This document shows, piece by piece, positions 1-64,000 of a stretch of DNA of 64,000 nucleotides. The DNA is from Bradyrhizobiaceae bacterium (GTDB lineage: Bacteria; Pseudomonadota; Alphaproteobacteria; Rhizobiales; Xanthobacteraceae). How positions within the stretch are numbered: position 1 is the stretch's first letter; each line of letters begins with the position of its first letter. Below the pieces are notes generated by a model, which made no database searches, was not told the DNA's origin, and saw only the letters and a program-made list of their open reading frames with translations. The position numbers were made by a program, and so were the translations under genes. The stretch covers positions 1 to 64,000 of the forward strand of contig CANKHJ010000001.1 in assembly GCA_947481635.1 (NCBI GenBank), given 5' to 3'.

Positions 1-91
1 CCATGAGCGCGGACAAACTGAGCGCGTCAGTAAGTATATCAGGGCCAACAAACCGGGCGCAGCGGCAACACATCAGTGTTGGACGCGGTCA

Positions 92-1258
92 TCAGTCCGC
101 AACGGCGGTCAAGCACGCGCCGAAAACGTCATTGTTCGAGGTGCCCACATCATTATTTTTGTTGTATCTTGAGTAGTCGGGCAATAGCTGAAGCAACCGC
201 GTCGCGGAGGCGGTGCGCAACTCTTTCTCGCCCTCTTCGATAATTTGCTTGAGGTAGGATGCCTCGATCGCTCGTGCCACGAGCTGCGTGGGATCGCGAA
301 CGCATATCTTGCCGATCTCGTTCAACGGCAATTTCATCAAAGCAAAAGCCGCCTTAATTGCGCAGGTATGATTGAGCAGTCTGACGGCCGAGGAAGTTGT
401 CTCGGGGGCTCCGATGTCACGTATTGGTCGAACAGCATGTATCGCCGCCATGAGCGCGGCAGGAATCTTGTACTTATGCGATGCGGGATTTCGTTGAAAA
501 CTTTCGTATGCATCCAACAGTAGTCGAGATGACTTCGCTACAAGGATCGCTGCCCCCAACGTATTTTCCATCAAGGGCTCGATTGCTGTTGTCTGGGTGC
601 TTGAGCGTGCCTCGGCGATTGTTGTTGAGATCGCAGTAAAGACGACCGCAACCTGCTCAGCGGCATCGAAGCTTAGATAGTTGTCGGAAGAGGTTAGGGC
701 GACAGCGTGCGGGGCCGGGTTTCGCAACTCCTCAAGTTTCGATTCCTTGAGACGATTTTCCGCTGCTTCATGGCTGAGGTGAAATGCAGATCTTATTTGC
801 TCAGCCGTCGTGTACTTTCGAACCAAATGAATAGGAGCGAGGAACTCAGCTGCAAACAGATGAGCTTCTCTTTCGATTTTAGCGTCGATTGGACGAAGTG
901 TTTCGTAGTCCCTTTTTCGGAAAGGACGTTTTGGATGCTGCAAGATCACATGACCTAGTTCATGTGCAAACGTCCAACGAGCTCGTACCTCGCCGCGCAG
1001 CAGGCCTTCCAACAATCCGCTTCGAAATTTTATTAGCCAAGATTTTGGATACGCTCGTGCCTCCGCGTCAGGAAGCAATGACTCCGGGACGAATTTTATC
1101 TTGAGCCTTGGTAAGGTTGTTTTGAGAACATCCAGGACTTCGAGGAGGTTGGGTGCCACCCGACCATCTACTCGTAAGATTTTTCGAACTATTCGGGCTA
1201 GGCGTACAATGTCTTTGTCAGGGGATGAGGTTTCCTTAGACCTCCGATTGCCTCGCAT
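92..1258 (-). CDS. ImmA/IrrE-type (M78) zinc metallopeptidase
   Basis: A 388-residue protein of the ImmA/IrrE group (peptidase family M78). These zinc proteases usually cut or inactivate a DNA-binding repressor, for example in mobile-element or stress control. The zinc helix HELGH is at residues 99-103, followed by EREAHLFAAEFLAP at about 129-142, which supplies the expected downstream acidic ligand. The last 200 residues have no domain I recognise. The DNA is visibly AT-richer than its surroundings (about 42% GC in bases 121-180), which suggests transfer. No XRE-type repressor partner lies in the 290 bp upstream, and the downstream side is cut off by the window edge. The family call is solid; the target is unknown. 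Confidence 0.82.
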   Translation of the reverse strand: MRGNRRSKETSSPDKDIVRLARIVRKILRVDGRVAPNLLEVLDVLKTTLPRLKIKFVPESLLPDAEARAYPKSWLIKFRSGLLEGLLRGEVRARWTFAHELGHVILQHPKRPFRKRDYETLRPIDAKIEREAHLFAAEFLAPIHLVRKYTTAEQIRSAFHLSHEAAENRLKESKLEELRNPAPHAVALTSSDNYLSFDAAEQVAVVFTAISTTIAEARSSTQTTAIEPLMENTLGAAILVAKSSRLLLDAYESFQRNPASHKYKIPAALMAAIHAVRPIRDIGAPETTSSAVRLLNHTCAIKAAFALMKLPLNEIGKICVRDPTQLVARAIEASYLKQIIEEGEKELRTASATRLLQLLPDYSRYNKNNDVGTSNNDVFGACLTAVAD

Positions 1259-1499
1259 GCAGCATTCTCCGCTACCTATGTCGGTGCACGCATAAAAAGC
1301 GACATCTACGATTTATCCCCCGATACAATCAGCCGACTCAAACGGTAGGCACAACATATAGCGATTCGCTAGTCGTCGCTTGCATATGGATTGTTTGAGT
1401 GGTGGAAAACGCGGCCGACGTGTCATCGTGCTTAGTGCGTTCGGCCCTCAGCTGGTTCAACTCGACCTGATAGCGCTGGGCTGGGGCCGTCTAAAGAAC
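1259..1499. other. Spacer between the ImmA-like gene and nrdJ
   Basis: I see no supported gene here. On the minus strand a stretch of about 50 codons is open (roughly 1310-1480), but it begins right after a stop codon, has no good start and matches nothing I recognise. It may be decayed coding DNA. Base composition is mixed and shifts to normal high GC towards nrdJ, so the edge of a transferred segment probably lies here. Confidence 0.4.
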
Positions 1500-1523
1500 A
1501 AAGGCCGGGTTACCCCGGCCTTT
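1500..1523 (-). terminator. Rho-independent terminator of nrdJ
   Basis: A 10-bp perfect stem (AAAGGCCGGG with CCCGGCCTTT) closes a 4-base loop. On the minus strand it is followed by the T-rich run TTTGTTCTTTAG minus its first bases. It lies about 22 bp beyond the nrdJ stop codon, as expected for an intrinsic terminator. Confidence 0.85.
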
Positions 1524-1545
1524 GGCTGGTTCGATTGAACTAAGA

Positions 1546-4500
1546 TTACGAACACCCCGTCGTGCTGCCGCACGTGTCGCACTTCATGCAGGTGCCGTTG
1601 CGCACCAAAGTGAAATTGGCGCATTCGCCGCACATCTCGCCTTCGTAGCCCTTGGCCTTGGCTTCCTTGCGGCGCTCATTTGCGAGCGCGCGCGGATCGG
1701 CTTTGGCTTCGACATATTCCTCGGGCTGCGCCCAGGGGAGACGCTCGAGCTTCTCGGTCGGCGAGAGCTTGGCTTCCGGCTCGGACTTGAGCGCGGTGGC
1801 GCCGAACGCAGTCACATTCGAGCCGCTGCTGCGGGCTTCGCTGACTTGCGGGCCGGCGCCGCCACCCTGCATCACCTGGAGCTTGTCGGTGCGCGAGCGG
1901 GTGAGGCCCTTCGAGAGATAGCGCTGCGAGCCCTCGGCCGGCTCGCGGCCTTCGGATTCGCCTTTGCCGAGCGCGTCGAACGAGCCTTCGCTCGGGTCGA
2001 CATGGGCGAGGTCGAAGCGTTCCATGTAAGAGATCGCGAGTTCACGGAACACGTAGTCGAGGATCGAGGTCGCGTATTTGATGGTCTCGTTGCCCTGCAC
2101 CGGACCCTGCGGCTCGAACCGCGTGAAGGTGAAGGCGTCGACATATTCGTCGAGCGGCACGCCGTATTGCAGCCCGAGCGAGATCGCGATCGCGAAGTTG
2201 TTGAGGAGCGAGCGGAGCGCCGCGCCTTCCTTGTGCATGTCGATGAAAATCTCGCCGAGCCGGCCGTCGTCATATTCGCCGGTGCGCAGATAGACCTTGT
2301 GGCCGCCGACCACCGCCTTCTGGGTATAACCCTTGCGGCGGCCGGGAAGCTTTTCGCGCTCGCGCATCACCACGATGCGCTCCACCACCTTCTCGGTGAT
2401 GCGCTCGGCCAAGGCCGCGACGCGCGAGGCCTGCGGCCGGTCGATGAAGGTCTCGACAGCATCCATGTCCTCATCGTCCTCGTCGGCGATGAGCTGCGAG
2501 TTCAGCGGCTGCGACAGCTTCGAGCCATCGCGGTAGAGCGCGTTGGCCTTGAGCGCGAGCTTCCAGGAGAGGAGGTAGGCGGACTTGCAATCCTCCACGG
2601 TCGCGTCATTCGGCATGTTGATGGTCTTGGAGATCGCCCCCGAGATGAAGGGCTGCGCCGCCGCCATCATGCGGATATGGCTCTCGACCGAGAGGAAGCG
2701 CTTGCCGATCTTGCCGCACGGGTTGGCGCAATCGAATACCGAATAATGCTCGGCCTTGAGATGCGGCGCGCCTTCCACGGTCATCGCGCCGCAGACATGG
2801 ATGTTAGCGGCTTCGATTTCGCGCTTGGTGAAGCCGAGATGCGCCAACAGGTCGAAGGAGGAGGCATTCAGCGTCTCGGCCGGGATGCCCAGCGTCTTGA
2901 CGCAATATTCCTCGCCCAGCGTCCACTTGTTGAACACGAACTTGATGTCGAACGCGGTCGGCAGCGCCTGCTCGATCTTTTCGATCGCCTCTGGCGTGAA
3001 GCCCTTCTGCTTCAGCGTGGTGTGGTTGATCGCGGGCGCCTGAGCCAGCGTGCCGTGGCCGAGCGCATAGACCTCGATCTCGGCAATGTCCGCGACGCTG
3101 TAGCCAAGGACGCGCAAGGCTTCCGGCACTGCGCGGTTGATGATCTTCCAATAGCCGCCGCCGGCGAGCTTCTTGAACTTGACCAGCGCGAAGTCCGGCT
3201 CGATGCCGGTGGTGTCGCAATCCATCACCAGGCCGATCGTGCCGGTCGGCGCGATCACCGAGGCCTGCGCGTTGCGATAGCCATGCTCCTCGCCGAGCGC
3301 GAGCGCGCGGTCCCACGCCTTGGTGGCGTGCGCGATCAGTTCCGGATAATTGCCGACCGCCGCAAGGCAGGCCTTGTGATCGAGCGGCACCGGCGGCTGC
3401 GCCAGCTTGTCATAGCCGGTGCGCTCGCCATGCGCGGCGCGGCGATGGTTGCGGATCACGCGCAGCATGTGCTCGCGGTTCTTCTTGTAGCCCGGGAAGG
3501 TCCCGAGCCGCGACGCCATCTCGGCCGATGTGGCGTAGGACACGCCGGTCATGATCGCGGTGAGCGCCCCGCAGATCGCGCGGCCGGCGTCCGAGTCATA
3601 CGCGATGCCGGACGACATCAGCAGGCCGCCGACATTGGCATAGCCAAGGCCGAGCGTGCGGTATTCATACGAGAGTTGCGCGATTTCCTTGGAGGGGAAT
3701 TGCGCCATCATCACCGAGATTTCGAGCACCACGGTCCAAAGCCGCACAGCGTGCTCATAGCCCTCGATGTCGAAAGTGCCGGCTTGGCGCGTCGAACCTG
3801 CGGCCGCCGCGAGCGAGGAGGGCGTGTAGAAGGCGAGCAGGTTCATCGACGCGAGATTGCAGGCGGTATCGTCGAGGAACATGTATTCCGAGCACGGATT
3901 GCTGCCGCGGATCGGACCCGATGCCGGGCAGGTGTGCCAGTCATTCACGGTGGTGTGGTATTGCAGGCCCGGATCGGCGGACGCCCAGGCGGCGTGGCCG
4001 ATCTTCTCCCACAAGTCCGTGGCCTTGTAGGTCTTGGCGATCTTCTTGCTGGTGCGCCAGTGGGTGTCCCAGTTCGCATCCGACTCGACGGCTTTCAGGA
4101 ACTCGTCGTTGACGCGCACCGAGTTGTTCGAGTTCTGGCCCGATACCGTGAGATAGGCGTCGCTGTCCCAATCGGTGTCGTAGATCGGGAAGTCGATGTC
4201 GGTATAGCCCTGCTTGGCGAACTGCATCACGCGCTTGATGTAGTTGTCCGGCACGGCGTTGCGGCGCGCCGCCTTGATCTCGCGGCGCAGCACCGGGTTC
4301 TTGTCCGGATCGAAGCAATCGTCGCCCGAGCCCTCGCAATTCACGCAGGCGCGCATGATCGCCTTGAGGTGGCGCTGGTTGATCTTCGAGCCGGTCACCA
4401 AGGCGGCGACCTTCTGCTCTTCGATCACCTTCCAGTCGATGAATTTCTCGATGTCGGGATGATCGACGTCGACGATCACCATCTTCGCCGCGCGGCGCGT

Positions 4501-5319
4501 GGTGCCGCCCGACTTGATCGCGCCCGCAGCGCGGTCGCCGATCTTGAGGAAGCTCATCAGGCCGGACGAGCGGCCGCCGCCGGAGAGCTTCTCGCCATCG
4601 CCGCGCAGGTTCGAGAAGTTGGTGCCGGTGCCGGAGCCGTATTTGAACAGCCGCGCCTCGCGCACCCACAGGTCCATGATGCCGCCCTCATTGACGAGGT
4701 CGTCACCGATCGACTGGATGAAGCAGGCATGCGGCTGCGGATGCTCATAGGCCGACTTGGAGCGCGCCACCTTGCCGGTCTTGAAGTCGACGAAATAATG
4801 GCCCTGGCTCGGGCCGTCGATGCCATAAGCCCAATGCAGGCCGGTGTTGAACCATTGCGGCGAGTTCGGCGCCGACATCTGCTTCGCCAGCATATAGACA
4901 TGCTCGTCGAAGAAAGCGCGCGCATCGGCCTCGCTGTCGAAATAGCCGCCCTTCCAGCCCCAATAGGTCCAGGTGCCGGCCAGCCGCTCGAACACCTGCT
5001 TCGAGGAGGTCTCACCGATATTGCGTTCCTTCTCCGGCAGGGCCGCAAGCGCCTGCTCGTCGGGCACCGAACGCCACAGCCAGGAGGGGATGGTGGATTC
5101 TTCGAATTTCTTCAGCCGCGCTGGTAGTCCAGCCTTGCGGAAATATTTCTGGGCAATGACGTCGGCGGCAACCTGCGACCACGCGGTGGGGACCTCGACA
5201 TTCTCAGCCTTGAACACCACCGAGCCGTCAGGATTCCTGATCTCGCTGGTGGTCAGGCGGAATTCGATGTCCGCGTAAGGTGACTGGCCTTCGGTGGTAA
5301 AGCGCCGCTCAATCCGCAT
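1546..5319 (-). CDS. nrdJ: Vitamin B12-dependent ribonucleotide reductase (class II)
   Basis: A 1257-residue class II ribonucleotide reductase that converts ribonucleotides to deoxyribonucleotides using adenosylcobalamin, with or without oxygen. The length fits the large alphaproteobacterial NrdJ form. Visible marks are the N-terminal catalytic barrel region ([37 protein letters not shown] in the middle, characteristic of the active-site cysteine strand), and a cysteine-rich C-terminus ([15 protein letters not shown]) that probably carries the redox-active or zinc-binding cysteines. The chosen ATG follows AGGGGC at a suitable distance; an upstream ATG seven bases earlier is out of frame. The gene stands alone, with a terminator behind it and an unusual hairpin-rich region ahead of it. 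Confidence 0.95.
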
Positions 5320-5390
5320 CGTTCATGCCCCTTTTTGGCCGACGGCCGCAGGGAAACGTCCCCCGCATATATAAGCCCTCGACTCATGTT

Positions 5391-5640
5391 CCGCGAACGC
5401 GGCTGGCCTCAGCCGCGCCCATGCTTCCGTCAGTTCCGTTTCGCCTCGGTCCGGGACTGCGTGGCCCCAGCTCCTGTTGCGACGCCCCGGGGACCGCTCT
5501 CCGTCCCCGTGACACGAGTCCACGCATGCTGAGCCGGATCCTGGCTCGGCGGCGGGGTCGCACCCTTCCTGGGAGAGCGTCCGGGCTGACTGGAAACAAC
5601 CGCGCCGAACGATCTGAAGGCTAGGGGGAGCCCTGCCGTC
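5391..5640 (-). promoter_or_regulatory. Hairpin-rich upstream region (possible leader RNA) of nrdJ
   Basis: About 250 bp directly upstream of nrdJ has no credible gene but several inverted repeats: 5399-5405/5410-5416 (7 bp), 5489-5494/5503-5508 (GGGGAC/GTCCCC), 5531-5535/5543-5547 (GAGCC/GGCTC), and a long-range pair 5458-5464/5520-5526 (TGCGTGG/CCACGCA) that encloses the GGGGAC hairpin. This nesting suggests a folded RNA read towards nrdJ. It has fragments that recall a cobalamin riboswitch (GGAA-GGGTGCGACCCC, GCAAC) but not the B12 box in the right place, so I do not call it one. It could also be an independent small RNA. Confidence 0.4.
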
Positions 5641-5937
5641 CGTCAAGCTGTAGGGGAAAGGATTTAACGAACCAACTACATGTGGGGAGAGCGGGGAAAG
5701 AATCACTGGGGGAGGCCAGAAGTATCGATGATTCCAGGCTTCCGTAAAAGCCTGTGGAGGTAACGGCTCGGACACAAAACCGTCGTCAAGCGAGAAATTT
5801 GAGACCCGCCATTGCAATTTGAGACCGGAGCGGACCCTGGCACCTCTCCGCTGGGCGGAAACAGGCCTGGATTGCAACTTACCGACGTAGAACCCGGCCT
5901 CCGACCGACCAGCGGTCGAAGAATCAGACGAGAATTA
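5641..5937. repeat. Gene-free spacer with short direct repeats, possible IS-end remnant
   Basis: No supported gene. The 11-mer AATTTGAGACC occurs twice with a 20-bp period, at 5796-5806 and 5816-5826. Short tandem motifs of this sort occur at the ends of IS21-family elements, but no istA/istB coding sequence is present, so this is at most a solitary remnant. That origin is a guess. Confidence 0.25.
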
Positions 5938-5979
5938 CGGGGACATTGATTACCCACATATTTGGGGCGTCCCCGTTTT
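5938..5979 (+). terminator. CGGGGAC/GTCCCCG inverted repeat, terminator-like
   Basis: A 7-bp perfect stem (5938-5944 with 5969-5975) flanks a 24-base loop and is followed by TTTT on the plus strand. It may be a weak terminator or a REP-like palindrome associated with RAYT-type mobile elements; the loop is long for a terminator. It lies 38 bp beyond the end of the sigma factor gene, which runs on the opposite strand. Confidence 0.3.
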
Positions 5980-6017
5980 CCCCAATGTCACCGCGGCGCA
6001 CTGGCAGGCCGGGGCTC

Positions 6018-6899
6018 TCAGCCCAGCAGCTCCAGCAATGCGCCCTCCATGGCGTAGGGTGCATAGCGGAAATCCCGGATGCTGATCAGCCCGTCCGGCG
6101 TCCAGTCCAGCACCACCAGATAGGCCGCGGTCGCCGGATCCTGCACCAGCGCTGCGGGACGCCCTTCCAGCATTGCCGGCGTGAAGCGCCAGGTCGGGTT
6201 CTTGTCGTAATTGGTGAAATAGGCGCCGACCTGTTTGCGGCCACGCAGGCGGAGCCGCGCGACGAGATCGAGCCGGACATCATCCGCCAGCATGTCGCGG
6301 ACTGCATCGAAGTCGCGCGCATTGAAGCGATCGACGTAGGAGACGAGCCGCGCGCGATCGGCCGCCGCGAGCGGAGCCGGCCGATCACGGTCTGGCGCGA
6401 GGGCCAATTCGCGTAAGCGCGCGCGGCCGCGATGCAGCGCGGCCTTGATCGCGGGGATCGTGGTTCCGGTGGCGTCGCCGATCTCCTCCAGCGAATAACC
6501 CAGCACGTCGCTCAGGATCACGCTGCTGCGCTGCGCCACCGGCAGATGCATGAAGGTGCCCAGGCTTGCGGCGACCGCCTGGCGCGCGTCGGCGGCGTCG
6601 TCCGGGTCGGCGATCATGTCCGGATCCTTATCGGTGAGCGCGGCGGCGATGCGCGCGCGGCGGCGCAGGAAATCCAGCGCCGCATTGTGCGCGATGCGAA
6701 ACAGCCAGCCTTCCGGATTGGCGATCGCGCCGGATTGCGGGAAGGCTTCGATCGCCTTGATCAAGGCGTCCTGCAGCACGTCTTCGCCGTCGATCACCGA
6801 GCCGGTCATGCGCGCGCAATAGCGATGCAGCTTCGGCCGCAGTTCGGCGAGCAGCCGCTCGAAAGTCGCGCGGGCGTCCGGATTTCCGACCTCGCTCAT
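6018..6899 (-). CDS. ECF sigma factor with C-terminal SnoaL-like domain
   Basis: A 293-residue extracytoplasmic-function sigma-70 factor that would direct RNA polymerase to a specific promoter set. Region 2 is at about residues 10-80 (DVLQDALIKAIEAF; NPEGWLFRIAHNAALDFLRR) and region 4 at about 110-165 (LSDVLGYSLEEIGDATG, with the helix-turn-helix then AALHRGRARLRE). The last 110 residues (VDRFNARDFDAVRDMLADDV onward) look like a SnoaL/NTF2-type domain, as in ECF groups whose fused tail replaces a separate anti-sigma factor. The small gene 58 bp upstream on the same strand is probably co-transcribed. No anti-sigma gene is nearby. The target promoters are unknown. Confidence 0.87.
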   Translation of the reverse strand: MSEVGNPDARATFERLLAELRPKLHRYCARMTGSVIDGEDVLQDALIKAIEAFPQSGAIANPEGWLFRIAHNAALDFLRRRARIAAALTDKDPDMIADPDDAADARQAVAASLGTFMHLPVAQRSSVILSDVLGYSLEEIGDATGTTIPAIKAALHRGRARLRELALAPDRDRPAPLAAADRARLVSYVDRFNARDFDAVRDMLADDVRLDLVARLRLRGRKQVGAYFTNYDKNPTWRFTPAMLEGRPAALVQDPATAAYLVVLDWTPDGLISIRDFRYAPYAMEGALLELLG

Positions 6900-6957
6900 C
6901 GGGGCGCGATCCGCGCGCCGATGAGACGATGACCGCGATGGGTTTCTGGCCGCTGCA

Positions 6958-7263
6958 TCATGGCGCGAGCATGCGGTAGTTTCCTACGATCGTCACATCG
7001 TTTGTCTGGGTCGGCGGCGCCTCGATCCGGTCTCTGACGCCGGAGACATAAGCTCGGAACGAGTCGAGCTGGGTGATCGGATTGACGCCGTCGCCATCCG
7101 TGATGGTGAAATGAACATAGGAGCCGTCGCCGAGCTTCAGGGTGAGATAGCGCACGCCGTCCACCGGCTTGGCGTGCAGTTCCTGAAACACGTTCTCGAG
7201 CAGCTTGGTATTCTCGGCAATCGCTGCGGGCTTGGCTTTGTAATGCACGACGGTCTGTTTCAT
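6958..7263 (-). CDS. Small uncharacterised protein, possibly ABM-like fold
   Basis: A 101-residue protein. The start at 7263 is preferred over longer versions because AGGAG lies six bases upstream of it. The pattern HYKAKPAAIAENTKLLENVF, then VRYLTLKLGDGSYVHF, resembles dimeric alpha-beta barrel (antibiotic-biosynthesis-monooxygenase-like) proteins, in which a strand is followed by a long helix with E/N residues. No catalytic residues are evident. It lies just upstream of the ECF sigma gene on the same strand, so the two are likely an operon and the protein may be part of that regulatory circuit. The fold is inferred from residue pattern only. Confidence 0.6.
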   Translation of the reverse strand: MKQTVVHYKAKPAAIAENTKLLENVFQELHAKPVDGVRYLTLKLGDGSYVHFTITDGDGVNPITQLDSFRAYVSGVRDRIEAPPTQTNDVTIVGNYRMLAP

Positions 7264-7455
7264 GGGACGCTCCTTTGGCGTGGGATAACGGGCAGCTGAC
7301 GCCGCCGGTATCTCCAAGACGATCCGGACCGGCCAAAGGATTCGGTCGATGGAAATTAAATTTTCCGCGTGAGCCCAGTCCCGCCGCGCGGCGTCCGGCC
7401 GGTGTCTGGACAGGCCGGGACCGAACTGGCATGAACCCGCGCAGGGTGCTCCGAC

Positions 7456-7863
7456 ATGAAGACTTTGCTGAAACTCCTGACGTGGTGGAACGGCCAGACG
7501 CTGAACACACAGGTCTGGACCTGGCTCTATGGCGAGGTCGTCGGCGAGGATGAATTCGGCAACCGCTATTACCGCACCAAGGGCGGCAAGATCGACGCGG
7601 CGCTGGGATTCGAGCGCCGCTGGGTGATCTTCGGCGGTTATTCCGAGGCCTCGACCATCCCGCCGTCATGGCATGGCTGGATGCACCACACCGTCGATGT
7701 GCCGCCGACCGAGGAGGTCGTGACGCCGCGCTCATGGTGGAAGCCGCACCGGCCGAATCTCACCGGCACGCCGGCCGCCCATCGCCCGACCGGTTCGACG
7801 CTGGCGCAGGGGCGCCGTCCCAAGGCGACCGGCGATTACAAAGCCTGGGATCCGGGACGCTAG
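7456..7863 (+). CDS. NADH:ubiquinone oxidoreductase accessory subunit NDUFA12 family
   Basis: A 135-residue homologue of mitochondrial complex I subunit NDUFA12 (B17.2). Family marks are the N-terminal [37 protein letters not shown] and the Trp/His segment [13 protein letters not shown]. In alphaproteobacteria this small subunit binds the peripheral arm of respiratory complex I and aids its assembly or stability. The C-terminal 40 residues are Pro/Arg-rich. It is followed by the DUF2155 gene and aat, an arrangement common in this order. A hairpin-like sequence lies directly after the stop. Confidence 0.9.
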
Positions 7864-7865
7864 GC

Positions 7866-7956
7866 TCCGATCCAAAGGATTGGATCAGAGCTTAGCTCTT
7901 TATTTGAGCATGATCTTTCTCCGAAAACCGGTTCCCACTTTTCGGGATCATGCTCT
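7866..7956. repeat. Hairpin plus GAGCATGATC-type palindromic intergenic repeat
   Basis: A short hairpin (GATCCAA at 7869-7875 with TTGGATC at 7880-7886) follows the NDUFA12 stop. It is followed by an imperfect palindrome at 7906-7956 that begins GAGCATGATC and ends GATCATGCTC, with the core AAACCGGTT. From memory, palindromes of this form recur in intergenic DNA of Bradyrhizobium relatives. It could act as a transcript 3' end. Confidence 0.65.
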
Positions 7957-8031
7957 ACCGTCCGTCGCTCCCAAGGGGATGACGCGGAACCGCCCTTCCA
8001 CTGCCGTATTCCTCATGTTAACCGGCCAGGG

Positions 8032-8913
8032 ATGGGCAAATTCTCGCTATCGCTGATGTCGGTGGTGCTGGGCGCTCTGGCGGTGACGCCGGCCGCGGGA
8101 CAGTTCAACACCATTTTCGGCGAGCCGCCGCGTCCTCCGGGAGCGGTGCCGCAGCCGCAGCAACAGTTTCCGCAACAGCAGCAGCAATTCCCGCAGCAGC
8201 AACAGCAGCCGTTTCCGCAGCAGCAACAATTCCCGCAACAGCAGCAGCAATTGCCGCCATCAGCGCCGGCGAGTCTGCCGCAGCAGCAACAGGCGCCGCG
8301 CGGCTCCAGCATCCAGTCGCAGCCGCTGCCGCCGCCTCCGGGCGCAGCTGCGGCTCCGCCGCCGCAACAGCCCGCAGCGCAGCCGCCCGCTGGTGCGTCG
8401 GCCGGTCTGCCGTTGCGCGGCACGCCGCCGGCCGGCGACACCTCGGCGCAACCGGGCGACGAGGTCGTGGTCGAGCCGCCTGCGCAGAAGATCGTCAATA
8501 ACGGCGCGGTGTTTGCCGGGCTCGACAAGATCACCGGGCGCATCATCAGCTTCGAGGTGACCATCGGCGAGACGGTGCAGTTCGGCGCGCTGCAGGTGAC
8601 GCCACGCGCCTGCTACACGCGGCCGCCAACGATGCAGCAGAACACCGACGGCTTTGTCGAGGTCGACGAGGTGACGTTGCAGAGCGAAGTGAAGCGACTG
8701 TTCACCGGCTGGATGTTCACCGCCAGCCCGGGCCTGCACGCGGTGGAGCATCCGATCTACGACGTGTGGCTCACCGACTGCAAATCACCGCAGCAGCCGG
8801 CGATCGCCGCCGCGCCGCCGCCGGAGCAGCCTGCGCCCCGTCCCGCAGCGCGCCCGCCCGCGCCGCGCCCGCAGACGCCGGCCGCGCCCAAGCAACCGCA
8901 ACCGATTCGCTGA
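8032..8913 (+). CDS. DUF2155 exported protein with Gln/Pro-rich low-complexity region
   Basis: A 293-residue secreted or periplasmic protein. Residues 1-23 form a signal peptide (cleavage near TPAAG). Residues about 35-85 are a run of Q-rich repeats of the type FPQQQQ, then Pro/Ala-rich sequence to about 140. The DUF2155 domain follows at about 150-255 (KIVNNGAVFAGLDKITGRI, VQFGALQVTPRACYTRPP, FTGWMFTASPGLHAVEHPIYDVWLTDC), with two cysteines that could form a disulfide. The C-terminus is Pro/Ala-rich again. Its function is unknown. The position after NDUFA12 and before aat is conserved in this group. The Q repeats are prone to length variation. Confidence 0.85.
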   Translation: MGKFSLSLMSVVLGALAVTPAAGQFNTIFGEPPRPPGAVPQPQQQFPQQQQQFPQQQQQPFPQQQQFPQQQQQLPPSAPASLPQQQQAPRGSSIQSQPLPPPPGAAAAPPPQQPAAQPPAGASAGLPLRGTPPAGDTSAQPGDEVVVEPPAQKIVNNGAVFAGLDKITGRIISFEVTIGETVQFGALQVTPRACYTRPPTMQQNTDGFVEVDEVTLQSEVKRLFTGWMFTASPGLHAVEHPIYDVWLTDCKSPQQPAIAAAPPPEQPAPRPAARPPAPRPQTPAAPKQPQPIR

Positions 8914-8926
8914 ACTTCCACAGGTT

Positions 8927-9046
8927 GTCACCCCCCGCGAAAGCGGGGGGCCCAGTACGCCGTGCAGAACGATGAGGGCAATGTCCCTCCGGCTTTCTAT
9001 CGATAGGTCACGGAGTACTGGATGCCCCGCTTTCGCGGGGCATGAC
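8927..9046. repeat. Palindromic intergenic repeat, GTCCAGTACTCCGTG family (copy 1)
   Basis: Two GC-rich hairpins (CCCCCCGC-GAAA-GCGGGGGG and GCCCCGC-TTTC-GCGGGGC) flank an inverted pair, CCCAGTACGCCGTG and CACGGAGTACTGG. The same architecture is found at 35205-35294, and partial copies occur near 28790 and 13561. It lies between the convergent DUF2155 and aat genes, where it may also end transcripts. Confidence 0.8.
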
Positions 9047-9083
9047 ACCCGAGAGAGCGGGCATGACAATCGACAGTGTAGAT

Positions 9084-9761
9084 CTATGATTTCGCGGCGA
9101 GATGCGCGAGCGCGTCGGCGCCGCTGACCGGCCGCTTGATGTCGAGCGCGGCGAAGTTCGCGTCAGCTGCCAGCGCCTTCTCGAGCAGCCGGTGATAATG
9201 CCGGCGCGTCACCTCGACAGCGCCGAGGCTGCGCAGATGCTCGGTGACGAATTGGGTATCGAGCAGGCGAAACCCTCCGGCGCGCAGCCGCGCCACCAGA
9301 TGCACCAGCGCGACCTTCGATGCGTCGCGCGCGGTGTGGAACATGCTCTCGCCGAAGAATGCCGCGCCGAGCGAGACGCCGTAGAGTCCGCCGACCAGCG
9401 TGTCGCCGTCATAGACCTCGACGCTGTGGCAATGCCGGCGCTCATAGAGCGTGTGGTAAAGCCCGCGGATCCGCGTGTTGATCCAGGTGCGCGGCCGTCC
9501 CGGCGCCGGTGCGGCGCAGCCGGCGAGCACCGCGTCGAAGGCACGGTTGACGGTGACGACATACCGGTCGGAGCGGACGGTGCGCGCCAGCCGGCTCGAC
9601 ACATGCAGATGATCGAGCGGAATGATTCCGCGCTCGTCGGGGTCGATCCAGTAAAGCGCAGGGTCGCTGGCGCTCTCGGCCATCGGGAAAATGCCACAGG
9701 CATAAGCCTTCAGCAGAACGTCCGGCGTGATGTCGACGAGAACGGTATCGCGGCTGGCCAT
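9084..9761 (-). CDS. aat: Leucyl/phenylalanyl-tRNA--protein transferase
   Basis: A 225-residue N-end-rule enzyme that transfers Leu or Phe from aminoacyl-tRNA to the N-terminus of proteins starting with Arg or Lys, marking them for ClpS-ClpAP degradation. Family marks include [10 protein letters not shown] near the N-terminus, [47 protein letters not shown] and [17 protein letters not shown]. The length is normal. The ATG gives the standard N-terminus. In related genomes it is commonly beside accC; here a response regulator and copper genes lie between them. Confidence 0.95.
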
Positions 9762-9952
9762 GGATGGTGCGCAAGTATGTGGCGTGGAACGGGGCGATTC
9801 AGCAGCCGGTGATCGGCAACTCCGAACTTAACCGGCCGTAAGTCATGTTTCCCTTAAAATTTTCGACATCTTGCAAACATTACGGCCGCTACGCGTTGTC
9901 CCTCGAACCTTACCAACAGCCGCCCTTTTTGGCAGCCAAGTGATGGAACGCG

Positions 9953-10357
9953 ATGGAACCCGTGGCAAAGACGCGACCGATCAGCGTCCTTCTCGTGGAG
10001 GACGAAGCGATCATCAGCGAATGGGTCAAGGACACGCTGGTCGACGATGGCTTCACCGTCCATGCGGTCGCGACCGCGCGTGAGGCTTTGCATTTCCTCA
10101 AATCTGATTCCGAAGTCGACGTGTTGTTCACTGACATCAACCTTCCTGGCGATATGGACGGCTCCCAGCTTGCGCGCGTCGCGCGCGATCTGCGCCCGGA
10201 CCTGACGGTGGTCTACGCCTCCGGCAGGGTGCGCCAAGTCGATCCGAAGATGCGCGTGCCGGGCTCGACCTTCGTGCCGAAGCCCTATATGCCCTCGCAG
10301 ATATGCTCGCTGCTGCAGCGCATTGTGACCCCGCGGGTGGTTTACTCGACGCACTGA
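9953..10357 (+). CDS. Single-domain response regulator
   Basis: A 134-residue protein made of one CheY-like receiver domain with no output domain. The acidic pocket is E16-D17 (VEDE), the phospho-acceptor is D61 (FTDINLPGDMDG), the switch Ser is S90 and the conserved Lys is K110 (VPKPY). Such proteins usually act through protein contacts in phosphorelays. No histidine kinase lies nearby. An ATG ten bases upstream is in another frame, so I keep the start at 9953. The copper genes follow on the same strand after 77 bp, but a functional link is not shown. Confidence 0.88.
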   Translation: MEPVAKTRPISVLLVEDEAIISEWVKDTLVDDGFTVHAVATAREALHFLKSDSEVDVLFTDINLPGDMDGSQLARVARDLRPDLTVVYASGRVRQVDPKMRVPGSTFVPKPYMPSQICSLLQRIVTPRVVYSTH

Positions 10358-10434
10358 TCGGTCATGTGCGGGCTGGACTTTTCGGCCTTCCGAGATGTTA
10401 ATCACGTGGGTGCAGCGGCGCCCGCGGCATTGCG

Positions 10435-10827
10435 ATGATCCTGACAACACCAAAGGCTGATCGATTCGGGCTGGCGCGGCGGCTTGCCGTCCTGTTCGCG
10501 GTCTATGCGTTCGTCATGCAGGCGTTCTTTGCCGGTGCCGTGGCGGCACAGGCCGCGGCCTGGGGCGGCGCAAATGCGTTGGTCATCTGCCGCGGCGATT
10601 CGCAGCCTGGCGGGATAGGCGGCGGTGACCCGGGCGAGCGTCACGAGGCGGATTGCGGGCAGGCTTGTTCGGCCGCCGCCAGTGCCGCGCTGCTACCGCC
10701 GGTCATCGACCTGGGTTTGGTGCCGGGAGGTATCTCGGCCATCGCTGCGCCGCTGTTGACCGCGCAAGCCCACGCCGCTGTGGCGGCGCGCGATGGCGAG
10801 GCGCGCGCTCCGCCAACGCTGGCCTAG
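10435..10827 (+). CDS. Small exported or membrane Cys-containing protein, DUF2946-like
   Basis: A 130-residue protein with a hydrophobic segment at about residues 15-40 (LAVLFAVYAFVMQAFFAGAV), probably a signal or anchor. Further on it has one cysteine in VICRGD and a C-x3-C pair (ADCGQAC). Size, layout and position before ycnI and copCD resemble DUF2946 proteins often found in copper-resistance clusters. The assignment rests mainly on context. Gly/Ala-rich sequence fills the rest. A role in periplasmic copper binding is plausible but not shown by the sequence. Confidence 0.6.
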   Translation: MILTTPKADRFGLARRLAVLFAVYAFVMQAFFAGAVAAQAAAWGGANALVICRGDSQPGGIGGGDPGERHEADCGQACSAAASAALLPPVIDLGLVPGGISAIAAPLLTAQAHAAVAARDGEARAPPTLA

Positions 10828-10907
10828 CGTTGTTTTGGCGGCCGAACGGCCGCTCGAATTTCCCACCGACGCAATTTCAGCTCGCCGTTTCCGGTGAGTG
10901 TCGAAGG

Positions 10908-11462
10908 ATGAATCCGAAGATGTCCATTCGAATGATGCTGGCGGCTGCCCCGCTGATCGCCGCGCTGATGCTTCCGAATTCCGTTTCCGCGCATGTCACG
11001 CTCGATCAGCGCGAAGCGCCGGTCGGCGCGGGGCTGCGTGTCGCGTTCAAGGTCGGCCACGGATGTTCCGGGTCGCCGACGGTGCGGCTGCGGGTGCGGA
11101 TTCCGGACGGTCTGATCGCAGTGAAGCCGATGCCGAAATCCGGCTGGCAGATCGAAACCGTGACAGCGAAATACGACAAGCCCTATGGCTATTTCGGCAA
11201 CGCCACCCTCACCGAAGGCGTGCGCGAAGTGGTGTGGAGCGGCGGCAAGCTCGCCGACGATCACTATGACGAGTTCGTCATCTCGGGTTTTCTCGCCGCG
11301 AGCATGACGCCGGGTATGATGCTCTATCTTCCGGTGGTGCAGGAATGCGAGACCGGCGTGCATCGCTGGATCGAGATCCCGACAGCTGGAAAATCGGCAG
11401 ACGATTTCAAGGAGCCGGCGCCGGGGCTGAAGCTATTGCCGAGGTCGGGACAGGCGCATTAA
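10908..11462 (+). CDS. ycnI: YcnI-family periplasmic copper-binding protein
   Basis: A 184-residue secreted protein. A signal peptide (about residues 1-28) ends at SVSA, so the mature protein would begin with His (HVTLDQ). In YcnI (DUF1775) proteins that N-terminal His helps bind Cu(II). Further marks are FKVGHGCSGSPTVRLRVRIP and KPMPKSGWQIE. A second ATG 12 bases downstream is an alternative start; GAAGG lies just before the first one. It is followed after 17 bp by the copC-copD fusion gene, which supports co-transcription and a role in copper trafficking. Confidence 0.87.
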   Translation: MNPKMSIRMMLAAAPLIAALMLPNSVSAHVTLDQREAPVGAGLRVAFKVGHGCSGSPTVRLRVRIPDGLIAVKPMPKSGWQIETVTAKYDKPYGYFGNATLTEGVREVVWSGGKLADDHYDEFVISGFLAASMTPGMMLYLPVVQECETGVHRWIEIPTAGKSADDFKEPAPGLKLLPRSGQAH

Positions 11463-11479
11463 CGCACAGTTGACCCTCG

Positions 11480-13042
11480 ATGCGCGCGCTCACCCTTGTG
11501 CTGATGCTGGCGGCCTGGCTCGCGCCCGGCGCGGCGTTCGGCCATGCGAGCCTCGTCTCCGCCGAGCCGGCGGACGGGGCGGTGATCGCGCGCGCGCCGT
11601 CGCGCATCGTGCTCACTTTCAACGAGCCGGTGTCGCCGCTGAGCGTGCGGCTGGTCAATCCGGTCGGCGAGACCATGACGCTCGAAGCGGCCGCGCAGGG
11701 CGCGACCATCACCGTGCCGGTTGCAGGCCTCGGGGAGGGGACGCATGCACTGAGCTACCGCGTCGTCTCCACCGATGGTCATCCGGTCGCGGGCGCGGTG
11801 ATCTTCTCGGTCGGGCGTCCGACTGGCGGCCGGCCATTGGTCGCGCAGGAGAGCGACAATGTCTTGCGTGGGTTGATCGTCACCACCAAGATCCTGATCT
11901 ATCTCGGACTATTCATCGGAATTGGCGGGCGCGGCTTCGCGGTGTTTGTCGCGCAGGCGCCGTTGCCGCGGTTCGCCGAGGAGACCATCACCGCGTGCCT
12001 GATCGGCGGCATCGTTGCGGCAATCCTCTCCATCGGCCTGCAGGGCGCCGACGCGCTGGCTTTGCCGGTCAGCGTGCTGCATCACGGCGACATCTGGCAG
12101 GCTGGCCTCACGACCAGCTACGGCACCAGTGCGGTGATCGCGCTGGTCTCGATGCTGGTGCTGCCGGCGCCATCGGTCGATCCACGCTTTGCGCGCGGCC
12201 GCGCCGTCGCGGCGCTGCTTGGCGCCGGTTTGGCGCTGGCCGCGAGCGGGCATGCCGCCGCGGCACCGCCGCAATGGCTGACGCGACCGTCTGTGTTCAT
12301 CCATGTGATCTGCGTCGCCTGCTGGATCGGATCGCTGGTGCCGCTCGCGATGATGCTGCATGCGCGCAACGGCCGGGATGCGCTGATGTGCTTCACGCGC
12401 GTCATCCCCTATGTGCTGGGTCTTCTGATTGCGGCCGGCATTGCGCTGGCGGTGGTGCAGATCGAGACAATCGGCGCATTGTGGTCAACCGCTTATGGCA
12501 CCATCTTCATCCTCAAGATGGTTGCGTTTGCGGCGCTGCTTGCGCTTGCCGCCTATAACCGGCTGGTACTCACCAGGCGTATCGACGCAGCGAACGTGCC
12601 GCGCCTGTTCAGCGTCACGATCGGCGCGGAGATCCTCTGCGTCGTGACGATCCTCGCTTTGGTCGCGCTATGGCGCTTCACGCCGCCGCCGCGCGCGTTG
12701 GCCGCGGAAAGCCTGACACCGGTGCTGGTGCATATGCATGGCGAGAAGGCGATGAGCGACGTGGTGCTCGATCCGGCCCGCGCCGGCCGCGTCACGGCGA
12801 CGATCGCGGTGCAGAGTGGTGATTTCGGTCCGCTCGAGCCGAAGGAGGTCGCGCTCGGCTTCGCCAACAAGGCCGCGAAGATCGAAGCCTTCACGCGTCC
12901 GGCCAAGAAACAGGCCGACGGCCGCTGGCGGGTCGATGACGTGACGCTGCCGGTCGGCGGGCGCTGGACCGTGACCACCGATATCCTGATCGACGATTTC
13001 ACCAAAGTGACGCTCGACGGCGAGATTGACCTGCGGCCGTGA
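11480..13042 (+). CDS. CopC-CopD fusion protein (copper binding and membrane import/resistance)
   Basis: A 520-residue fusion. A signal peptide (1-21) precedes a CopC domain, with the mature N-terminus predicted at His22 (HASLVSAEP) and a second His in STDGHPVAG. These fit the Cu(II) site in which the N-terminal His is a ligand. The CopD membrane domain (about residues 140-400) has some eight hydrophobic segments and a conserved IHVICVACWIGSLVPLAMM helix. A C-terminal soluble domain (about 405-520) resembles the YtkA-like beta-sandwich often fused to CopD. It probably moves copper across the inner membrane. The neighbours are YcnI upstream and PCuAC downstream. Confidence 0.9.
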   Translation: MRALTLVLMLAAWLAPGAAFGHASLVSAEPADGAVIARAPSRIVLTFNEPVSPLSVRLVNPVGETMTLEAAAQGATITVPVAGLGEGTHALSYRVVSTDGHPVAGAVIFSVGRPTGGRPLVAQESDNVLRGLIVTTKILIYLGLFIGIGGRGFAVFVAQAPLPRFAEETITACLIGGIVAAILSIGLQGADALALPVSVLHHGDIWQAGLTTSYGTSAVIALVSMLVLPAPSVDPRFARGRAVAALLGAGLALAASGHAAAAPPQWLTRPSVFIHVICVACWIGSLVPLAMMLHARNGRDALMCFTRVIPYVLGLLIAAGIALAVVQIETIGALWSTAYGTIFILKMVAFAALLALAAYNRLVLTRRIDAANVPRLFSVTIGAEILCVVTILALVALWRFTPPPRALAAESLTPVLVHMHGEKAMSDVVLDPARAGRVTATIAVQSGDFGPLEPKEVALGFANKAAKIEAFTRPAKKQADGRWRVDDVTLPVGGRWTVTTDILIDDFTKVTLDGEIDLRP

Positions 13043-13077
13043 GTGAGAGCCACGAAAGAATGAAAGTGAGGCGTGTC

Positions 13078-13557
13078 ATGAGAACCAAAACGATCCTGAT
13101 CGCGACGGCGCTGGCCGCTTCGGCGATGACGACGACAATTTGGGCTGCTGATTATGACGTCGGGTCGCTGCGCGTCGAGCAACCCTGGGCGCGCGCGACG
13201 CCGAAAGGCGCGCAGGTTGGCGTCGGCTATATGACGCTGCGCAATCGGGGCAGTGTCACGGATAAGCTGACGTGCGTGTCGGCCGAGGTGGCGGCGCGTT
13301 GCGAGATCCACACCATGGCGGAAAAGGATGGCGTGTTGACCATGCGGCCATTGCCGGATGGCCTGGAGATCAAGCCGGGTGAGACCGTCGAATTGAAGCC
13401 GGGCTCATTCCACGTGATGTTCGTCGAACTCCGCACGCCGCTCGAACGAGGCAAGCCGGTGAAGGGCGTGCTGAAATTCGAAAAAGCGGGACCGGTGAAT
13501 ATCGAGTTCGAGGTTGCACCGGTCGGCGCGCCCGGACCGGGACATGGCGGCCATTAG
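13078..13557 (+). CDS. PCuAC periplasmic copper(I) chaperone
   Basis: A 159-residue secreted protein of the PCu(A)C family (DUF461), which delivers Cu(I) to cytochrome oxidase. The ATG at 13078 follows GTGAGG and gives a clean signal peptide (residues 1-23). A GTG at 13039, overlapping the copCD stop, and an ATG at 13060 are alternatives. The copper motif is complete: H78, M80, M89, H112 and M114, matching the H-(M)-x10-M-x21/22-H-x-M pattern. The C-terminus ends in GHGGH, which could give an extra site. It is the last gene of the copper cluster and converges on accC. Confidence 0.9.
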   Translation: MRTKTILIATALAASAMTTTIWAADYDVGSLRVEQPWARATPKGAQVGVGYMTLRNRGSVTDKLTCVSAEVAARCEIHTMAEKDGVLTMRPLPDGLEIKPGETVELKPGSFHVMFVELRTPLERGKPVKGVLKFEKAGPVNIEFEVAPVGAPGPGHGGH

Positions 13558-13560
13558 GCT

Positions 13561-13586
13561 CGTGTCCCCGCCTTCGCGGGGGCACG
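13561..13586. terminator. Strong hairpin between the convergent PCuAC and accC genes
   Basis: An 11-bp stem (CGTGTCCCCGC with GCGGGGGCACG, one G-T pair) closes a 4-base loop just after the PCuAC stop and just before the accC stop on the other strand. It lacks a T run. It resembles one half of the 8927-9046 repeat and probably doubles as a transcript end or RNA-stabilising hairpin. Confidence 0.55.
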
Positions 13587-13591
13587 GAACG

Positions 13592-14941
13592 CTATTCCAT
13601 GCCGCCGCGGGCGAGGAATTCCTCAAGCCAGTGGATGTGATAATTGCCGTCGATGATGTCGCTCTCGCGGGTGAGTGCGCGGAACAGCGGCAGCGTGGTC
13701 TCGATGCCGTCGACGATCAACTCGTCGAGCGCGCGGCGCAGCCGCATCAGGCATTCCGGCCGGTTCTTGCCGTGCACGATCAGTTTGCCGACCAGCGAGT
13801 CGTAATAGGGCGGGATCGTGTAGCCGTGATAAACGGCGGAATCGACCCGCACGCCGAGCCCGCCGGGCGGATGATAATGCACGATCTTGCCGGGCGAGGG
13901 CCGGAACGACACCGGGTTCTCGGCATTGATGCGGCACTCGATCGCATGGCCGTGGAACTGGATGTCGGCTTGCGTCAGCGCCAGCGTGGCGCCCGCCGCG
14001 ACGCGGATCTGCTCCGCGACCAGGTCGATGTCGGTGATCATCTCGGTCACCGGATGCTCGACCTGGATGCGGGTATTCATCTCGATGAAATAGAATTCCC
14101 CGTCCTCGAACAGGAATTCGACGGTGCCGACGCCGAGATATTTGAGGTCGCGCATCGCCTGCGCGACGGTCTCGCCGATCTGGTTGCGTTGCGCGACGTT
14201 CAGGGCGGGCGAGGGGCTTTCCTCCAGCACCTTCTGGTGGCGGCGCTGCAGCGAGCAGTCGCGCTCGCCGAGATGCACCGCGTTGCCCTTGCCGTCGGCG
14301 AGCACCTGGATTTCGATGTGGCGCGGACGTCCGAGATATTTTTCGAGATAGACCGCATCGTCGCCGAACGCGGCCTTGGCTTCGGAACGCGCGGTCGAGA
14401 GCGCGTTGGACAATTCGTCGGCACTGCGCGCGACCTTCATGCCGCGTCCGCCGCCGCCGGCCGCCGCCTTGACCAGCAGCGGGAAGCCGATCTCGCGGCC
14501 GATCTCCATCGCCTCCTTGTCGGAGGTGATGCCGCCTTCCGAACCCGGCACGCACGGGATGCCGAGACGTTTGGCGGTGCGCTTGGCCTCGATCTTGTCG
14601 CCCATGATGCGGATATGCTCGGCGCGCGGGCCGATGAAGGTGATGTTGTGTTCACCGAGGATTTCCGCGAAGCGGGCATTTTCCGAGAGGAAGCCGTAGC
14701 CGGGATGCACCGCATCAGCGCCGGTGATCTCGCAGGCCGCGAGCAGCGCCGGAATGTTGAGATAGCTGTCGCGCGCCGCCGGCGGGCCGATGCAGACGCT
14801 CTCGTCAGCGAGGCGGACATGCATCGCGTCGGCGTCGGCGGTCGAATGCACCGCGACGGTCGGGATGCCGAGCTCCTTGCAGGCGCGCAGCACCCGCAAC
14901 GCGATCTCACCGCGATTGGCGATCAGGACCTTGTCGAACAT
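13592..14941 (-). CDS. accC: Acetyl-CoA carboxylase biotin carboxylase subunit
   Basis: A 449-residue ATP-grasp enzyme that carboxylates biotin on AccB in the first step of fatty acid synthesis. Visible motifs are the N-terminal KVLIANRGEIALRVLRACKE, the glycine-rich ATP loop KAAAGGGGRGMKVA, ERDCSLQRRHQKVLEESP, the metal-binding EMNTRIQVEHPVTEM and RINAENP. The length is standard. It follows accB by 22 bp on the same strand, the usual accBC operon, with aroQ before that. Confidence 0.97.
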   Translation of the reverse strand: MFDKVLIANRGEIALRVLRACKELGIPTVAVHSTADADAMHVRLADESVCIGPPAARDSYLNIPALLAACEITGADAVHPGYGFLSENARFAEILGEHNITFIGPRAEHIRIMGDKIEAKRTAKRLGIPCVPGSEGGITSDKEAMEIGREIGFPLLVKAAAGGGGRGMKVARSADELSNALSTARSEAKAAFGDDAVYLEKYLGRPRHIEIQVLADGKGNAVHLGERDCSLQRRHQKVLEESPSPALNVAQRNQIGETVAQAMRDLKYLGVGTVEFLFEDGEFYFIEMNTRIQVEHPVTEMITDIDLVAEQIRVAAGATLALTQADIQFHGHAIECRINAENPVSFRPSPGKIVHYHPPGGLGVRVDSAVYHGYTIPPYYDSLVGKLIVHGKNRPECLMRLRRALDELIVDGIETTLPLFRALTRESDIIDGNYHIHWLEEFLARGGME

Positions 14942-14963
14942 GGCCCTCGTCCGGCGAGATGGG

Positions 14964-15443
14964 TCATTCCAGGATCAACAGCGGCTCGCCGAACTCAACC
15001 GGCTGCCCGTCCTCGATCAGGATCTGGATCACGGTCCCGGCGCGCGGCGCGGGAATCTGGTTCATCGTCTTCATCGCCTCGATGATGATCAGCGTCTGGC
15101 CGGCGATGACCCGCGTGCCGATCTCGACGAATGGCTTGGCGCCAGGCTCCGGAGAGCCATAGGCGGTCCCGACCATCGGCGAGGTGACGACACCCGGATG
15201 CTTGGCCGGATCGATCGGGGCAGCGCCTGCCGTCGGGACCGCCTCGGTTGCTGGCATGCCGCCACGCGCCGGCGCAGAAATCACCGTCTGCTGGACCTGG
15301 CGCGCGACGCGCACGCGCCGCCCCCCTTGCTCGAATTCGATTTCGGTCAGCCCGGTCTCGTCGAGCAATTGCGCAAGCTCGCGGATCACGTCCTGATCGA
15401 TCTTGTCCTTCGCCATCAAGTCGTCCTTCGGCGCTTTTGCCAT
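14964..15443 (-). CDS. accB: Acetyl-CoA carboxylase biotin carboxyl carrier protein
   Basis: A 159-residue carrier protein. The N-terminal helix region (residues about 12-50) leads into a Pro/Ala-rich linker, then a biotinyl domain at about 85-159. The biotinylated lysine is in [13 protein letters not shown] second ATG at codon 10 (MAKDKIDQ) is a possible start; neither has a clear ribosome-binding site. The gene sits 18 bp after aroQ and 22 bp before accC. Confidence 0.96.
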
Positions 15444-15461
15444 CGGGTCACTTACTCGCAG

Positions 15462-15917
15462 TCATGAATTGGTTTTCGCGCCGAGCATGGCGGCCAATCC
15501 GTCGATCGCAAACGCATAGCCGCCGATTCCGAAACCGCATAAGGACGCTTTCGCGACCGGAGCGATATAGGAATGATGCCGGAAGTCTTCGCGCGCGAAC
15601 ACATTGCTGACATGGACCTCGATCACCGGCAGGCCGACGCCGAGAATGGCGTCGCGGATCGCGATCGAGGTATGGGTGTAGCCGCCCGGATTGATCACAA
15701 TGCCGGCCGCGCCCTTGGCACCGGCCTCCTGGATCCAGTCGATCAATTCGCCTTCGCGGTTCGACTGGCGGCATTCCACAGTGAAGCCGTGGCGTTCGGC
15801 GGTCTTGCGGCACAGCGTTTCGACGTCGGTCAGCGTGGCGCGGCCATAGGTCTCCGGCTCGCGGGTGCCGAGCAGATTGAGGTTCGGGCCGTTGATGACG
15901 TAGAGCGTCTTTGCCAT
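15462..15917 (-). CDS. aroQ: Type II 3-dehydroquinate dehydratase
   Basis: A 151-residue type II dehydroquinase, third enzyme of the shikimate pathway. Motifs are the N-terminal [19 protein letters not shown] with the active-site Tyr, [25 protein letters not shown] and [14 protein letters not shown]. The length is typical for the dodecameric family. It heads the tight aroQ-accB-accC run and follows the DsbA-like gene after 113 bp, so its promoter may lie in that gap. Confidence 0.96.
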
Positions 15918-16030
15918 GGCCTATCGGTTGCCGATCGGAGCGTTGCACAGCCGGCTACGCAAATCAGCGACGGTTATAGGGTGGGCCGGCGGCAAGGGGA
16001 ATAGCCCCGTGCCAGCAATCGGTTAACGGC

Positions 16031-17158
16031 TCAGCAGGTGGCTTTTCCGCAGCGCGCGTTGCTGATCTTAGCCTTCAGGGTGTCCATGCCCACCGCGCCG
16101 ATGACGATGTCATTGCCCACGACATAGCTGGGCGTGCCGGTCAGTCCGAGCGCCTCGGCGACGGTGAAGCTTTCCTTCAGCGAAGCCTTGGCCTCGTCGC
16201 TGGCCATGTCCTTGTCGATCCGCGCCATGTCGAGGCCGGCCTCTTTGGCCGCCGCGAGCGCGCGCGCCTTGTTGGCCTCGCCGCGGCCGCTGAGCAGCCG
16301 CTGGTGGAAGTCGAGATATTTCTTGCCGGTACGGTCCTGCATCCGCACCGCGGTCGCGACATGGGCGGCCTCGATCGAGCCATCGCCCAGTACCGGGAAC
16401 TCCTTGAGGACGAAGCGCAGCTTGCCGTCAGTCTTGATCAGATCAAGCATGTCGGACATCGCCTTTTTGCAGAACCCGCAATTGTAATCGAAGAACTCGA
16501 CCACCGTGACGTCGCCCTGCGGATTGCCGATCACGACCTGGCGTTGGGAGTTGAAGATCGCGTCGGAATGGGTCGCGACGGCGGCCTTCTGCTTGGCCTG
16601 TTCGGCGGCGCTCTGCCGCTTCTCAAGCTCGTTCATCGCCTCGGTCAGGACCTCGGGATGGGTGAGGAGATAATTGCGCACGATCTGCTCGATGCGCGTC
16701 TGGTCGGCGGCCGATTCGAATGGCGTCGGCGGATGCGCCGCCTCCGGAGCAGCGGGCGGCGCGACCGGCGTCGCCTGAACGACCGGGGCGGGCGGTGTGA
16801 GGATGCGACGGATCTCGGGATCGTTGCGCAGCAATTCGGTGACGCTGTTGCGCAGCAAGGCCGGGTCGCTGATCAGCGTGTCGCGCAGCGTCTGGCGGAT
16901 ATCGACCGGCGCGGCTTGCGGCGCCGGCGACTTGAGCGCCACGGATTTATGCACCGGGCTGCGCCGTTGCGCGGTGCGTTTGACGGCAGCTCTGCGCGGC
17001 TGCGGCCGCGCGGTCGTTGCCTCGCGCGGCGTGAATAATGTCGAGAAGAAATTGGTCACCGGATCGCGCTGCTGTGCCGCGGCGGGAGCGACATGCGCTA
17101 GCCCGGCCAAAGCCACGGCGACCAGGGCAGCCGCGGAGAATGAAGTGAGGCGGGTCAT
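16031..17158 (-). CDS. DsbA-family thiol oxidoreductase with long N-terminal region
   Basis: A 375-residue periplasmic protein. The start at 17158 is chosen because AAGGA lies eight bases upstream and it opens directly into a signal peptide (about residues 1-28). A basic, Pro/Ala-rich stretch and a helical region follow (about 85-205, including RIEQIVRNYLLTHPEVLTEAM). The thioredoxin-fold domain has the redox pair C227-x-x-C230 (NCGFCKK) and a cis-Pro motif GTPSYVVG. Two further cysteines form CGKATC at the very end. It belongs with the DsbA/BdbD-like oxidoreductases with a DsbC/ScsC-like helical N-region. It follows the M48 protease gene after 17 bp, suggesting a joint envelope-quality role. 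Confidence 0.9.
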   Translation of the reverse strand: MTRLTSFSAAALVAVALAGLAHVAPAAAQQRDPVTNFFSTLFTPREATTARPQPRRAAVKRTAQRRSPVHKSVALKSPAPQAAPVDIRQTLRDTLISDPALLRNSVTELLRNDPEIRRILTPPAPVVQATPVAPPAAPEAAHPPTPFESAADQTRIEQIVRNYLLTHPEVLTEAMNELEKRQSAAEQAKQKAAVATHSDAIFNSQRQVVIGNPQGDVTVVEFFDYNCGFCKKAMSDMLDLIKTDGKLRFVLKEFPVLGDGSIEAAHVATAVRMQDRTGKKYLDFHQRLLSGRGEANKARALAAAKEAGLDMARIDKDMASDEAKASLKESFTVAEALGLTGTPSYVVGNDIVIGAVGMDTLKAKISNARCGKATC

Positions 17159-17175
17159 GTCTGCATCCTTTGGCG

Positions 17176-18576
17176 TCAATTGCGTCCGAGCGGCTTAAGG
17201 CTCGTGATGTCGTCAGCCTTGACCCATCCCGGCGATCCGACCGGGAACCGTCCCTTGGCGCGCGCCGCGATAGTGCGCGCGGTGCCGATGTCGCCGCGCA
17301 TCGAGGCGGCCTGGGCGGAGGCGAGATCGGCTTCGGCGAGATTGCCTTTTTTGCCGTAGGCGAGCGCGAGCTGAGCATAAAGCTCCGGGGTTTCCGATTC
17401 CTGCGCCATCGCCGATTTGAGAATGCCGACCGCCTCCTCGGCGTTGGCCGGACTATTGGTCGCGATCAGCGCCTGGCCGAGCATCACGCGGATCAGCGCC
17501 GGGTTCGGCGCAAGCTGGACCGCGCGTCGCAGCGGCCCCACCGCGTCCGCGGGGTGTCCGGCTTCGAGCAACGCCTGGCCTTTCAGTTCATGGAAATAGG
17601 GATTGCCCGGCTGGCTCTGAATCAGGCTGTCGACCTGGGCCAACGCGCTGCGTGGGTCGCCATAGCGGTAGGCGGTGATCGCGCGGGCGTAGCGCGCCGG
17701 CAGGCTGGTGTCGCTCATCGGATAGCGGCGCAGCACGGTATCGGGACGCTCGATGAAGCCGTGCAGCTTGGCGCGCATCAGGTCATGACGCGCCTGCAAT
17801 TCGGGCGCGTCTTTTTTGTCCCAATAGGGACTCGACTTGGCCAGTTCCTGCAGCGCGGCGACACGGTCGCTCGGCATCGGATGGGACTGGAGATAGGGAT
17901 CGGCGGAGCGCGCGGTGTAGAGCACCTGGTCGCCGAGCCGCTTGAAAGTCTCGGACATTCCCCTGGCCGACTGGCCGGTGGCATTGAGGAAGGTCACGCC
18001 GGCACGATCGGCCTGATCCTCATGCGCGCGCTGATAGGCCAGCAGCGAGCGTTGGATCACCGATTGCGGCGCCTGGATCGCCGCGGCGCCGATCTGTGAT
18101 CCTGCACTGCCGGCTGAGCCGGCGCCCGCGATCATCGCGCCGGCGCCGAGCAGCATGGCGAGGATCGCGATGGTGCTGGCGGAGGAAATCTCCTGGCGCA
18201 TGCGCGCGAGATGGCCGCCCGAGATATGTCCGGTTTCGTGCGCGAGCACGCCGATCACCTGGTTCGGCGTCTGCGCATCCATCAGCGCGCCGGCATTCAC
18301 GAAGATGCGGCGGCCGTCGGCGACGAAGGCGTTGAACGCGCGGTCGTTGATGATGACGACGCGGATATTCTGCTTCGCGAGGCCGGCGGCGCGCAGGATC
18401 GGTTGCGAATATTCGCGCAGGACCTGCTCGATCTCGGCGTCGCGGATCAGCGGCAGGCCGCCACGTTGCGCGTGAACCGGCGTCTCGATAGCGATCAGCG
18501 CGGCAATACCCAGCGCGGCTGCGCGGAAGGCTGGCGTGGCGCGCCGCGCCCTGTTAGGTCTCTCGCCGTCGATCAT
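17176..18576 (-). CDS. M48 family metalloprotease with TPR repeats (BepA-like)
   Basis: A 466-residue periplasmic metalloprotease and chaperone. A hydrophobic signal segment lies at about residues 17-36. The zinc motif is HETGH at 113-117, with the third ligand in AHEDQADRAG. TPR-type helices fill the last 170 residues (for example NPYFHELKGQALLEAGHPADA and LRRAVQLAPNPALIRVMLGQAL). BepA/YfgC relatives assist or degrade outer-membrane proteins during assembly and act with disulfide enzymes, which fits the DsbA-like gene 17 bp downstream. The ATG at 18576 gives a normal signal peptide; an upstream start at 18648 would add 24 residues before it. Confidence 0.9.
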   Translation of the reverse strand: MIDGERPNRARRATPAFRAAALGIAALIAIETPVHAQRGGLPLIRDAEIEQVLREYSQPILRAAGLAKQNIRVVIINDRAFNAFVADGRRIFVNAGALMDAQTPNQVIGVLAHETGHISGGHLARMRQEISSASTIAILAMLLGAGAMIAGAGSAGSAGSQIGAAAIQAPQSVIQRSLLAYQRAHEDQADRAGVTFLNATGQSARGMSETFKRLGDQVLYTARSADPYLQSHPMPSDRVAALQELAKSSPYWDKKDAPELQARHDLMRAKLHGFIERPDTVLRRYPMSDTSLPARYARAITAYRYGDPRSALAQVDSLIQSQPGNPYFHELKGQALLEAGHPADAVGPLRRAVQLAPNPALIRVMLGQALIATNSPANAEEAVGILKSAMAQESETPELYAQLALAYGKKGNLAEADLASAQAASMRGDIGTARTIAARAKGRFPVGSPGWVKADDITSLKPLGRN

Positions 18577-18734
18577 GTCAGCTTGCGCTCGCCGGAATAG
18601 TTGCAACCTAGTGACGCGGCGGGGCACGGTCAACGCGCGCCCGGTCACGTGGTTGCGATCACCTCTGATTACGGGATCGCCGGTAAAATGCCCATGGAAT
18701 GGGGCAATAACGGGGCGACCCGCATGAGGCCTCG

Positions 18735-19925
18735 ATGCCGGATCAAGCCAAAAATCTCGTCGCGCGCCTGATGCAGCCCTCGGCGCGCAGCGATGTGCCG
18801 TCCTTCATGGTGATGGACGTGATGACCGCCGCCGCCGCCCTTGAGGCGGCGGGTGGCCATGTCATCCACTTGGAGGTCGGACAGCCGGCGGCGTCAGCGC
18901 CGGCGGTCGCGCTGGCCGCGGCGCGGCGCGCCCTCGATTCGGGCAAGCTCGGCTATACCGAGGCGCTCGGCATCCCCTCGTTGCGGGCGCGCATCGCGCG
19001 TTTCTATGCGGAAACGCAAGACGTCGAGATCCATCCGGCGCGTATCGTGGTGACCACCGGCTCCTCGGCGGGATTCATCCTCACGTTCCTTGCGCTGTTC
19101 GAATCCGGCGATCGCGTTGCCGTCGCGGTCCCGGGCTATCCACCTTATCGGCATATCCTCAAGGCGCTCGGCTGCGAGCCGGTGCTGATCGAAACCAAAG
19201 CCGAGACGCGTCACGCGATCACGCCCGAGATGCTGGAGGCCGCGCACCGGCGCGCGCCGCTCGCCGGCATCCTGGTCGCCAGCCCGGCCAATCCGACCGG
19301 CACCATGATGAGCGCGGAGGCGCTCGGCGCGCTGCATGCGGCGGCCAGCAATCTCGGCATCCGCTTCATTTCCGACGAGATCTATCATGGCCTCGACTAT
19401 GCCTTTCCCGCGGTGAGCGCGGTGCGGCTCAAGGGCGATGCGGTGGTGATCAATTCATTCTCGAAATATTTCTGCATGACCGGCTGGCGCATCGGCTGGA
19501 TGGTGGTGCCCGATGCGATGGTGCGGCCGGTCGATCGGCTGCAAGGCAATCTCGCGATCTCGGTGCCGACGCTGAGCCAGATCGCCGCCGAGGCGGCGTT
19601 CGAGGGACGCGCCGAGATGGATGCGGTCAAGCACGGCTATGAAGAGAACCGGCGGATCCTGCTCGATGGCTTGCCGCGTGTCGGGCTGGACAAATTCCTG
19701 CCGGTGGACGGCGCGTTCTATCTCTATGCCGACGTGACGCGGTTCTCACGCGACAGCTTCGATTTCGCCAAGCGGATGCTGGACGAGGCGCATGTCGCGG
19801 CGACGCCGGGGATCGATTTCGATCCGCTGCATGGCCGCGATTTCATCCGCTTCTGCTACGCCGGATCGCAAGCGGAGATGCATGAAGCCGTGGCGCGGAT
19901 CGGGCGCTGGCTAGGGCGCGGGTAG
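18735..19925 (+). CDS. Class I/II PLP-dependent aminotransferase
   Basis: A 396-residue fold-type I aminotransferase. Marks include HLEVGQPAASAP, the TGSSAGF phosphate-binding turn, VASPANPTGTMM, FISDEIYHGLDY, and the Schiff-base lysine in NSFSKYFCMTGWRIGW. The C-terminal arginine region is DFIRFCYAGS. The substrate cannot be told from sequence; close family members act on aspartate, aromatic or branched-chain amino acids. It is divergent from the M48 gene and followed by a palindromic repeat, with no operon partner. Confidence 0.9.
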   Translation: MPDQAKNLVARLMQPSARSDVPSFMVMDVMTAAAALEAAGGHVIHLEVGQPAASAPAVALAAARRALDSGKLGYTEALGIPSLRARIARFYAETQDVEIHPARIVVTTGSSAGFILTFLALFESGDRVAVAVPGYPPYRHILKALGCEPVLIETKAETRHAITPEMLEAAHRRAPLAGILVASPANPTGTMMSAEALGALHAAASNLGIRFISDEIYHGLDYAFPAVSAVRLKGDAVVINSFSKYFCMTGWRIGWMVVPDAMVRPVDRLQGNLAISVPTLSQIAAEAAFEGRAEMDAVKHGYEENRRILLDGLPRVGLDKFLPVDGAFYLYADVTRFSRDSFDFAKRMLDEAHVAATPGIDFDPLHGRDFIRFCYAGSQAEMHEAVARIGRWLGRG

Positions 19926-19931
19926 AGTGAT

Positions 19932-19980
19932 CCGTCATCTGAGGTGCTCGGCGTCTGCGCCGAGCCTCGAAGGATGACGG
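19932..19980. repeat. Palindromic repeat CCGTCATC...GATGACGG
   Basis: An imperfect palindrome with an inner hairpin (GCTCGGCG-TCTG-CGCCGAGC). It shares GCCGAGC, CCTCGAAGGATGA and the outer arms with the longer element at 47158-47270 between sufB and sufC. It lies between the convergent aminotransferase and rne genes. Confidence 0.75.
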
Positions 19981-20007
19981 CGAGAGAGTTGACGGTGGCG
20001 AGAGAAT

Positions 20008-20046
20008 AAAAAAAAGCCGGCGCCTCGCGTCAGCGAAGCGCCGGCT
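20008..20046 (-). terminator. Rho-independent terminator of rne
   Basis: A long GC-rich stem (AAGCCGGCGCCTCGC at 20014-20028 with GCGAAGCGCCGGCTT, one mismatch) closes a GTCA loop. On the minus strand the stem is followed by a run of eight T. It begins about 15 bp after the rne stop. Confidence 0.93.
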
Positions 20047-20061
20047 TGATCTTTCGACCGC

Positions 20062-23000
20062 TCAGCTCTTGCCGAGCAGGTTGCGGCTCCACCAGCCGGC
20101 TTTGCGCGGCGCGTCGGATGGCTGGACCGGCGCGGGGGCGCTGGTTGGTTCCGACTCCGGAAGCTGCATGATGCCGGGCGCGATCTCAGCCGGCTGCGAC
20201 GACGCAGCGCTGCCGAAGACCGGAGCCGGTTCGCGTACCGTCGAGCGGCGCCGCGGCGTTGCCGCTTCACCGGATGGCGGAGCGGCTTGCGCCGAAGCTT
20301 GCGGGACGGTCTGAGCCGCGAGTTCCTGCGGCGGAGGCGCCGTCGGCTGCTCGACATCGCCACGCGGTTCATAGGCGCCGATCGTGGCGGCCATGCTCAC
20401 CTGGGTCTGCGGATCGGTTTCGGACAATTCGCCGTCGGCGGCAAAGCCCAAGGCCTGTTCGCCCGGCTGTTCACCGGTCGGTTCACCACCCTCGCCTTCG
20501 CGGCCCCGGCGATTGCGTCGTCCGCCGCGCCGTCCACGGCGCCGCTTGCGCGGATCGCCGTTGCGGTCGACTTCACCGCGCGGCTGACCGGCCTCGGCGT
20601 CATTGGCTTCGGTGTCCTCGTCGCCGTCCTGCGCCTCCGGCGGCAATCCGGAGATGTCCTCGGATTGGACCGCAGGCTCGGCAACGCCGTTGCCACCTTC
20701 GCGCGGCGCGCGCGCCTCACGCGGCTCACCGCCGCTGCGACGTCCGCGCCGCCGCCGCCGTCCACGGCGTGCGTTGCGTTCTTCCTCGGTGCCGCCGCCA
20801 TTGGCGTCCGCGGCAGTCTCGGATTCGGACTCGGAACCAGAATCGGAATCGGCGCTGGCGTCTTCGGTGGATTCGGAGTCCGCCGCCGTTTCGGCCTCGG
20901 CGTCGATATCGTCTTCATCCTCGACGAGGTCGTCTTCGTCATCCTCCTGGATCGCAGGCTCCGGGGACTGTGCCACCAGCGCACGCGCCTGTTCGAGGCT
21001 GTGCACCTGTTCGCCCTTTTCCAGCAGATAGGATTGCTGGCCGGTCACGGTCTCGTCGGCACTGATCGAGATCGTGATCTGGAAGCGCTCTTCCAGCATG
21101 CGCAGATGCGCGCGCTTGTGGTTGAGCACATAGATCGCGATGTCGGTCCGGGTGCGCACGATCAGGTTATGGGTCGCGCCCTTGAGCAGGTTTTCTTCGA
21201 ACGCGCGCAGCAACTGCAGCGCCACTGAGGAGACCGAGCGCACATGCCCGGTGCCGCCGCAATGCGGGCATTTCTCGGTCGAGCTTTCCAGCACGCTCGA
21301 GCGGATGCGCTGACGCGACATTTCGAGCAGGCCGAAATGCGAGATGTGTCCGACCTGGATGCGCGCGCGGTCGTGCTTGAGCGCATCCTTCATCCGACGC
21401 TCGACGGTGCGGTTATTCCGCTTCTCGTCCATGTCGATGAAGTCGATCACGATCAGGCCGGCGAGATCGCGCAGACGCAGTTGGCGAGCGACTTCGTCGG
21501 CCGCCTCCATGTTGGTCTTGAGCGCCGTGTCCTCGATGTGGTGCTCGCGCGTCGAGCGCCCCGAGTTGACGTCGATCGCGACCAGCGCCTCGGTCTGGTT
21601 GATGACGATATAGCCGCCGGACTTGAGCTGCACCGTCGGCGAGAACATCGCGTCGAGCTGGCTCTCCACGCCGTAGCGCACCAGCAGCGGCTGCGGGTCC
21701 TTATAGGGCTTCACGTTCTTCGCATGGCTCGGCATGAGCATGCGCATGAAGTCCTTGGCTTCCTTGTGTGCGGTGTCGCCGGCGACGACCACTTCGTCGA
21801 TATCTTTGTTGTAAAGGTCGCGGATCGAGCGCTTCACCAGCGAGCCTTCCTCATAGACCAGCGTCGGCGCGCTGGATTTGAGGGTCAGGTCGCGCACGGT
21901 CTCCCACAGGCGCAGCAGATATTCGAAGTCGCGCTTGATCTCGGTCTTGGTGCGGCTCGCGCCCGCGGTGCGCAGGATCACGCCCATGCCTTCCGGCACG
22001 TCGAGCTCGGAGGCCATTTCCTTCAGCCGGCGGCGGTCGAGCGCGTCGGTGATCTTGCGGCTGACGCCGCCGCCACGCGCGGTGTTCGGCATCAGCACCG
22101 AATAGCGGCCGGCGAGCGACAGATAGGTGGTCAGCGCCGCGCCCTTGGTGCCGCGCTCTTCCTTCACGACCTGCACCAGCATTACCTGCCGGCGCTTGAT
22201 CACTTCCTGGATTTTATACTGGTGGCGGCGTGGGCGATGGGTGCGCGCGGAAAGCTCTTCCATCGCGTCGTCGCCGCCGACCGATTCAACCGTCTCTTCG
22301 CCTTCGGTCTCGGGGCCCGTGCTACTGACCTCGACGATGTTGTTCTCGACCGGCGGCAGGTTGTCGCTCTGCGGGCCGTCAGTCGAAGGCTGGTCGCCCT
22401 GGGCTGCTTCGCCTTCAGTGACCGCGCCGGCTTCGGTGGCGTGGGTCTCGCTGGCGCCATCAGCGGCATGTTCGGCGGGAGCGGCGTCACTGGCTACAGG
22501 CGCATCGTCGCGCGTCGCGTCGGCAGGCGCATCGTGGTGATGCGCGTCGTCGGCATGCGCATGATCGGAGTGATCATGATCGGGGTGATCGTGGTCGGAA
22601 TGATCATGGTCGGAAGGGTCGTGGCCGTGGTGATCGTCGTGATGATCGGAGGCCTCCAGCGGAACGGCATCGCCATTCTGCTGGCCGTCGGTCTCGCCGA
22701 CGAAAGACTGATCCTGCGCGGCCTGCTCGCCGCCGGCGGCATCGCCATCGGCCGGCTTGCTGCGCACCGGGTCACGGCGCCGTCCGGCGCCGCGATGGCG
22801 CGGCCCGCGATTGCCGCCGCCACCACGACCGCCGCGGTCACGGCGCTCGTCCTCGTCGTCCTGTTCGCGCTGGTCGCGCTGCTCGTCGTCGAGCAACGCC
22901 TGACGATCCGCGACTGGGATCTGATAATAATCGGGATGGATCTCGCTGAAGGCGAGGAAGCCGTGGCGATTGCCGCCGTAATCGACGAAGGCCGCCTGCA

Positions 23001-23160
23001 GCGACGGCTCTACGCGCGTGACCTTGGCGAGATAGATGTTGCCGCGAAGCTGTTTACGGGTCGCCGACTCGAAGTCGAATTCTTCAACACGGTTGCCGCG
23101 CACGACCACAACCCGGGTCTCTTCCGGATGGGTCGCGTCGATGAGCATTTTGTTTGCCAT
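20062..23160 (-). CDS. rne: Ribonuclease E with His/Asp-rich insertion in the S1 region
   Basis: A 1032-residue endoribonuclease that starts mRNA decay and processes rRNA. The start MANKMLIDA at 23160 matches other alphaproteobacterial enzymes. The S1 domain begins at about residues 38-75 (RGNIYLAKVTRVEPSLQAAF) and is split by a charged insert (about 85-310) before it resumes with KIQEVIKRRQVMLVQVVKEE. The insert holds a His-rich tract at 172-210 with about 16 histidines in (S/P)DHDH-type repeats. Catalytic Asp residues are in VAIDVNSGRST and IVIDFIDMDEKR, and the zinc-link is CPHCGGTG. The C-terminal half is disordered, with acidic blocks and Arg-rich patches (RRGRRRRRGRRSGG) that probably bind RNA and degradosome partners. 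Confidence 0.96.
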   Translation of the reverse strand: MANKMLIDATHPEETRVVVVRGNRVEEFDFESATRKQLRGNIYLAKVTRVEPSLQAAFVDYGGNRHGFLAFSEIHPDYYQIPVADRQALLDDEQRDQREQDDEDERRDRGGRGGGGNRGPRHRGAGRRRDPVRSKPADGDAAGGEQAAQDQSFVGETDGQQNGDAVPLEASDHHDDHHGHDPSDHDHSDHDHPDHDHSDHAHADDAHHHDAPADATRDDAPVASDAAPAEHAADGASETHATEAGAVTEGEAAQGDQPSTDGPQSDNLPPVENNIVEVSSTGPETEGEETVESVGGDDAMEELSARTHRPRRHQYKIQEVIKRRQVMLVQVVKEERGTKGAALTTYLSLAGRYSVLMPNTARGGGVSRKITDALDRRRLKEMASELDVPEGMGVILRTAGASRTKTEIKRDFEYLLRLWETVRDLTLKSSAPTLVYEEGSLVKRSIRDLYNKDIDEVVVAGDTAHKEAKDFMRMLMPSHAKNVKPYKDPQPLLVRYGVESQLDAMFSPTVQLKSGGYIVINQTEALVAIDVNSGRSTREHHIEDTALKTNMEAADEVARQLRLRDLAGLIVIDFIDMDEKRNNRTVERRMKDALKHDRARIQVGHISHFGLLEMSRQRIRSSVLESSTEKCPHCGGTGHVRSVSSVALQLLRAFEENLLKGATHNLIVRTRTDIAIYVLNHKRAHLRMLEERFQITISISADETVTGQQSYLLEKGEQVHSLEQARALVAQSPEPAIQEDDEDDLVEDEDDIDAEAETAADSESTEDASADSDSGSESESETAADANGGGTEEERNARRGRRRRRGRRSGGEPREARAPREGGNGVAEPAVQSEDISGLPPEAQDGDEDTEANDAEAGQPRGEVDRNGDPRKRRRGRRGGRRNRRGREGEGGEPTGEQPGEQALGFAADGELSETDPQTQVSMAATIGAYEPRGDVEQPTAPPPQELAAQTVPQASAQAAPPSGEAATPRRRSTVREPAPVFGSAASSQPAEIAPGIMQLPESEPTSAPAPVQPSDAPRKAGWWSRNLLGKS

Positions 23161-23763
23161 TGACGGATCTCTTGACTGCAGACCGGTCGGCCTGACCCTG
23201 CCGCAACGCTGAGCGGCGAGGGGGAGCGGCGCGACGCGCGGCCTGCTTTTGTGGGTTGAAAACAATGAGCCGTGGCTGCCACGCGCGTCGACACAGCGTC
23301 GCCCGGCAATGCCCGCGCGAGGCAGGATTGCGGCCAGATGTCGATACGCTTTGCGAGCATGAAGCACGGCCCGTGACGAGCGGCAGCAGGTGCGGCCGCG
23401 GGTTCTTTGCTCACGGTGCTAGGCTAGGCCACACGGCCAAGCCGCCTTGCGCCTGTTTTTCAGGCGCGTACCGGTAGTCCTCTACCTGGGTATCGGCATG
23501 ACGGGCACTGTCTGCACAAGACGCAGGGAAGAGCCCGGTCATTGGCCAGCGCATGAATTGGCTTGCGCAGGTCTTGCCGGATTGCCCGAACGCGGCATAA
23601 CCGGGACTGTTAACCGTCAGCGACTCCTTTCTTATGCTTGCGAGCCGGCTATGGCAAGGAGCCATTCGCATTCGCGGCCAATTCGCAGGGCAGGGTAAAG
23701 AGTTAAGTTCCAGTTAACCACGGCGGCCTATTGCGGTAGAACGGTCCGGAGGGTCGGGATTCG
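23161..23763. other. 600-bp gene-free region between divergent rne and amiC
   Basis: I find no convincing gene here. The rne start has a modest ribosome-binding site (AAGAGA). Much of the rne side is probably a long 5' untranslated region, as is typical of rne, which often controls its own mRNA. A perfect hairpin GCGCCTG-TTTTT-CAGGCGC lies at 23449-23467. GGAGG at about 23747 precedes the amiC ATG. Promoters for both genes should be here, but I cannot place them reliably. Confidence 0.5.
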
Positions 23764-24999
23764 ATGTCTTTGTCTTTCCGCACATGGATGGTCGGTCTGC
23801 TCGGCGCGGTTTTCCTCGCCACGGCGGCGCCCTCCCGTGCGGCCGAGCCGGATCAATTCGCGGTCGCAAGTGACGCACGGCTCGGCGGCGACGAGGCGCA
23901 AACCCGTTTCGTCATTGATCTTTCGCGCAAGATCGACCTGCGCGCCTTCACGCTGGCCAATCCCTATCGCGTCGTGCTCGACATGCCGCAGGTCAATTTC
24001 CAGCTTCCCGCCAAGGTCGGCGAAAAGGGCCGCGGCCTGGTCAAGGCGTTCCGGTTCGGCCTGGTGATGCAGGGCGGCTCGCGCGTGGTGCTGGATCTCG
24101 CAAAGCCGGCGCGGATCGAGAAATCCTTCGTGCTCGAGGCCGCCAACGGCCAGCCGGCGCGGCTGGTGCTCGACCTGGCGGCGATCGACCGTGACGCCTT
24201 CATGCGCAACATCGCGCTCGACAACCGCGCGCCGGATGGCGCGACGCGCAAGTCCAATGTCCAGCCGACGCAGAAACAGGACGATCCGCGACCGATGGTG
24301 GTGATCGATCCGGGCCATGGCGGCATCGACCAGGGCACCCAGGCCGCGAAGGGCTATTCCGAAAAAGACATCGTGCTCGAATTCGCGCTGGTGCTGCGCG
24401 ACAAGCTTGAGAAGACCGGAAAATACCGCGTCGCGATGACGCGCGCCGACGACACTTTCGTGCCGCTCGGCGAACGGGTCGCCTTCGCCCGCGCGCGCCA
24501 GGCGGGGTTGTTCATCTCGATCCATGCGGACTCGCTGGCGCGCCGCGAAGGCGAGGCGCAGGGCGCGAGCGTCTATACGCTGGCCGAGCAGGCGTCCGAC
24601 GCCGAGGCCGCGCGGCTGGCCGAGGCCGAAAACCGCGCCGACGCGATTTCCGGCGTCGATCTGTCGAGCGAACCGGGCGACGTCGCCGACATTCTGATCG
24701 ACCTGGCGCAGCGCGAGACCAAGACCTTCTCGATGAAATTCGCCCAGTCCCTGGTCGGCGAATTGCGCAACACCGCCAAGTTGCACAAGAATCCGCTGAA
24801 GTCGGCCGGCTTCATGGTGCTCAAGGCGCCCGACGTGCCCTCGGTGCTGGTCGAACTCGGCTACGTCACCAGCCAGAGCGACCTGAAGGCGCTGACCTCG
24901 AATGTCTGGCGCGACAAGACCGCGGAGGCGCTGACGCGCGCGGTGGATCAGTTCTTTGGGACGCGTGTTGCCGGAACCGGTGTGCCGGGCCGGAATTGA
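23764..24999 (+). CDS. amiC: N-acetylmuramoyl-L-alanine amidase (AmiC type)
   Basis: A 411-residue periplasmic zinc amidase that cuts the lactyl-L-Ala bond of peptidoglycan, mainly to separate daughter cells. A signal peptide (about residues 1-28) is followed by an AMIN domain (about 35-145, TRFVIDLSRKIDLRAF, PYRVVLDMPQVNF) for septal targeting. The Amidase_3 domain (about 178-405) has zinc and catalytic motifs DPGHGGIDQGT, FISIHADSL and VLVELGYVTSQSD. It is divergent from rne and lies 110 bp before the PBP1A gene on the same strand, a cell-wall pair common in this order. Confidence 0.95.
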   Translation: MSLSFRTWMVGLLGAVFLATAAPSRAAEPDQFAVASDARLGGDEAQTRFVIDLSRKIDLRAFTLANPYRVVLDMPQVNFQLPAKVGEKGRGLVKAFRFGLVMQGGSRVVLDLAKPARIEKSFVLEAANGQPARLVLDLAAIDRDAFMRNIALDNRAPDGATRKSNVQPTQKQDDPRPMVVIDPGHGGIDQGTQAAKGYSEKDIVLEFALVLRDKLEKTGKYRVAMTRADDTFVPLGERVAFARARQAGLFISIHADSLARREGEAQGASVYTLAEQASDAEAARLAEAENRADAISGVDLSSEPGDVADILIDLAQRETKTFSMKFAQSLVGELRNTAKLHKNPLKSAGFMVLKAPDVPSVLVELGYVTSQSDLKALTSNVWRDKTAEALTRAVDQFFGTRVAGTGVPGRN

Positions 25000-25108
25000 G
25001 CTTGTGGGATTGAGCCTGGAAACTTGGGTATAAGCCCTAGTTTCAACATAAAACCACGCGAGCTAAAGCGTGGGAACCGGGCAGCGCCCGGCGAGGGTGA
25101 AGACCAGA

Positions 25109-27559
25109 ATGACAAGGCTGTTTCTCCGCTTCCTGGGTTGGATGTTCGCGGCCGGCACGATCCTGTTCATCGTCGGCGTCGCGGGCGTGGCCGGAATGCT
25201 GTGGCATTATTCCCAGGATCTGCCGGACTACACCCAGCTGCAAAAATACGAGCCCCCGGTGATGACCCGGGTTCATGCCAGCGACGGCGCGCTGGTGTCC
25301 GAGTATGCGCGGCAACGCCGGCTCTACCTGCCGATCCAGGCGGTGCCCAAGCGCGTCATCAACGCCTTCGTCGCCGCCGAGGACAAGAATTTCTACGAGC
25401 ATGGCGGCATCGACTTTCAGGGCGTCGCGCGCGCGCTGCTGACCAATTGGAATAACCGCGGGTCCGGGGCGCGTCCGCAGGGCGCCTCGACCATCACCCA
25501 GCAGGTGGCCAAGAATTTCCTGCTGACCAACGAGACCTCGATCGACCGCAAGGTCAAGGAATCGTTGCTCTCGATGAAGATCGAGCGGACCTTCTCGAAG
25601 GAGAAGATCCTCGAACTCTACCTCAATGAGATCTATCTCGGCTTCTCGGCCTATGGCATCGCGGCCGCGTCGCTGCTGTATTTCGACAAGTCGGTGAACG
25701 AGTTGACTGTTGCGGAAGCCGCCTATCTCGCGGCTTTGCCGAAGGCGCCGAGCGACCTGCATCCGTTCCGCAACCGCGAACGCGCGACCGGACGGCGCAA
25801 CTACGTCATCGACCGCATGTTGGAAGAGAAATTCATCACCGCGCAGGAGGCCGAGGCGGCAAAGAAGTCTCCGCTCACCGTCACCCAGCGTGCCACCGGC
25901 TCGCATATCGTCGCCGCGGATTATTTCGCCGAAGAGGTGCGCCGCGAAATTCTCGCGAAATACGACGAGACCACGCTTTATGAAGGCGGCCTGTCGGTCC
26001 GCACCACGCTCGATCCGAAGCTGCAGGTGCTGGCGCGCAAGTCGCTAGTCGACGGGCTGGTGAAATATGACGAGAACCAGGGCTATCGCGGCGCCATCAC
26101 CAAGATCGAGATCGACGGCGATTGGGGCGTGAAGCTCGCCGAAGTGAAGGCGTTGTCCGATATCGCGCCGTGGCGGCTCGCCGTGGTGCTCGAGGCCGGA
26201 GACGCGTCGGCGCGCATCGGTCTGCAGCCGGGCCGCGAGGCCGGCGCGCTGTCGCGCACCCGCGATATCGGCACCATCAATCTCGATGGCGCGAAATGGG
26301 CCAAGGCGCCCGGCGGCCGCGCAATCACCAAGGTGAACCAGGCGCTCGCGCCCGGCGACGTGGTCTATGTCGAGCCGCTGAAGGACAACGTGTTCCGTCT
26401 GCGCCAGACGCCCGAGGTGTCCGGCGCGATCGTTGCGATGGATCCGCAGACCGGCCGCGTGCTCGCGATGGTCGGCGGCTTCTCGTTCGACCAGAGCCAG
26501 TTCAACCGCGCGACGCAGGCGATGCGTCAGCCGGGATCGTCGTTCAAGCCGTTCGTCTATGCGGCAGCCCTCGACAATGGCTATACCCCCTCGACGGTGG
26601 TGATAGACGCGCCGATCGAAGTCGATCAGGGGCCGGGCCTCGGCGTCTGGCGTCCGGAGAATTATTCGACCGGAAAATATTACGGGCCGCAGACTTTGCG
26701 CTTCGGCATCGAGCAATCCCGCAACGTGATGACGGTGCGGCTCGCGCAAGACGTCGGCATGCCGCTGATCGCCGAATATGCCAAGCGCTTCGGCGTCTAT
26801 GACGACCTGCCGCCTTATCTCTCGTTCGCGCTTGGCGCCGGCGAGACCACGGTGATGCGCATGGTCACTGCCTACGCGATGTTCGACAATGGCGGCCGCC
26901 GCATCAAGCCGACGCTGATCGACCGCATCCAGGACCGCTACGGCAAGACCATCTTCAAGCATGACGAGCGTGAGTGCCGCGGTTGCGTCGCGGAGGGCTG
27001 GCAAAGTCAGCCGGAGCCGTCGCTGGTCGACCGCCGCGAGCAGGTGCTCGATCCGATGACCGCCTATCAGATCACCTCGATGATGGAGGGCGTGGTCCAG
27101 CGCGGCACCGGCACCGCGCTTCGCGAGGTCAATCGCCACATCGCCGGCAAGACCGGCACCACCAATGACGAGAAGGACACCTGGTTCGTCGGCTTTTCGC
27201 CGGACATGGTGGTCGGCGTCTATCTCGGTCACGACAAGCCGAAGCCGCTCGGCCGCGGCGCGACCGGCGGACAATTGGCCGCGCCGATCGTGAAGGACTT
27301 CATGAAGGTCGCGCTGGCCGACAAGCCGGACGTGCCGTTCCGCGTGCCGGCCGGCGTGAAGCTGATCCGCATCGACCCCAAGTCCGGATTACGTGCCGGC
27401 CCTGGCACCGAGCGCGCGATCCTCGAAGCGTTCAAGCCGGGCACCGCGCCGCCCGATAGCTACGCCGTGATCGGCACCACCGATCCGGATGGCCGGCCGA
27501 TTTCCGTCTCGCCCGAGGCCGACCGCGCGGTGCGCAGCGGCACCGGCGGGCTTTACTGA
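25109..27559 (+). CDS. mrcA: Penicillin-binding protein 1A (bifunctional)
   Basis: An 816-residue inner-membrane enzyme that polymerises and cross-links peptidoglycan. One N-terminal membrane segment lies at residues 10-33. The glycosyltransferase domain (about 60-230) has catalytic Glu91 in EDKNFYEHGG, plus STITQQVAKNFLL and the ELYLNEIYLG motif. An OB-like insert is followed by the transpeptidase domain with GSSFKPF (active Ser), SRNVMT and GKTGTT. The start at 25109 is preferred over one 39 bases upstream because it opens straight into the membrane segment and has GAGGGTG upstream. It is followed by prfB, the usual order. Confidence 0.95.
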   Translation: MTRLFLRFLGWMFAAGTILFIVGVAGVAGMLWHYSQDLPDYTQLQKYEPPVMTRVHASDGALVSEYARQRRLYLPIQAVPKRVINAFVAAEDKNFYEHGGIDFQGVARALLTNWNNRGSGARPQGASTITQQVAKNFLLTNETSIDRKVKESLLSMKIERTFSKEKILELYLNEIYLGFSAYGIAAASLLYFDKSVNELTVAEAAYLAALPKAPSDLHPFRNRERATGRRNYVIDRMLEEKFITAQEAEAAKKSPLTVTQRATGSHIVAADYFAEEVRREILAKYDETTLYEGGLSVRTTLDPKLQVLARKSLVDGLVKYDENQGYRGAITKIEIDGDWGVKLAEVKALSDIAPWRLAVVLEAGDASARIGLQPGREAGALSRTRDIGTINLDGAKWAKAPGGRAITKVNQALAPGDVVYVEPLKDNVFRLRQTPEVSGAIVAMDPQTGRVLAMVGGFSFDQSQFNRATQAMRQPGSSFKPFVYAAALDNGYTPSTVVIDAPIEVDQGPGLGVWRPENYSTGKYYGPQTLRFGIEQSRNVMTVRLAQDVGMPLIAEYAKRFGVYDDLPPYLSFALGAGETTVMRMVTAYAMFDNGGRRIKPTLIDRIQDRYGKTIFKHDERECRGCVAEGWQSQPEPSLVDRREQVLDPMTAYQITSMMEGVVQRGTGTALREVNRHIAGKTGTTNDEKDTWFVGFSPDMVVGVYLGHDKPKPLGRGATGGQLAAPIVKDFMKVALADKPDVPFRVPAGVKLIRIDPKSGLRAGPGTERAILEAFKPGTAPPDSYAVIGTTDPDGRPISVSPEADRAVRSGTGGLY

Positions 27560-27640
27560 TCGGCCTGCGCATCCTACATCCGGCAAGTCACTCCCAGACT
27601 CTTGCTCAACATCATTCGCAGCGGATCGCGGTAAACCTCA

Positions 27641-28772
27641 ATGCGCGCCGAAACCCAGGCCAATGTCGATGCCATCAAGCAGTCCGTAGGGCTGCTGAGG
27701 AGGCATCTTTGACTTCGACACCGCACGCATTCGTCTCGCCGAGCTGAACAAGCAGACTGAAGACCCGAGTTTCTGGAACGATGCGCCGCGCGCCCAGAAG
27801 GTGATGCAGGAGCGCAACGCGCTCGAAGACCAGCTCAACGCCATCGGCCGCATCGAGCGTGAGGTCGAGGACCAGCTGATGCTGATCGAGCTCGGCGAAT
27901 CCGAAGACGACCAGAAGACCATCGCCGACGCCGAAGAGGTTCTTCGGAAACTGAAGTCCGAGGTTGCGCGTCGCGAGCTCGAGGCGCTGCTTTCCGGTGA
28001 AGCCGATTCCAACGACAGCTTCCTTGAGGTCCATGCCGGCGCGGGCGGCACCGAAAGCCAGGACTGGGCCAATATGCTGCTGCGCATGTATACGCGCTGG
28101 GCCGAACAGCACGGCTACAAGGTCGAGTATCTGGAAGAGACCTCGGGCGAGGAGGCCGGCATCAAGTCGGCCACGGTGCAGATCAAGGGCCACAACGCGT
28201 TCGGCTGGCTCAAGACCGAGGGCGGCGTGCATCGCCTGGTGCGGATCTCGCCATTCGATTCCAACGCGCGCCGCCACACCTCATTCGCCAGCGTGGTGGT
28301 CTATCCGGTGGTCGACGACCGCATCATCATCGAGATCGACGAGAAGGACGTGCGCACCGACACGATGCGCGCGCAGGGCGCCGGCGGTCAGCACGTCAAC
28401 AAGACCGATTCCGCGGTGCGCCTGACGCATCTTCCGACCGGCGTGGCGGTGCTGGTGCAGCAGGAGCGTTCGCAGCACAAGAACCGCGCCCAGGCCTGGA
28501 CCATGCTGCGCGCCAAGCTTTACGAGCGCGAATTGCGCAAGCGCGAGGAAGCCGCCCAGGCGGAACAGGCCGCCAAGACCGACATCGGCTGGGGCCACCA
28601 GATCCGGTCCTACGTGCTGCAGCCGTATCAGATGGTGAAGGACCTGCGCACCGGGGTCTCGACCTCCGATAGCGCCGGCGTGCTCGACGGCGACCTCGAC
28701 GACTTCATGGCGGCCACCCTGGCCCAGAAGGCGTTCGGTACCGGCCCGGACAAGGTCGACGACGTCGATTAG
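27641..28772 (+). CDS. prfB: Peptide chain release factor 2 (programmed +1 frameshift)
   Basis: RF2 recognises UGA and UAA and ends translation. The gene starts at ATG 27641, reads 23 codons to CTT at 27707, meets TGA at 27710, then continues in the +1 frame from GAC at 27711 to the stop at 28772, giving 376 residues. Family marks are the SPF stop-codon recognition tripeptide ([11 protein letters not shown]) and the GGQ hydrolysis motif ([10 protein letters not shown]). N-terminal helices lie at residues 1-110. The region before the frameshift encodes [19 protein letters not shown], normal for RF2. It lies 81 bp after the PBP1A gene. Confidence 0.96.
27698..27712 (+). promoter_or_regulatory. 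RF2 programmed frameshift site
   Basis: The slippery sequence CTTTGAC has an internal Shine-Dalgarno-like AGGAGG ending three bases upstream (AGG AGG CAT CTT TGA C). When RF2 is scarce, the ribosome pauses at TGA and slips +1, so more RF2 is made. The common form has AGGGGG before TAT or CAT; this AGGAGG version is a full match to the anti-SD. Confidence 0.95.
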
Positions 28773-28777
28773 GCCGG

Positions 28778-28852
28778 AGGGGGGAGCCTAACTCGCTCGC
28801 TTCGCTCTGCACGGCGTACCAGGCCCCTACCTTCGCGGGGGCGACCGCCTCT
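28778..28852. repeat. Degraded palindromic repeat after prfB
   Basis: Contains GCACGGCGTACCAGG and CCTTCGCGGGGGCGAC, recognisable from the elements at 8927 and 35205, but with mismatches and missing arms. It is probably a decayed copy. It lies just after prfB. Confidence 0.55.
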
Positions 28853-28870
28853 GATTGGGTTGCAGCTGTG

Positions 28871-28885
28871 ATTCCTTAGGAATCT
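28871..28885. promoter_or_regulatory. Perfect 15-bp palindrome upstream of a small gene
   Basis: GATTCCT-T-AGGAATC is a perfect inverted repeat 150 bp before the ATG at 29039. It could be an operator, but no regulator is known for it and chance cannot be excluded. Confidence 0.3.
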
Positions 28886-29038
28886 GCCATTTCTGCAGCG
28901 TCCTGATACCCGAAACCATGCCCTGGCCGCATGGACTCCCTGCAAAATTGTGCATCGCAACATAGGGCGAACAGGACTATCTACCCCTTTGTCTAGAGGG
29001 AACAAGGAAACGCCTGGGTCACCGAAAGGAAAGACACC

Positions 29039-29272
29039 ATGGCCTCGACCTACCCGCTCTCACATTCCGTTGGTCAGGAACTGAGTGCCCCGGCCCAGCG
29101 CGCGAGCGTTGCAGCCAAGCCCGCCAAGCGTTCGTTCTGGCGCACGATTTATGACGCGATGATTCACGCGCAGGCCCGTCGTGCCGACCGCGAGATCGCG
29201 CGCCTGTTCGGAAACGGCAAGTTCACCGATAACGCCGAGCGTACCGTTTACCGGCGCTATCTCGGCATCTGA
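29039..29272 (+). CDS. Small basic protein, DUF1127-like C-terminus
   Basis: A 77-residue protein with a good start (AAAGGAAA nine bases upstream). The N-terminal 35 residues are Ser/Ala-rich and probably disordered. The C-terminal part FWRTIYDAMIHAQARRADRE then IARLFGNGKF resembles the Arg-rich amphipathic helix of DUF1127 proteins, which in Rhizobiales are linked to RNA-related or phosphate and carbon responses. The match is by eye and partial. It stands alone between prfB and the carbonic anhydrase gene, with a long upstream spacer suggesting its own promoter. Confidence 0.65.
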   Translation: MASTYPLSHSVGQELSAPAQRASVAAKPAKRSFWRTIYDAMIHAQARRADREIARLFGNGKFTDNAERTVYRRYLGI

Positions 29273-29308
29273 TCGCTCTCAGCAACCGTGATCCGTTCTC
29301 GGATCGGA

Positions 29309-29935
29309 TCACGGTGCGGCGCGCGCGAGCCGCTCGACGTCATCGGGGCTGCCGACCGTGACTTCGAGGTCTTTGATCAGGCCGTTCGCCAGCGAATAGA
29401 CCCAGCCGTGGACGCAGACATTCTGGCCGCGCGCCCAGGCCTCCTGCAGGAACACGTCCGCCGCGACGTTGCGCACCTGCCGGATCACGTTCAATTCGCA
29501 CAACCGGTCGAGGCGGGCGACGGGCTCGATGATCGCTTCGAGCGCGTCGCGGTTCTCGTAGGCGACCTCCCGCACCGGATGCAGCCAATGGTCGACGAGG
29601 CCGCGCCGCTTGCCGTCGACCGCCGCGGCCACGCCGCCACAGCCATAATGCCCGACCACCATGATGTGCTTCACGCGCAGCACGTCGACCGCGAATTGCA
29701 GCACCGAGAGATAATTGGCGTCCTGCGGCGGGGCGAGGTTGGCGACATTGCGATGCACGAAGAGTTCGCCGGGATCGAGATCGACGATCTCGTTGGCCGG
29801 GACCCGGCTGTCGGAACAGCCGATCCATAGATATTCCGGGGCCTGCTGGCGCGCGAGCCGCCGAAAGAAATCAGCGTCGGTCGCGACCATGCGCGCGGCC
29901 CAGGCGCGGTTATTCGATTTCAGGTCTTCCAACAT
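29309..29935 (-). CDS. Beta-class carbonic anhydrase
   Basis: A 208-residue zinc enzyme that interconverts CO2 and bicarbonate, supplying bicarbonate to carboxylases such as AccC. Zinc ligands are visible in GCSDSRVPANEI (Cys, with the Asp-Arg dyad) and HYGCGGVAAAV (His and Cys). GELFVHRNVAN and LQFAVDVLRVKHIMVVGHYG are also typical. The length is normal. It is convergent with the small gene at 29039. I see no operon partner. Confidence 0.95.
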   Translation of the reverse strand: MLEDLKSNNRAWAARMVATDADFFRRLARQQAPEYLWIGCSDSRVPANEIVDLDPGELFVHRNVANLAPPQDANYLSVLQFAVDVLRVKHIMVVGHYGCGGVAAAVDGKRRGLVDHWLHPVREVAYENRDALEAIIEPVARLDRLCELNVIRQVRNVAADVFLQEAWARGQNVCVHGWVYSLANGLIKDLEVTVGSPDDVERLARAAP

Positions 29936-30041
29936 GAGGCAGCGATAGCGTCGACGCGGGCGGGCCGCAAGCGGGCAGATTCGAGGACGGAGACGAGCGG
30001 CCGGCTTTGCCGCCGGCCGTTTCGCAGCACAGCTTCGGTCG

Positions 30042-30557
30042 TCAACCGCAACAGGCGGCCTTGGTGTTCACCGGAACACAACTGGATTGTTGCTCGTCCA
30101 GCCATCGGTCGCGTGGCTTGCAACTCGATGGGCGTGGCGAGAGCGGAACGCGGACGATATCGCCAGCGACATCGATTGAATCGGCCTTGTAAAGCTGCAT
30201 CGGATTGACGCCGTCACTGACCTCGAATGTCAGCTTCGCCTCCGGCGCGAACGGGACGCTGTCGGAAACCTTACGCATGATCGCGAGAAATTTGCTGGCC
30301 GGCATATGGCCGCGATTGTCTTCGACGATGTCCCAAAGCTGAATGAACGTCTCCTGCCAGCTCTCGGGATTGGCCCCGCAATCGAGCGCGTTGAAGGACC
30401 CGCTTTTCACTTCCGTGACGTGATAGCTCGGCTGTACGTCGTGCCCGTCATAGTGAAACACCAGGCGTCGGTCCTTATTGGCAGCCAGCGTTTCGAGCAG
30501 ATAGGCCGTCGAAATTTCACCATCGAGCATGGGAACGGGCTTGGCGAGGTCAAGCAT
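30042..30557 (-). CDS. DUF6428 family protein of the arsenic unit, Cys-rich tail
   Basis: A 171-residue protein of a family often coded beside arsR; its function is not established. Recognisable stretches are LVFHYDGHDVQPSYHVTEVK, DCGANPESWQETFIQLWD and LTFEVSDGVNPMQLYKAD. The last 35 residues contain five Cys outside the core: SCKPRDRW, SSCVPVN and the terminal AACCG hold four of them. These could bind As(III), as does the tail of the neighbouring ArsR. It is transcribed away from arsR, and the inverted repeat at 30569-30592 lies between the two starts, so ArsR probably controls both directions. Confidence 0.78.
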   Translation of the reverse strand: MLDLAKPVPMLDGEISTAYLLETLAANKDRRLVFHYDGHDVQPSYHVTEVKSGSFNALDCGANPESWQETFIQLWDIVEDNRGHMPASKFLAIMRKVSDSVPFAPEAKLTFEVSDGVNPMQLYKADSIDVAGDIVRVPLSPRPSSCKPRDRWLDEQQSSCVPVNTKAACCG

Positions 30558-30568
30558 CTGGGATATCC

Positions 30569-30592
30569 ATAATTCAATGATTCTTGAATTAT
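30569..30592. promoter_or_regulatory. Probable ArsR operator
   Basis: A perfect 8-bp inverted repeat, ATAATTCA - 8 bases - TGAATTAT, lies in the 49-bp gap between the divergent DUF6428 and arsR starts. Size, AT-rich half-sites and position fit operators of ArsR-family repressors. Confidence 0.75.
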
Positions 30593-30606
30593 AGGATTAT
30601 GAAAGA

Positions 30607-30975
30607 ATGGACGAACGTCAAGCCCAATCCGCATTCGCGGCTTTGTCCCAGGGAACGCGGCTTCGCATTGTGCGAATGCTCGTCAAGGCAGGGCCGGAAG
30701 GCATGGCCGCCGGGGCGGTCGCCGCGGAGGCGGAAGTCTCAAGCTCCAACGTGTCCTTCCACCTGAAAGAACTCGAACACGCCGGCATGATCGCGGCGCG
30801 GCGCGAGGCGCGCTCGATCATCTATTCCGCCGACTACGACACGCTGCGCGACCTGATCGAATTTCTGATGAAAGACTGCTGCGCAGGTCATCCCGAGATC
30901 TGCACGCCGGCTTTGGCCAAGTCCTGTTGCGCACCGGCACCAGCCACCACCAAGAGGAAGAGGGCCTATGCCTGA
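30607..30975 (+). CDS. arsR: ArsR-family arsenic-responsive repressor
   Basis: A 122-residue winged-helix repressor. The DNA-binding core is at about residues 5-80 (LSQGTRLRIVRML; VSSSNVSFHLKELEHAGMI). Instead of the classic Cys pair in the recognition helix, cysteines sit in the C-terminal part: C91-C92, C99 and C107-C108 (DCCAGHPEIC; SCCAP), a layout known for As(III) sensors with C-terminal sites. Binding of arsenite would release it from the operator upstream. It overlaps arsC by eight bases. Confidence 0.92.
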   Translation: MDERQAQSAFAALSQGTRLRIVRMLVKAGPEGMAAGAVAAEAEVSSSNVSFHLKELEHAGMIAARREARSIIYSADYDTLRDLIEFLMKDCCAGHPEICTPALAKSCCAPAPATTKRKRAYA

Positions 30976-31495
30976 CGGCACCTGCAATGTGCTATTTTTA
31001 TGCACGCATAATTCGGCGCGCTCTGTGATCGCCGAAGCGATTCTCAACAAGCTCGGCAGGGGCAGGTTCCGCGCGTTCAGCGCCGGAAGTCAGCCGAGCG
31101 GCAGGGTCAACCCGCATGCCCTCCGCATGCTTGAGGGGCTTGGCTATGACGTCAGCGGGTTTCGCTCGAAGTCCTGGGATGAGTTCGCCGGACCGGGCGC
31201 GCCCGCGTTCGATTTTGTTTTCACTGTCTGCGACGATGCGGCCAGCGAGACCTGCCCGGTCTGGCCGGGGCAACCGATGACGGCGCATTGGGGAATTCCC
31301 GATCCTTCGCGGGCCACGGGCACTGAAGCGGAGATCGCCAACGTGTTCAACGAGACCCATCGCATGTTGTGGATGCGCATCGGCGTTTTCGTGGAATTGC
31401 CGATCGCGAGCCTTGAACGTCTTACCTTACAGGGGCGGCTCAAAGAGATCGGGCGCATGGACGGAGCGACGCGTCGCGCGACGGATCAGGCGTGA
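30968..31495 (+). CDS. arsC: Arsenate reductase, low-molecular-weight phosphatase type
   Basis: A 175-residue enzyme that reduces arsenate to arsenite. The P-loop is C12-THNSAR-S (nucleophile C12, R18). C88 (FTVCDD) and C96 (ETCPVW) match the relay cysteines of thioredoxin-coupled ArsC enzymes, and the general acid region is IPDPSRATG. The gene overlaps arsR by eight bases and the aquaporin gene by four, so the three are translationally coupled. Its product, arsenite, could leave through that channel. Confidence 0.93.
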   Translation: MPDGTCNVLFLCTHNSARSVIAEAILNKLGRGRFRAFSAGSQPSGRVNPHALRMLEGLGYDVSGFRSKSWDEFAGPGAPAFDFVFTVCDDAASETCPVWPGQPMTAHWGIPDPSRATGTEAEIANVFNETHRMLWMRIGVFVELPIASLERLTLQGRLKEIGRMDGATRRATDQA

Positions 31496-32169
31496 CACCG
31501 GTATTCGACCTTCCGCGTCGGCTGGCAGCCGAAGCGCTCGGGACCGCGATCCTCGTGGCGACGGTCGTCGGCTCGGGCATCATGGCGGAGTCCTTGACCA
31601 AGGATGTTGCCTTGGCGCTGCTGGGCAACACGCTGCCGACCGGGGCGATCCTCGTCGTGCTGATTACGATCCTGGGGCCGATTTCCGGAGCGCATTTCAA
31701 TCCCGCAGTGTCGCTGATCTTTGCGTTACGGCGCGATCTCGCGGTCAGTGACGCGGTGCTTTACGTCGGCGCCCAGATATTGGGCGGCATCGCCGGCACA
31801 ATGATCGCCCATCTCATGTTCGGGCTCCCGCTGATCGAGGCTTCTGTGAAAATGCGCACCGGCGGTGCGCAATGGTTTGCAGAAGCGGTCGCTGCCTTTG
31901 GCTTGGTCGCAACCATCCTTGGCGGGATACGATTTGCGAGTGCGTCCGTTCCATGGCTGGTGGGTCTCTACATCACCGCCGCTTACTGGTTTACGGCGTC
32001 GACGTCCTTCGCCAATCCCGCCGTGGCAATTGCACGATCCCTGACCAACAGTTTTTCAGGCATTCGACCCAACGATCTTCCAGGATTTATTGTTGCGGAG
32101 CTGATCGGCGCTCTCGTCGCGTTTGCGGTCATGACGTGGCTGTTGCGGCCCCAGTCCAGAGATCGCTGA
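31492..32169 (+). CDS. MIP-family channel (arsenite-type aquaglyceroporin)
   Basis: A 225-residue membrane channel with six hydrophobic helices. The two NPA boxes are present (HFNPAVSL near residue 65 and FANPAVAIA near residue 175), the second followed by R. It starts with GTG overlapping the arsC stop (GTGA). Position after arsR-arsC matches AqpS of rhizobia, in which arsenite made by ArsC flows out down its gradient, replacing an ArsB or Acr3 pump. The permeant is inferred from context. No arsB or acr3 gene is present here. Confidence 0.88.
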   Translation: MTPVFDLPRRLAAEALGTAILVATVVGSGIMAESLTKDVALALLGNTLPTGAILVVLITILGPISGAHFNPAVSLIFALRRDLAVSDAVLYVGAQILGGIAGTMIAHLMFGLPLIEASVKMRTGGAQWFAEAVAAFGLVATILGGIRFASASVPWLVGLYITAAYWFTASTSFANPAVAIARSLTNSFSGIRPNDLPGFIVAELIGALVAFAVMTWLLRPQSRDR

Positions 32170-32444
32170 TTCTCACTGCGGAATGACGGTTTGGACGCCA
32201 GTGAACCCGCGCGCTCATGCGCACTCGCGCGCGCGTATCTTGCAAGATCAGGGGCCTCGCGGATTCTCTGCGCGCCGGTGATGGCCCGCAAGACCCGTAG
32301 CTGCCATTTGCTCACGCGTGCCTATTTCGGTGCCACATCAGGCCTAAATGGCTTGCGCGCCTGGCGACGAGCGTGCATCGACGCAGACGAAATCCGCATG
32401 CTGCGTCGGTCGCCGGTCCGGCCAGATTTTAGCCAGGTGATCGA
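32170..32444. other. Spacer between the aquaporin and MFS genes
   Basis: About 275 bp without a gene I can support. A short open frame ends in the overlap with the MFS start, but its composition and start are poor. No clear terminator or promoter is visible, so whether the MFS gene belongs to the ars transcript is open. Confidence 0.4.
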
Positions 32445-33689
32445 TTGAGCTCTGAACCCTCGACCAAGCCGCCGGCTGCGTCCGCATCCTTCGCAGCCAT
32501 GCAGTCGCGGCCGTATCGCGCGCAATTCGTGGCTTACGTGCTGGCAATGATGGCCGACAATATCGAGCATGTGATCAGCTATTGGGTGGTGTTCCAGAAA
32601 TTCCATTCGCCCGCGCTGGCCGGCTTCGCGGTCCTGTCGCACTGGCTTCCGTTCCTGCTGTTTTCCGTCATCGTCGGCGGGCTGGCCGACCGGTTCGACC
32701 CGCGCCGCATCATCCAATGCGGCATGCTGCTCTTCATCGGCGCGTCGGCGGGATGGGGCATCCTGTTCCTCACCGACACGCTCGAGATGTGGAGCGCGAT
32801 GGCGCTGCTGGCGATCCATGGCTGCGCCGGCGTGCTGTGGCAGACGCCGAACCAGTTGCTGCTTTACGACCTCGTCGGCCCGGCTGCTCTTCCGAGCGCG
32901 GTGCGGCTGAACGCGACGGCGCGCTACCTGGGTTTCCTGGTCGGCCCGGCCGTCGGCGGCGGCATTCTGCTGGTGCTGGACCCGGCCCATGGCATCATCC
33001 TCAACACGCTGTTCTATGTCCCGATGCTGCTCTGGCTGTTCTGGGCGCCGGTCAGCGCCAAAGGCGCAGTGGCGACGCGGCTCGCCGTCCGCGGATTTTC
33101 CGACATCGTGCAGACCATTCGCGCCATCGGCCCCTACCGGATCCTGACCTCGATGACGCTGCTCGCCGGGCTGACCTCTTTCATGGTCGGCAACGCCTAC
33201 AGCCCCCAGATGCCGGAATTCGCCAGCGATCTCGGCCACGCCGACGCCGACGTGGCCTATAGCGCGCTGCTGGTTGCCGACGCAGCCGGTGCGTTACTCG
33301 CCGGCCTGGCACTGGAAGCGTGGGGACGGCTCAAGGCGACACCTCGGACTGCCATCATCCTCGCCATTCTATGGTGCCTGTCCTTGCTCGCATTCGCGTC
33401 GATGGGAAATTACACGCTGGCGGTTGCGTTGTTGTTTGCCGCCGGGTTCTTCGAATTGTCGTTCAACACCATGGCGCAGGCCCTGATTCAGTTGAATGCC
33501 CCCGCCGACATCCGTGGCCGCGTCGTCGGCCTGTACAACATGGCCGGGCTCGGCATGCGGGCCTTCAGCGGCGTCACCGTGGGCGTCGTCGGCGCGGGGG
33601 TCGGCATTCATTGGTCGCTCGGCCTGTCGGCGGCCGTGCTATTGGCTTTTCTGCTCGTTCTTTATCGCCACGCGACCAGGAACGGCTGA
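32445..33689 (+). CDS. MFS transporter
   Basis: A 414-residue major facilitator with about 12 hydrophobic helices. The region after helix 2 (VGGLADRFDPRRIIQ) matches the loop motif of the superfamily. It resembles the EntS-like/enterobactin-exporter branch in size and N-terminal layout, but the substrate cannot be read from sequence. The listed start is TTG; an ATG 54 bases downstream (MQSRPYRAQF) is a good alternative. It lies 275 bp after the arsenic genes on the same strand, so a role in metalloid export is possible but unproven. Confidence 0.82.
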   Translation: MSSEPSTKPPAASASFAAMQSRPYRAQFVAYVLAMMADNIEHVISYWVVFQKFHSPALAGFAVLSHWLPFLLFSVIVGGLADRFDPRRIIQCGMLLFIGASAGWGILFLTDTLEMWSAMALLAIHGCAGVLWQTPNQLLLYDLVGPAALPSAVRLNATARYLGFLVGPAVGGGILLVLDPAHGIILNTLFYVPMLLWLFWAPVSAKGAVATRLAVRGFSDIVQTIRAIGPYRILTSMTLLAGLTSFMVGNAYSPQMPEFASDLGHADADVAYSALLVADAAGALLAGLALEAWGRLKATPRTAIILAILWCLSLLAFASMGNYTLAVALLFAAGFFELSFNTMAQALIQLNAPADIRGRVVGLYNMAGLGMRAFSGVTVGVVGAGVGIHWSLGLSAAVLLAFLLVLYRHATRNG

Positions 33690-33735
33690 GTCAGCCAGGA
33701 CCTGCCGGCTGATCGCGTCCGGACGCTCGCCTGAT

Positions 33736-35049
33736 TCAGTTCAGATTGCCAAGGCGCACGCCGGCGCGCAGGAATTTTTGCGGGTCGACGGCATCGCCTT
33801 CGACGCGGGTCTCGTAATGCAGATGCGGCCCGGTCGAGCGACCGGTCGATCCGATCTTGCCGATTACCTGTCCGATCTTGATCGACTGGCCGACGGTCAC
33901 GTCGATCGCGGAGAGATGGCCATAGCGGGTGCTGAAACCATTGCCGTGATCGATCTCGATCATCCGGCCATAGCCGCCACTCCAGCCCGCGGTTTCGACC
34001 GTGCCGGTTGCGGTGGCGCGCACCGGGTCGCCGGTGCTGCCGCGGAAGTCGAGGCCGGTATGCATCGCGGGGCGGCCGACGAAAGGATCGACGCGCACGC
34101 CGAAGCCGGATGTGGTCTCGATCTCGCCGACGATCGGCTTGCGCACTGGCACCGCGCCGAGCTTGCGATTCAGATGGTCGAGTTGCACGCGTGCGAGACT
34201 GATGCGGTAGAGCTGCCGTTCGAACGATCCGGCATCGGCGGGCGGACGCGCCGGCACGAATGGGCCGCCGACCGCTGCCGCGCGTGACGGGGCTGGCGCA
34301 GGCGCTGGGACCTTGGCGTCGATGCCGAGATCGGCGAACACACCGCGAATGCGCCGGGTCTTGGAATCGTAATTCTCTTCCAGCGACGACAGCGTCGCGG
34401 ACTGGCGCGCCTCAACACGGTCGAGCGAGGTTTGCAGCCGCGTGATCACGCCAGCGAAACCGCCGGTCGCAGGCTTCGCCGCGGCGACGCGGCTGGCCGG
34501 GACGCGGGATTCGAGCCGCGCCTCACGGTCCGGCGGCGCGACGAAGATCACGGTGTCGTTGATCGGCGCCGGCTTGGGCTGCGTCAGGGTCGGCTCTGTC
34601 GCGCGCGCGGGCTGGCGGATCGAGCCGGTCGGCGCGGTGTCGGGGAGCGCGCTCAACGCCGTGGCGCGTGCTTCCAGCGCGGCCTGACGGCGCAGCACCT
34701 GCTCGAGCTTCTGTTCGTATTGCTCCTGGTCGAGCAATTGCCGGCTGGTGATGCGATCGACCTGGGTGCGCATCTCGGCGATGCGATCCTCGTAGGCCAA
34801 TTGCATTTCGGCCTGGCGCGCGATCAGCCGCGTCAGCACGTCATCGCGAAACGCGAAATAGGTGGCGGTCGAAATGGTCCAGGCGCCCATCACGACCAGC
34901 GAGCCGACAACGATCCAGAATGCCACCGGCCCGAGGCGTACCTGCTTGCCGGCATGCGCCAGCGTATAGCCCGCGCCCGTGCGCGGCGCGTGGCGGCCGC
35001 CATGCTGAGGATGGTGGCCGTGATGTTGGACGCCGGACTGCCGCGACAT
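33736..35049 (-). CDS. M23 family metallopeptidase (LytM-type) with membrane anchor
   Basis: A 437-residue inner-membrane protein facing the periplasm. The N-terminus is His/Gly-rich (HHGHHPQHGGRH), then one membrane segment at about residues 32-55 and a coiled-coil region (about 65-130). A linker with Pro/Thr sequence leads to a C-terminal peptidase M23 domain (about 330-430) with zinc motifs HTGLDFRG and HLHYETRVEG. It would cut peptide cross-links or activate amidases such as AmiC. The start at 35049 follows GGGAG; an upstream in-frame start would add 15 residues. Confidence 0.9.
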   Translation of the reverse strand: MSRQSGVQHHGHHPQHGGRHAPRTGAGYTLAHAGKQVRLGPVAFWIVVGSLVVMGAWTISTATYFAFRDDVLTRLIARQAEMQLAYEDRIAEMRTQVDRITSRQLLDQEQYEQKLEQVLRRQAALEARATALSALPDTAPTGSIRQPARATEPTLTQPKPAPINDTVIFVAPPDREARLESRVPASRVAAAKPATGGFAGVITRLQTSLDRVEARQSATLSSLEENYDSKTRRIRGVFADLGIDAKVPAPAPAPSRAAAVGGPFVPARPPADAGSFERQLYRISLARVQLDHLNRKLGAVPVRKPIVGEIETTSGFGVRVDPFVGRPAMHTGLDFRGSTGDPVRATATGTVETAGWSGGYGRMIEIDHGNGFSTRYGHLSAIDVTVGQSIKIGQVIGKIGSTGRSTGPHLHYETRVEGDAVDPQKFLRAGVRLGNLN

Positions 35050-35204
35050 GAACGCTCCCTGCCCAGCCAGGGACCGACCCAAGGCTGCTCGCATGGCGGG
35101 GATTCCATCCGGTCATGGTTAATTTTCCGCAAATTTGAAGATGTTTGTTGAGACGCGGTTAACGCAACGGAGGGTGGCCGGGTTCGGGCTCAACTCTCTC
35201 AATT

Positions 35205-35294
35205 GTCATGCCCCGGGTAAGCGGGGGGTCCAGTACTCCGTGACCTATCGAGAGGGCACGGCGTACTGGACCCCCCGCTTTCGCGGAGGGTGAC
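35205..35294. repeat. Palindromic intergenic repeat, GTCCAGTACTCCGTG family (copy 2)
   Basis: A near-symmetrical element: GCGGGGGGTCCAGTAC, then CTCCGTGACCTATCG, and the mirrored CACGGCGTACTGGACCCC. It matches the 8927-9046 copy in both arms and the GACCTATCG core. It lies between the M23 gene and the VOC gene, in 297 bp that are otherwise gene-free. Confidence 0.85.
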
Positions 35295-35346
35295 AAGCGG
35301 TGGTTGGGGTTAGACCTCGGCTCTCGGCTATCACTGCCCCGCCGAC

Positions 35347-35883
35347 TTACCCGCGTTTGCGGATCGGGTCGTGGCCGTCCCAATCCTGGCAGGCGCGGTA
35401 CCAACTGGTGAAGACCGACTTGTGGTTCGGCGTCAGCTCGATCAACTCGATCATGCCGGGCAGGTCGCTGGTGGTGTCGACATAGGCCAGCCTCGCGCCG
35501 CGGATGCTGGTGGTGAAGGCGATTTCGTAGCCCTGGTTGCGATAGCGCGTCAGGTCGTCGTCGAAGGTGTTGGTGGCGACGCCCCAGTGATGGAAGCCAT
35601 AGCCGCGGGCCTGCGCCACCTCGCGATAGACTGACGGCGCGTCGCCGATCTGTTGGATCAGTTCGATATTCATCTGGTTCGCGTAGCTCATGCCGATGGT
35701 CATATCGACCTCGGTCGGCTTGCCGCGATAGAGTTTGTCGGTGCCGGCGAAATGTTCGGAGACGAACCACGGCCCGATGCGCAATTCGTCGACGTAATGT
35801 GCGATCGCCTTTTGCAGGTCGGGGACGATATAGGCCATCTGCATGATGCCCTTGAATGGCGGCTCGTCGGGACCCTGCGTCAT
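35347..35883 (-). CDS. VOC superfamily (glyoxalase/bleomycin-resistance-like) protein
   Basis: A 178-residue protein with two beta-alpha-beta-beta-beta units. The N-terminal unit begins QMAYIVPDLQKAIAHYVD and has IELIQQIGD; the second begins FHHWGVATNTFDDDL and ends MIELIEL. His and Glu residues at these positions could bind a metal. The start at 35883 is chosen because GGAGAG lies nine bases upstream; two starts a few codons upstream are possible. Substrate is unknown. Several VOC proteins of this length and form occur with steroid- or aromatic-catabolic dehydrogenases, and an SDR relic follows next door. Confidence 0.85.
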   Translation of the reverse strand: MTQGPDEPPFKGIMQMAYIVPDLQKAIAHYVDELRIGPWFVSEHFAGTDKLYRGKPTEVDMTIGMSYANQMNIELIQQIGDAPSVYREVAQARGYGFHHWGVATNTFDDDLTRYRNQGYEIAFTTSIRGARLAYVDTTSDLPGMIELIELTPNHKSVFTSWYRACQDWDGHDPIRKRG

Positions 35884-35909
35884 AATATCGCTCTCCATCA
35901 CATCGAAGC

Positions 35910-36009
35910 GTGCCAGCCGCGCCTTACAGCGCCGCCAAGCACGCGATCATTGGCCTGACCAAGAGCGCCGCCGCAGGCTATGCCGCTTTGTCCTTGAAAT
36001 CCGCAGCCA
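35910..36009 (+). pseudogene. Fragment of a short-chain dehydrogenase (SDR) gene
   Basis: Reading from 35910 the plus strand encodes PYSAAKHAIIGLTKSAAAGY, the active-site segment of classical SDR enzymes (Tyr-x3-Lys). No N-terminal Rossmann part precedes it, and the sequence after it no longer fits the family. About 25 codons remain, so this is a relic. It lies between the VOC gene and bcp, both on the minus strand. Confidence 0.75.
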
Positions 36010-36033
36010 TGCCGCCCCCTTCGAACGTCGCGC

Positions 36034-36504
36034 TTAGATTGCCTTGGCCGCTTCGAGCACCTCGTCGGCGTGGCCCTCGACCTTCACCTTGGGCCAGATC
36101 CTGGCAATGCGCCCATCCGCCCCGATCAGGAAGGTGGCGCGCAATACCCCCATGTATTTGCGCCCATACATCGATTTTTCCGCCCAGACCCCGTAATCCT
36201 CAAGCATCTTGAGAGTCTCGTCCGAACCAAGCGCGATCGTGAGGTCGTATTTGGCTTTGAACTTGTCCTGCTTCTTCACCGGATCGGCGGACACGCCGAG
36301 CACCTCGGTGCCGGCCCGGGTGAAGCGTTGTTTCAGGCCCGAGAAGGCGATCGCCTCCTGGGTGCAGCCGGGGGTATCGGCCTTGGGATAGAAATAGAGG
36401 ACCAGTTTGCGGCCCTTATAATCGGACAGCGATACCGTCCCGCCGCCGTCACGCGGCAGCGTGAAGGCCGGCGCTTTGTCACCCTCAGCCAATGGCTTGC
36501 CCAT
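36034..36504 (-). CDS. bcp: Thioredoxin-dependent peroxiredoxin, Bcp type (single Cys)
   Basis: A 156-residue peroxiredoxin that reduces hydroperoxides. The peroxidatic cysteine is in ADTPGCTQEAIAF. The second cysteine found five residues later in E. coli Bcp is Ile here, and the protein has no other Cys, so it must work as a 1-Cys enzyme, relying on an outside thiol. Other family parts are normal (LVLYFYPKADTPG, VLGVSADP, FLIGADGRI). The start at 36504 follows AAGGAAGG; 12 more codons upstream are possible but lack support. Confidence 0.93.
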   Translation of the reverse strand: MGKPLAEGDKAPAFTLPRDGGGTVSLSDYKGRKLVLYFYPKADTPGCTQEAIAFSGLKQRFTRAGTEVLGVSADPVKKQDKFKAKYDLTIALGSDETLKMLEDYGVWAEKSMYGRKYMGVLRATFLIGADGRIARIWPKVKVEGHADEVLEAAKAI

Positions 36505-36689
36505 ATGCCTTCCTTTCGACGCTTTCCGGCGTTCTATCAATCTTTAAGATATGCGGGGAAAATACTGGCAGGTCAGAGGTTTCGCGTAAACTCTGCCTCC
36601 CGCTTACCCGGGCATGCCGGCCATGCCGGGGTAGCGCGTAAAAGCAGCGTAACGCATAAGCCAGCGGTAGAAGGGGCGCCCGCTCTGGA

Positions 36690-39600
36690 ATGACGGGTCA
36701 CACCACCAAACAGAGCCTTGATGCGCTTCGTGAGCTCGAGGCGAATCTTGAGCTTTTTCTGCGCGACGAACAGCAGGCCGCGCAGGCCCGCGCGCGCGAT
36801 GGCGTGGAGAATACCGATCTCGCCGAGGCCGCTCAAGTCGACGCCGGTCCGGTCCGGTCCGATCCCGTCACATCCGATCCGGTCGCGCCGCCAACCGCGG
36901 CTTTTGTCGAACCACAAGAGAACTTCGACCGGAGCTTCGACCAGACATTCGACGGGAAACTCGACATCGTCCCCGATTCCGCGCTGGCCGAATTGCTGGC
37001 GGCTCCGAAGGTGAGGCCCGAGCCGGCCCGTCTGTCCGATGTGGTCTCTGCGGAATCGTCGACCGCGCCCGAGGTGCGGCCTGAGCCGATCCGGCTGCAT
37101 GACGCCGCGATGCATGACGCCGGGCAATACGAAGCTTTGGCGGCCCGCCCGTCCAATGCGCCCGAGGTGACGCTCGCACCGGTCAGGGCGGATGCTGCAT
37201 TGCCGGAGGCCCTCAAGGCTCCGGAGGTCACGCTCCAATCCGTCCGGCCCGATGCGGCGGTCGAGTCCTCCACCGCGCCCGAGGTGAAGCCGCAGCTCGC
37301 CCGGATGCCCGACGCGGTGAAGGCCGCATCGGCGCGGCGGGTTCTGGTTACCAAGGTCGCTCCGGTGACGCCGGGATCCGCCAAACCCGCAACGAAAAAA
37401 TCAACGTCGGCGCGCTCGTCGGCATTGCGCGTCTGGCGCCGGCGCGCGCGCAACGTCGTGGTGGTTGCTGTGCCGGTGCTCGGCGTCGTGGTGCTGGCGA
37501 TGGCTGCGCTGTGGTGGCGGCTGATGAGCGGCCCGATCGCGATCGACATCGCGACGCCGTGGATCACCGCGGCGATCGCCGAGAATTTCGGCGGCGAGCA
37601 TCGCGTCGAGATCGGCGGCACCCAGCTCGAACGCGACGAAAATGGCCGGCCGCGGCTGCGCATTCTCGACATCGTGGTGCGCGATGCGGACGGCACCGTG
37701 GTGGCCAGCGCGCCAAAGGCCGAAGTGGCGGTGTCCGGGACCAGCCTGCTGACCAGCCGCATCCGCGCCGAACGTCTCAGCCTGGTCGGTGCCGAGATGG
37801 CAGTGCGGATCGAGACCGACGGTCAGGTCACGGTGTTCGCCGGCGCCGACAAGACGCGGCCGATCGCGACCGCATCTGCGGATTCGGTACGACGCGGTGG
37901 GCCGGCTCTGGCGGCCTTGCCGCCAGCCACGGCCGAAGTGCCGGGAGCGCCGGCGGGATCGACGCCCGCTGCTAGCCCGATTGCCGCGCCGATGGGACGC
38001 AATGCGATCCCGAACGTCACCGCGATGCTCAGTTGGATCGACGGCCTCGGCGCCAGCGGGCTCGACGGTCACGACCTGTCCGAGCTCGGTCTCAAGAATG
38101 GCAGCCTGGTGGTGGACGATCGCCGCACCGGCAAGCAATGGAATTTCGAGAAGATCGATCTCAGCCTGACGCGCGCGAAGAATGGCGGCCTCGGATTTTC
38201 GGTCAGTTCCGACGACCGCAGCAATCCATGGCGGCTCAAGATCGGGTTCACGCCGGCGCCGAACGGCAATCGCATGCTGGCCATCGAGGCCGAGAAGGTA
38301 TCGCTCAAAGATATCCTGCTCGCGCTTCGAATTGGCGAAGGGCAATACGAAGCCAATATTCCGCTCAATGCGCGCATCCTGGCGGAGATCGGGTCGGACG
38401 GCGTTCCGGTTGCGATCGAGGGCCGGATCATTTCCGAGAATGGCGGCGGTTCGATTTCACACCTTGCCGGAATCCAGCAGCCGGTCGCGATCGACGCGTT
38501 CGAAACCACGATCAGTTGGGATCGCGCGCGCGGCAGCATGATCGCGCCATTCCAGATCGTCTCGGGTGGCAACCGCATCACGCTCTACGCGCAAATCGAC
38601 GTCCCCGCCGACGGCAACAGCGCCTGGATCGCGCGACTGACCGGCGGCACGGTGGTGCTCGCGTCGCTGGCGAGCAATCCGCAAGAGTCTCAAAGCGCGG
38701 CTCAGGACCAGATCGTGTTCAACCGCTTCCTGCTGCGGCTGCGCATCGATCCGGACAAGCGCCGCGTCGACGTCGAGCAGGGCGAGGTCGGAAATACCGA
38801 GTTCGGCATCGCGCTGTCCGGCAGCGTCGATTATTCCGAAGCCAGCCCGCGCATCGCGCTTGGCGTTGCCGGCAATCGCATGCCGTTCGGCACCATGAAG
38901 CGACTCTGGCCCGCATTCCTCAATCCGGGCCTGCGCGACTGGGTGATCGATCATGTGCGTGGCGCGACGGTGGACCGCGTGGTGATTGCGACCAATGCTT
39001 CGATGCAGAGCCTGGCCGGCGATCCGAATTTTCCGATGACCGCGGATGGGTTGTCGGTCGAGGTGGGCGGCACCAACGCGACGCTCGCGCCGGTGGACGG
39101 GCTGCCGCAGATCCGCGAGGCCGACTTCGAGGTGCGCGCCACCGGCCGCACCGCGTCGCTGGCCGTCAAGCGCGGCGTCATCGAGATGTCCGCCGGCCGC
39201 AAGCTGACACTGACCGATGGCATGTTCGAGGTCCCGAATACCTGGATGCTGTCGCCGCCGGCGCGGCTGCGCTTCAAGATGGATGGGCCGGTCGCCGCCG
39301 CGGCCGAATTGCTGGCGCTGCCAGCGATGCAGGACGCGTCGGGCGGCATTCCGCTCGATCCCGCCACCAGCCGCGGCAATATCAACGGTCAGGTCAACAT
39401 CGGCGTGACGCTCAACTCCGATCCGGCCAAGACGCCGATGACCTATGCGATCGCCGTCGACCTCACGAATTTCGCGGCCGACCGTGTGCTGCTCGGCCAG
39501 AAGCTCGAAGCCGCGTCGTTGCGCGTGAATGCGACGCAGACCGGCTATCAGGCCAAGGGCGACGTCAAGCTGGGCGGCATCCCGGTCACGATCGATTACA

Positions 39601-40913
39601 AGAAGCAGCGCAGCGATGCGGAAGCGGAAATCCGGATCCAGGGAAATCTCGACGAGGCCGCGCGCAATCGCCTCGGTTTCCAGGTCGGAACCGCGATCGT
39701 CGGCGCGGTGCCGGTCAGGATGACCGGACGCATCCCGGCCAACGAGCAGGAGAGCCGTTTCGCCGTCGATGCGGATCTCGGTCCGGTGAAAATCGAAAAC
39801 CTGCTGCCGGGATGGCAGAAGGCCGCGGGCAAACCGGCGCGCGCGACATTCAATCTGTATAAATTTGCGCAGTCGTCGCGCTTCGAGGATATCTCGGTCG
39901 ACGGCTCGGGCGCGCTGGTGCGCGGCAGCGTCGAGGTCGATGCCGGCGGCGACGTGCTCTCGGCGAATTTTCCGGTGTTCAGCCTGTCCGACGGCGACAA
40001 GACCGCGCTCAAGGTCGACCGTGCGACCGACGGCACATTGCGTGTGACGATGCGCGGCGACATCTATGACGGGCGCGCCTTCGTCAAGGGCATGGTGGCA
40101 GGCTCGTCCAACGAGAAGAACGCGCAGCCGGCCAAGGATGTCGATCTCGATATCAAGATCGGCACGGTGGCCGGTCATCACGGCGAGACGATGCGCGGCC
40201 TCGATCTCAAGATGTCGCGCCGCAATGGCGTGATCCGCAACTTCGCCTTGAGTGGCAAACTCGGCCGTGACGCGGCCTTGCTCGGCGACCTGCGCGGGCG
40301 TCCGGTCAGCCGGCAGGTGTTGTATATCGAGACCGCCGACGCCGGCGCGCTGTTCCGCTTCACCGACACTTACGCGCGCATCCAGGGCGGCGACCTGCAA
40401 GTCTCAATGGACCCGCCGGGCGCGAACCAGGCGCCGCTGGACGGCATCCTCACGGTGCGCAATTTCGCGGTGCGCGGCGAAGCGGCGCTCGACAGCGTCG
40501 CATCGAGCGGCACGTCCGGCCGCAACGGTGTCGAGTTCTCGAGCATGCGCGTCGACTTCACCAAGACGCCCGGCAAGTTCACGGTGCGCGACGGCGTGGT
40601 GCGCGGGCCGGTGATCGGCGCGACCATCGACGGCGTGCTCGATTATCAGACCAACGAAGTGCACATGCGCGGCACCTTCGTGCCGCTCTACAGCTTGAAC
40701 AACATGTTCGGGCAGATCCCGATCGTCGGGCTGATCCTCGGCGGCGGCACCAATGAGGGGCTGGTCGGCATCACCTATGAAGTCGTGGGCACGCCGACTG
40801 CGCCGATCCTGCGCGTCAACCCGATCTCGGCGATCGCGCCGGGATTGCTGCGCAAATTCTTCGAGTTCCCGACCTCGGCGCCGCAGAGCTACGCCGATCC
40901 GGTTCGGCCGTAA
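36690..40913 (+). CDS. Large AsmA-like/DUF3971 envelope protein with repeat N-terminus
   Basis: A 1407-residue protein. Residues 1-250 are an acidic and Pro-rich cytoplasmic region with about five imperfect repeats beginning AP(E/K)V(R/T/K) at about 108, 131, 162, 182 and 201. A membrane segment (about 258-278, VVVVAVPVLGVVVLAMAALWW) is followed by a long beta-rich periplasmic part with DUF3971 and AsmA-like C-terminal signatures (VRGATVDRVVIATNASM; LDGILTVRNFAVRGEAALDS; IVGLILGGGTNEGLVGITYEV). This type includes YhdP and other bridge-like proteins that move phospholipids to the outer membrane. The start ATG at 36690 has no clear ribosome-binding site. It is divergent from bcp. Confidence 0.88.
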   Translation: MTGHTTKQSLDALRELEANLELFLRDEQQAAQARARDGVENTDLAEAAQVDAGPVRSDPVTSDPVAPPTAAFVEPQENFDRSFDQTFDGKLDIVPDSALAELLAAPKVRPEPARLSDVVSAESSTAPEVRPEPIRLHDAAMHDAGQYEALAARPSNAPEVTLAPVRADAALPEALKAPEVTLQSVRPDAAVESSTAPEVKPQLARMPDAVKAASARRVLVTKVAPVTPGSAKPATKKSTSARSSALRVWRRRARNVVVVAVPVLGVVVLAMAALWWRLMSGPIAIDIATPWITAAIAENFGGEHRVEIGGTQLERDENGRPRLRILDIVVRDADGTVVASAPKAEVAVSGTSLLTSRIRAERLSLVGAEMAVRIETDGQVTVFAGADKTRPIATASADSVRRGGPALAALPPATAEVPGAPAGSTPAASPIAAPMGRNAIPNVTAMLSWIDGLGASGLDGHDLSELGLKNGSLVVDDRRTGKQWNFEKIDLSLTRAKNGGLGFSVSSDDRSNPWRLKIGFTPAPNGNRMLAIEAEKVSLKDILLALRIGEGQYEANIPLNARILAEIGSDGVPVAIEGRIISENGGGSISHLAGIQQPVAIDAFETTISWDRARGSMIAPFQIVSGGNRITLYAQIDVPADGNSAWIARLTGGTVVLASLASNPQESQSAAQDQIVFNRFLLRLRIDPDKRRVDVEQGEVGNTEFGIALSGSVDYSEASPRIALGVAGNRMPFGTMKRLWPAFLNPGLRDWVIDHVRGATVDRVVIATNASMQSLAGDPNFPMTADGLSVEVGGTNATLAPVDGLPQIREADFEVRATGRTASLAVKRGVIEMSAGRKLTLTDGMFEVPNTWMLSPPARLRFKMDGPVAAAAELLALPAMQDASGGIPLDPATSRGNINGQVNIGVTLNSDPAKTPMTYAIAVDLTNFAADRVLLGQKLEAASLRVNATQTGYQAKGDVKLGGIPVTIDYKKQRSDAEAEIRIQGNLDEAARNRLGFQVGTAIVGAVPVRMTGRIPANEQESRFAVDADLGPVKIENLLPGWQKAAGKPARATFNLYKFAQSSRFEDISVDGSGALVRGSVEVDAGGDVLSANFPVFSLSDGDKTALKVDRATDGTLRVTMRGDIYDGRAFVKGMVAGSSNEKNAQPAKDVDLDIKIGTVAGHHGETMRGLDLKMSRRNGVIRNFALSGKLGRDAALLGDLRGRPVSRQVLYIETADAGALFRFTDTYARIQGGDLQVSMDPPGANQAPLDGILTVRNFAVRGEAALDSVASSGTSGRNGVEFSSMRVDFTKTPGKFTVRDGVVRGPVIGATIDGVLDYQTNEVHMRGTFVPLYSLNNMFGQIPIVGLILGGGTNEGLVGITYEVVGTPTAPILRVNPISAIAPGLLRKFFEFPTSAPQSYADPVRP

Positions 40914-40924
40914 CCGCGCGTTGA

Positions 40925-42175
40925 TTAAACCGACTTCAGCAACACATGGCGCTTGCGGCCGAGCGACAGCTTGATCGCGCCATCGATCAGCGCCGACGCG
41001 TCGAGCGTCATGCGCTCGTCGCTCACCGCCGCATCATTCACACGCAATCCGCCGCCCTTCACCTGACGGCGCGCATCGCTGGTCGATGCGACGAGGCCGG
41101 CGCGCTGGAACGCGACCAGCACGCCGATGCCGGCGGCGAGTTCGGCGCTTGGAATCTCGATCGTCGGCAAGGTTGCCGCGGCGGCGCCTTCCTCGAAGGT
41201 CTGGCGTGCGGTCTCGGCTGCGCGGTCGGCGGTGTCGCGGCCATGCACCATCGCGGTCGCTTCGGTGGCGAGCACCTTCTTCGCCTCGTTGATGTCCTGG
41301 CCTTTCAGGCTGCCGAGCCGCTCGATCTCGGCGAGCGGCAGGATCGTGAACAGCTTGAGGAAGCGCACCACGTCGCCATCCTCGGTGTTGCGCCAGAACT
41401 GCCAGTATTCGTAGGGGCTGACGAGATTGGCATCGAGCCACACCGCGCCTGCGGCGGTCTTGCCCATCTTGGCGCCCGAGGCGGTGGTGATCAGCGGCGC
41501 GGTCAGCGCGAAGAGTTGCGCATTCTCCATGCGGCGGCCGAGATCGATGCCGTTGACGATGTTGCCCCATTGATCGGAGCCGCCCATCTGGAGATCGCAG
41601 GCATAGCGCTTGTGCAACTCGACGAAGTCATAGGCCTGCAGGATCATGTAGTTGAATTCCAGGAACGACAATTCATGCTGGCGCTCAAGCCGCATCTTCA
41701 CCGAGTCGAAGCTCAGCATCCGGTTGACCGAAAAATGCCGGCCGACGTCGCGCAGGAAGTCGATGTAGTTCAGGCCATTCAGCCAGTCGGCGTTATTCGC
41801 CATGATGGCGCTGCCGCCGGCATCCTCGAACTTCAGGAATTTCGAGAACACGGCGCGGATGCCAGTGAGGTTCTGGTTGATCTGCTCGTCGGTGAGAATC
41901 TTGCGGCTCTCGTCTTTGCCGGACGGATCGCCGACCCGCGTGGTGCCGCCGCCCATCAGCGCGATCGGCCGGTGGCCGGTCTGCTGCATCCAGTAGAGCA
42001 TCATGATCGGCAGCAGCGAGCCGATATGCAGCGACGCCGCGGTGCAGTCGAATCCGATATAGGCCGTGATCGGCCGGCTTGCGGCCAATTGGTCGAGCTG
42101 GTCGGGTTCGGAAACCTGATGGATGAAGCCGCGTTCGGCGAGCACCTTCAGGAAGTCGGATTTGTAGGTGCTCAT
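40925..42175 (-). CDS. tyrS: Tyrosyl-tRNA synthetase
   Basis: A 416-residue class I synthetase that charges tRNA-Tyr. The HIGH-type motif is HIGS ([12 protein letters not shown]), the KMSKS loop is KMGKT, and the tyrosine pocket is in YIGFDCT and [10 protein letters not shown]...[10 protein letters not shown]. The C-terminal S4-like RNA-binding domain (about 345-410) is present ([14 protein letters not shown]). Length is normal. It converges on the AsmA-like gene with only 11 bp between stops and is divergent from anmK. Confidence 0.97.
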
Positions 42176-42282
42176 GACCGGCCCGGCTCGGGATTGCTTG
42201 GCGACAAGGATTCCTTGGGAGGCGGTGGTGTAACAGGTTCGGCGTTGGATTCAACCAAATGGAACCAGCCAATGGAACCCGC

Positions 42283-43401
42283 ATGAGCCGGATTTCCGCC
42301 ATAGGCCTGATGAGCGGCACCTCGCTCGACGGCGTCGATGTCGCGCTGATCAATACCGACGGCAGCGAGATCGGCCGCTTCGGGCCGACCGGCTACCGGG
42401 CCTATTCCGATGCGGAACGCGCCCTGTTGCGGCAGGCGCTCGCGGCGGCCGTGCACCTCACCGCGCGCACCGAACGGTCCGAGATCCTGACCGAGGCCGA
42501 GGCGCTGGTAACCCGCGCGCATGCCGAGGCGGTCGAGGCGTTTCTCAAGGCCAATGGCGTCGCGGCGGCTGATATCGGCGTGGTCGGGTTTCACGGCCAG
42601 ACCGTGCTGCACCGGCCCGAACGCGGTGTCACAGTGCAACTCGGTGACGGACATGAACTCGCCAAGCGGCTCGGCATTCCGGTGGCATTCGATTTTCGCG
42701 CCGCCGACGTCGCGGCCGGCGGCGAAGGCGCGCCGCTGGTGCCGGTGTTCCACCGTGCGCTCGCCGCGATGATCGACCGGCCGCACCCTGTCGCGGTGAT
42801 CAATCTCGGCGGCGTCGCCAATGTCACCTTCATCGACGGCGACACGCTGGTCGCCTGCGACACCGGTCCGGGCAATGCGCTGATCGACGATTTCCTGCGG
42901 CTGCGCTCCGGCGCCGCCGTCGATCTCGACGGCAAGGCCGCCGCCGCCGGGCAGGTCGATGAAGCCGCGGTGAACCGCATCCTCGCACATCCGTATTTCG
43001 CAAAGGCGCCGCCGAAGTCGCTCGATCGCAATGATTTCCGCGGCTGGGTCGCGGAACAGGGCGGTCTCGCGGAGAAAAGCCTGGAGGATGGCGCGGCGAC
43101 GCTCACCGCGGTCACCGCCGCATCGCTGGCACGCATCATCGACGTGCTGCCGCGTCGGCCGGCGAGCTGGGTCGTCGCCGGCGGCGGCGCGCGCAATCCT
43201 ACGCTGATGCGGATGCTGGCGCATCGCCTGAGATCGAACCAGGTCGAGACCGCGGATGCGGTCGGATGGTCAGTGGACGGCCTCGAAGCGCAGGCCTTCG
43301 CTTATCTCGCGGTGCGCACGATGCGTGGGTTGCCGATCACGTTTCCAGGCACGACCGGTGCGCCGGGGCCGCTAACTGGCGGCGTGATTGCTTGGCCGTA
43401 A
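42283..43401 (+). CDS. anmK: Anhydro-N-acetylmuramic acid kinase
   Basis: A 372-residue sugar kinase that phosphorylates and hydrolyses 1,6-anhydro-MurNAc, recycling peptidoglycan. Motifs are GLMSGTSLDGVDVAL at the start, FHGQTVLHRPE, DFRAADVAAGGEGAPLVP, NLGGVANVTF and DTGPGNALID, all typical. An in-frame ATG at 42259 would add eight residues; neither has a strong ribosome-binding site. It lies divergent from tyrS with about 100 bp between them, a neighbour pair frequent in alphaproteobacteria. Confidence 0.96.
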   Translation: MSRISAIGLMSGTSLDGVDVALINTDGSEIGRFGPTGYRAYSDAERALLRQALAAAVHLTARTERSEILTEAEALVTRAHAEAVEAFLKANGVAAADIGVVGFHGQTVLHRPERGVTVQLGDGHELAKRLGIPVAFDFRAADVAAGGEGAPLVPVFHRALAAMIDRPHPVAVINLGGVANVTFIDGDTLVACDTGPGNALIDDFLRLRSGAAVDLDGKAAAAGQVDEAAVNRILAHPYFAKAPPKSLDRNDFRGWVAEQGGLAEKSLEDGAATLTAVTAASLARIIDVLPRRPASWVVAGGGARNPTLMRMLAHRLRSNQVETADAVGWSVDGLEAQAFAYLAVRTMRGLPITFPGTTGAPGPLTGGVIAWP

Positions 43402-43411
43402 CCAGCAACAC

Positions 43412-43446
43412 GCCGTCATGGCCGGGACAAGCCCGGCCACGACGGC
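43412..43446. repeat. GCCGTC...GACGGC palindromic repeat
   Basis: GCCGTCATGGCCGGG-ACAA-GCCCGGCCACGACGGC is an almost perfect hairpin (one mismatch) 11 bp after the anmK stop, between convergent genes. Similar GGCCGGG hairpins are common in related genomes. It may stop or stabilise the anmK transcript, though no T run follows. Confidence 0.75.
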
Positions 43447-43487
43447 TGAGAGAGCGAACACTACAATGACCGCTGAGAGCGCGCGCT

Positions 43488-44165
43488 CTATTCCGCCGCT
43501 GGCGCGGCCGCTGCCTTGCGGTCCGGCGGCTTGAGCCGCTTGTCGAGATAGGTGGTGACGGCCTGCATCAGCGTGTCGACCTTGGCGTCGAAGAAGTGGT
43601 TCGCGCCGGGGATCACCTTCTGCTCGATGATGATGCCCTTCTGGGTCTTCAGCTTGTCGACCAGCGTGGTCACGTCCTTGTAGGGCACGACCGCGTCCTT
43701 ATCGCCATGGACGATCAGGCCCGAGGACGGGCAGGGCGCCAGGAACGAGAAGTCGTAGAGATTGGCCGGCGGAGCGATGGTGATGAAGCCCTCGATCTCG
43801 GGGCGGCGCATCAGCAATTGCATACCGATCCAGGAGCCGAACGAGAAGCCGGCGATCCAGCAGCTGCGCGCTTCCGGGTTGATGGTCTGGGCCCAGTCGA
43901 GCGCCGAGGCTGCATCCGACAATTCGCCCGAGCCGTGGTCGAACGCACCTTGGCTGCGGCCGACGCCGCGGAAATTGAACCGCAGCACCGAGAAGCCGCG
44001 CTGCACGAAGGCGTAATAGACCTGATAGACGATCTGGTGGTTCATCGTGCCGCCGAATTGCGGGTGCGGATGAAGCACGATCGCGATCGGCGAATTCTTC
44101 TGCCGCGCCGGATGGTAGCGGCCTTCGAGGCGACCGGCAGGACCGGTGAAGATGACTTCAGGCAT
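43488..44165 (-). CDS. Alpha/beta hydrolase
   Basis: A 225-residue alpha/beta-hydrolase. The core shows VLHPHPQFGGTMNH (oxyanion region), FNFRGVGRSQG, the nucleophile elbow GFSFGS, the acid in VHGDKDAVVP and a His in PGANHFFD, so the Ser-Asp-His triad is complete. This form, with HPHPQFGG, is widespread in proteobacteria; the natural substrate is unknown. The C-terminus is Ala/Lys-rich. It is divergent from the suf operon, with the Irr-type box in the shared 246-bp region. Confidence 0.88.
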   Translation of the reverse strand: MPEVIFTGPAGRLEGRYHPARQKNSPIAIVLHPHPQFGGTMNHQIVYQVYYAFVQRGFSVLRFNFRGVGRSQGAFDHGSGELSDAASALDWAQTINPEARSCWIAGFSFGSWIGMQLLMRRPEIEGFITIAPPANLYDFSFLAPCPSSGLIVHGDKDAVVPYKDVTTLVDKLKTQKGIIIEQKVIPGANHFFDAKVDTLMQAVTTYLDKRLKPPDRKAAAAPAAE

Positions 44166-44192
44166 TCGACCCCTCGGGCAACGGGCGCGCGC

Positions 44193-44221
44193 TTGACGGG
44201 AGCGGCGGCTCCGGGCTAAGT
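44193..44221 (+). promoter_or_regulatory. Likely sigma-70 promoter of the suf operon
   Basis: TTGACG at 44193-44198 is separated by 17 bp from CTAAGT (44216-44221), or by 18 bp from TAAGTA, giving a plausible -35/-10 pair. The Irr-type box begins two bases after the -10, so a bound regulator would cover the start site. The first suf gene starts about 190 bp downstream. Confidence 0.55.
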
Positions 44222-44222
44222 A

Positions 44223-44239
44223 TTTAGAACCATTCTAGA
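44223..44239 (+). promoter_or_regulatory. Iron control element (Irr box) before the suf operon
   Basis: TTTAGAA-CCA-TTCTAGA matches the Irr-box consensus of Rhizobiales (TTTAGAA-N3-TTCTAAA, from memory of published work) with one mismatch. Irr is a Fur-family repressor active under low iron. Lying over the likely transcription start, it would lower Fe-S assembly when iron is scarce. Confidence 0.75.
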
Positions 44240-44411
44240 TTTCGGCAGGCCATGGCGCCCTATGGCGGTGTGGCCGATGGCGCGGCAAGGGCCGTTGGAA
44301 GCCTTCTAACACAAGCCGGGGGGCGGAAATCAAGCTTTTCCGGTGTTCGCGGCTTGGTCGTTCGGGTTCCCGGAGCTAAGGCTATTTCGGTTTCAGGTTC
44401 GGTTCGGTGGA

Positions 44412-45560
44412 ATGACGGCAAGATTGTATCTCGATTGGAATGCCACGGCGCCGTTGCGCCCGGAAGCGCGTGCGGCGATGGCCGCAGCGCTGGATGGCAA
44501 TCCATCGTCGATTCATGCCGAGGGCCGCGCCGCCCGGAAGCTGGTCGAGGAGGCTCGTGCGTCGGTCGCGGCTCTGGTCGGGGCCGATCCGCGCGACGTG
44601 GTGTTCACCTCCGGCGGCACCGAAGCCAACATGCTGGCGCTGTCGCCGGCGCTCGGCACCCGGCTGTTCGTTTCGGCGGTGGAACATCCGTCCGTCATCA
44701 GCGGCGGCCGCTTCGCTCCCGATCAGGTCGAACAGGTTCAAGTGAACGCGCAGGGTCAGCTCGACCTCGACGCGCTGCGCCGTCGGATCGCCGGCGTGGC
44801 GCGGCCGCTCGTATCGGTGATGCTCGCCAATAACGAGACCGGCGTGGTTCAACCGATCGCGCAGGCCGCTGCCATCGTACATGAGGCCGGCGGTCTGCTG
44901 CATGTCGACGCGGTTCAGGCGGCGGGCAAGATTGTCCTCGATATCAATGCCTTGGGAGCGGATCTTCTCACCATCACGGCGCACAAGATCGGCGGCCCAA
45001 AGGGCATCGGCGCGCTGATCCGGCGCAACGATACCATCCCATTCGACCCGCTGGTGCGCGGCGGCGGGCAGGAGCGCGGGTTCCGCGGCGGCACCGAGAA
45101 TGTGCCTGGAATTGCCGGCTTCGGTTCGGCGGCGCAGGCCGCGCGGGCGGCGCTCGGCAGCGAGCAGACGCGGCTTGCGGCGTTGCGCGACCGGCTCGAA
45201 GCCGGGCTGGTTGCGGCCTCGGCCAATACTGTCATTTTCGGGGCGGGCGTCGACCGGCTCCCCAATACCACCCTGTTTGCGGTTCCTGGCGCCAAGGCCG
45301 AGACCGCGGTGATCGCGCTCGATCTCGATGGCGTCGCGGTGTCGTCAGGTGCCGCATGTTCCTCGGGCAAGGTAGCCGCCTCGCATGTGCTGGTCGCCAT
45401 GGGCGTCGCGCCCGATCTGGCGCGCGGCGAGGTGCGCGTGAGTCTCGGTCGCGATACCACCGAATCCGACGTGGAACGCTTCATTCAGGCTTGGAACAAG
45501 GTGCTCCAGTCACTACGTAAGGCGCAGCAAAAGTTTGTCGCACAAGGGGTTGCCGCATGA
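44412..45560 (+). CDS. Cysteine desulfurase, IscS/NifS type, first suf-operon gene
   Basis: A 382-residue PLP enzyme that takes sulfur from cysteine for Fe-S clusters. Motifs are LYLDWNATAPL, TSGGTEANMLAL, ANNETGVVQPI, the PLP lysine in ITAHKIGGPKGIG, and the mobile loop with the catalytic Cys in SSGAACSSGK. The start at 44412 is set by GGTGGA just upstream; longer versions lack support. Unlike SufS (group II), the loop is of the IscS group I kind. So the operon has two different desulfurases. It is followed after 111 bp by sufB. Confidence 0.92.
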   Translation: MTARLYLDWNATAPLRPEARAAMAAALDGNPSSIHAEGRAARKLVEEARASVAALVGADPRDVVFTSGGTEANMLALSPALGTRLFVSAVEHPSVISGGRFAPDQVEQVQVNAQGQLDLDALRRRIAGVARPLVSVMLANNETGVVQPIAQAAAIVHEAGGLLHVDAVQAAGKIVLDINALGADLLTITAHKIGGPKGIGALIRRNDTIPFDPLVRGGGQERGFRGGTENVPGIAGFGSAAQAARAALGSEQTRLAALRDRLEAGLVAASANTVIFGAGVDRLPNTTLFAVPGAKAETAVIALDLDGVAVSSGAACSSGKVAASHVLVAMGVAPDLARGEVRVSLGRDTTESDVERFIQAWNKVLQSLRKAQQKFVAQGVAA

Positions 45561-45671
45561 GCGGCATTCCGGAGGGTGATTTGCACAGATAGGATCTGCA
45601 CCAGCAGAACGAACGACCATAACCGACTGATACCCGACCGGCGGTCCTTGAAACCGCACGTGGAGGAATGA

Positions 45672-47153
45672 ATGCCGGCAGTACAAGAGACCGTCGAACA
45701 GGTCCGTCGCATCGACGTTGACCAATACAAATACGGTTTCGTCACGGACGTGGAATCCGACAAGGCCCCGAAGGGCCTGTCGGAGGATACTGTCCGTTTC
45801 ATCTCGGCCAAGAAGGAAGAGCCGGATTGGGTTCTGGCCTGGCGGCTCGACGCCTATAAGCGCTGGCTGACGATGCGCGAGCCGACCTGGGCGCGGGTCG
45901 ATTATCCGAAGATCGACTATCAGGACATCTATTATTACTCGGCGCCGAAGAAGGGCACCGGGCCGAAGTCGCTCGACGAGATCGATCCGGCGATCCTCGA
46001 GACCTACAAGAAGCTCGGCATTCCGCTGCGCGAGCAGGAATTGCTCGCCGGCGTAGTGCGCCCGGAAGGCGAGCGCCGCGTTGCGGTCGATGCCGTATTC
46101 GACAGCGTCTCAGTCGCGACCACGTTCCAGGAAGAACTGAAGAAGGCCGGCGTGATCTTCATGCCGATCTCGCAGGCGCTCAAAGAGCATCCCGATCTGG
46201 TGAAGCAATATCTCGGCACCGTGGTGCCGGTGACCGACAATTTCTTCGCGACGCTCAACTCGGCGGTGTTCACCGATGGCTCGTTCGTCTATGTGCCGCC
46301 CGGCGTGCGCTGCCCGATGGAGCTCTCGACCTATTTCCGGATCAACGAGAAGAATACCGGCCAGTTCGAACGCACGCTGATTATCGCCGACAAGGGCTCC
46401 TATGTGAGCTACCTTGAAGGCTGTACCGCGCCGATGCGCGACGAGAACCAGCTTCACGCTGCGGTGGTCGAGCTGGTCGCGCTCGAGGACGCCGAGATCA
46501 AGTACTCGACAGTGCAGAACTGGTATCCGGGCGACGCCAACGGCAAGGGCGGCATCTTCAACTTCGTGACCAAGCGCGGCGATTGCCGCGGCGCGCGCTC
46601 GAAAATCTCCTGGACCCAGGTCGAGACCGGTTCGGCGATCACCTGGAAATATCCAAGCTGCATCCTGCGCGGCGACGATTCACGCGGCGAGTTTTACTCG
46701 ATCGCGATCTCAAATGGCCGCCAGCAGGTCGACAGCGGCACCAAGATGACGCATCTCGGCAAGAACACCACCAGCCGCATTATCTCCAAGGGCGTCGCAG
46801 CCGGCCGCTCCAACAACACCTATCGCGGCCTCGTGACCGCGCATCGCAAGGCCAGCAAGGCGCGCAACTTCACGCAATGCGACTCGCTGCTGATTGGCGA
46901 CAAGGCCGGCGCGCATACCGTGCCCTATATCGAGGCGAAGAATTCCTCGACCGTGTTCGAACACGAAGCGACCACCTCGAAGATTTCCGAGGAGATGCTG
47001 TTCTATTGCCAGCAGCGCGGGCTTTCCCAGGAGGAAGCGGTGGCGCTGGTGGTGAACGGCTTCGTCAAGGACGTGCTGCAGCAACTCCCGATGGAATTCG
47101 CGGTCGAGGCGCAGAAGCTGATTTCGATCTCTCTGGAGGGAAGTGTCGGCTGA
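45672..47153 (+). CDS. sufB: Fe-S cluster assembly scaffold SufB
   Basis: A 493-residue subunit of the SufBCD scaffold on which Fe-S clusters are built. GGAGG lies six bases before the ATG. Typical stretches are [59 protein letters not shown] and [15 protein letters not shown]. The conserved cysteine in the core strand ([18 protein letters not shown]) is present. Length is normal. It lies between the IscS-type desulfurase and sufC; a 164-bp spacer with a palindromic repeat separates it from sufC. Confidence 0.97.
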
Positions 47154-47157
47154 AGGT

Positions 47158-47270
47158 GCGGAGCCGTCATCCTGAGGCGCGAACGAAGCGAGCCTCGAAG
47201 GATGAGCGGCCACGCTGCAGCCGTCACCCTTCGAGGCTCGGCGAAGATGCCGAGCACCCCCGGGGTGATG
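47158..47270. repeat. Palindromic repeat inside the suf operon (sufB-sufC)
   Basis: Contains CGTCATCCTGAGG, CGAGCCTCGAAGGATGA, then CACCCTTCGAGGCTCGGCG and a CGAGCAC end, so two CCTTCGAGGCTCG-type arms face each other. It is related to the 19932-19980 element. Lying in the operon, it may stabilise the upstream sufB RNA or reduce read-through to sufC. Confidence 0.8.
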
Positions 47271-47317
47271 GATTGAAGATTGGACGCCGGGTTAAGATTA
47301 AGAACTGGATCGATTGA

Positions 47318-48073
47318 ATGTCGTTGCTTGAGATCAAGAACCTGCATGTCGAGGTCGGAGGCCGCAAAATCCTCAACGGCCTGAATCTGTCCGTCGAGAA
47401 GGGGCAGGTCGCCGCGATCATGGGCCCGAATGGATCGGGCAAATCGACGCTGTCTTATGTGCTTGCGGGCAAGCCGGGCTACACCGTGCTGGAGGGCGAG
47501 GCGCTCTATAACGGCGAAAGCCTGCTGACCATGCCGCCCGACGAGCGCGCCGCGAAGGGCGTGTTCCTGGCATTCCAATATCCGCTGGAAATTCCCGGCG
47601 TCGCCTCGATGACCTTCCTGCGCACCGCGCTCAACGCACAGAAGAAGACGCGCGGCGAGCCGGAATTGTCGACGCCGGAATTCCTCAAGCGCGTGCGCGA
47701 GGTCGCGGGCAAACTCGGCATCGAGCCGGAAATGCTGCGCCGCTCGGTCAATGTCGGATTTTCCGGCGGCGAGAAGAAGCGCAACGAAGTGCTGCAGATG
47801 GCGATGCTGGAGCCGCGGCTTTGTATTCTCGACGAGACCGATTCTGGCCTCGATATCGACGCGCTGCGCATTGTCTCAGAAGGCGTCAATAATCTGCGTT
47901 CGTCCGATCGCGCGATGGTGGTAATCACGCATTACCAGCGCCTGCTCGACTACATCGTGCCCGACGTGGTGCATGTGCTGTCGAAGGGCCGCATCGTGAA
48001 GACCGGCGGCAAGGAATTGGCGCATGAGCTCGAAGCGCATGGCTATGCGCAATTCGCGGGTGAGGCGGCGTGA
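47318..48073 (+). CDS. sufC: Fe-S cluster assembly ATPase SufC
   Basis: A 251-residue ABC-type ATPase of the SufBCD complex. Walker A is GPNGSGKST, the signature is [10 protein letters not shown], Walker B is [14 protein letters not shown] and the switch His is in [13 protein letters not shown]. The Q-loop is in [13 protein letters not shown]. There is no clear ribosome-binding site, and the gene follows the repeat. The TGA stop overlaps the sufD ATG. Confidence 0.97.
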
Positions 48074-49395
48074 TGAATGCCGAACTGCGCCAAGTGAAGA
48101 CGGCGGCCGAGCAGGGCCTGGCGGATGCGTTCGCCGCGGCGCGCGGCTCGCTGCCCGGCGCGGCAGCGGTCGCGGCACTGCGTGAGGCCGCGTTCGGGCG
48201 CTTCGTGGCCAAGGGCCTGCCGCATCGGCGTGTCGAGGAATGGAAATACACCGACCTGCGCGCGCTGATGCGCGAGGCGAAGCCGATCGCGGCGCCGCCC
48301 GGCGTGCCGGAGAAGGCGCAGGCGAAAGATGCCGGCGGGATGCTCGGTTCGCTCGAAGCGCGGCGGCTGATTTTCGTTGACGGCGCGTTCGTCGCGGAAA
48401 TGTCTGATCTCACGGCGTTGGAGCCCGGCCTGACCATCGGTTCGATGGCAGACGCGCTGGCGGCGGGCGAGCCGCTGGTGCTGGAGCAATTGTCGCGCCC
48501 GGCCGATGACATGGCGCTGGCGCTCAACACCGCCTTCATGGGCGATGGCGCGGTGATCGCGGTGCGCGAGGGCGTAGCGCTGGCGCGCCCGATCCACCTG
48601 GTATTCCTGCATGCCGGCAAGCCGGCCGCGATCTATCCGCGCTCGATGGTCGATGTCGGCCGGGCCTCGCGGCTCGCTCTGATTGAGAGCCATGAGAGCG
48701 CGGATGGTCGCGACGATCAGGTCAACGCCGCGATCGATCTCGTGGTCGCCGACGATGCGCATGTCGACTACGTCAAGATCGGCGCCGAGAGTTCCAAGGC
48801 TTTGCATATCGCGAGCCTGACGGCGCTGATCGGCGCCAACGCGCGCTTCAATGCCTTCGTGTTCACGACCGGCGGCGCGGTGACGCGCAACCAGTTTTTC
48901 ATCCGCTGCGGCGGCGACAATTCGACCATCCGGCTGGGCGGCGTGAGCCTGCTCAAGGGCCGCCAGCATGCCGACACCACGGTGGTGCTCGATCACGCGA
49001 CGGTGGGCTGCCAGAGCCGCGAAGTGTTCAAGGCGGTGCTCGATGGCGCAAGCCGCGGCGTGTTCCAGGGCCGGATCATCGTGCAGCCCAAGGCGCAGAA
49101 GACCGACGCGCGCATGATGAGCCAGGCGCTGCTGATGTCGGAGGATGCCGAGGCCGACAACAAGCCGGAACTGGAAATCTATGCCGACGACGTGCAATGC
49201 GGCCACGGTGCGACCGCCGGCGCGCTCGACGAGAACCTGAAATTCTATCTGATGGCGCGCGGCCTGCCGGAGCGCGATGCCGAGGCTTTGCTGATCCAGG
49301 CCTTCATCGGCGAAGCGGTGGAAGGCATCGAGCATGCCGGCCTGCGCGACGCGCTGATGGACGAGGCAGTGCGCTGGCTCGGAGCGCGGGTGTGA
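48073..49395 (+). CDS. sufD: Fe-S cluster assembly protein SufD
   Basis: A 440-residue partner of SufB in the scaffold. The start ATG overlaps the sufC stop by one base, so translation is coupled. The N-terminal helical region contains RRVEEWKYTDLRAL; the C-terminal right-handed helix region has DHATVGCQSREVFKAVLDGASRG (split here to its central part: GCQSREVFKAVLDG), VFQGRIIVQPKAQKTDA and DVQCGHGATAGALDE. Length is typical of alphaproteobacteria. It overlaps sufS by one base at its own stop. Confidence 0.95.
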   Translation: MNAELRQVKTAAEQGLADAFAAARGSLPGAAAVAALREAAFGRFVAKGLPHRRVEEWKYTDLRALMREAKPIAAPPGVPEKAQAKDAGGMLGSLEARRLIFVDGAFVAEMSDLTALEPGLTIGSMADALAAGEPLVLEQLSRPADDMALALNTAFMGDGAVIAVREGVALARPIHLVFLHAGKPAAIYPRSMVDVGRASRLALIESHESADGRDDQVNAAIDLVVADDAHVDYVKIGAESSKALHIASLTALIGANARFNAFVFTTGGAVTRNQFFIRCGGDNSTIRLGGVSLLKGRQHADTTVVLDHATVGCQSREVFKAVLDGASRGVFQGRIIVQPKAQKTDARMMSQALLMSEDAEADNKPELEIYADDVQCGHGATAGALDENLKFYLMARGLPERDAEALLIQAFIGEAVEGIEHAGLRDALMDEAVRWLGARV

Positions 49396-50639
49396 TGGCC
49401 CATCCCGCCGTGGCCAATGGCAGCTACGACGTCGCGCGGGTGCGCGAGGATTTCCCCGCGCTGGCGCTGGAGGTCTACGGCAAGCCGTTGGTGTATCTCG
49501 ACAACGCCGCCTCGGCGCAGAAGCCCAAGCTGGTGCTCGACCGCATCCAGCAGGCCTACACCACCGAATATGCCAACGTGCATCGCGGGCTGCATTACCT
49601 CGCCAATGCCGCGACCGAGGCCTACGAGGGCGCGCGCGCAAAAGTGCGCGACTTCCTCAATGCCGAACGCCTGGAAGAGATCGTGTTCACGCGCAATGCG
49701 ACCGAGGCGATCAACCTGGTGGCTGCGACCTTCGGGCGCGAGCGCATCCAGCCGGACGATGAGATCGTGCTCTCGATCATGGAGCATCACTCCAACATCG
49801 TGCCGTGGCATTTCCTGCGCGAGCGTTATGGCGCGGTGATCAAGTGGGCGCCCGTCGATGAGGATGGCAATTTCCTGATCGACGAATTCGAGAAGCTGTT
49901 GTCGCCGCGTACCAAGATGGTGGCGATGACGCAGATGTCCAATGCGCTTGGCACCATCGTACCGATCAAGGAAGTCGTGAAGCGGACCAAGGCACGCGGC
50001 ATTCCGGTGCTGGTCGACGGCAGCCAGGCGGCGGTGCATCTCGACGTCGATGTGCGCGACATCGGCTGCGACTTCTACATCATCACCGGGCACAAGCTTT
50101 ACGGCCCGACCGGCATCGGCGCGCTTTACGGCCGCTATGACCTGCTCGCGGCCATGCCGCCGTTCAATGGCGGCGGCGAGATGATCCGCGAAGTGTTCGA
50201 GGACCGGGTCACTTACGGCGAGCCGCCGCATCGCTTCGAGGCCGGTACACCGCCGATCGTACAGGCGATCGGCCTGGGCGCGGCAATCGACTACATCAAC
50301 TCGATCGGCAAGGCGCGGATCCGGGCGCACGAAGAGGATCTGGTCCGCTACGCCCACGAGAAGCTGTCGGCGATCAACTCGCTGCGCATCATCGGCAATG
50401 CCAAGGAGAAGGGCGCGATCGTCTCCTTCGAGGTGAAGAATGCGCATCCGCACGACATCGCGACCATCATCGACCGTTCGGGCGTGGCGGTGCGCGCCGG
50501 AACCCATTGCACCATGCCGCTGCTGGCGCGCTTCGGCGTGACCGCGACCTGCCGTGCCTCGTTCGGGCTCTACAACACCCGCGCCGAGGTCGACCGCCTT
50601 GCGGAGGCCCTGATCAAAGCGCAGGCTTTCTTTGCATAG
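49395..50639 (+). CDS. sufS: Cysteine desulfurase SufS
   Basis: A 414-residue group II cysteine desulfurase that supplies persulfide sulfur to SufBCD. The start ATG overlaps the sufD stop by one base. Motifs are VYLDNAASAQKP, FTRNATEAINLV, EHHSNIVPWHF, the PLP lysine in ITGHKLYGPTGIGALYG, and the catalytic cysteine in RAGTHCTMPLLARFG. No SufE gene is seen nearby, so the sulfur acceptor may be coded elsewhere. The neighbours are sufD and sufT. Confidence 0.97.
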   Translation: MAHPAVANGSYDVARVREDFPALALEVYGKPLVYLDNAASAQKPKLVLDRIQQAYTTEYANVHRGLHYLANAATEAYEGARAKVRDFLNAERLEEIVFTRNATEAINLVAATFGRERIQPDDEIVLSIMEHHSNIVPWHFLRERYGAVIKWAPVDEDGNFLIDEFEKLLSPRTKMVAMTQMSNALGTIVPIKEVVKRTKARGIPVLVDGSQAAVHLDVDVRDIGCDFYIITGHKLYGPTGIGALYGRYDLLAAMPPFNGGGEMIREVFEDRVTYGEPPHRFEAGTPPIVQAIGLGAAIDYINSIGKARIRAHEEDLVRYAHEKLSAINSLRIIGNAKEKGAIVSFEVKNAHPHDIATIIDRSGVAVRAGTHCTMPLLARFGVTATCRASFGLYNTRAEVDRLAEALIKAQAFFA

Positions 50640-50651
50640 AGATTGAATGAC

Positions 50652-51053
50652 ATGACCGAAGACCAGACCAAAGCCGCAGCGGCGGAACAGACCGACGGCG
50701 CCTCAGCCGAAGCGCCGGCTCCCGCCTCGGCGTTGCCGGCCGAGGAGGTCGCGCGCCTGTCCGACGAGATCGTGTCGGCGCTGAAGACGGTCTACGACCC
50801 GGAAATCCCGGCGGACATCTACGAACTCGGCCTGATCTACAAGGTCGATATCGAGGACGACCGTGCGGTGAAGATCGACATGACGCTGACCACGCCGAAC
50901 TGCCCGTCCGCCCAGGAACTGCCGATCATGGTGGAGAACGCCGTGGCCAGTGTCGCTGGCGTCGGTGCGGTGAAGGTGAGTGTCATCTGGGACCCGCCAT
51001 GGGATCCGAGCCGGATGACCGACGAGGCGCGTTCCGTGCTGAATATGTGGTGA
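50652..51053 (+). CDS. sufT: SufT/DUF59 Fe-S maturation protein
   Basis: A 133-residue protein with a disordered, Ala-rich N-terminus (1-40) and a MIP18/DUF59 domain at about 45-133. Marks are VYDPEIPADIYELGLIY, MTLTTPNCPSAQELP with the conserved Cys, and VIWDPPWDPSRMTDEAR. SufT helps mature Fe-S proteins, notably lipoate synthase and aconitase in other bacteria. The ATG at 50652 is the likely start (a TTG nine bases upstream would add three residues). It follows sufS after 12 bp. Confidence 0.93.
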   Translation: MTEDQTKAAAAEQTDGASAEAPAPASALPAEEVARLSDEIVSALKTVYDPEIPADIYELGLIYKVDIEDDRAVKIDMTLTTPNCPSAQELPIMVENAVASVAGVGAVKVSVIWDPPWDPSRMTDEARSVLNMW

Positions 51054-51149
51054 TTGCGGGTCTGCGTCGCGAACACCATATATAGACAAGCGACAACCGA
51101 TCAGTCACGTTTGTCTGCTCAATATGCCGCCGATTGGAAAGGTTCTGGA

Positions 51150-51521
51150 ATGGCCACCGCGCGTCCAAGACCCCAGGTGATGCGTCTCACCGAGGCAGCT
51201 GCCGAGCGTATCAAGTCCGTGATGGCGAATGCCGAACGGCCGATCGCCGGCGTGCGCGTCGGCGTCAAGAATGGCGGCTGTGCCGGCATGGCGTACACGA
51301 TGGAATACGCCGATGCCGTGAACCCGTCCGACGAGGTGGTTGAGGACAAGGGTGTGCGCGTACTGATCGATCCGAAGGCGGTACTGTTTCTGCTCGGCAC
51401 CGAGATGGACTACAAGATCGAGAAGCTGTCGGCGCAGTTCGTGTTCAACAACCCGAACCAGACCTCGGCCTGCGGCTGCGGCGAGTCGGTGCAACTCACG
51501 CCTGCCAGCGAGCACGCTTAA
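51150..51521 (+). CDS. sufA: A-type Fe-S carrier, SufA/IscA family
   Basis: A 123-residue HesB/IscA-family carrier that accepts clusters from SufBCD and passes them on. The three cluster cysteines are in NGGCAGMAYT and the C-terminal ACGCGES. The start at 51150 gives the normal N-terminus (RLTEAAAERIKSVM); GGAAAGG lies 14 bases upstream, a little far. It is the last core suf gene; a TfoX-like gene follows after 14 bp. Confidence 0.95.
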   Translation: MATARPRPQVMRLTEAAAERIKSVMANAERPIAGVRVGVKNGGCAGMAYTMEYADAVNPSDEVVEDKGVRVLIDPKAVLFLLGTEMDYKIEKLSAQFVFNNPNQTSACGCGESVQLTPASEHA

Positions 51522-51535
51522 ACCTTATCCCTCCG

Positions 51536-52009
51536 ATGGACGCTGACGACATCACCGAACTGTTCCGGGACTTCGGCCCGGTGACAGTGCGGCGCATGTT
51601 CAGCGGTGCCGGTGTTCATGCCGAGGGGATGAACTTTGCGTTCGTCGTCGATGGCATGATCTATCTCAAAACAGACGCTGAAACGGCAGCGGATTTCGAC
51701 CGCGAGAAACTCGCGGCGTTCACGTTCAGGCGCAAAGGCGGCAAGGAGATCGTTACCTCCTACCGGCGCATGCCGGACCGCTGCTACGACGAGCCGGAAG
51801 AGGCCGCGCATTGGGCGCGGGGCGCACTTGGTGTCGCGCGACGGGCTCAGATGCGCAAGCGGCCGGCGGCCAAGCGAAGTGCGAAGAAGGTTGCGCCAAA
51901 CAAGCGGCCGGTCGTGAAAGCGCGGACTTCGAAGACTTCGAAAAAGAAAACATCAGCGAAGATGAAATCGGGGGCGAAAAGAAAAAGCCGGCTGCGAAGC
52001 CGGCTTTGA
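51536..52009 (+). CDS. TfoX N-terminal domain protein with Lys/Arg-rich tail
   Basis: A 157-residue protein. Residues 1-95 form a TfoX_N domain (LFRDFGPVTVRRMFSGAGVH, FAFVVDGMIYLKTD, FRRKGGKEIVTSYRRMPD). TfoX/Sxy regulates competence in gammaproteobacteria, but stand-alone TfoX_N proteins in alphaproteobacteria have no known role. Residues 105-157 are a Lys/Arg/Ser/Ala-rich tail like histone H1 or DNA-binding tails. Only 14 bp separate it from sufA, so it may ride on the suf transcript. Its last codons overlap the terminator hairpin. Confidence 0.85.
   Translation: MDADDITELFRDFGPVTVRRMFSGAGVHAEGMNFAFVVDGMIYLKTDAETAADFDREKLAAFTFRRKGGKEIVTSYRRMPDRCYDEPEEAAHWARGALGVARRAQMRKRPAAKRSAKKVAPNKRPVVKARTSKTSKKKTSAKMKSGAKRKSRLRSRL
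51984..52007 (-). terminator. Hairpin terminator of the GGDEF gene (overlaps the tfoX-like end)
   Basis: AAAGCCGGC - 6 bases - GCCGGCTTT forms a perfect 9-bp stem. On the minus strand TTTTTCTTTT follows, so it ends transcription of the diguanylate cyclase gene about 30 bp past its stop. It could also slow plus-strand transcripts. Confidence 0.8.
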
Positions 52010-52036
52010 AACGTTGAAGAAGAAGCAGAAGGGGCG

Positions 52037-53104
52037 CTAAGCGACCTGGGTCTGTGTCGCCGGAGATACTTCCGGATCGGTCTCGCAGATCACTCGGTTT
52101 CGGCCGCTGCGCTTGGCGGCATAGAGGCAATTGTCGGCGCGCTCGATCAGCGTCTGCACGGTGTCGCCCTTGCGCAATTGCGCGACGCCGATGGAGATCG
52201 TGACCCGGCCGAGATGCTCGCCGGTGGAGCGCTTCATCAATTCCTTCATCATCACCGCGCGGCGGATGTGATCCGCCACGGTGAGCGCGGAGCGCAGCAC
52301 GGTATTCGGCAGCACCACCGCGAATTCCTCGCCGCCGTAACGCGCGGCGATATCCTGGCCCTTGACGTTCTGCTTCAGCGACATGGCGACGAGGCGCAGC
52401 ACCTGGTCGCCGGTGAGATGGCCGAAGGTGTCGTTGAACTTCTTGAAGTGATCGACGTCGGTCATCATCAGCGAGAGCGGCTCGTGCTTGGTGAACGAGT
52501 CCTCGATCGCCTTGGCAAGCGAATCGTCAAAATATTTGCGGTTGGCGAGCTGGGTCAGCGGATCGGTGAGGCTTTCGTTGCGCACCGTCTCAAGATGCTC
52601 CTGGAGTTGCGTGATCTCGCTCTTCGAGGCGGTCAACCGCGCTTCCAGCGCCTTGTTGTTCTTTTCCATCTCCTTGGCGGCCTGGACCAGGCCTTCGACG
52701 ATCGAGCGCAGGCCGTCATTATCCTTGGTGTGACCGAGCTTCTGGGTCACGTCAGCAAGGCTTTCGGTGTAGCTGTTGGCACTGCCAGCGGCAGCGCCGA
52801 TCATCGCCATCACCTGCTCGATTTCGCCCATCACCTGGGTGCCGACCTGATCGATCCGGTCGGTGAAGCGGTTGGCCGAGATGTAAGTCTCGTAGATTTC
52901 GTCGATGTCAGCATCGCTCAACGTGCCGTTGCGCGCGACAGTCTCATTGATCATCTGATTGAGCGATGGGTTGTATCCGGTCGCGTAGGCGTACCAGACT
53001 TCATAATGACGCGGAGAGGCTGGCTGACGCAGCGCCTTGATCTGACCTAGTGCAATACCAGCGAACGCCATGGTGCGCTCGTGCTCGTCGGCCTGATTGG
53101 TCAT
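52037..53104 (-). CDS. GGDEF-domain diguanylate cyclase
   Basis: A 355-residue cytoplasmic protein. Residues 1-170 are helical, with no membrane segment, and begin AFAGIALGQIKALRQPASPR; a coiled coil at about 150-185 (KNNKALEARLTASKSEITQL) leads to the GGDEF domain (about 190-345). The active site is RYGGEEFAVVLP, so the enzyme should make c-di-GMP. The inhibitory I-site RxxD is replaced by KGQD, so product inhibition may be weak. The start at 53104 follows GGAG; an 18-residue-longer version is less likely. A similar N-region occurs in other alphaproteobacterial cyclases. Confidence 0.9.
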   Translation of the reverse strand: MTNQADEHERTMAFAGIALGQIKALRQPASPRHYEVWYAYATGYNPSLNQMINETVARNGTLSDADIDEIYETYISANRFTDRIDQVGTQVMGEIEQVMAMIGAAAGSANSYTESLADVTQKLGHTKDNDGLRSIVEGLVQAAKEMEKNNKALEARLTASKSEITQLQEHLETVRNESLTDPLTQLANRKYFDDSLAKAIEDSFTKHEPLSLMMTDVDHFKKFNDTFGHLTGDQVLRLVAMSLKQNVKGQDIAARYGGEEFAVVLPNTVLRSALTVADHIRRAVMMKELMKRSTGEHLGRVTISIGVAQLRKGDTVQTLIERADNCLYAAKRSGRNRVICETDPEVSPATQTQVA

Positions 53105-53340
53105 CAATACGCGCTCCGCCCACAGAGCTGGACTCTGCGGCCTACCCCAGTTCCACAAATGCGGGTCGGTGTAGTGCCCCCCGACGGTAAAAACCGTATT
53201 CCACAGCGGTGAATCGCAGGTAAACGGATGGGGTTATAAGGGAGAAATATATGTGATGATAAATCACGGACAGAAATATGGCCCCCCTGTTAGCCGGACT
53301 TACCAGTGCGGGGTTTTATGGACCGTCAGTCGGCCAAAAC
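53105..53340. other. Spacer upstream of the GGDEF gene
   Basis: No supported gene. It is AT-richer than its neighbours near 53240-53280, so the promoter of the diguanylate cyclase gene probably lies here, but I cannot identify -35 and -10 boxes with confidence. Confidence 0.4.
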
Positions 53341-53370
53341 AAATTGAGCCCCGATAGGGGCTCAATTTTT
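53341..53370 (-). terminator. Rho-independent terminator of the DEAD-box gene
   Basis: AAATTGAGCCCC - GATA - GGGGCTCAATTT is a perfect 12-bp stem. TTGTTTTGG follows on the minus strand and extra T bases on the plus strand, so it could work both ways. It lies 20 bp after the helicase stop. Confidence 0.93.
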
Positions 53371-53389
53371 CAATCGATGAGGATGATGC

Positions 53390-54862
53390 CTACGCCTTGA
53401 TGCGCACCGGGCGCAGCAGGAAGGCGGGCAGGTGGCTGCCGTCGAAATCATCGGCGGCCGCTGGGGCGGGTGCGGCGGGAGCCGGGCGATCACGGCGCTG
53501 ACGCACGTCATCGAGCCGCGCGACCGGGGCAGCAGGCTGGGCCGCAGGCTGCCGCGACTCGGGACGCTGTTCGGCGTGGACCTCAGGACGCGCTTCGGGA
53601 GCGCGACCCTCGGGACGGCTTTCCGAGCCACGACCATTGCGGCTGCGACCGCCACGACTGCGCGGCGGACGCGCGCCGGAGCGTGCGGGACGGGCATCGG
53701 AGGACTCGGTCGGCTCGTCGGAGCTTGAAGAGCTGCGCGGCGGTTCGCCCATCCACTCGATCGACTTGCCGATCAGGCTTTCGATCGCGGTGATGCCCTT
53801 CTGCTCGGAAGGAGCAACAATGGTGATGGCGGTGCCGAGGCGCCCGGCGCGGCCGGTGCGGCCGATGCGATGGACGTAGTCGTCCGCGTGATGCGGCACG
53901 TCGAAATTGAATACGTGGCTGACCGCCGGAATGTCGAGGCCGCGCGCGGCGACGTCGGAGGCGACCAGCAGCGTGACTTCGTTCTTGCGGAAGGCATCGA
54001 GCGCCGCGGTGCGCGCGCTCTGGTCCATGTCGCCATGCAGCGCGACGGCGGAGAAGCCGTGGCGTGCGAGCGACTTGTGCAGCAGCGCGACTTCGCGTTT
54101 GCGATTGCAGAAGATGATGCCGTTGGTGAGGCCTTCAGCGGCGCGGATCAGCGAGCGCAGCGTGTCGCGCTTGTCATGCGGCTCACGACCGGTCTTCACT
54201 AGGCGCTGGGTGATGTTGTCCACAGTGCTGGCCGGCTTGGAGACTTCGACGCGCACCGGGTTATGCAGGAATTGCTCGGTAATGCGCTGGATTTCGGGGG
54301 GCATGGTCGCGGTGAAGAACAAGGTCTGCCGCGTGAAGGGCACCAGTTTGCAGATGCGCTCGATGTCCGGAATGAAGCCCATGTCGAGCATGCGGTCGGC
54401 TTCGTCGATCACGAGAAGCTCAACGCCGCTCATCAGCAGACGGCCGCGCTCGAAATGATCGAGCAGCCGTCCGGGCGTTGCGATCAGCACGTCGACGCCA
54501 CGCGTCAGCTTGGCGTCCTGCTCGTCAAATGAGACGCCGCCGATGATCAGCGCGACGTTGAGTTTCTGCTTGATGCTGTAGCGGGTGAAGCTTTCCTCGA
54601 CCTGCGCGGCGAGTTCGCGCGTCGGCTCGAGGATCAGCGTGCGCGGCATGCGCGCCCGCGCGCGGCCGTTTTCCAGCATGGTCATCATCGGCAGCACGAA
54701 GGCCGCCGTCTTGCCGGTGCCGGTCTGGGCGATGCCGAGCACATCGCGCCTTGCGAGCACGTGCGGGATCGCCTGTTCCTGAATCGGGGTGGGGGTGGTG
54801 TAACCGGAGGCCTCGACGGCGGCCAAAACCTTGTCGGACAAGCCGAGCGTGCTGAAAGACAT
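53390..54862 (-). CDS. rhlE: DEAD-box RNA helicase, RhlE type
   Basis: A 490-residue ATP-dependent RNA helicase. Motifs are the Q-motif (FSTLGLSDKVLAAVE, PTPIQEQAIP), AQTGTGKT (I), PTRELA (Ia), DEAD (VIDEADRMLD), TAT (FTATMP) and HRIGRTGRAG (VI). The C-terminal 110 residues are rich in Arg, Pro, Ser and Gln and are likely disordered and RNA-binding. The start at 54862 follows GAGGA; no sensible alternative is seen. RhlE-like helicases work in ribosome assembly or RNA decay, so it may act with the RNase E at 20062, but that is an inference. Confidence 0.93.
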   Translation of the reverse strand: MSFSTLGLSDKVLAAVEASGYTTPTPIQEQAIPHVLARRDVLGIAQTGTGKTAAFVLPMMTMLENGRARARMPRTLILEPTRELAAQVEESFTRYSIKQKLNVALIIGGVSFDEQDAKLTRGVDVLIATPGRLLDHFERGRLLMSGVELLVIDEADRMLDMGFIPDIERICKLVPFTRQTLFFTATMPPEIQRITEQFLHNPVRVEVSKPASTVDNITQRLVKTGREPHDKRDTLRSLIRAAEGLTNGIIFCNRKREVALLHKSLARHGFSAVALHGDMDQSARTAALDAFRKNEVTLLVASDVAARGLDIPAVSHVFNFDVPHHADDYVHRIGRTGRAGRLGTAITIVAPSEQKGITAIESLIGKSIEWMGEPPRSSSSSDEPTESSDARPARSGARPPRSRGGRSRNGRGSESRPEGRAPEARPEVHAEQRPESRQPAAQPAAPVARLDDVRQRRDRPAPAAPAPAAADDFDGSHLPAFLLRPVRIKA

Positions 54863-55120
54863 GAATCCTCGAAAGACCGTCCGGTCACTCCGCGCTGGAG
54901 ATGTAACGACTCGAACTTGCGCGGGATCGGCGGCCGATTGCTTATGATCGAACCGTTGGGCGGAACATAGGCGCAACCCGCCGAAAGTCAATCCTGTTGC
55001 GCTGCAACAATTCCAATTAATCCTTAAATTTCCGGTGGTTTGCGTCACAGCAGCGTCACGGCACCGGGTCCCGCGGGTGGCCGCATTGCCATTATGAGCC
55101 GCTCCGGCGATACCTGAGCG
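54863..55120. other. Divergent intergenic region, helicase and cystathionine beta-synthase
   Basis: 258 bp between divergent starts without a gene. An AT-rich stretch around 55000-55030 (CAACAATTCCAATTAATCC) may be promoter DNA. No recognisable operator was found. Confidence 0.4.
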
Positions 55121-56482
55121 ATGGCCTCGGTGCTTGATCTCATTGGCGAAACGCCGCTCGTCGAGGTGACGCGGATCGACCGCGGGCCGTGCCGGCTGTT
55201 CCTTAAGCTTGAAAGCGCAAATCCCTCCGGCTCGATCAAGGACCGCCCAGCGCGCGCCATGATCGAGGCCGCCGAGGCCGCCGGCTGGCTCAAGCCGGGC
55301 GGCACCATCGTCGAGGCGACTGCCGGAAATACCGGGCTCGGCCTCGCTTTGGTCGGGGGCCGCAAGGGCTACAGCACCCTGCTGGTGGTGCCGGACAAGA
55401 TGGCGCGCGAGAAGATCCTGCATGCCCGTGCGCTCGGCGCCGAGGTGGTGCTGACGCGCTCCGATGTCGGCAAAGGCCACCCGGACTATTACCAGGATCT
55501 CGCAGAACGGCTGGCGCGCGAAACCTCCGGCGGTTTTTTCGTCAACCAATTCGCCAATCCCGCCAATCCGGCGGCGCATGAGGCGACCACCGGCCCCGAA
55601 ATCCTGCGCCAGATGGACGGCGACGTGGATGCCGTGGTGGTCGGCGTCGGCTCGGGCGGAACGCTGACCGGCATCGGCCGCTTCATGCGGCGGACGTCGC
55701 CAAAGACCGCGATGATTCTCGCCGATCCGGCGGGCTCAATTCTCGCGCCGCTGGTCGAAACCGGGCAGATGGTTCAGGCCGGAAGCTGGGCGGTCGAAGG
55801 GATCGGCGAGGACTTCGTCCCGCCGAATGCCGATCTCGCGCTGGTGTCGCAGGCCTATGAGATTCCCGATCCGGAAAGTTTCGCGGCCGCGCGCGAGCTC
55901 TTGCGCACCGAAGGGATCTTCGCCGGCTCATCGTCGGGCACGCTGCTCGCCGCCGCGCTGAAATATTGCCGCGCGCAGGACACGCCGAAGCGGGTGGTGA
56001 GCCTGGTCTGCGATTCCGGCGCGAAATATCTCTCCAAGGTGTTCAACGATGCCTTCCTGGCGCAGGAAGGCTGGACCGGCGGCGAGAAGCACGGGACCGT
56101 CGGCGACGTCGTGGTCAATCGGGTCAGCGAAGGCACCGCGGTGATGGTGCGGCCGCAGGATAACCTGCGCACCGTATTCGCGCGGATGCGCTCTGCCGAT
56201 ATCTCGCAATTGCCGGTGGTCGATGACGCCGGACATGTCGTCGGCCTGATCGATGAAAGCGATGTGCTGGCGGCGCTCCTCACCGACGAGCAGGGATTCG
56301 AGCGGCCGGTCAGCGACGTGATGACGACGCGGCTGGAAACGATTCCGGCGCATGCGCCGATCGCCGATCTGGTGCCGCTGTTCCGCAAGGACTACATCGC
56401 GATCGTGATGGACCGCGGTGAATTCCTCGGCATCGCGACCCGGCTCGACCTGATCAATTATTTCCGCATCATGCGCCGGTGA
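55121..56482 (+). CDS. Cystathionine beta-synthase
   Basis: A 453-residue PLP enzyme that joins homocysteine and serine to cystathionine, first step of reverse transsulfuration. The fold-type II core (about 1-320) has the Schiff-base Lys in SGSIKDRPA, EATAGNTGLGLA and VGVGSGGTLTGIG. Two CBS domains follow at about 340-450 (ISQLPVVDDAGHVVGLID, PLFRKDYIAIVMDRGEF), where regulators such as S-adenosylmethionine may bind. There is no haem domain. The next gene, 31 bp downstream, codes for the lyase of the same path. Cysteine synthase is a less likely reading because it lacks CBS domains. Confidence 0.9.
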   Translation: MASVLDLIGETPLVEVTRIDRGPCRLFLKLESANPSGSIKDRPARAMIEAAEAAGWLKPGGTIVEATAGNTGLGLALVGGRKGYSTLLVVPDKMAREKILHARALGAEVVLTRSDVGKGHPDYYQDLAERLARETSGGFFVNQFANPANPAAHEATTGPEILRQMDGDVDAVVVGVGSGGTLTGIGRFMRRTSPKTAMILADPAGSILAPLVETGQMVQAGSWAVEGIGEDFVPPNADLALVSQAYEIPDPESFAAARELLRTEGIFAGSSSGTLLAAALKYCRAQDTPKRVVSLVCDSGAKYLSKVFNDAFLAQEGWTGGEKHGTVGDVVVNRVSEGTAVMVRPQDNLRTVFARMRSADISQLPVVDDAGHVVGLIDESDVLAALLTDEQGFERPVSDVMTTRLETIPAHAPIADLVPLFRKDYIAIVMDRGEFLGIATRLDLINYFRIMRR

Positions 56483-56513
56483 ATGCGGGCGCCATCAAAG
56501 CAATGGAATTTCC

Positions 56514-57701
56514 ATGACCGAATCCAGACAACTCGCCAATCAGCCCGGCTTCGCGACGCGCTGCATTCATGCGGGGCAGGAGCCCGATCCGACCACCGGC
56601 GCGGTGATGGTGCCGATCTATGCCACCTCGACCTATGTCCAGCAGAGCCCCGGCGTGCATAAAGGCTATGAATATGCCCGCACCCAGAACCCGACGCGGA
56701 TGGCGTTCGAGCGCTGCATCGCGGATCTCGAAAGCGGCAGCGCCGGTTTCGCTTTTGCCTCCGGCATGGCGGCGATTTCGACCACGCTCGAATTGCTCGA
56801 CAGTGGCGCGCATGTGATCGCGAGCGACGATCTCTATGGTGGCACGCGGCGGCTGTTGACGCGGGTGCGCAATGTGTCAGCCGCGATGAACATGAGCCAG
56901 GTCGATCTTGCTGATATCGCTGCGGTGGAGGCGGCGATCACGCCGCAGACCAAGATGATCTGGGTCGAGACGCCGACCAATCCGACGCTCAAGCTCGCCG
57001 ATCTCGACGCGATTGCGGCGCTGGCGCGCAAACGCGGGCTGATCGCGGTGGCGGACAATACTTTCGCGACGCCGTTCATCCAGCGCCCGCTGGAGCATGG
57101 CTTCGACATCGTGGTGCATTCGACCACCAAATATCTCAACGGCCATTCCGACATGGTCGGCGGCGTTGCGGTGGTCGGCAGCAATGCAGCCCTGGGGGAG
57201 AAACTGAAGTTCCTGCAGAACGCGGTCGGCGCGATCCAGGGCCCGTTCGATTCATTCCTCGCGTTGCGCGGCATCAAGACGCTGGCGCTGCGTCTGGAGC
57301 GCCAATGCGCCTCCGCGTTGGCGATCGCGCAATGGCTCGAAGCGCATCCCAAGGTGAAGCGTGTGCTTTACCCGGGGCTGGCAAGCCATCCGCAGCATGC
57401 GCTGGCCAAGACGCAGATGCGCGGCTTCGGCGGGATGATCTCGGTCGAACTGAAGGGTGACCTCGAAGGTTCGCGCCGCTTCCTCGAACAATGCCGGTTA
57501 TTCGCGCTGGCGGAGAGCCTCGGCGCGGTTGAGAGCCTGATCGAGCATCCGGCGCTGATGACTCATGGCTCGGTGCCGCCGGAGGTGCGCGCGGGCCTCG
57601 GGATCGGCGATACCCTGGTACGCCTCTCGGTCGGCATCGAGGATGTCGAGGATCTGATTGCCGATCTCGACAATGCGCTCGGCGCGGTGAGCCTCGGTTA
57701 A
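56514..57701 (+). CDS. Cystathionine gamma-lyase/synthase family enzyme
   Basis: A 395-residue Cys/Met-metabolism PLP enzyme. Motifs are IYATSTYVQ, YARTQNPTRMAFE, ASGMAAISTTLELL, ETPTNPTLKLADL and the PLP lysine in VHSTTKYLNGHSDM. It probably splits cystathionine into cysteine, 2-oxobutyrate and ammonia. Cystathionine gamma-synthase belongs to the same family and cannot be excluded by sequence, but the partner gene upstream favours the lyase. Together the pair makes cysteine from methionine carbon, which feeds the desulfurases of the nearby suf operon. Confidence 0.9.
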   Translation: MTESRQLANQPGFATRCIHAGQEPDPTTGAVMVPIYATSTYVQQSPGVHKGYEYARTQNPTRMAFERCIADLESGSAGFAFASGMAAISTTLELLDSGAHVIASDDLYGGTRRLLTRVRNVSAAMNMSQVDLADIAAVEAAITPQTKMIWVETPTNPTLKLADLDAIAALARKRGLIAVADNTFATPFIQRPLEHGFDIVVHSTTKYLNGHSDMVGGVAVVGSNAALGEKLKFLQNAVGAIQGPFDSFLALRGIKTLALRLERQCASALAIAQWLEAHPKVKRVLYPGLASHPQHALAKTQMRGFGGMISVELKGDLEGSRRFLEQCRLFALAESLGAVESLIEHPALMTHGSVPPEVRAGLGIGDTLVRLSVGIEDVEDLIADLDNALGAVSLG

Positions 57702-57721
57702 GTTCTCGAGCGCATACCGCA

Positions 57722-58747
57722 TCACCGCATCTCGACCGGCGTCCCCTTGGTGACCAGCTTCGCCAATGCGAGCGCATCCCAGTTGGTGAGGCGGATGCAC
57801 CCGTGCGAAGCCGTCTTGCTCACCAGATCGGGGCTCGACGTCCCGTGAATGCCGTAGGTCTTGGCCGAGAGGCCGATCCATACCGCGCCGACCGGGCCGT
57901 TGGGGCCTGGGGCGATTTCGATCGGCTGCTTTGACTTCTGACCTTTGAATTTGAAATCTGGATTGTAGCGATAGGTCGGATTTTGCGCGACGTTGCGCAC
58001 CTGGAAGTTTCCGGTTGGCGCCGGCTTTTCCGTGCTGCCGACCGAAGCTGGAAAATAGGCGATCAGTGTACCATCGGCTGCGAGCGCCTCCAGCGATCCT
58101 TCGGTCTTGTCGATGACGATCTTCGCGAGCTTGCGCGGCTGGTCGCCCGGCTTGGGCCCGACGCTGGCCACCAGAATGCTGGCGCCTTCGGTATCAAATG
58201 ACACGGCGGGATTGAGCGCCGCGAGCAGGTCTTCGTCCATGTGGAATTTTTCGGAGAGCGCTTCGCGCGGGCCGCGGTATCCGAGGTGTTTCAGCTCCGC
58301 CATCTTGGCATAATCCTTGGGAATCTCTTTGACGAAGGGGCCGGTAAGGTCGGCGGCGGTGATCGCGTAGCTGGCGACGACCGCATCACGCGCGTTCTCC
58401 GTCAGCCGCTGCCACGTCGCTTCGTCGAGCTTTCCGGTCGCCGTCAAATCACGGGCCTTCTGATAAGCCAGCACTGCCTTGGAAAAATTCTCGCCGCCGC
58501 GCGCGTCGATCACGCCCTGTGAGAAGCCCTCCCGATCGAGCAGCACCTGTGCCTTGAGCACGCCCGCATTGAGCTCCTGGCCCTTCACCTCGGACATCTG
58601 GGCGGCGTTGATCGTCTCCGCGGTGAAGATTTCCTGCTTCTGCGCGTGCCCGACGCTCGTGCCGAGGCTGATCCCGAGGATGAGGCCGAGAGGCAGGGCG
58701 AAGGATCGCAACAACATGAGAAGGGACCGCTTTGGAAGGACGTGCAT
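57722..58747 (-). CDS. L,D-transpeptidase (YkuD family)
   Basis: A 341-residue exported enzyme that makes 3-3 cross-links in peptidoglycan or attaches proteins to it. A signal peptide lies in the first 35 residues; a peptidoglycan-binding-like helical part is at about 55-115 (KAQVLLDREGFSQGVIDARG). The YkuD domain (about 205-335) ends with the catalytic motif HGTSSPDL...SHGCIRLTNWDA, with its His and Cys. An alternative start at 58717 (MLLRSF) would shorten the cytoplasmic end; neither has a clear ribosome-binding site. Convergent with the cystathionine enzyme. Confidence 0.93.
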   Translation of the reverse strand: MHVLPKRSLLMLLRSFALPLGLILGISLGTSVGHAQKQEIFTAETINAAQMSEVKGQELNAGVLKAQVLLDREGFSQGVIDARGGENFSKAVLAYQKARDLTATGKLDEATWQRLTENARDAVVASYAITAADLTGPFVKEIPKDYAKMAELKHLGYRGPREALSEKFHMDEDLLAALNPAVSFDTEGASILVASVGPKPGDQPRKLAKIVIDKTEGSLEALAADGTLIAYFPASVGSTEKPAPTGNFQVRNVAQNPTYRYNPDFKFKGQKSKQPIEIAPGPNGPVGAVWIGLSAKTYGIHGTSSPDLVSKTASHGCIRLTNWDALALAKLVTKGTPVEMR

Positions 58748-58864
58748 GTAACCAGCGGCGACCCCGGTGGTTCCTCTTTCGTGCGCCGTAATACTGCTTG
58801 TGGCGCGATTAAACGAACGCTTGGAGGCGACCAGCGTTCTGTCTGATTGAAGCCGGAGAGCGCA

Positions 58865-59317
58865 ATGTCAGAGACGGTGAAGGCCAGCACGGCGAAATTG
58901 GCGGAGAGTGCGAAGACGCTCGAAAAGAGCACGGCCCGTGTGGAAGACAGCGCGGACCGCCGGACTGAGCTTGCAGGCGACCGCACCGCGTTCGCGGCCG
59001 AGCGCACTTATGGTGCCTGGGTGAGGACCGGCTTGTTTGCACTTGCAAGCGGCGTGGGTGCAAAGGCAGCGTTGCACGGTGTGGTGCCGGAATGGCTGAT
59101 CCTGGCAAACGGCAGCGCGCTCGTTCTGTTTAGCGCCTTCTGTTTCATCGTCGCGGTCTGGCCCCCGCTGATACCCGCGCAAACGCTGCCTTGGCATGTC
59201 CGCCGCGTCCCCCCGCTGATGCTGATGACAGTCAATGCGCTTCTGACCCTGACCGCGCTGGCGGCGTTGCTCGGAATCTGGTTTGGCCGGACGGGTGGCC
59301 ATCCGCCTGGGATCTGA
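58865..59317 (+). CDS. DUF202 (YidH-like) small membrane protein
   Basis: A 150-residue protein. The N-terminal 50 residues are helical and charged (ASTAKLAESAKTLEKSTARV). The DUF202 signature AAERTYGAWVRTGLFALA is followed by three hydrophobic helices (about 63-80, 86-107, 125-146). The start at 58865 follows GGAG; a TTG at 58847 is less likely. The family is found in inner membranes with no firm function. It is divergent from the L,D-transpeptidase gene. Confidence 0.87.
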   Translation: MSETVKASTAKLAESAKTLEKSTARVEDSADRRTELAGDRTAFAAERTYGAWVRTGLFALASGVGAKAALHGVVPEWLILANGSALVLFSAFCFIVAVWPPLIPAQTLPWHVRRVPPLMLMTVNALLTLTALAALLGIWFGRTGGHPPGI

Positions 59318-59359
59318 CCGCACCTTGGAATAATTTGTCGCAGTCGTTGGGGTTGCGAT

Positions 59360-59384
59360 GGAACTTTGACCGCGCTTGCGGGTT
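59360..59384 (+). promoter_or_regulatory. Possible EcfG-type general stress promoter
   Basis: GGAAC at 59360-59364 is followed by 17 bases and GTT at 59382-59384, close to the alphaproteobacterial EcfG consensus GGAAC-N16/17-CGTT (the C is G here). It lies about 80 bp before the ATG of the exported protein at 59467. The match may be chance. Confidence 0.4.
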
Positions 59385-59466
59385 GCCGCTTTGGGATCAA
59401 CCGATCCAATGGGTTCAAAGTTTCCGTCCGTCACCCAGCACCTCACATTATTTTAGGGGCATTCAC

Positions 59467-59907
59467 ATGCGCGTTTCATCCAGCCTGCGTGCCGGTCTTG
59501 TCGCACTCACTGCCATTGCCGGCGCTACTCTCTCGTCAACCGCCTATGCTGATAGCGGCACCGTCCGCATTTCGGTGATTAAGGGCGGCTGGTTCATCGG
59601 CGCGTCGGGCGGCAGCGGCACGCTGACCTTCAAGGGCCGGCGTTATCCGCTGTCGATCGGCGGGTTGAGCGCTGGCCTGGTGTTTGGCGCATCGCAGACC
59701 GACCTGGTCGGCCGCGTCAACAACATCCGCCGTCCGTCTGACGTGGCGGGCGTGTATGGCGCCGCTGGTGCTGGCATTGCCGCTGGTGCTGGGGTGCGGT
59801 TCATCACGCTGCGCAACGAGAAGGGCGCCGTCCTGGCGCTCGAAGGCCGGCAGGTCGGCTTGATGGCCAATGCCGACCTCAGCGGGTTAGCGATCGGCCT
59901 CAAGTAA
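59467..59907 (+). CDS. Uncharacterised small exported protein, Gly-rich
   Basis: A 146-residue protein. The start ATG follows AGGGGC seven bases upstream, and residues 1-27 form a signal peptide ending STAYA. The mature part is Gly- and Ala-rich beta sequence: VIKGGWFIGASGGSGTLTF, GLVFGASQTDLVGRVNNI, a hinge GVYGAAGAGIAAGAGVRF, then EGRQVGLMANADLSGLAIGL. I recognise no named family; similar proteins occur unnamed in Bradyrhizobium relatives. Periplasmic or outer-membrane location is likely. The gene follows the DUF202 gene, with its own possible stress promoter. Confidence 0.75.
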   Translation: MRVSSSLRAGLVALTAIAGATLSSTAYADSGTVRISVIKGGWFIGASGGSGTLTFKGRRYPLSIGGLSAGLVFGASQTDLVGRVNNIRRPSDVAGVYGAAGAGIAAGAGVRFITLRNEKGAVLALEGRQVGLMANADLSGLAIGLK

Positions 59908-60137
59908 GGCCAAACAGCGCCGCGTTTTCGGACGCGCTGCTGAAGAATAACGACGATGCGCGTGGGCCGAGGCAAGCCCGCGCGCATTGTCATGTTTGTT
60001 GCAGAGATGGGCGGGGAGGCGGCGTCGATTTTCTGGGCGTTAACGTCGCCGTGCCCTGCCCACATAAGGTCGAAGTGGCTGCGTAATAGCAGATGGCCTG
60101 CCTTGCCGTTCAGCGGGGCGCTCAAACCCATCGATCC
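59908..60137. other. Spacer after the exported-protein gene
   Basis: 230 bp without a supported gene. A GCCGCG-TTTTC-GGACGCGC hairpin-like sequence at about 59920 may end transcription. Nothing else is evident. Confidence 0.35.
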
Positions 60138-60809
60138 ATGGCCTTGATCCGACCGACACCGACCGCAGCAATCCTGATCGCCACGGGCGTCGTCGCCGTC
60201 GGCGTATCGGCTTGGGCCTGGACCTGGTCGCGTGCCGAGCGGCCAGCCGACATCGTGGCGCTGCGCTTTTTCGTCGGCGAGCCGTAGCCGCCGTCATCGG
60301 GACTGCAGCCTTATATCGCGCGGATCCTGGCGAGCGCGGCGCTGCATTTCGATCCCGCTTTTGTCTCCGCCCCGCAAGCGCTCCCCGCGCTGACCTCCGT
60401 CGACCTGACCACGGCCGAGGCGCTGGAGCTTGCGCTCAGCCTTCCCGCGCCCCGGCCGGCGTCGTCTGCCGCGTTGACTCCACCGGCCGAACAAGTGCCG
60501 CTTCCGCTGCCGCGCCCGCGGCGCTGGAGCCGCTTCATTCCGGACGACCATGTGTTCAATGAGGCGCAGATCGTCAGCTTCGAGCAGCGACTCAAACTCA
60601 CCGGAGAACAGCAGCGGCTTTGGGAGATCGTGGAATTGGAGCTTCGCGCCTTGTCATGGCGGCGTGCTCCCGCCGGAAGCAGCGCCCGCCCCACCTTGGA
60701 CATCAGCGCACTCCAGAGGTTGAAATTCGCATTCGACCGATTGGTGCAGGAATTGCGGGATGAGCAAAAGCGCGAAGTGCGGCAATTGATGGGAATCGTC
60801 GGCCTGTGA
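60138..60809 (+). pseudogene. LTXXQ-type (Spy/CpxP-like) protein gene split by an in-frame TAG
   Basis: A single reading frame of 224 codons runs from ATG 60138 to the stop at 60807 but is interrupted by TAG at 60285-60287 (codon 50). Before it: a membrane or signal segment (AAILIATGVVAVGVSAWAW). After it: no other stop to 60806, a Pro-rich middle, then helical sequence with an LTXXQ motif (RLKLTGEQQRLWEIVELEL, LQRLKFAFDRLVQELRDEQ). The two halves fit one periplasmic Spy/CpxP-like protein. The downstream part has no good ATG (only TTG at 60474). A recent nonsense mutation, a sequencing error, or stop-codon read-through would explain it. Confidence 0.7.
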
Positions 60810-60862
60810 ACGCGACCGGTCCGCGCGGAGAATCGGATAGAATGACAGCCGAGGAGCCGGCA

Positions 60863-61348
60863 ATGGCAGAAACTGACAATCCCGGTGTGATCGCGCCGCC
60901 ACCGCTGATCGCGGGCGCGACGGTCTTGCTCGGGCTCATCCTCGACTGGGTGCTGCCGGCCTATATCCTCATCATTGTGCTGCCGCTTGAGGCGCGCATC
61001 GTCGTCGGGGTGTTACTGATCGGCGGCGGCGCATGGCTAGCCATCATGGCCGAACGCGCGTTCAAGGCCGTCGACACCAACGTGCCGCCGTGGAAGCCCT
61101 CGCTCAATCTCGCTGCGTCCGGTCCGTATCATTATATGCGCAACCCGATGTATGTCGGCACCGCGCTGACTATCGCCGGCATCGGCGTTGCATTGGCGTC
61201 GGATTGGACGCTGGTGCTGCTGGTCCCCGCGGGACTGCTGCTGCATTACGGCGTGGTGTTGCGCGAGGAGCGCTATCTGGAAGCGAAGTTCGGCGACGAT
61301 TATCGCCGCTTCAAGGCCGCCGTGCCGCGCTATGGCTGGCCGGTGTAG
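60863..61348 (+). CDS. Isoprenylcysteine methyltransferase-like membrane methyltransferase
   Basis: A 161-residue membrane enzyme. The start at 60863 is chosen for GAGGAG seven bases upstream; ATG 60842 and GTG 60806 (overlapping the previous stop) are alternatives. About four hydrophobic helices surround the family motif SGPYHYMRNPMYVG, then LREERYLEAKFGDDYRRF, the SAM-binding and catalytic region of ICMT/phospholipid methyltransferase-type proteins. The substrate is unknown, probably a lipid or other membrane molecule. Confidence 0.87.
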   Translation: MAETDNPGVIAPPPLIAGATVLLGLILDWVLPAYILIIVLPLEARIVVGVLLIGGGAWLAIMAERAFKAVDTNVPPWKPSLNLAASGPYHYMRNPMYVGTALTIAGIGVALASDWTLVLLVPAGLLLHYGVVLREERYLEAKFGDDYRRFKAAVPRYGWPV

Positions 61349-61356
61349 TCACGCCT

Positions 61357-61394
61357 TCATTCCGGGGCGCGCGCGACGCGCCAACCCGGAATGA
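61357..61394. repeat. TCATTCCGGG...CCCGGAATGA palindrome
   Basis: A 10-bp perfect inverted repeat with a GC-rich loop containing GCGCGCGCGACGCGC lies between the convergent methyltransferase and parE stops. It resembles intergenic palindromes of related genomes and may act as a transcript end. Confidence 0.65.
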
Positions 61395-61400
61395 CACGGG

Positions 61401-63464
61401 CTAAACGTCCAGCATTTCTTCGCTGGCGAATTCCGCGCGTTCCTGGATGAATTCGAAGCGCGACTCGGCCTTGGTGCCCATCAGCCGTTCGACCGAATCC
61501 GCCGTGCCTTCGCGGTCCGCGTCGGCGAGTTGCACCCGCAGCAGCATGCGCTTGCGCGGGTCCATGGTGGTCTCCTTGAGCTGCGCCGCCATCATCTCGC
61601 CCAGCCCCTTGAAGCGGCCTATCTCGACGTTGGCGTTGGCGTGGAATTCCTTCTTGAGCAGTTGCTCCTTGTGCGCATCGTCGCGCGCATAGAACACCTT
61701 GCCGCCATGCGAGAGTCGATAGAGCGGCGGCACCGCGAGATAAAGGTGCCCGTCGTCGATCAGCTTCGGCATCTGCCGGTAGAAGAACGTGATCAGCAGC
61801 GAGGCGATATGCGCGCCGTCAACATCGGCGTCGGTCATGATGATGACCTTCTCGTAGCGCAGTCCGTCCTCACGATAATGATTGCCGGTGCCGCAGCCGA
61901 GCGCCTGGGTGAGATCGGCGAGTTGCTGGTTCTGCGCGAACTTGTCCTTGCCGGCGGAGGCCACGTTGAGGATTTTTCCGCGTAGCGGCAGGATCGCCTG
62001 CGATGCGCGATCGCGTGCCTGCTTGGCGCTGCCGCCGGCGCTGTCGCCTTCGACGATGAAGATTTCCGAACCCTGCGACGCGGAATTGGTGCAGTCGGCG
62101 AGCTTGCCGGGGAGGCGCAGCTTGCGCACCGCGCTCTTGCGCGCGATGTCCTTTTCCTGGCGGCGGCGGATGCGTTCGTCGGCGCGTTCCACCACCCAGT
62201 CGAGCAGCTTGTTGGCCTGGATCTGGTTGCCGGCGAGCCAGTGATCGAACGGGTCACGCACCGCCTGTTCGACGATCTTGGTGGCCTTCTCGGTGGCGAG
62301 GCGGTCCTTGGTCTGGCCCTGGAATTCCGGCTCGCGGATGAACACCGACACCATGCAGCCGGCGCCGGTCATGACGTCTTCGGCGGTGATACCGGCCGCG
62401 CGCTTGCCTTGCCCGGTGCGCTCGGCGTGATCCTTCAGCCCGCGCAGCAGCGCGCTGCGAAAGCCGGACTCATGCGTGCCGCCATCGGCGGTTGGCACGG
62501 TGTTGCAATAGGAGGAAAGGAAGCCGTCGGCATCGACGGTCCACACTGCGGCCCATTCGACCGCGCCATTCGAACCCGGCTTGCCGGACTTGCCGGTAAA
62601 AATGTCGGGATGGACCAGCGTATTTCCTTCGACTTGGGCGGCGACGTAATCCTTCAGGCCGTCGGGGAAGTGGAAGGTGCTTTCGGCCGGAACGCCTTCG
62701 ATGCCGGTCAGCAATTCCGGAGCGCAATGCCAGCGGATCTCGACGCCGCCGAACAGATAGGCCTTGGCGCGCGCCATCTTGAACACGCGCTGCGGGTTGA
62801 AGCGGGCGCCCTCGCGGAAGATCTGCGCGTCGGGCTTGAACCGCACCTTGGTGCCGCGCCGGTTCGCAACCTTGCCGAGCTCCTCCAGCTTGCCCTTCGG
62901 CACGCCGCGCTCGAACACCATGCGATAGAGTTGGCCGCCGCGCGCGACCTCGACTTCGGTCCGCTCGGACAGCGCATTCACCACCGACACGCCGACGCCG
63001 TGCAGGCCGCCGGAGGTCTCGTAGACCTTGGACTCGAATTTGCCGCCCGCGTGCAGCGTGCACATGATCACTTCGAGCGCGGACTTTTTCGGGAATTTCG
63101 GATGCGGATCGACCGGCATGCCGCGGCCATTGTCAGTGACGGTGATGTAGCCGTCGGCGCCGAGCTCGACCTCGATGAACGTGGCGTGGCCGGCCAGCGC
63201 CTCGTCCATCGAATTGTCGATGGTCTCGGCGAACAGATGATGCAGCGCCTTCTCGTCGGTGCCGCCGATATACATGCCGGGCCGGCGCCGCACCGGCTCC
63301 AGACCCTCGAGCACCTCGATGTCACGGGCGGTGTAGTCGGAATCCCCGGAACCTGAGGAACGCGGCGCTTTGGCGGGGGTTGGGCGGCGGGCGGGGGCTT
63401 GCGCGAACAGGTCTTCGGGAGCGGGGGCCTTTTTTGCGGCTGCTTTTATTGCGTTCTTGGCCAT
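61401..63464 (-). CDS. parE: DNA topoisomerase IV subunit B
   Basis: A 687-residue ATPase subunit of topoisomerase IV, which separates linked daughter chromosomes. The GHKL ATPase site has ETIDNSMDEALAG, TDNGRGMPVD and GGLHGVGVSVVNALS; the TOPRIM region has VEGDSAGGSAKQARDR and the metal-binding DADVDGAHI. The N-terminal 45 residues are Ala/Pro/Lys-rich. The length and the short TOPRIM insert favour ParE over GyrB. It stands alone, with no parC nearby. Confidence 0.93.
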   Translation of the reverse strand: MAKNAIKAAAKKAPAPEDLFAQAPARRPTPAKAPRSSGSGDSDYTARDIEVLEGLEPVRRRPGMYIGGTDEKALHHLFAETIDNSMDEALAGHATFIEVELGADGYITVTDNGRGMPVDPHPKFPKKSALEVIMCTLHAGGKFESKVYETSGGLHGVGVSVVNALSERTEVEVARGGQLYRMVFERGVPKGKLEELGKVANRRGTKVRFKPDAQIFREGARFNPQRVFKMARAKAYLFGGVEIRWHCAPELLTGIEGVPAESTFHFPDGLKDYVAAQVEGNTLVHPDIFTGKSGKPGSNGAVEWAAVWTVDADGFLSSYCNTVPTADGGTHESGFRSALLRGLKDHAERTGQGKRAAGITAEDVMTGAGCMVSVFIREPEFQGQTKDRLATEKATKIVEQAVRDPFDHWLAGNQIQANKLLDWVVERADERIRRRQEKDIARKSAVRKLRLPGKLADCTNSASQGSEIFIVEGDSAGGSAKQARDRASQAILPLRGKILNVASAGKDKFAQNQQLADLTQALGCGTGNHYREDGLRYEKVIIMTDADVDGAHIASLLITFFYRQMPKLIDDGHLYLAVPPLYRLSHGGKVFYARDDAHKEQLLKKEFHANANVEIGRFKGLGEMMAAQLKETTMDPRKRMLLRVQLADADREGTADSVERLMGTKAESRFEFIQERAEFASEEMLDV

Positions 63465-63559
63465 ATTGTCATCGGTAAGAGGGACGAATCGAGCACGGAT
63501 TATGCCACGCCCGTGGCTAGAACATGACCGCCAGATCGTGACCGCCTGAAGGGATCGCC

Positions 63560-64000
63560 ATGTTTGCCAGTATCGAAGCCTATGGTCACCTGATCATCGA
63601 ATTCGTGCGTACCCATCAAGCCTGGGCCGCGCCGATCATGTTCCTGCTCGCATTTGGCGAGTCTCTGGCCTTCATTTCGTTGCTGATCCCGGCATGGGCG
63701 GCTCTGGTCGGGATCGGGGCGATGATCGGCCCGAGCGGTCTCAATTTCTGGCCGCTCTGGGTTGCAGGCGCGGTCGGCGCGGCGCTGGGGGATTGGCTGT
63801 CCTACTGGGTCGGACAGAAGCTTGAGCACGCCGTGTTTAATGTCTGGCCGCTGTCGCGCCACCCGGAACTGCTTCCGAAGGGGGAGGCCTTCGTCAAGAA
63901 ATGGGGCGTGCTCGCGATCTATATCGGGCGCTTTTCCGGGCCGCTGCGCGCCTCGGTGCCGCTGATCGCCGGTATTTTCCAGATGCCGTATTGGAGTTTT
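63560..64000 (+). CDS. DedA family membrane protein (partial, cut at window end)
   Basis: The first 147 codons of a DedA/SNARE-associated protein are visible; the rest lies beyond the window. AAGGGAT is upstream of the ATG. Family marks are the early glutamate region FLLAFGESLAFISLLIP, AALGDWLSYWVGQK and the YIGRFSGPLRASVPLIAG motif with its conserved arginines. DedA proteins move lipids such as undecaprenyl phosphate or phosphatidylethanolamine across the inner membrane. It is divergent from parE. Confidence 0.92.
   Translation, partial: MFASIEAYGHLIIEFVRTHQAWAAPIMFLLAFGESLAFISLLIPAWAALVGIGAMIGPSGLNFWPLWVAGAVGAALGDWLSYWVGQKLEHAVFNVWPLSRHPELLPKGEAFVKKWGVLAIYIGRFSGPLRASVPLIAGIFQMPYWSF

Follow-up and report, generated by a model that had tools for sequence, protein, structure and literature searches.

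A conserved candidate 5' leader RNA upstream of the class II ribonucleotide reductase gene nrdJ in Xanthobacteraceae

The nrdJ locus and its upstream region

The window analysed here, a stretch of 64,000 nucleotides from a Bradyrhizobiaceae bacterium, carries the gene nrdJ. Its product matches the NCBIfam equivalog model NF005736 (vitamin B12-dependent ribonucleotide reductase) with 2279.1 bits, against a cut-off of 1737; the identity of nrdJ is certain, and the gene needs B12, as the initial annotation had said. Because nrdJ lies on the minus strand, the RNA to be considered is that of the minus strand, read from 5611 to 5320 (Table 1). Farther upstream on the same strand lies a gene for an ECF-type sigma-70 factor (6018-6899); it passes the cut-off of the TIGR02937 superfamily model and falls short of the cut-offs of two nearer models, SigX5 and PRK08241. 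Between this gene and the nrdJ promoter there is an inverted repeat (5939-5989, GGGGACATTG ... CCCCAATGTC around the palindrome CCCACATATTTGGGG) that looks like a dispersed repeat or a further operator.

Table 1 Positions in the window of nrdJ, its predicted leader and the putative promoter elements
Feature	Position	Strand	Basis
nrdJ, adenosylcobalamin-dependent (class II) ribonucleotide reductase, 1257 aa	1546..5319	-	open reading frame and NCBIfam equivalog NF005736
Shine-Dalgarno-like AGGGG, 8 nt before ATG	5328..5332	-	sequence
Predicted 5' leader of nrdJ mRNA, ~292 nt	5320..5611	-	start placed from the promoter, directly before the first helix
Helix P8, outer: CGA.GGC 5381-5375 / GCC.TCG 5346-5340	5340..5381	-	window assignment by eye
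Helix P8, inner: GCGGGGGA 5366-5359 / TTCCCTGC 5355-5348		-	sequence; P8 end 7 nt before ribosome-binding site
Helix P7: CGCGGCTG / CAGCCGCG	5398..5417	-	inverted repeat; R2 match; covariation in relatives
P4 hairpin (probable): CTGGG 5470-5466 / CCCGG 5455-5451	5451..5470	-	position by eye against relatives
TGCGACCCC 5562-5554 / GGCGTCGCA 5486-5478	5478..5562	-	inverted repeat, present in minimum-energy fold
Small hairpin P2: CCC 5573-5571 / GGG 5565-5563	5563..5573	-	window assignment by eye
Helix P1, predicted mRNA 5' end: GTTCGG 5610-5605 / CCGGAC 5584-5579	5579..5610	-	covariation
R1 covariance-model match, 5' domain	5522..5612	-	32.2 bits
-10 element TAGCCT, 17-bp spacer	5618..5623	-	sequence and family conservation
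-35 element TTGACG	5641..5646	-	family conservation of TTGAC and -10-like site
Putative NrdR box 2, CTACAGCTTG, overlaps -35, 32 bp from box 1	5644..5653	-	sequence
Putative NrdR box 1, core CCACATGTAG	5676..5685	-	sequence; spacing to box 2 in family

The promoter-like site is conserved at the level of sequence. TTGAC together with a -10-like site was found in 87 of 90 upstream regions of the family (the window's included) and in 53 of 900 shuffles; in the family it lies a median of 345 nt before the start codon. Note that a generic sigma-70 scan of positions 5200-6100 called no promoter because TAGCCT matches TATAAT at 3 of 6 letters and the scan wants 4 of 6. Both putative NrdR boxes are 10-bp sites that resemble the NrdR box motif. 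Of 87 upstream regions from the family, again with the window included, 76 have a site like box 1 at 31 or 32 bp from box 2 (other distances gave a mean of 1.4), and 75 have the CTA....TTG of box 2. NrdR is a repressor that senses nucleotide state, and its gene is encoded in the window's genome. The two sites, spaced 31 or 32 bp apart and overlapping the -35 element in a genome that contains NrdR, resemble NrdR operators; such boxes would, however, act at the level of DNA and upstream of the leader, and leave the conservation of structure in the transcribed part unexplained. At nine loci from other Rhizobiales families, a palindrome that resembles an NrdR box (for example AACACTATATTTAGTGTT) is located between a distal TTGAC promoter-like site and nrdJ, approximately 150-250 nt from the gene, and the promoter layout seems to have shifted between Rhizobiales families.

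The initial annotation had drawn attention to at least four inverted repeats in positions 5391-5640, and had proposed that they nest around a GGGGAC hairpin to form a possible leader. This region does contain 4 exact inverted pairs, each 7 nt or longer and separated by loops of 3-80 nt, but at a G+C content of 70.8% that number is near chance: shuffles that keep dinucleotides gave 1.75 ± 1.34 pairs, and 101 of 1000 gave at least 4. The fold-energy z of the same region is -1.29 on the plus strand and -0.57 on the minus strand, and that of 5320-5640 on the minus strand is -1.65. With repeats near chance and unremarkable fold energies, the window by itself is weak evidence for a leader. The proposed nesting, in which TGCGTGG 5458-5464 / CCACGCA 5520-5526 encloses CGGGGAC 5488-5494 / GTCCCCG 5503-5509, with both repeats present at the positions given, found no support as leader anatomy. 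The long-range pair does not appear in the minus-strand minimum-energy fold, and comparative support for it is lacking because the middle of the window's leader (~5440-5560) cannot be aligned to relatives. A different repeat from the same set, 5398-5405/5410-5417, does correspond to a conserved, covarying helix (P7). The boundaries also had to be moved, since the predicted leader takes in 5320-5390 as well and 5612-5640 is promoter.

Homology and covariation of the leader within the family

The first 200 aa of NrdJ have counterparts in 139 of the 149 genomes of the family (Xanthobacteraceae), and 90 upstream stretches, the window's among them, were compared. Twenty-nine of these relatives, with the window excluded, served as seeds for R1, a covariance model of the 5' domain of the leader. 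R1 nevertheless finds the window's leader (E 8.4e-4 in 212 kb searched), and within the window's own genome the leader was the sole match at E ≤ 1 (E 0.0195). The match leans mainly on P1 and P2, the window's copy being divergent. At E ≤ 0.1, R1 returned 74 matches from 73 of the 149 family genomes. Seventy-two of the 74 precede nrdJ by 251-457 nt on the nrdJ strand, and the other two are weak (E 0.033 and 0.059). The element therefore occupies a conserved position before one gene, and it is the promoter that points to its transcription.

This placement bears on the suggestion, raised by the initial annotation, that the 5' part is a separate small RNA to which nrdJ is a bystander. P1 does begin at the promoter, as such an RNA would. 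The conserved helices, however, run on to the start codon, no terminator-like site was found in the window's leader region, and 72 of 74 R1 matches are joined to nrdJ, all of which makes a separate small RNA very unlikely.

R1 detects the element in roughly half the Xanthobacteraceae genomes (73 of 149), though nrdJ is present in 139 of them. Leaders of some members are much shorter, at 184-217 nt. Six loci of the family have nrdJ leaders of 184-190 nt in which the promoter-like site is kept, and none of the six has an R1 match in place. With about half of the family unmatched and with such short leaders, either the element has a patchy distribution or R1 is too narrow to cover it. For the 3' domain, model R2 was seeded with 14 relatives; it matched the window at 5423-5317 with 9.4 bits (E 0.006 in a search of 501 bases with filters off), and the window's leader was missing from the matches of a larger search, run with default filters. 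Across the class, R1 gave no match at E ≤ 0.01 in any of 190 genomes, a cut that the window's own genome likewise fails. A refined model that includes the window, R3, matched 15 of 297 genomes of the order at E ≤ 0.05, 10 of them in Xanthobacteraceae and 5 in one other family. (A search at the DNA level through 61 genomes produced one outside match, 38 bases at 84% identity, inside an unrelated reading frame; it was rejected as chance.)

In the family the leader has a common order: P1, small P2, P3 with its closing helix P3', P4 flanked by A-runs, P7, P8 and the Shine-Dalgarno sequence (15 of 87 leaders were set aside in one of the comparisons behind it). P4 and two further helices (P5, P6), all putative, were recognised by eye in some of the relatives. 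The conserved strands of P1 read GTTCGGCG/CGCCGGAC. In 57 sequences aligned to R1, 92.1% of P1 cells are paired, with double-sided changes in 4 of its 8 pairs, and 75.9% of P2 cells are paired. P7 is 97-100% paired in 41 sequences from relatives, with 5 pair types at one position. The Shine-Dalgarno sequence reads GGGGC in 54 of 78 leaders and GGGG in 7 more. In the window, the pairing at 5478..5562, which we likened by eye to the GCGAC/GTCGC of relatives, is the probable counterpart of the domain-closing helix P3'.

The initial annotation had proposed a search for covarying base pairs among homologous upstream regions, the lack of which would have told against a leader; such pairs were found, the signal being weaker or absent on alignments made from sequence only. 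The 57 sequences aligned to R1, which include the window's and came from 61 chosen sources, show double-sided changes in 18 of 23 pairs, a number reached by 1 of 500 shuffles, and 88 double-changed cells compared to 33.8 ± 5.6 in shuffles (0 of 500). Moreover, 83.2% of cells are paired, and the covariation score is 0.258; when partners are slid, these values drop to 36-49% and to no more than 0.083. None of the 500 shuffles equalled the alignment in four of the five measures, and one did so in the fifth. Note that this alignment, like those used below with the tree-based null, was fitted to the structure. In 14 3' ends aligned without regard to structure, P7 and P8 together have 12 double-changed cells compared to 3.8 (0 of 500 shuffles) and 5 pairs with a double change compared to 2.3 (21 of 500), P7 is 100% paired, and pair types are no more numerous than in shuffles (312 of 500).

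We also used a phylogenetic null of our own making, modelled on the idea behind R-scape. For the 5' domain the summed score was 280.8, compared to 13.1 ± 30.3 with a maximum of 90.4 in 200 simulated sets. For the 3' domain it was 116.4, compared to 10.5 ± 19.7 with a maximum of 76.9 in 60. The single pairs that pass this null are few: 119-222 (E 0.021), 12-69 in P7 (E 0.002) and 108-182 in P8 (E 0.027). (The 5' set comprised 68 sequences, from 85 R1 matches less 15 that were off-place and 2 duplicates, and the 3' set 41, from 58 R2 matches less 15 that were off-place or fragments and 2 duplicates. Pair 124-217, with 44% standard pairs, was added after the first run on the 5' domain and contributes 22.4 of the summed 280.8.)

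Other alignments gave no such signal. The R1 seed alignment has 5 double-changed pairs, the same as shuffles (5.0), and an all-pairs analysis of MAFFT alignments of 72 and of 27 leaders returned nothing significant, because those alignments are too divergent. A structure-blind pair scan of 24 leaders found 305 covarying pairs, compared to 254-293 in 20 row permutations, with helices no more numerous. Leaders fold better than their shuffles, with a mean z of -1.47 (n = 63), when compared to -0.84 for the antisense strand (Wilcoxon p 1.4e-5) and -0.53 for coding starts (n = 25); the folding set was made up of 63 of 87 leaders, those of 240-360 nt without duplicates, and the first 300 nt were folded. 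That the structure is a chance product of high G+C content would fit the near-chance repeats and the weak fold energy of the window, but R1 homology, covariation and the placement of 72 of 74 matches before nrdJ leave this explanation scarcely credible.

Comparison with known RNA classes

No family of Rfam 15 scored above chance at the window's leader or at the leaders of 19 relatives, and the microRNA, lncRNA and sRNA models that matched under permissive settings were far below their cut-offs and were rejected. Together with the promoter-like site, the R1 homology and the covariation, this result agrees with the earlier suggestion of a leader RNA before nrdJ, perhaps of a new class. Searches with the Rfam cobalamin and nrdJ RNA models, which the initial annotation had advised, returned no match at the window's leader. 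The cobalamin riboswitch model RF00174 (cut-off 31.5 bits) has no match at its gathering threshold in the window, none at E ≤ 10 over 5200-5800 and none at E ≤ 1 at the nrdJ loci of 19 relatives; it does detect riboswitches elsewhere in the window's genome, with 124.2 and 98 bits. Thus, although a long 5' leader tied to B12 metabolism is what the nrdJ leader has in common with cobalamin riboswitches, the earlier reading that its parts are not arranged like one is upheld.

The nrdJ RNA model RF03034 likewise describes a conserved RNA before nrdJ and is listed upstream of that gene in Streptomyces lividans (PMC8079986). This model of 80 positions (cut-off 40.3 bits) had no match above its cut-off in 41 genomes, the window's included, nor in 14 control genomes, which therefore supply no positive control. 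It is also absent from the matches at E ≤ 10 over 5200-5800, and its single weak match in the window's genome lies on another contig (C334), away from nrdJ. The elements of Corbino et al. 2005, which the leader resembles in being structured intergenic RNAs of alphaproteobacteria, reportedly belong to metA, suhB, ybhL, speF and serC and thus differ in that nrdJ is not among them. Five alphaproteobacterial elements, one of them SAM-II, are described as structured and intergenic (PMC1273637). At locus L014 (genome G020) a ROSE RNA thermometer scores 57.3 bits, over its cut-off, at 3003-3100, approximately 0.9 kb upstream of nrdJ; the nrdJ leader of that genome has no R1 match in place.

Among the papers listed by literature searches, none had a title or abstract that dealt with a structured leader of nrdJ in alphaproteobacteria; an earlier description, for example in supplements or subscription papers, may exist. 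The word nrdJ is absent from the main text of two RNA-discovery papers (PMC11109978, PMC8632094). Surveys of Sinorhizobium meliloti list cobalamin riboswitches, not at nrdJ (PMC2573895, PMC2245857), and the main text of a start-site paper on that species does not mention ribonucleotide reductase. A dRNA-seq paper on B. japonicum names neither nrdJ nor ribonucleotide reductase in its main text, in which the usual limit for a 5'-UTR is 200 nt (PMC4842269).

Possible modes of action and a possible link to B12 supply

We consider it probable that the 292 bases before nrdJ are a conserved cis-acting 5' leader that sets nrdJ expression once transcription is under way, most likely at translation. Transcription would start at approximately 5611 from a sigma-70-type promoter overlapped by the two NrdR boxes, at which NrdR would set the transcription of nrdJ. 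The RNA would then fold into the hairpin series P1, P2, P3/P3', P4, P7 and P8, the last ending 7 nt before the Shine-Dalgarno sequence, and the folded leader would set nrdJ translation, most likely at initiation. That helices reach the Shine-Dalgarno sequence, and that no terminator was seen, argues for an action on translation. Its effector might be a metabolite linked to ribonucleotide reduction or to B12, a protein that binds RNA, or a small RNA acting with Hfq.

No conserved helix hiding the Shine-Dalgarno sequence was found across the leaders. The sequence is predicted to be partly occluded, with a mean unpaired probability of 0.36 in 78 leaders and 0.49 in the window, and its partners vary. 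(This survey set aside four loci as well as duplicates, and two leaders have no recognisable Shine-Dalgarno sequence.) Pairing of the P1 loop (GUCCC) with the Shine-Dalgarno sequence was considered and rejected, given that partners vary in the ensembles and that 185 of 300 permutations were at least as good. A leader-peptide attenuator was rejected as well: an ATG frame of at least 8 codons occurs in 69 of 83 leaders at scattered positions, and a fully open frame in 24 of the 83 (the same four loci were set aside).

Hairpins at the 5' end of an mRNA can slow its decay, and P1 sits at the predicted end of the transcript. The hairpins might thus mainly stabilise the mRNA, as a passive 5' cap with no regulation; the covarying helices, which lie at either end of the leader and reach the Shine-Dalgarno sequence, exceed what this would need, and we think it unlikely.

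A structured leader with a protein or with Hfq and a small RNA as its effector (for example, translation activated by Hfq), or one bound by NrdJ itself, is a possibility that we hold only tentatively. In an hfq mutant of S. meliloti, NrdJ protein is reported to be 11- to 20-fold lower (the paper's figures vary between passages) and the mRNA 2- to 2.5-fold lower, so that the loss of protein exceeds that of the mRNA, and the authors take this effect to suggest translational regulation (PMC3484140). By analogy, the effect fits post-transcriptional control of nrdJ in an organism of the same order as the window's. S. meliloti is outside the family in which R1 matches, homology of its leader is an assumption, and so elaborate a conserved fold would exceed the needs of an Hfq site; regulation by the leader in Xanthobacteraceae is what we infer.

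A new riboswitch class, in which the leader would bind a small molecule (adenosylcobalamin, a dNTP or another metabolite linked to the reductase) and alter nrdJ translation, is likewise possible and somewhat doubtful. The size of the leader, its many helices with conserved joining segments and its placement before one metabolic gene are consistent with a riboswitch, as is the use of cobalamin riboswitches elsewhere in the window's genome, including before nrdAB. The association with one gene only argues against it, as does the lack of a conserved expression platform, whether a terminator-like site or a pairing of the Shine-Dalgarno sequence, among those looked for.

The B12 link of the nrdJ leader is contextual. 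On another contig of the window's genome (C21, locus L205, 1256-4640), nrdA (1495-3564) and nrdB (3546-4640) stand directly behind a 124-bit cobalamin riboswitch that ends 25 nt before the nrdA open reading frame, with nrdB following. Given this riboswitch, B12 presumably represses the B12-independent enzyme, and the class I reductase nrdAB of the window's genome looks B12-repressed, judging from sequence. The class I beta subunit (NrdB) is below cut-off in 104 of the 149 family genomes. R1 matches in place were found in 30 of the 44 nrdJ genomes with NrdB and in 42 of the 95 without (Fisher p 0.011, with relatedness and seed choice ignored). The idea that the leader is confined to genomes in which nrdJ stands alone finds no support in these counts; it is somewhat commoner alongside NrdB, a bias that also favours a riboswitch. 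The choice of enzyme by B12 level cannot be its sole purpose, since the leader is present in 42 genomes with no NrdB detected. That an approximately 300-nt riboswitch senses a metabolite of ribonucleotide reduction or of B12 and shifts nrdJ translation, beside an nrdAB governed by a cobalamin riboswitch in the window's genome, is a combination that we regard as rather doubtful.

Preferring, as before, a leader that acts most likely on translation, we note what its presence would mean for the family. The leader, conserved and absent from Rfam 15, is an orphan-RNA candidate tied to one gene. As no class I beta subunit was detected in 104 of 149 genomes, control of nrdJ in those organisms is probably control of the supply of DNA precursors. 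In genomes that have both enzymes, the nrdJ leader set against a riboswitch-preceded nrdAB makes it testable how the work of ribonucleotide reduction is divided according to B12 supply.
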